From: Zancudomyces culisetae
Lineage: Eukaryota; Kickxellomycota; Harpellomycetes; Harpellales; Legeriomycetaceae
Reading direction: 5' to 3'
Assembly (NCBI GenBank): GCA_001969505.1
Contig: LSSK01000551.1
Span: forward strand, 1-23,331
Length of the DNA: 23,331 nucleotides
Part shown: positions 1 through 23,331 of the stretch, piece after piece
Position numbering within the stretch: position 1 is the first letter of the stretch
How the letters are laid out: every line of letters starts with the position of its first letter
Position numbers and translations under genes: made by a program
Notes under the pieces: generated by a model
What the model was told of the DNA's origin: nothing
Database searches by the model: none
The model's input: only the letters and a program-made list of their open reading frames with translations

Positions 1-383
1 TGAAATAGAACATATAGCAGCGCGAATTTAAAGTTAATAAGAACAACAGCGAATTCTGTGTTTGATTTAGTCTCGGTGATTACCGAGACAATTAAAGTAT
101 TTGGATAGGATAGATTCTTTGCTTTTTTTTATATATTAGACTACAGTTTGGTTTTAATCACATCAAATCTTGCAAGCTGCCAATGTACTTAGGGTATTTT
201 TTTTATTTTTTTTTATTTTTTTGCTGGAGGATTTTGGACTTGTACAATTTTACGAGACTGAAAAAAAAAATTTTTATATTCCTTATTGTGTAAGACTGAA
301 TAATAATTTAATTGTATTAAAATGGTTGGGTTTAGTTTAGTGTTGAATATTCGTAAATAAAAGCTATACAATAAAAGAGCGGC
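1..383. other. 5' flank of the Med11-like gene, no gene seen
   Basis: No convincing coding sequence is visible. The stretch is AT-rich, with T-rich runs near 191-221 and an A10T5 tract at 261-275. It holds a perfect 8-bp inverted repeat at 70-89, listed separately. It probably includes the promoter and 5' leader of the gene that starts at 384. Confidence 0.5.
70..89. promoter_or_regulatory. Perfect inverted repeat, CGG-N6-CCG type
   Basis: The sequence GTCTCGGT-GATT-ACCGAGAC is an exact 8-bp inverted repeat around a 4-nt centre. Inside it lies CGG-N6-CCG, the half-site geometry bound by Zn2Cys6 dimers such as yeast Ppr1. It sits about 300 bp upstream of the Med11-like start codon. It could equally be an RNA hairpin at the end of a transcript from beyond the window edge. 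The repeat is seen directly; the binding role is inferred. Confidence 0.35.
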
Positions 384-851
384 ATGGAAAAGGCAAAGAC
401 AAAATTGGAAGAACTGTACGAGATTGAGTACAAAATTCGCGAGGTCTTGGATATTGCACAACAGATTTTGGAGAAACAAAGTAGTTGTGGGTTAGGAAAT
501 CTAGAGGCTGGAGGGCAAATACAAACGGAAAAAGGCAATCTTGATGATGGAATGAGTGTGGGGGTAGGTATGGGTGTTTTGGTAGACATGTATGTTCAAA
601 AACTGGAGGAAATCAAAATAGGAATATGTAAAAACTACAAAACAGAATATCAATACTCGAATGAGCCAAGCGGAATTATGAGCAACATCCAGCCTCGCCA
701 GCAATATTCACAATCCCAACAGCAACATATCCACGGTCAAGGTAGAAGAAAAAGAGGAGATATCTTAGCGGAGAAGGAAAGACAGTTGGAGAATATTAGT
801 ATGGTTCTGGAATTTATTTATAAAAACATACCTGTAGAAAACAATGAATAG
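384..851 (+). CDS. MED11: Probable Mediator head subunit Med11
   Basis: A 155-residue intronless frame opens at an ATG. Residues 1-33 form a predicted amphipathic coiled coil (KTKLEELYEIEYKIREVLDI), resembling the Med11 opening, where a Leu- and Ile-rich helix carries an 'L..L..IE..I..vL..A' pattern. A second helix lies at about residues 67-85 and a third at about 130-150. They are separated by a Gly/Met-rich insert (about 45-65) and a Gln/Ser-rich linker (about 105-120). Med11 pairs with Med22 in the head module of Mediator, which links activators to RNA polymerase II. Known Med11 proteins are about 115-150 residues. The gene converges on the Pol5-like gene, with 115 bp between stop codons. 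The assignment rests on a short helical pattern; any small coiled-coil nuclear protein is an alternative. Confidence 0.45.
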   Translation: MEKAKTKLEELYEIEYKIREVLDIAQQILEKQSSCGLGNLEAGGQIQTEKGNLDDGMSVGVGMGVLVDMYVQKLEEIKIGICKNYKTEYQYSNEPSGIMSNIQPRQQYSQSQQQHIHGQGRRKRGDILAEKERQLENISMVLEFIYKNIPVENNE

Positions 852-966
852 AAAAGTACTGTATAATTTAGTGTAAGATTAAGTTGGTAAATAAAAAATT
901 AAAAACTGAGAAAATAATAAAGAAACAACTTAAAGGAAGTGGACATAGTCGTGTATTTGATTTAAG

Positions 967-3900
967 TTAGTTTAGCTTTTGTTTCTTGTTGTTATTTTTG
1001 TTGCTCTTCTTTTTGGTTTTGGTTTTGTTCTTGTTTTTGTTGTTCTTTTGAGAAGGAAGGGAACGCTTTCTGGAGTTAGAGGGGGTAGAAGTAGAGGTGG
1101 AAGGTTTGGTAAGCAAGGATAAAATGTTGTTAGAGTACTGGAGAACAGACGAGTTGTAGTTGTGTTGTTTCTGTTGTTGCTTTTCTTTGGCAAATGAGAG
1201 GAAAGACGTGATTGCGGATGACAAAGGAAGAGTGTCAAAGGAAGGAGAGGTTGCAGGTGAGGAAAAGAGAGGTTTTAGGATGAGGTAGAAATGTTTTAAA
1301 AAGTAGGAGATATGTAGGTTTGAAAGGTACTGGGAATCTGTGTTGGGAAGGGAAAAGTGTTTAGAGAAGAGAGATGAAAGGGACGAGACAAGAGTGGAGA
1401 GTGAAGTTGGGTTGATGGGCTGGTTGAGTTTAGATAGAGATGAGTAGAAGCGGAGCAACTCGGAGTATCTGAAGGATTTGGCGAGTGTGAAGGAAGAGTA
1501 AAAATCCAAGTATGGAGATAAAAATCCATCAAGAGTAGAAGAGAGATGAGGCGCTTTTTGGACTAGAGAAGTATAAAAGTCAAAAAGAACATTAGAGTTT
1601 TTGTTTGTAAAGTAGTCTACAATTGGAGGCTGGAGATTATCAAACAAGGATGGAGGAGAGGGGGAAGAAGGGAATTGGTTGATGCACACGGCGTAGAGGT
1701 TGGCCAGTGATTCGACGTGTTGTTTAGTGAGGGATGGTTTGGAGAGGGAAGACATTATTGTGGAGATGCATGTGGTGACGTCATCGAGGTTAGGCGATGC
1801 TTGTGAGGAAGAAAAGCTTGCCAGGCAGGAAAAGAATTTTGTAATGAGAGCCTGGTTGGGGTTTTTTTCTTTTTCTTTGAGTTTGGGAAGGAGAGGAAGA
1901 AGTTGGGAAATGAGATAGAAAGAGTGAGGGTTGATTTTGGTGGATTTGGGTGATTTGGGTGATGAAAGATAGAGAGAGACCAGATCAAGAACGCGGAGTT
2001 TGTAGTGGATTTGTATTTGTTGCAAGTGTTTTTTATTTGTTGCTGAGGCGTTTTTCTTTTGAAGCTTGAATAGTTCGGATAATTTGCTGTCGAATTGTAA
2101 CATTTGATCATCATCAAGCAACATTTCTTCCTCCTCCTCATCATCATCATCATCATCCTCATCATCGTTATTGTCGTCATCATCACCTTCTTCTTCTTCT
2201 TGATCCTCTTCTTCCTCTTCCTCTTCATCATCATCATCATCATCCTCTTCGTCATCTTCGCTCTCCTCATCTTCTTGATCCTCCTCATCATCGCCATCAA
2301 TATCCTCGCCGTCAATATCCTCGCCTTCATCTTCTTGCTCGACACTGGAATCAGTGCCCTTAATAGCAGACACCAGCTCATCAATTCCTTGTTTGCTTAT
2401 CTTACTGGTAATTTCCCTAAACACAAGCTGGATTGATGGTCGCAAAAAGGCTGTTTTACTGCTCAGCAAATCCACCAACACGGTAACTAGTTTATCGCTA
2501 TTGTTGATATTTTCTATAATTTCGTTGATTTCTGGATTCACTACATTATCCTCTTCATCCTCCTCCTCCTCCTCTTCTTCTTCTTCTTCTAGGAGATTCT
2601 GTTCCCCATCTAGTTTAGAGTCTACAAAATCTTGGATCCCCAGCATAAACACCAACTCCTTCACCCTCTTATCTCTACCGGCGTTTTCTTCATTCTCTTG
2701 CTTTCGCTGCAAAAAGTCGATTATAAACTGTGCCGAATTAATCTTTAGTCGTCTAGTTATATCTACCATCAGCTCCTCTTGAGCATTATTTCCGCTGGCA
2801 CTAACATTGGCATTTTTGTTGGCATTTCCTCTAGCCTTAACATTAAAACTTTTCATTAATGCACCTATTACGCTCAATATCTTTTCATAGCTACCATTTG
2901 CAACAAGCATGTCTATAACTTTAACCACAAAATCTTTGCTGTTATCCTGGGTCTGTTGGACCTTATCAACTCCAGCTGATCGCAACTGCATCTGTGCTTG
3001 GTGTAACACCTCCTCATTAGTCAGCTTAACCAGTAACTCTACTACGTGTGTTGGTATCTTTGGTTTCTCCGCCAAATCACACTGCATCTTTAACAACTCG
3101 CGTAAAATCACCATTCGTACCTTATCTCGGCCAACATTTTCATTGTTAACCTTGGGCTTGTTTTTGCCCTTATTTTTAATGTTCACTCCATTGTTATTCT
3201 GAACATTCGCAGTCTGTCCATTTAGTATCTGTTTTATCAAATGTCTGTTACTAATCTTGTCAAAATCAACCTCCTTGTTCAATTCCAATGCAATCAATAC
3301 TCCCAAATTCACCTCTCCATCCTTTTCGACATCGCTGCTCTCTACAAGTTCCTGTATTCTCTCTACGATTTTGTTTGCTATGCCATTCAGCTTACTCTTT
3401 TTATTTACCACTTGTCTGGCTAATGCGGCTGCTGTATTTTTTGTAAATATACTCTTACTCAGTTCTCTCATATTAACAGCCCCTGCGATTTTCCTTTTTT
3501 CACTATTCCCCTCCAACTCTAGACCCAAGTTCAAGTCCAATCCTGTATTTGATTCTGAATCAAGTTCTAAAACGTATTTTATCAACTGGAATCCCCAGAA
3601 TTTTCTTGTTGTAGTACTTGTTTCCATTCCAAAGTATCCCTCATCCACTACTGTTTTCCAGATATCATTAAACCCTACATCTTGGCCCTTTGTTCCCTTG
3701 CTGGCTCTCTTGTTACTGGTTCCAAAATCTTCAATGATTTTATACCACACTGAATGGAAATATCCGTGATGTGGCTCATACTCACTCCCAGCTCCATGAT
3801 CTGCATCCATATCTACATCCATATCCGCTCCCTCCTCTCCTCCTATAGGCATCTGCTTATTTGTCTCGATCAATAATTTACTCAATCTATCTATATTTCT

Positions 3901-4737
3901 CTTGTCAAACACATTTCCGCCTACCCACTCCTCATTTATCTTCACTTTATATACTTTGCTGTTTTTGGATTTTGATCCGCTTTCACGCTCTCTGAGTTTC
4001 AGCTGCTTGTCCATTTCCATATAAACCTTCAGCTCATCGCAGTTTCTAATCTTGCCTTCCTGTCCAAACACAATGCTGCTAATCACCTCAGCGACTTTTG
4101 CCAACTTTTCTTTCTGTTCTTTTTGGTCTCCACTCTTGCCACCATTGCTGAAGACAGATTCAAGTACTTTGCATATACCCTCATGTCCTGCTTCTCGAAG
4201 CCATTTTTTGTTCTCTCCCAACTCTTTCAGCTCCATTACTACCTCTTTTATATCCTCACTGGTTGTACTTGCTCTAGTCAGCAACCCACTTGCAATTACT
4301 GCAAATATCACAAACAATTTACCAAATATCTTGTCCCGGAGTTCTTGCCCACTCACACCGCCACTACTGCCGTTTGCTGTAGCGGCTTTGCTTTCTGTCA
4401 CGGTTTTCATAATTTCCATTATTACCCGTGTTGTTACATGCTGATTGTTTCGCAGAATCTCAATCAGAACCATACAAAATCCCTGTCTTGCTCCGTCCCG
4501 CGAACTTGTCATACCCTTCACCAATCGTTTGATCGCATATGCCACTTCGTTTGCACTCTGCTCGCTCAATTCGCTTTCAGTATATGCAACATTGTTCTTG
4601 TCACCATTTTGTTCACCCTTTTCCTCTTCGTATTGTTTTTGGATTTCGGCTAAGGCTAACACCAGGCCTTTCCCTGCCTTTATCCGCTTTTCTGCATTCA
4701 GATCGGCAAGATCCCAATAATAACCTAATGTTCCCAT
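967..4737 (-). CDS. POL5: Pol5/MYBBP1A family nucleolar protein (DNA polymerase phi)
   Basis: An intronless frame of 1256 residues starts at an ATG (4735-4737 on the complement). The family hallmarks are at the N-terminus: YYWDLADL at residues 6-13, and a helical repeat block at about 64-95 containing RLVKGMTSSRDGARQGF, the conserved 'RL..G..SsR..AR.GF' signature. A helical-repeat body follows to about residue 790. There is a short Glu run near 716-727, then a very long Asp/Glu tract at about 790-880. The segment after it is Ser/Pro/Leu-rich, and the last 50 or so residues are Lys/Asn-rich, which suits nuclear or nucleolar targeting. Despite the polymerase name, the family acts in rRNA synthesis and ribosome biogenesis (S. 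cerevisiae Pol5, human MYBBP1A). The length is within the family range of about 1000-1330. Several long frames on the opposite strand are shadows of this gene. Confidence 0.88.
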   Translation of the reverse strand: MGTLGYYWDLADLNAEKRIKAGKGLVLALAEIQKQYEEEKGEQNGDKNNVAYTESELSEQSANEVAYAIKRLVKGMTSSRDGARQGFCMVLIEILRNNQHVTTRVIMEIMKTVTESKAATANGSSGGVSGQELRDKIFGKLFVIFAVIASGLLTRASTTSEDIKEVVMELKELGENKKWLREAGHEGICKVLESVFSNGGKSGDQKEQKEKLAKVAEVISSIVFGQEGKIRNCDELKVYMEMDKQLKLRERESGSKSKNSKVYKVKINEEWVGGNVFDKRNIDRLSKLLIETNKQMPIGGEEGADMDVDMDADHGAGSEYEPHHGYFHSVWYKIIEDFGTSNKRASKGTKGQDVGFNDIWKTVVDEGYFGMETSTTTRKFWGFQLIKYVLELDSESNTGLDLNLGLELEGNSEKRKIAGAVNMRELSKSIFTKNTAAALARQVVNKKSKLNGIANKIVERIQELVESSDVEKDGEVNLGVLIALELNKEVDFDKISNRHLIKQILNGQTANVQNNNGVNIKNKGKNKPKVNNENVGRDKVRMVILRELLKMQCDLAEKPKIPTHVVELLVKLTNEEVLHQAQMQLRSAGVDKVQQTQDNSKDFVVKVIDMLVANGSYEKILSVIGALMKSFNVKARGNANKNANVSASGNNAQEELMVDITRRLKINSAQFIIDFLQRKQENEENAGRDKRVKELVFMLGIQDFVDSKLDGEQNLLEEEEEEEEEEDEEDNVVNPEINEIIENINNSDKLVTVLVDLLSSKTAFLRPSIQLVFREITSKISKQGIDELVSAIKGTDSSVEQEDEGEDIDGEDIDGDDEEDQEDEESEDDEEDDDDDDEEEEEEEDQEEEEGDDDDNNDDEDDDDDDEEEEEMLLDDDQMLQFDSKLSELFKLQKKNASATNKKHLQQIQIHYKLRVLDLVSLYLSSPKSPKSTKINPHSFYLISQLLPLLPKLKEKEKNPNQALITKFFSCLASFSSSQASPNLDDVTTCISTIMSSLSKPSLTKQHVESLANLYAVCINQFPSSPSPPSLFDNLQPPIVDYFTNKNSNVLFDFYTSLVQKAPHLSSTLDGFLSPYLDFYSSFTLAKSFRYSELLRFYSSLSKLNQPINPTSLSTLVSSLSSLFSKHFSLPNTDSQYLSNLHISYFLKHFYLILKPLFSSPATSPSFDTLPLSSAITSFLSFAKEKQQQKQHNYNSSVLQYSNNILSLLTKPSTSTSTPSNSRKRSLPSQKNNKNKNKTKTKKKSNKNNNKKQKLN
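2104..2340 (-). repeat. Trinucleotide-rich acidic tract in POL5
   Basis: Runs of TCA/TCC/TTC triplets on the plus strand encode Asp and Glu on the minus strand, giving an almost unbroken acidic domain of about 80 residues (about 799-878 of Pol5). A smaller run lies at about 2555-2590. Such runs are prone to slippage. Acidic tracts are typical of nucleolar proteins that contact basic ribosomal or histone proteins. Confidence 0.85.
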
Positions 4738-6280
4738 TTCCTATATTGGTGCTCTTTTTTTTGATATTACTCTATTTCTATGAAAACTAGCGGTAAAAAA
4801 AACTAATAAACTAAACTATCTAACTGGATGTAAACTTTACCACACTATTCAGTATTTGTATTGATATAAGTAATATACTTAATTATGTTCCTATTTACAA
4901 GTTATATTCTCTTTGCATTTAGTGCTTTGGTTTTATTTTTTTTGCAGTCTCAGCACTGTATATTCTTTACAATGTATTTTTTTTATTTTAAAAAAATTTT
5001 TTTTTTATTAATTATGATTTCTCGAATCAATCAATAGCTCGAAAAAATTTTTTATATCACAATTCTGTAAATTACAACATCAAAAAGAATGGCCAATTTC
5101 TGGAGAAAAAAAAACAAAAAATCGAGAATAATGGGTGGTGATTGAGAGAAAAGAGGAAAGAGGGTGATTGGTTTTTTTCTTTCAAAATCTCGATTCAACC
5201 AAAGGGAATTTTAACTATTGTTAAAAAGATGGAAAAGCCCCCACCCCATTCCACCACACACTCCCGCACACCCCCCCCATGAGGTTGCATATTTTCATCT
5301 TCATCCTGAAGCAAGTCTATCGAATTATGTTCATCTAAAAAAAAAAGTATTCATTTATACCACCTGTAATTTGTGCGTTCTTGTACATGCATTCCACACT
5401 TCCAAAGATCAAAAGATCGCTTGTGATAGTTATATTAAACCATGGCTTTTGAAAAATAAACAAAAGCAAACCTGCAGGTTCCTATCCAGGCCAAAAATTA
5501 GTGCAATTTCTGTTCAAGAAAAGCACAACTAGATCATATTCAATTGATCATATATTACACTCAAAAAAGTACATGAAAATAATAGTTTACCACAACACAC
5601 GCAAACTGGATAAATTATTTATAGACGCAGAGTTTCAAGACAAAATAGCGAAAAGCTTTATTATGCAAGCAAAGTAAAAATACAAAAAAGCCAAACTATT
5701 AAATTCTATTATTATGCATCTACATAAGAGTTGACCAACTGAGCATACATTATCAGGATGAGTTTCTCCAGATCTATGAATATACACACAGAGATACTTT
5801 AGAATATTGCTATTGTGATGACTGCAATCTGAGAGCAGATCCACGCTAATCAAAAGCGAGTGTTTGTTGAAGATAAATGATCAGAAAAGGATGTGGTAAG
5901 CAAAAGTTTATCAATCATAAGGATCAGTAGCAGAACTGACTGGTTTGGATTTCATCATTATCATCTTCAACAAGACCGCTCTTTTTGGCCTGGTTCGCCA
6001 GAATCCGTCTCCAAATTTAAAAAGCAATGAAACTTACAATCAAATCCAAGAACAGCGAATTAAAATCAGCATGCAACCCACAACCAAAAGTAATCAGAGT
6101 CGGCACAACATGACTTGTAAAGACAACTCTATCTTCCAGATTTGTGCAATTGACAACCTAGCAGCAATAACAATTTTGTTAATAATCAGTCTTGTTCAGA
6201 TAAAACAAAATAAAGTTTTCAAAATTTGGAGATAACCAAAAAAATACACAGATCAGATGGTGATGCATGTTGTTGATTGT

Positions 6281-6296
6281 ATAATTCATGAATTAT
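6281..6296. repeat. Perfect 16-bp palindrome
   Basis: ATAATTCATGAATTAT is its own exact reverse complement. It lies in the middle of the 3.2-kb noncoding stretch. It could be a binding site for a dimeric factor or a small cruciform; nothing else in the sequence indicates a role. Confidence 0.6.
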
Positions 6297-7588
6297 CATT
6301 AAAAAACTTGGTTAATATATCATCTTTTAGTCGTATCCCTTGGTCTCCAAATAATAAAAATATAGTATACCATATCAATCCAAGTAATTACCTTGTAGCA
6401 CTTCGGATTGACTAGAGACTCTCCCAGATTCACAAAATTACACTTCAGCACAAAGTATAAAATCATGTACAGTATGACACACATATTCAAATGTCTGCTT
6501 CAACTATGGATCACATCCTACAAATTTAACATCATAAATGATACAGATTAGATTCAGCATACATATGTTATAATAGAAATATAACCGGAAAAGGTCGCAC
6601 ACAAACACACATCCAAGTCAGAGAAATTGATAAAATAATTTAATTAATTGATCAGAAACGAGGAATTCCATTTATCTCAAAAGTACTGTTAATTTTTTTG
6701 AATTTCATTTATAAATAAATTTACATCAAAGTACTCTCTTCATCATCAAATTAATTAAAAAAGAGATAACATATCTGCCTTAGACAATGTGTGCCAGAGT
6801 GAAGTAGGTAGAAGCCAAGTTCTCCCCCCTTTCCTCTCATCTTTCACGCCAACAAAACAATATGCTATAATAAATACATCAACTCACCTTTTCATCTAAT
6901 CAATTTGAAGAATGCGCTCCTCCCTCTTAAAGCCACTTGAAAGCAAAAGGAAAGTCATATCGCAATAATAACAATACACTCACTCCTTCTGCCCTTGTGC
7001 TCTCATGATCTTCTGCGATCTCAACCTTTTACGGATACAGACAGTACCTGCCTCTACCTGGTTAGTTCAGATAATGTAAAAGTATTTCTGGAAACTCAGC
7101 TTATTTAAGTATTAAAAAAAAATGAAAAAAATTTTCCAAAAATTTTTTTTTTCCAGTCTCAAACATGGAGTAGGGGTTAAAACTGCAGCTCCTGGCATCT
7201 CGAACTACATACTCGAATGAAAAATTGGTCAAACAGCCAATTACCAAACCCATAAAAAAAAAATTTTTTTCGTACTCTTTTCTGCTTTTATTTATTTCTG
7301 CAGTAATCAATCAGCGACAAAGAAAGGATCCAAAATGCTAACCGAGATTTTTATGACTGAACGACTAAACTTGTTGCTTTCATGTATCTTCAATCGCACC
7401 ACAGTCCCCAACGAATCCTTTTTTTTATATACAATGGGTAGTATGTAATATACTCGCACAGTTTGCTGCACTTTTTTACCATCTTGATTTACTCGACTTG
7501 CAGAGTTGTCCCCATTACCCCCATCGTTACTTGCTTTTTTTGACTTTTCTTTACATTTTCTGGAAAAAAAAAGGCCAACTATGATTTG

Positions 7589-7831
7589 CCAATAAATCGA
7601 ATGTACTTATCGCCATCATGATAAAAATTCAAAAGCGATAAAAACAAAACTACCATGATTTTGAACATCTTTTTGGTGTCTTGTAAAAAAAAAAAATGAA
7701 GCCAAAATTAGCGCGTGGTAGATAGGACGGAAAACTTTCAGCTTTTCCTAAGCAAGCAAAATCAGGGCATAGGCACAAACAAATATCGCATGTATCCAAC
7801 CTACTCCGTTAGTTTCCTCTCCTTCCAATAA
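7589..7831 (+). promoter_or_regulatory. Two CCAATAA boxes upstream of ATP synthase subunit e
   Basis: CCAATAA occurs at 7589-7595 and at 7825-7831, about 390 and 150 bp before the subunit e start codon. Both fit the fungal HAP complex core CCAATNA. HAP complexes commonly control respiratory genes in fungi, so a role here is plausible. The motif is short and the DNA AT-rich, so chance is a real alternative. Confidence 0.3.
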
Positions 7832-7978
7832 TCACACGCTCAATTCCTCCCAGTTATTATTTTGGCAATAAAATTTTTTTTATTATTCGCTTTATCATAT
7901 TGTAGATTTTATATTGTAATCATACTACAAAGTAAAAACTGAAAAAACACAGAAAAAAAAGAAAAGCAATTAAGGAAA

Positions 7979-8275
7979 ATGTCTGCCACCCAAAACGCAA
8001 TTAGAAAAGTATCACCATTCTACCTACTCACAAGGTATGGAGCTCTTGGATTCGGTATAGCTTACGGATTCGTACACGCAAGAACTCTTCGCAAAGAAGC
8101 AGAGCACAAGAGAGATTTAGAAAGTTACAATAAGAAAGTCCAACTCGTCGAACTGGCCAAACAAGAATATTCTAAGAAGAACGTGGTTCAATCCAACTCT
8201 ACCACCTCCCAAGGTTCAGTCAATTTCGAGGATCCAAATTTCAATGCCGAAGAATGGGCCAAAACCCTTGCATAA
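7979..8275 (+). CDS. ATP21: Mitochondrial F1Fo ATP synthase subunit e
   Basis: A 98-residue intronless frame, close to the 96 residues of S. cerevisiae Atp21/Tim11. One short membrane segment at about residues 20-34 (RYGALGFGIAYGFVHAR) carries the GxxxG motif (Gly26 and Gly30) through which subunit e contacts subunit g and dimerises ATP synthase complexes in the inner membrane. It is followed by a charged coiled coil (about residues 35-68) with the family pattern 'Y..K..LVE.AK.EY.K'. The ATG at 7979 gives the usual family N-terminus, and an A-rich leader precedes it. Subunit e shapes cristae and is not needed for catalysis. The gene converges on LIP2. Confidence 0.88.
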   Translation: MSATQNAIRKVSPFYLLTRYGALGFGIAYGFVHARTLRKEAEHKRDLESYNKKVQLVELAKQEYSKKNVVQSNSTTSQGSVNFEDPNFNAEEWAKTLA

Positions 8276-8802
8276 ATATACCTAATCGATATTTCGAGCA
8301 GTGAAAACTGTTATGATCACAATAGCGATGGCGAGCTCAAATACACGGGCGAAAACACACACACACACATAATCACAACTATTTTTATTTCACACTTTCT
8401 TGAGCAACATACAGATTAATCTCTGTACTCGGTTACTTTTTTTTTGCTATCTTTCTCTGTTTTGCCCCATCATTAAATTATTTAGCTATCCTGTTTTATG
8501 CTACATAAAATTTTGACTAAATAAAAGTTTAATGTGAATAAAAAAAGGCGTCACCATGCTCTTACTTTGTTAGTTTGAAGCAATATACCTAAAAAAAGTA
8601 CACCAATAATTCATTTATTTGAAGGAAGGATGGGGAGAAACGTGACACTACGTTGCGCAGAGTGTAACAGATTTCATCATTCATATGAAGATGATGGTAT
8701 ATAAAATGCTTGATATTTATATTTTATAGGTGAGAAAAGGGAATAATAGCAGGAATAAAAATGAAGATAGCACTGGAAGCTGCCCATCTAATACAAAACA
8801 AG
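8276..8802. other. Convergent 3' region between ATP21 and LIP2
   Basis: These 527 bp separate the stop codons of two convergent genes and should hold both 3' untranslated regions. I see no gene. The only distinct element is a short (AC)7 microsatellite at 8355-8368. Confidence 0.6.
8355..8368. repeat. (AC)7 microsatellite
   Basis: A simple dinucleotide repeat in the probable 3' untranslated region of the subunit e gene. Confidence 0.8.
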
Positions 8803-10262
8803 TTAATCTAGATAACGTTTAATGAACTCAAAAGATTCAGGCGATATCGTCTCTAATGGCACAACACGCACATGAAAAGTGCTAGAAAAACACGACAAAA
8901 CATCATCAATGACTCTGGTTGTAGAAATATCAGTTATGATGCTGGCTGCACCCTCAATACCCCGGCCACTTTGCTCTGAAAAGGTGTATCCGAGCTCCTT
9001 GACCAAAGATGTCGCTGTTTTACCCACCAAGCCACAAGGTACGATCTTTCTAAACATTTCCAAGTCTGTCGAGCAGTTCAGTGCGATCCCATGTGATGTA
9101 ATGTATTTTTTTACATGACATCCTACATTCAGAGTTTGCGAGTTCGTTAGTTGTGTGATGTGTCAATACTCTGATATATCTCATCAACAATAAACATATT
9201 TTGGCCCAAAAAAAAGTAAAGTAAAGTAAAAAAGGAAACAAATAGACTAATAATCAAGGAATTACCTGTTGCCGCAATTTTAGTGGACTCTGAAGTCCAA
9301 ACACCTGGAAATCCACTCTGTTTAAAACTCGGTACCCCATATCTTTTGCATACTTCGATCACTGTATCTTCAAGTTTGTCTACATAACATCTAACGCCTA
9401 ACTGTTGAACATATGTTAAAGCCAAATTAGGCGGAATCCAATTTATAACCTCTCCTTCACTCGAACAAAAATATTTCTTCAACCATTATGAAGCATTCTC
9501 TTTGAATATCAGTATTGAACAATGACCTTTTGAGGACACACTTACCTTGAACTTTTTTAGATCGAGTATTGGGTATATTACCAACTGACCTGGCCCGTGG
9601 TATGTTATCTCCCCGCCCCTCGGTGCCTATTTTTGCATTTAACTCTTATTATTTAACTTTCTCGTTAATTTGTGGTCCTATACTGCCATCGATTTTTTTT
9701 CGTATATGAGGCGTAGTATAAGCCAAACCAATAATAAAAAGTACGAGAGAAGAGGAGGCGAGAACATATTTAAACAACCAGAATAAAACTAGAATACCTC
9801 ATAGTACTCCGCGCCGATTTTTGAAAACTCTTGCAAATCACTTTCTGACAGTTTTCCCCTGTTTCTAATGCCATTCGTGTAGACTGGATCGTGCTCAACA
9901 AACAGCAAAATCTCTGTTTTTGCCAGCTCGCTCTCTTTTTCGTTTGAAGTCCTTAACTTTACAATTTCAGCCTGTAAATCCAAGGCCTTTTTATATCCCA
10001 CCTTTCCCAAATCTATATACCCAACATTAATTCGCTCAACTCTGTTACGACTCAAACCACATGAATTACCGCTCTCTTTTGTTGTTGATTCTAACCTTTT
10101 GGGAATATCTAGTTTATTTACATTTTCTTTTAAATCCCACACTGAGCCTTGAATGTTTCTAGTGTGTATTCTTGCAATCTTTATTTTCAGGTTTGAGTTT
10201 CGATACATATGATTTCTCGCATTCTCCACAAATGAGCTTGAAATAATACTTCTCACCACCAT
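8803..10262 (-). CDS. LIP2: Mitochondrial octanoyl/lipoyl transferase (LipB family)
   Basis: My model has four exons on the complement: 10262-9798, 9626-9546, 9401-9266 and 9122-8803, with introns of 171, 144 and 143 nt. The join is 1002 nt, in frame, and encodes 333 residues, close to S. cerevisiae Lip2 (328). The enzyme moves an octanoyl group from acyl carrier protein to lipoyl domains such as the glycine cleavage H protein, the first step of lipoate synthesis. The N-terminus is Arg/Ser/Asn-rich, as in a mitochondrial presequence. Diagnostic motifs read across the junctions: EHDPVYTNG (exon 1), [14 protein letters not shown] (exon 2), the catalytic lysine in STKIAAT (Lys223, exon 3), and SHGIALN with the catalytic cysteine of VPCGLVG (Cys257, exon 4). 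The last intron has a good branch point (CAACTAAC). The acceptor of intron 2 at 9402 is the least certain junction, but it places LGVR directly after LKKFK, as in bacterial LipB. Confidence 0.9.
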
Positions 10263-10596
10263 CCTTTTGTATTTAAAAACTTTAAAGCCTAGGCTCTATA
10301 TCGCTTGCGGGGGGTATATGTGCTCTTTTTTTTCCAATCTTTATACTCTGGAATCTTTGGTGTACCCAGTTTACGGTTCTTACAGAATGGAAAAAGTGAT
10401 AATTTTTCACATATCATCAGCACCATGCAGTATCCAATGATTTTACAGTTCGGGTTTTTTCTGATCTCTTTAAAATTTCTCTACTTCTCATAAATTCAAC
10501 TCATATATGCAATTTCCAAAGCTAAGCAGAACATTATAAAAAATACGGTGTAAACACCAATGGAAAAAGCAAACAGAAAAAAGTATGGAAACTGTC
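10263..10596. other. LIP2 upstream region
   Basis: This 334-bp gap lies between the LIP2 start codon and the stop codon of the next gene, both on the minus strand. It should contain the LIP2 promoter. I see no gene or clear regulatory motif in it. Confidence 0.5.
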
Positions 10597-11789
10597 TTAG
10601 GGACTGAATGGCTTCAAAAGGTTAGTAACGCTGGAAAATTTAACAGTATCCTCTTCGATATTTGTGTCGCAGGTATTCCCACTACCAGTGTCGCTCTCAA
10701 CATCACCATACTTGTCGCATGTAAATACCTCATCTTCAATAAAACAGGGGCTTATGCAATTTATGTTTTTTAAACAGGTACTTTTTCCTCCTCTTCGTAT
10801 CTGATCACTGAAAATGTCCGAATCGGTTTGGTCCTCGTTTATACTTTCAATGCTATCCAGGTTACTGTATGTCTGCTTGTCCCAGGTCATGTCCTCAACA
10901 TTGGTGTTTATTTCCGAAGTGTACTCGTCTACGAGTGTTTTGTCCATTATATCGCTGAATTTGGTGTCATAAGATCCTTGTGGCTCAAATTTTGCCCAAA
11001 AATAACCATCATAATCGAGTGTTGAACATTTAGTGACTCCAATGTCCAAAGTATCTCTGCTGGGGGTCATTTTTGGGCTTTTTTCTTGTAAATCATTCAT
11101 CTCTGCTACCCAAAGGCTACACTCGCGTTTTTTTTCGTTTTGCTTTGCTACCTCTCCACAAACTGTGCATAACTGATTGTTCAAGTTTTGACTTTGGGTA
11201 TCTAAACTGGTGTCGAGTGTGTAGGACCTGCTCTGTTGGTGATTAAACTTATCAACTCTCGATGCCTGTTCTGCCTATTTGGTTTAGTTTTTACAACATC
11301 AACAGATATATCAGGACAACCTACTGAATAAAAGCAAGGAAAGTAAATTCAGAAATTACCTGTAACCAATTAAGATTGAACCCTTGATATTGACGTTGCT
11401 GATTTGGATTGAGTATATATTGAAACGGAACGTGTGTCCGTGGTGCTAGTGATACCCTTTGCTGGTATTTCCTTTTTTTCAAACTTGACGCTGTATACTT
11501 CCCTATCCTTACAACAGTGGCGTTACTTGTGTTGTAGGTTGAATTGGTGCGTAATCGTTCAACTTGACCATTCACAGTTGCAATCCTAATACATAGCGTG
11601 AGTACACCATTTTTATTTGTCTTTGTTTAAAAGAAAGAAGTGTCAATGAATTATATTTCCACTTTATATGAGTATATTAAAAATGAGAGCTAGCAATTAT
11701 GAATATTAGCTAGAAATGACTACACTATAGTACCTCACGTAAGGAAAATATCGCACAAAATCACCACCCAAGTCGTTAGGGTTGCTCAT
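10597..11789 (-). CDS. Unrecognised spliced gene, 319 residues
   Basis: My model has three exons on the complement: 11789-11734, 11585-11360 and 11274-10597, with introns of 148 and 85 nt. The join is 960 nt and stays in frame; the second intron ends AACTAAACCAAATAG, a good branch point and acceptor. The start is the ATG at 11787-11789. I do not recognise the family. The first 95 or so residues are basic and look structured (YFPYVRIATVNGQVERL, RIGKYTASSLKKRKYQQR, APRTHVPFQYILNP). The remainder is hydrophilic, acidic and Ser/Thr/Asp-rich, probably disordered, with scattered cysteines including one CxxC (CTVC). There is no presequence or membrane segment. A nuclear or chromatin protein would fit the basic-then-acidic layout, but that is a guess. 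Confidence 0.65.
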
Positions 11790-12888
11790 TTCGACGCACT
11801 GATGGCCGACTGTTTATTTTAATCAAGAATAAAGTTGTGACTGTGTGTATTAGTGCAAATAAATATACAATAGTCTGTAATAATGACAAATAAATTGGTA
11901 AGTTAGTATAGCGTTTTTCTTTCTTTTTCTTTTTCGTCTGCTTGATAAAACTGTAGGTTTATCAGAAAATAAATTTGGTACACCATGAGACATTTATAAC
12001 AATATCCCGACTCTTATGTATGCACTAAACTGTTTTTGAAGATCACCTTTTTTGTCCTTCCGTTATAAATGTCATTACTACACCATTTACCATGGATTTT
12101 GATTGAAAATCCAAGCGTAAAGGGCGTAAATATAAATTACTGGCATATAGCGTGCATAGAGATATGAAGCAAACATCAACTTGAAAAGCGATGAGTGGAT
12201 AAAAGCGGTATAGATCAAGATACATTCTACAAGTACAAATATAAGAGGCCACTTATCTTGTAGTCTGGCGTGACCTGAGTTAAATAAAAAAAATGAAGAG
12301 TACCACAAAAGTTGTGAATAGTTTTCAGTGTCATTTTGTCTTTCATTTCTTTGTTCATCCCCTTTTTTGAAATATCATTACTCATTCAATAGGTAATGAC
12401 AAAGTTTTTGATTCTGGCATTCAGGTTTACAAAAAACGTACTAAACAGATTAAAATACTCCTCTACAATCCTACCTACCACTAATTCTTTTTATTTACGT
12501 CTTCTTTCTAAGAAATAACTACATCCCAAACACAGGAAAAAATGATCTTAGCATAGAATGACGACTTGTTGAGTCCACCACAAATGCATCGGGTACCTGC
12601 TATAAACACCCACCATGCATAATATCCTCACCTAGTTTCACCACATTAGCTAATTTATTAAAAGTTCTACACAAAAAATAAAATCTAACAGCGACTCAGT
12701 GATGTTCATAGTTAAGTTAAAAAATAGCGGTGGATGTAAAACTTTTTTTTGAGAAATAGTTTTGGGTGATAGTACTAAAACAAGAGACTGTTGAATCCAA
12801 CGACAAGTACTAAACATATTTAGTTGTCAGTTTTGTGATGCCCTACGATTCTTTACGAGCTAAAGTTTCCTTTCTTCTAAAATCACAG
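11790..12888. other. Intergenic region, no gene seen
   Basis: These 1.1 kb lie upstream of the unrecognised gene and downstream of the SWIRM-MPN gene. Short frames on the minus strand (about 12043-12308) look like chance hydrophobic frames. A pair of similar 17-19 nt words, built on TGTTGA-TCCA-ACAA, lies at 12565-12583 and 12788-12806. No RNA gene was recognised. Confidence 0.5.
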
Positions 12889-15800
12889 CTATGCGTCAAT
12901 ATCCACATTTAGAACACCAGCGTTTTCGAGCTTGCTATCAGCAGTACCTCTAATTAGTGAATGTTGAATAGATACGTGTTAGTAATTTTTGTCCAAGAAA
13001 ACACAGCTTGCTATTATACCGTTCTATAGAGACAATACTGAAAAGTCCAACTATAAAATATTCCAAAAATTCTTACCTTTTGATTGTATTAGTATGATTA
13101 AGAACAGATGTGCGCAAACCCTTGAAGTATTTATCGTATTGAATCAGTGTAGTATTGTACGGCTTTAGCCTATATGGTGAACCTACGAATACAAGTTTAC
13201 ATTATACTTGTTTGGTTTTTTTTTTAAAGTAATAAAAGTTGTCAATGGTTAGCGGATACCATCGCGAGTTATTCTTATTTCAAATTTGTAAGATGAGTGT
13301 TGTTGCAATTACCCAAAATACCGGAAACAATAGGGATCGTAGAATCTATATAAACGGCATCATAAATTGGCTTTGAAGGTGGTGCATCCGGAGATCCCGT
13401 ATTTCCAATCAGTTGGATAAGTGGAATATTCCTTCCGTTCATAAACATGATATTCTATATGATTGAATGCATGTATATATATCACTTTGAGATTAAAAGG
13501 TAAACCTGGGGTCGTGATAAATAAAATAATAACAAAAATCAAGTGATTGATGGCCTCGTTTTACATAAGAGCTACAGTTACACTTACCTGCAATACCATT
13601 TGGCGTGATACATCGCAAGTTCTGAGAGATGAACCATCATAATGATCGGATTTCTTATATCGGTAAAACCCAACAGTGTAAAACCCAGCTGCTTCGAACT
13701 CGGTCCTTGCTTCGTTTTCAGATTTCGGGCTTTGGTCATTCTACATGTCAATCGGTACAAATTAAGTAAAGTTGAAACAATTTAACTCGAAGAAAGGTAG
13801 AGATGCCTTACATCGTCTTCCGATTCATCCATTTCACCTGGATATGCCAGAGTAACATACAATATTTTTTCTAAAGGGTCATAGCACCCTCCAAGGAAAC
13901 CCTGTACACAGTCACCGTATGTGCTTGCATGAAACGCTACAAAATCCTATCAGATATATATGACTTCATGCTATAATTTGCCATTTTTAGCAGAAAGTAG
14001 TGGTGGATAATATAAACCAGGTTGATGAAGCGAATGTACCACAGCCGCACATACTCCTTGCAAATATAAACTTATAGCTACTCACCATTACAGCGGAATC
14101 TATATACAATGAAAATTTACGAGGGTTTTCTTCTTCAAAATCCTTTACCATCACGTGGTACTTGTCTATACAAACATCAGATAGTAAAGCGAATATAATC
14201 ATATGATAAAAATAGTTGACCCTTTTTAAGAGTAAAAGATCAACAACAACGGTAAAAATCACAATGTATGAGTTATTCTGATATAGCATACTACAAATAC
14301 CAACAGGAAAAAAAAGCTCTCGCCATTCTGTATTACCTTTTTTCTCAACGATTATATCAGGTACTCCGGGCGACGAGTCAACAGATGACCGCGACGGCGG
14401 CGACAATGGTGCTGGCCTACTGTCTCGCTCCTTCTTGAAGTCACTACTCAATCTAAAACAAGCCCAAGCTTGCCTATCCTCGCCAGGTTTCTTGAATCCA
14501 ATATGTTTTTTACACATACAATAGATGGCACAGTAACAATTGGGGTGTGCAATGCAAACATTTTTTTCCTTTTTCCTACATTTAACGTTTTATGGATAAG
14601 TTATTCAACTATATTAGATAGACCATGTGCTTTGGAACTCGGTGCCTTTAATAGTTAAACTTACTTGAGCTTCTCAGATATGGGCATACCATTATTTTTC
14701 TTTGCTGTAGAATCTCTTAATCGGGTGCTGCGTCTGCTCGATGTAGTAGCTGAATCTGCCGCTGAGTACCTCGGTTCTTCAGGCGTGGTGGTGCCACTCT
14801 CTTCAAGCCTGGCTTTTTTAGTAGTCCGCTCCATAGCAGGCGGCTGCTTATTAGATGACGAGGGAAAATATCTCTTTGGGTACACTCCTTTGTTTATGGC
14901 TTCAATCTTTTCCAGCCAAGTGTGTACTCTGCCTATTGCATTTACATCTCCACACCCCACAAGCCCAAGTCTTGACGAAATCTTTGTTAGATACTCTGGC
15001 TTTGTCTCCTCCCATCGCATCAATATAAAGTTTCTGATTTTGAAATATCTATCTGCTGTCTTGTTTAGCTTGTTTGTAAAGAATTCCTTGTGTACTGATT
15101 TCTCATGATCTGAAATTAACTCCGGGTCCAATACGTACTATTTAGTATATATGAAAACATGATAATTTAACTACAAAATCTGACTAATTACAATCAATGT
15201 TGCAAATATCATACCTTTCTATTTCCTTCGACATAATGATGAACACTTAATGTATGCTTTTTTCCCCCCTCACTCGACTTTTCTTGCTTGGGTTGTACTA
15301 TATTCGGTAAATTATTCGCGCTTTCATCCATGTTGGGAGCTCCTGTCTTATCATTACCTTTGTTTCTTGTAATTAACCGCAGTCTCCTGGGCGATGCCGA
15401 GTGAGAGTCATCTAATCGACCTTGAATATTTTCCTTTTCGCCATTCGTTTCCACCATAGCCACTTGGATTCCTCCTGCAACCATTTTATTACTCTCAACC
15501 TCCGTTGTGCTTCCACTAACCCCTACTCCCTCACTACTACCACTGCTCATTTCAGTGATATCCTTCACACCCACCTTGGATACACCTTTTTCTTCGTTCG
15601 CATCTTCCTTTTCCCCACCTTTTAGTGGGCTAGCATTATTTCTCTCACTATCCTCAAAACTATTACTTGTTTTATCTATTATTCTGTCTTTTAATGTCAT
15701 TTTTGTCGTTGACTTTGACTTTTTTATGTCTTCAAGATACGGAAACCGCTCTGGTGTATTAGGAACCGTTTTTTCAGCTCTCAATTCTCCCTTCTCTACA

Positions 15801-16039
15801 CACGTATGTTGTTCGATATTTTGTGTGCTTTTCTGCTTAATATCACAGTCCATATTCGCGCAATCTCCTGATACAATTCCTTCTTTTTTTTCACCGTTCA
15901 TCTCCATGGACGTGTTATCGTGTTTTTTTCTGTTTTCTTGCCCTTGGTTCTTTTTCTTTGCGCTATTATCCAAAGTATCTGATACGTTATTCTCAGCTAT
16001 ATTGAGCCTAAGTTTTAGTCTACCTACACCCTTAAACAT
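12889..16039 (-). CDS. MYSM1-like SWIRM-MPN protein with degenerate JAMM site
   Basis: My model has nine exons on the complement: 16039-15215, 15137-14665, 14575-14301, 14165-14086, 13946-13812, 13740-13588, 13454-13313, 13182-13077 and 12949-12889. All eight introns (71-139 nt) are GT-AG, and the 2250-nt join encodes 749 residues. Residues 1-275 are low-complexity and charged. Residues 278-359 form a SWIRM domain (YFKIRNFIL, then CGDVNAIGRVHTWLE), closest in pattern to MYSM1. A basic Ser/Thr-rich linker follows, then a Cys/His cluster at 440-457. Residues about 540-720 form an MPN domain (GFLGGCYD, YTVGFYRYKK, GSPYRLKPYN). Human MYSM1 removes ubiquitin from histone H2A using a JAMM metal site. 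Here the catalytic Glu is Cys564, the two His are Arg623 and Lys625, and only the Asp (639) remains. A non-catalytic chromatin protein is inferred. No SANT domain, which MYSM1 has, was seen. Fungal Fun19/Laf proteins share only SWIRM. Confidence 0.82.
14520..14575 (-). other. Cys/His-rich segment, possible zinc-binding motif
   Basis: The beginning of exon 3 of the SWIRM-MPN gene encodes CIAHPNCYCAIYCMCKKH, which has five Cys and two His in 18 residues (440-457), with another Cys at 472. This could fold around zinc between the SWIRM and MPN domains. It depends on the acceptor at 14576-14577 (TGTAG); a different acceptor would remove it. The frame and phase fit this choice, and one later AG that I tested runs into a stop. 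Confidence 0.45.
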
Positions 16040-16827
16040 TACAATCCGGAGTGCAAGATAGTGGTAAATGTAGTATTGATGGTTTTGATTAATGGATATT
16101 TTCTGATATATACGCTGCTATTTTGTTTCTCCAGCTTCACCTGCACTTAATACGAGTATTAGTGGGAATATATGTTTCTCATAACCCTATTTTACAACAA
16201 TTCTAGCACTAAGAACAATAGGCGATACCTTTTTCAGAATAATACCATTGGCTGTGTTTTGAATAATACTAATCTTTAAAGAACTGATACCAACATATAA
16301 TGCTATTTTATCCGGTTTACACCTTTTATGTTATGTATATCTTTTGATATATCACTGATATTTTTTTTTTGCTAATTAAAGAACGTTCCACTTGATAAAT
16401 ACAAAATATTGTTCATGAAAAATTATTTCCTTTCTCCACCAAGCAAACCCCCTCCTTCCTTTCCGAAATAATGCCACCAACAACAATAAAAGTGGTACAG
16501 CATACGTATCAAGTCTGAGTGGGAAAATAATTCACGACTACTTTTTTTTTTTTGTAATTTTGGGCTGTTGTACCCTCACATGTAATTTCAATTATCTTTA
16601 ATTGTGGTTAATTGTTGATTTTCTGAGCAGTTTCTCCTAAGATGGTTTAAAATAAGAAATTTTTTACTGCTAAAAATTTTTTTCCTGTTTTTCATTCCCG
16701 AAACTAAGAGAAAATGTGCTTAAAGCAACTTGGTAAGAAATTGGAGCTACTACAAATCAGTACACAAATTCTTAGAAAAATGTATTGACCAAAGTGTCTC
16801 ATTTTGTGTTGTCATCCCCATAGATTT

Positions 16828-16863
16828 CCCAGAGATATATAGCTTTAGCTGTATCTATCTGGG
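16828..16863. repeat. 36-nt imperfect hairpin
   Basis: CCCAGA (16828-16833) pairs with TCTGGG (16858-16863). Inside it, ATATAGCT pairs with AGCTGTAT (one G-T wobble) across a 2-nt centre. A 3-nt by 3-nt internal loop separates the two stems. Confidence 0.7.
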
Positions 16864-17043
16864 TTATATGCTAATGTTGCTCTTGTACTCTCCTCTGGTG
16901 AAAAATTGAGCTATAGGAAGGTCGCAAATCGCATCTAGAAAGGTGGGTGTTACCTTCAGAAACGAGCAGTTTCAGTAAAGATCTCTGTCTGAATGTATCG
17001 GTAGCATCTATTGTTGACTATTTCTGACGCAGTATGCAACATA

Positions 17044-17091
17044 GGAGGGGGATGTAAAGAGTGTGTGAGTATATACATTCAATACCCCTCC
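17044..17091. repeat. Two-stem hairpin
   Basis: GGAGGGG (17044-17050) pairs with CCCCTCC (17085-17091), and the inner ATGTA (17052-17056) pairs with TACAT (17074-17078). With the nearby hairpin at 16828 and a small AAGGT/ACCTT stem at 16940-16956, it makes this stretch look structured. Confidence 0.6.
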
Positions 17092-18532
17092 CCTCCTCCT
17101 CTCACAGATACCACCCTCCTATTTTCATTATAACATTGTACTTATTGCTAAAGTTTTTGGGTTAAAGCATCCAGTTTTTTTTTGGTACAATAAATGAAAT
17201 GGGCAAATATTAGTTGCTTATTCATAAAAACGAACTGCGGCCTACCAATTGAATACAGACACTAAACTAGTGTTTTAAAAAGTAGTTTGATAAGCGTAAA
17301 TGCACTTGCAAAAGTAGCAATGTGATACTTCTAGTTTATCTTTGTTTACTGATGTTTTTGCGCACTGACATTGTCCATCAACCGCTCAAAAACAAGAATT
17401 GGATTGTTTTTAGATAGATGGTACATCGCCAAACTGTCATACAAAACCAAAAACGCTGTGCCAGTCTAGAAATAGAGATGCGGTTGTCCTTAATAAATGA
17501 AAAGTGCACAATATGCAAGCTTAAAAAGTGAAAAGCAAAACAGGAGTATGATGCAGGCCAGGATTGGACTGCAAATAACACTTGTTACAAACCCATTATT
17601 TTGGGTTAATAATGTCAGAGATTGTTTGTCAAAGTCAGGTTTTTGTTTTCCAAAACAGATAATAGTTTGACACTTCCCTTTTTCAACCCCTTTTTCCATA
17701 TTTTAAACCACAAAGTTTCTAAATGTAAAGTTGAATCTGTAGGATCTCTCCAGTCAGATATCAAAACCAATGCAATTTTCACAATAAACAAAATAAATAG
17801 ACCTACAGTTCCTTAGCAAAAAAGTAATTAGAATGCAAAGCAGATAAACTATTGGCCTGCTCCTAAATAACGTGAAAAAAAGGTAACATGCCATCAAACC
17901 TATTGAACCATATGTTACACTAGTACAGAAAAGTACCAACTGAGGGTATGGTGATTTGATGAATTTGATAGATTTGATAGTCAAGAACATATGTAACCCA
18001 CTGATCAACCCTTCGTGGTTTAAAACACACTGTCACTGCTATCGATAGTAGCGATCTTGTTAAGCTAAACACACAAAAACAATCATATGGATAAAAATAA
18101 ATTGTGTGAATGCTCCTTGTGTTGATGAGTTACAGCACAGTTAAAGCCATTGGTATCTTACGTTGTACTATATTTCTTAGTATAGGACTTAGAAGTAAAC
18201 ATATGCTGGTACTACATGATTCAAACTGGGCGCTATTTCTTTCAGGGCGCTAGGGAAGGAGGGGGGAGGGGGAGTTATGACACAGGAAGAAGAGGAAACG
18301 CAGGGTTACAAATGGTGATAAGAAAGGATAAAAGTGATAAGGGACTTGTGTAAACAGTACAGTTGAGCAACACTGATATTTGCGCAAAACGATAACGGTT
18401 ATAACTATAATTACTGTTTACTTTTGAGAATCTAAGAACCAAAAAAATAAAATAAACCAAAACAAAACAAAATAAAATAAATCAAAGATGGTTTTTTGCT
18501 TATCATACAACCAACGAAAGGGAATAATGCGT

Positions 18533-20266
18533 TCAATCGGTCAAGTTAACAATAGGTATATCGGGAGTTAATTGGGTGTCATCGATTGTAGGAGCGCTAT
18601 ACCTAGCTTCTGCATCGACACGTCTTCTCCATGCAACATACCCGAGCCTCAAGTTTTCTTCAACTTCCCTTGGCCTTTCTATCCCAGCTATATCAGATAT
18701 CCAGCTAGCAATATTTTCTGCAATGGTGTAATTAGATGATGCAAAGTCCCTGGTTATTAAACATGTCATTGTTGAGTGGTTGGGAAGGATATTGTACTTT
18801 TCTGTTATCATAAGATCGACGTAGTCAAGTGCAAGGTCATACCTCCTGAGTAAAACAAGATACTTGATCAAGCTATTGAATGTGGTAACGTTTGGTAATA
18901 CCAGATGGCTCCTAGGGTTCATAACGCCTAGTTTGGCCAGGTGTTTGCTGTCATCTAAAGTATCCATGGAATTGAATATCTCTATAGCTTTATCTACGTT
19001 CCCGTTTAAAAGATACACCTTTATTAGTGAGGCGTAGATTTCCGCCCGCCCGCTATTGGAAAACTTTGAAAAATCAAGCTTGACTTCATTACTTTCTTCA
19101 AGGCTTATCCATGGATTCTCCTCGACATTCTTGGCATCACTGTTCCCATTGAAAAATTTACCAAATCCATTTTTCTTTGTAAATGCATCCCTTAGGGAGC
19201 TCAAATTTAGAATTCCATCCTCTTTCCTGTTAACTTCACCAATACTTATACCATTTACTGGGGATGGGCGCTGAGAGTTATCAAACAGCTTTTGTGCAAC
19301 GTTTACGTTCCCTATTACACCATAAGCAAAAATCATATGCGCTACAACCCTCGGTGTTTTACTTATCCCCTTTGACTCCATTTCGTTCCAAATTTCAAAC
19401 AGTCTTGCAATTCTCTTGCTAAAATCGTTGCTTTTAACGATTTTCCCGTCAAAAAATGAAATGCTGCCGGAAAGTGCCCTGTGTGCTAGAATGGATTCGT
19501 AAATAATGTAGCTAAATCTGTCAATGTGACCTCCATGATTCTTTATGCTGTTCCAAAAGTGATCTGCCTTTTCGTAAGCCCTAATCAAGGAGTAAAAGTA
19601 CAGCATATGGCTTATAATTCTGGGCTCATATATACCTGTGAGGTGCTCCTTTTGCCGAGAAATCGTTTTTATTTCGCTTAAAGTTATTCCAAATATTTCA
19701 TCGCCACTTTTGCCTCCACTGATACTGGTATTGCTATTTTTTTCAAATTTGTTAGATTTGATTCCGAAAACGCTATCCTTAAGTAGGGATTTTGTATAAT
19801 TATCGCTAGTAAGGCTCTCCAAATCACTAATGTTCTGCAATATATATTCAAGCCTCTCCTCGTATTCAATATCGATTCTATGATTTCTCTCCTTCAATTT
19901 AGTGATATTCACTTTTAATAGCATCTCAACATGATCCTCTCTAGACAGTATAACCTTTGTACTTTGTGATCCATATCGCATTATTGTCAAGTAGGATTTC
20001 CAAGAAGTTTCCACATCATTAGATCTCAAATCGTTCTTCAGATTTTTTAGCAGTACATCGATTTCGTTCAGGGTGTTAACATTCCCTACTTTTGTGGCTT
20101 CCTCAATAGTAGCATTGTTATCCACACCAGTGTATAAACTTCTGCAACGACACAGCAGGTTTTGCTTTCGAGTTTGTGCTATTCCAAGATAGCTTCGTAA
20201 CATAGAACTTGTTTGACCCTTTGCATTCAAAGCAAGTAGTCTGAGGATTCCGGTCGCCATTCTCAT
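18533..20266 (-). CDS. Mitochondrial PPR-like helical-repeat protein
   Basis: An intronless frame of 577 residues opens at ATG, with a second ATG two codons later. The first 46 or so residues are rich in Arg, Leu and Ser and almost free of acid (RSYLGIAQTRKQNLLCR, then RSLYTGV), a typical matrix presequence. Paired-helix repeats of PPR type appear at about 219-300 (MLYFYSLIRAYEKADHFW), 306-330 (VVAHMIFAYGVIGNVNVAQK), 408-435 (IYASLIKVYLLNGNVDKAIE) and 460-500 (TTFNSLIKYLVLLRRYDLAL). Fungal mitochondrial PPR proteins bind specific organellar transcripts and guide their processing, stability or translation. The repeats are degenerate, as is usual in yeasts, so I cannot match it to a named factor or an RNA target. 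An interior loop at about 335-400 is probably disordered. Confidence 0.72.
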   Translation of the reverse strand: MRMATGILRLLALNAKGQTSSMLRSYLGIAQTRKQNLLCRCRSLYTGVDNNATIEEATKVGNVNTLNEIDVLLKNLKNDLRSNDVETSWKSYLTIMRYGSQSTKVILSREDHVEMLLKVNITKLKERNHRIDIEYEERLEYILQNISDLESLTSDNYTKSLLKDSVFGIKSNKFEKNSNTSISGGKSGDEIFGITLSEIKTISRQKEHLTGIYEPRIISHMLYFYSLIRAYEKADHFWNSIKNHGGHIDRFSYIIYESILAHRALSGSISFFDGKIVKSNDFSKRIARLFEIWNEMESKGISKTPRVVAHMIFAYGVIGNVNVAQKLFDNSQRPSPVNGISIGEVNRKEDGILNLSSLRDAFTKKNGFGKFFNGNSDAKNVEENPWISLEESNEVKLDFSKFSNSGRAEIYASLIKVYLLNGNVDKAIEIFNSMDTLDDSKHLAKLGVMNPRSHLVLPNVTTFNSLIKYLVLLRRYDLALDYVDLMITEKYNILPNHSTMTCLITRDFASSNYTIAENIASWISDIAGIERPREVEENLRLGYVAWRRRVDAEARYSAPTIDDTQLTPDIPIVNLTD

Positions 20267-21876
20267 TTCCTGTTCTCTACCCTTATTTCCCTTACTTTTC
20301 CTCTAACAACAAAGAAAGCTGGAGCGTGACTATGTAATTTTTCAAATTACTACTAGTATCTTTCCAAATGAAAAGAATGCCTTTTACACCAAGAAGAAAA
20401 AAAGATAAAGGTGTATATAAAACACACAGATAAAACAAGCTGGCTGATTTAGAAAAGATAAATGTTTATGAATTAAAAGTACTTAAAGGCAACTACTTTA
20501 CACGCTGGTCAACCTTCTTATGTTGCTGTGGTATCTTGTGTATCTGTTCCTCTTCTTGAAAACTCTGCTATAAATTATTTTTTTCTCACTATCTTTTGAA
20601 ACTCTCCTTGTTAGTTAATTGAAATTTGCCAGAAAATTCGGGAAAGATGAGCAGATTTAATTGGTATAGCAAGTTCAAATTACCCAAAGTAAATAAAATG
20701 TTCTTTATTTGGTTTGTAATCCCTCCTTATGGCTGATAAAAAAAAATTTTTTTTTTTTTACAAATTCAAGATTAGCAACAACAAAAACATATTTTTGTAA
20801 AAATAAACATTGGTAATAAATGGGAATAGTACAAGCTGTTATGAGATGTAAATGTGAGACTACGAACTTGATGTTTTGAACACATTTAGAAGTAATAAAC
20901 TTGCTTATAAAAAGTCAATATCCTCACATACACAATATCCAGATGCCTTAGCCAACTCGCTGTATAGTAATAACTAGCCTTTGAGAATCCCAGTGCACTC
21001 AAACCTCTCCGTCTTAAAAAAAGGAGAGCATGTATTTTTGGCAAAGTCGCATTGTGTTAAACATTGCTTTATTCATATCTGCTTCCTTCCTCCTTCGTCT
21101 TTGGGTTTGTGATGAACATATGCAATCTAACACATTGTAAACTGCTTGCCTGGCCAAGCATACCTGTGAAGCCCTAACACCAGTGTACCAAAAACTATGT
21201 ACCCTCTCTAAGGTCAAGCTGAGCAAACTTAACATTAAGATACCTAATGGCGTGGTTCGAATATATTATTCATGCGAAAAGAGCCACAGAAAAGTTCAAC
21301 CAGCTAACGTATATAAAAAAAATTGTGTGTTTTTGAAAAGATATAAAAACATCAAGTATAGGAAAAGGATACAAAACCAGAGATTATTGTGTAGCTTTGA
21401 ATATCTAAACTATCCACAGTATTCATCCGTATACCAAGGGGAAATTATACCTCTAATGCATCTTTTTTATTATTTCAAACTCTTTTGCTGGCTCTGAATA
21501 TATACTTCTATCAATATTTACTTTGTAACCACTTTGCCTTTACTGTGATTTCTGTTTATTTAGGTCTTATGAAAGCCTTACGTAGGTACAACTACATTCA
21601 AAATGAAAAAATAAATTAAAAATCAGCGTTCTCACCCAATGACGTAATATGGCAGCTTTATACAGCTAATTTTTTGTGTTGGTTTAGCTTGCTAATGCAA
21701 ATAAAATAAATAGTATTGAAAATTGAATTCCTTTGTTATAAAACAAAACACCGTTACCATTTTCACCACACGATTTGCTTTATTTTTTAACAAATAGATA
21801 TAAGAATCGTAGCTCTAGAAATCTAAATATAAGATTTAAGTAACTCAGTGAAAGTAAAAACAGCATAAAATAAAAA
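20267..21876. other. Divergent intergenic region between PPR gene and RPN11
   Basis: These 1.6 kb should contain both divergent promoters. No convincing gene was found; the longest frame (21183-21497, plus strand) opens with GTG and has no early ATG. An A9T13 tract lies at 20738-20759. A CRE/ATF-like octamer, TGACGTAA, is at 21640-21647, about 230 bp before the RPN11 start. I found no PACE element (GGTGGCAAA), the usual Rpn4 site of S. cerevisiae proteasome genes. Confidence 0.5.
21640..21647 (+). promoter_or_regulatory. CRE/ATF-like TGACGTAA box upstream of RPN11
   Basis: TGACGTAA matches the bZIP (CRE/ATF) core. It lies about 230 bp upstream of the RPN11 start. A single 8-mer is weak evidence. 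Confidence 0.25.
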
Positions 21877-23213
21877 ATGGATTTGTCGAGATTACTGGGA
21901 ATGTCAGCCGGCGGGTTGGGATCAGGTATAGATGTAGAAACTAGTGATACCTCTGAAGTTATCCATATTTCGTCATTGGCTCTGCTGAAGGTAAATTTAC
22001 TTGCTTATTATATTTGGTTGTCTGTTTTACATTTTGCAGATTTTTGTTTAAAACGAGGAAATGAGTTTGACTTACCATTTATTTGCATTTATGAAAACTA
22101 TCCCTATAGATGCTCAAACATGGTAAGCTACGATATAAAACTTATACAAATAGAAATTCTTTGAGAAGGGGCTGTGTGTAAAGTGACTAGAGATTTTCTC
22201 ATTTCTTTAAAAAATAAACAGGTCGAGCTGGTGTTCCGATGGAAGTAATGGGGCTGATGCTGGGTGAGTTTGTTGATAAATATACTATACAGGTTGTCGA
22301 TGTATTTGCAATGCCGCAAAGTGGTACAGGAGTCTCAGTTGAGGCGATTGATGAAGCATACCAAGCAGCAATGATGGAAATGCTCAAACAAACGGGAAGG
22401 TATGTATTGTTTTTTCCCCCAAGATTTCACATTTCTTGAAGAGAGTGCGTAAAAAATGGTGAGAAAAAAATTGGGCTTTTTTGAATAGAGGTGAATCCGT
22501 TGTGGGGTGGTACCACTCACATCCAGGTTTCGGGTGCTGGCTTTCCAGCGTTGACATAAATACTCAACAAGCATTTGAGCGGTTGAACCCCCGGGCGGTT
22601 GCCGTCGTGGTCGATCCTATCCAGTCAGTTAAAGGAAAGGTTGTGATTGATGCATTCCGATTGATAGATCCTGGACTCGCTATGGCTGGACAAGAGCCTC
22701 GCCAAACTACGACAAACTATGGATTTTTAAACAAGCCAAACATTCAGGTATTGCGGATAATTTTATATTTAATGCTATATATCGAGATACATCCATTACA
22801 ATTGCATTTGGACCTTTAGTATAAATTTTTTTGTAAATACGTATCTATTCTAGGCGCTAATCCACGGCTTGAACAGACACTACTACTCCATTATCATTGA
22901 TTATCGAAAAAATAAACTGGAGGAAAAAATGTTGTTAAATCTCAATAAAAAGGAATGGACAAGTGGCTTGACACTGACGAACTTTGAAACCCACTGCTCC
23001 CATAACGAATCTTCTGTTAAAAAAATGCTTTCTCTTGCTGAGAGTTACTATAAAGAGACGACTGATGAATCAAAATTGACTCCAGAACAATTAAAAACTA
23101 GACATGTGGGCCGACAGGATCCAAAACGACATTTGGAAGAAACTGTTGAAAATGTCATGTGTGACAACCTGGTACAAGCTGCTGCTACCGCCATAGATCA
23201 GAAGGTCTTGTAA
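21877..23213 (+). CDS. RPN11: 26S proteasome lid deubiquitinase Rpn11
   Basis: My model has five exons: 21877-21990, 22110-22122, 22222-22399, 22489-22747 and 22854-23213, with introns of 119, 99, 89 and 106 nt. The join is 924 nt and encodes 307 residues (306 in S. cerevisiae). Rpn11 is the JAMM metalloprotease that cuts ubiquitin chains from substrates as they enter the 26S proteasome. The catalytic set is intact: Glu50 in [12 protein letters not shown], and His111, His113 and Asp124 in [17 protein letters not shown]. The highly conserved block [20 protein letters not shown] and the C-terminal [17 protein letters not shown] are also present, while the extreme N- and C-termini diverge. Exon 2 is only 13 nt but is needed to supply the conserved MLKHG after ALLK. 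The start is the ATG at 21877. CTG codons at invariant leucines show the standard genetic code. Confidence 0.96.
22110..22122 (+). other. RPN11: 13-nt microexon of RPN11
   Basis: ATGCTCAAACATG is flanked by CCCTATAG and GTAAGC. It encodes MLKH plus the first base of the following glycine codon. Exon 1 ends in phase 0 and exon 3 starts GTCGAGCT, so the spliced product reads [19 protein letters not shown], exactly the conserved Rpn11 order. Skipping it would drop 13 nt and break the frame. Confidence 0.92.
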
Positions 23214-23331
23214 AACTTGTTCATATCCAAACGATTCTGCGACTTCCGCAAAACCCTGTTTTGTTTTTGCACTTTATTTTATTGCTTTGCCTTTATTAAT
23301 TTTTTTAACTAGCATATAACAAAGATAAAAT
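23214..23331 (+). other. RPN11 3' flank
   Basis: This is AT-rich sequence after the RPN11 stop codon, probably its 3' untranslated region. No other feature was seen before the window ends. Confidence 0.5.

Follow-up and report, generated by a model that had tools for sequence, protein, structure and literature searches.

What does a MYSM1-like protein do once the catalytic residues of its MPN domain are gone? The question is raised by a gene, here called gene A, on the minus strand of a 23,331-nucleotide stretch of DNA (the window) from Zancudomyces culisetae. This fungus belongs to the Harpellales within the Kickxellomycotina, rather than being a yeast as a preliminary description of the DNA had supposed, and is described as an obligate symbiont hosted by aquatic insect larvae (PMC12611240). 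According to the abstract of this 2025 genome paper, transcriptomic data were produced as well. We favor, at a probability of about 0.7, the reading that gene A is a Harpellales descendant of a MYSM1-type gene, with a dead MPN domain, whose protein acts as a non-catalytic nuclear adaptor.

Gene model and domain architecture

Gene A has nine exons with GT..AG introns, and these join in frame into a protein of 737 residues. The exon count, the open frame and the gene limits of the preliminary description were all upheld. The features of the gene are listed below by window position; exons follow from in-frame splicing, together with any further evidence named.

12889..16039, minus strand: gene A, nine exons, 737 aa, encoding a protein with SWIRM and a predicted catalytically dead MPN
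15215..16039, minus strand: exon 1, aa 1-275, the N-terminus, with no recognised domain (Pfam)
14665..15137, minus strand: exon 2
14337..14575, minus strand: exon 3
14086..14165, minus strand: exon 4
13812..13946, minus strand: exon 5
13588..13740, minus strand: exon 6
13313..13454, minus strand: exon 7
13077..13182, minus strand: exon 8 (also alignment with the orthologue P0002)
12889..12949, minus strand: exon 9, with the stop codon
14889..15137, minus strand: SWIRM domain of the MYSM1 subtype, aa 276-358 (Pfam, PDB profile, Foldseek)
14458..14556, minus strand: Cys-rich module, aa 440-472, Cx5CxCx3CxCx2H...WxC, common to the Furculomyces orthologue
13118..14154, minus strand: MPN(-) domain, aa 517-704, exons 4-8 (hhalign, AF2 and PDB comparison)

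Neighbours of gene A in the window are as follows.

967-4740, minus strand: DNA polymerase phi-type protein
7943-8275, plus strand: ATP synthase subunit e
8803-9485, minus strand: pieces with weak lipoyl ligase matches, under the cut-off
18533-20302, minus strand: PPR protein

The window also holds, about 6 kb from gene A at 22227-23213 on the plus strand, Rpn11, a JAMM enzyme of the proteasome, with its HSHP site (Pfam JAB and RPN11_C).

Gene A is represented in the databases by P0001, an annotated Z. culisetae protein of 706 aa (96% identity over 89% of the searched region) named 'Histone H2A deubiquitinase MYSM1 [Zancudomyces culisetae]'. Its splicing differs from ours at two places, the exon 4/5 junction and the end of P0001, which falls inside intron 7. 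The orthologues are P0002 of Furculomyces and P0003 of Smittium, for which P0004 is a second, differing model from the same species, so that three species make up the evidence base for gene A. At the start of exon 5 the three proteins align as VMDFVAFHA (Zancudomyces), LLNFIKIHA (Furculomyces) and LVGFLKFHF (Smittium), and in exon 8 SPYRLKPYN aligns with IPHKVEFIT of Furculomyces. Because both orthologues can be aligned through the start of exon 5, and P0002 through exon 8, the nine-exon model is favored over P0001. The region of gene A is found on three contigs of the assembly (C19, C27 and C409). Relative to the window, the C19 copy is 99.93% identical over 4,271 bases and the C409 copy 99.72% over 5,001, and owing to this near-identity we take them as redundant or allelic rather than as paralogues. 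They carry 2 and 3 coding differences, respectively, all in exon 1, which is not enough variation to test for selection.

The SWIRM domain was recognised directly (Pfam PF04433, E 1.5e-16). Its best relative of solved structure is the human KIAA1915 SWIRM (PDB 2dce, E 1.7e-22), KIAA1915 being, as we take it, MYSM1; SMARCC2 (E 4.8e-06) and Swi3 (E 0.00021) follow far behind. Foldseek with the P0001 model also matched 2dce (E 4.4e-07). The MPN domain is too diverged for Pfam. Of two families compared by hhalign profile alignment, it matched MYSM1-type MPN domains (probability 98.9, E 1.7e-17) ahead of the family of gene B described below (E 1.9e-13). AF2 models matched CSN6 (4qft) and chains of the CfBRCC36-KIAA0157 complex, the input alignments of both models having included active MYSM1-type proteins. 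The order of SWIRM followed by MPN and the kinship with MYSM1, both proposed earlier, are borne out by these matches.

A SANT domain is likewise part of canonical MYSM1, a point absent from the preliminary description. Pfam found no SANT/Myb domain in A at E<=1 and none in its orthologues at E<=0.1. The N-termini of the three orthologues do not align above shuffles (-0.6 to 0.1 SD). Between SWIRM and MPN lies the Cys-rich module, which looks like a zinc finger and may bind zinc, although Pfam named no family for the stretch 440-472. Among 244 collected proteins, the pattern Cx5CxCx3CxCx2H occurs only in P0001 and P0002, and the full pattern is absent from the Smittium A protein.

The lost active site of the MPN domain

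Profile alignments place the JAMM positions of gene A as follows.

13908..13910, minus strand: Cys552 in place of the catalytic Glu; Asn in Furculomyces, Lys in Smittium
13654..13662, minus strand: Arg611-Tyr612-Lys613 in place of His-Ser-His; RSL in Furculomyces, GPI in Smittium
13612..13614, minus strand: Asp627, aligned to the JAMM Asp; Glu in both orthologues

Thus the Glu and both His ligands are gone from gene A in all three species. The replacement of Glu by Cys and of HxH by Arg-Tyr-Lys had been described correctly, with residue numbers 12 too high (Cys564 for Cys552, and 623-625 for 611-613). The statement that only the Asp is kept holds in Z. culisetae; the Asp/Glu/Glu position sits after a 3-residue insertion in the profile alignment. 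A new metal site at Cys552 was considered and rejected, as the Cys is not conserved in the orthologues.

The 244 proteins consist of P0001-P0005, found by a search with A, P0005-P0124, the MYSM1-type set (the best 120 of 1025), and P0125-P0244, the B-type set (the best 120 of 409), in which P0125 is gene B of Z. culisetae. By pattern, 237 of the 244 have the Glu context and HxH...S..D, and 3 more have HxH...S..D with the Glu assigned by eye. The four proteins that lack the set, with no pattern match to E...HxH...S..D, are P0001-P0004, all of them gene A. The resulting 240 of 244 is a biased frequency, because the others entered the collection either through an active query or by their similarity to one. 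From these residues we predict that A has lost enzyme activity, including any H2A deubiquitinase activity.

An active SANT-bearing relative in the same genome

The genome also encodes an intact SANT-MPN relative that the preliminary description did not mention. This gene is listed below.

L014 1144-3654 (contig C385), minus strand: gene B, active SANT-MPN without SWIRM; a copy with the same score is on C553

Gene B is one open frame of 836 residues with an intact JAMM site (Pfam SANT E 6.3e-10, JAB E 1.2e-12), in which Pfam found no SWIRM at E<=0.1. Furculomyces likewise has both A (P0002) and B (P0126). A and B are thus MYSM1-like MPN proteins of the same genome and order, of which B has the active JAMM site and SANT and lacks SWIRM.

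The two families are distinct in sequence. All 120 B-type proteins listed (the best 120 of 409) carry the SHAQK form of SANT and none the SWIRM core motif; for the MYSM1-type proteins listed (the best 120 of 1025) the counts are 0 of 120 for SHAQK and, by a strict pattern, 98 of 120 for the SWIRM core. In their Pfam assignments 101 of these 120 MYSM1-type proteins have SANT and 19 do not, so lack of SANT is not peculiar to A. Both types occur together in some other fungi, namely Calcarisporiella (P0020, P0135), Radiomyces (P0048, P0127) and Phycomyces nitens. The B family is old, its listed members being mostly zygomycete fungi by name, and the idea that B is a recent split-off of A was rejected because B-type proteins stand beside MYSM1-type ones in other fungi. 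For the same reason the Harpellales probably did not split one gene; instead, one of two relatives lost SANT and catalysis.

In a special case of the adaptor reading, A, with SWIRM and MPN(-), pairs with B, with SANT and catalysis, as a divided MYSM1 comparable to BRCC36 with Abraxas or KIAA0157. The domains of A and B are complementary, given that neither SANT nor the catalytic set is present in A, and established examples of an MPN(+) protein paired with an MPN(-) one are CSN5/6, RPN11/8 and BRCC36/KIAA0157 (PMC4579573). However, B belongs to an old family and was not born as the other half of A, and the 19 listed MYSM1-type proteins without SANT weaken the argument from complementary losses. 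On balance this comparison makes the pair possible but rather unlikely, and its fuller form, in which the Harpellales would divide the work of MYSM1 between a SWIRM pseudo-deubiquitinase and a SANT-bearing active enzyme dimerising via MPN, is slightly less likely. If true, A and B would add to the known MPN(+)/MPN(-) pairs a new kind, directed to chromatin and drawn from the MYSM1 lineage.

Six-frame Pfam searches of the genome found five other kinds of MPN protein, which we take to be Rpn11, Csn5, Rpn8, eIF3f and eIF3h; Csn6 was not among these matches. Two observations concern the B-type records themselves. The protein of Smittium culicis carries the source name 'Histone H2A deubiquitinase MYSM1'. 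Between P0126 (Furculomyces boomerangus, 975 aa) and P0224 (Smittium angustum, 890 aa), 879 letters match in order, and the two differ at one residue and two stretches, which is odd for two genera; mislabelling or contamination of one genome is possible.

Constraint on gene A and its proposed role

Is the dead domain still maintained? Among the three A species, identity is 61-69% in SWIRM, compared with 29-31% over the whole MPN(-) domain and 31-34% in its core. For the active MPN core of B, compared across Zancudomyces, Furculomyces and Smittium culicis, identity is 55-70%; the Smittium species is not the same in the A and B comparisons. The local scores of the A MPN domains nonetheless lie 29-39 SD above shuffles, higher than those of the SWIRM-MPN linker (1.0 to 9.4 SD) and of the N-termini. 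Of the MPN columns that do not vary in A, eleven also reach 85% conservation or more across 15 MYSM1-type proteins; another 19 are invariant in A only, partly through shared ancestry as they come from three sequences. Divergence together with scores far above shuffles suggests a domain freed from the constraint of an enzyme, yet not abandoned. A tree was built from 41 MPN domains, namely 3 from A, 20 of the 120 MYSM1-type and 18 of the 120 B-type; in it A forms one group and B another. The end branches of A are so long (3.4 to 9.6) that A is not placed relative to MYSM1.

These data bear on whether A is simply under relaxed selection, its catalytic half decaying while only SWIRM still matters. 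The low MPN(-) identity, the variation of the Glu and HxH positions between species and the very long branches are what this explanation expects. It is nevertheless unlikely, given a frame that stays open across nine exons, annotated models that span MPN in two other species, and the scores and invariant columns above.

That the MPN(-) domain may act as a reader, binding ubiquitin, for instance on H2A, without cutting it, is less likely still. A does descend from a deubiquitinase family, and Z. culisetae H2A ends in ...LLPTKKGKKEGESQEM, its tail LLPTKKGKK keeping lysines after LLP near the usual ubiquitin site, which allows for ubiquitin on this H2A. What speaks against a reader is that the active-site positions of A are not conserved, nor is the MYSM1-family segment preceding the conserved Ser-Glu (STG.QCEMDP). 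A search of the genome with RAWUL/PRC1 profiles gave no match, but neither did its control anywhere, so that this outcome carries no weight. In addition to ordinary H2A genes, the genome encodes an H2A-like protein that is divergent (L021 and L022 on C346 and C354; C659 gives a third match): about 150 aa long, it has a proline-rich N-terminus and the short tail LLPENSKQC.

An artefact of the gene model, in which other splicing restores the catalytic site or separates the domains, is very improbable: although P0001 is spliced otherwise at two places, the same losses recur in orthologues with other gene models, and no minus-strand frame of gene A contains an HxH...S..D set, the only two HxH strings lying outside the MPN exons.

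With its architecture, MPN homology, predicted fold, JAMM loss in three species and continued constraint established, the product of gene A is probably a scaffold rather than an enzyme; we infer its nuclear location, its adaptor role and the identity of its partner. The ancestor would have been a MYSM1-type (SANT-)SWIRM-MPN deubiquitinase of early-diverging fungi, and in the Harpellales protein its SANT domain, both His ligands and the catalytic Glu would have disappeared while SWIRM and the MPN fold remained. SWIRM would attach the protein to a chromatin complex; its MPN(-) domain would bind other proteins, in the manner of Csn6, Rpn8 and Abraxas, with the active protein B as a candidate partner. 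Human MPN(-) members include Abraxas, Abro1, CSN6, eIF3f and Rpn8 (PMC9313428), and in BRCC36-KIAA0157 the inactive MPN can switch its active partner on (PMC4579573). Since inactive MPN domains pair with active ones elsewhere, and change of the JAMM Asp alone abolishes MYSM1 activity (PMC9825392), we hold A to be a pseudo-deubiquitinase adaptor. Against the adaptor reading, the fast MPN(-) divergence also fits slow decay, the evidence comes from three species, and catalytically dead MYSM1 in the mouse resembles the knockout (PMC9825392), so that no strong non-catalytic function is known for MYSM1.

Among known systems, A shares the SWIRM subtype, the order of SWIRM before MPN and the MPN profile with MYSM1/2A-DUB and its fungal (SANT-)SWIRM-MPN relatives; unlike MYSM1/2A-DUB, it has no detected SANT, no JAMM Glu or HxH, a Cys-rich linker and an MPN beyond the reach of Pfam. 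With Csn6, Rpn8, eIF3f, Abraxas and KIAA0157/Abro1 it shares an MPN fold without zinc His ligands. We know of no MPN(-) subunit described with SWIRM. MPND is an animal protein without SWIRM; it is, like A, an MPN protein, one reported to bind DNA and histones, and differs from A in having a RAMA domain. Dead MPN domains are a known kind. Among the titles and abstract openings searched, which took in little subscription literature, no study dealt with fungal MYSM1 or with a pseudo-deubiquitinase of SWIRM-MPN type, and so none with a dead protein of the MYSM1 type, and the main text of a Harpellales genome paper (PMC5954228) contains no SWIRM, MYSM, JAB or histone.

The MYSM1-type proteins listed (the best 120 of 1025, 101 of them with SANT and at least one from a rodent) combine SWIRM-MPN with intact JAMM; going by organism names, we find them widespread in chytrids and Mucoromycota and, without SANT, present in Glomeromycota. 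A 2020 review places MYSM1 orthologues only in vertebrates (PMC7216186); contrary to this, the fungal proteins suggest that the enzyme is probably far older. For the A protein, the label 'Histone H2A deubiquitinase MYSM1' given in the databases misleads. Gene A is a natural experiment in what MYSM1 does without catalysis, a dead version kept in three genera, unlike the knockout-like outcome in the mouse.
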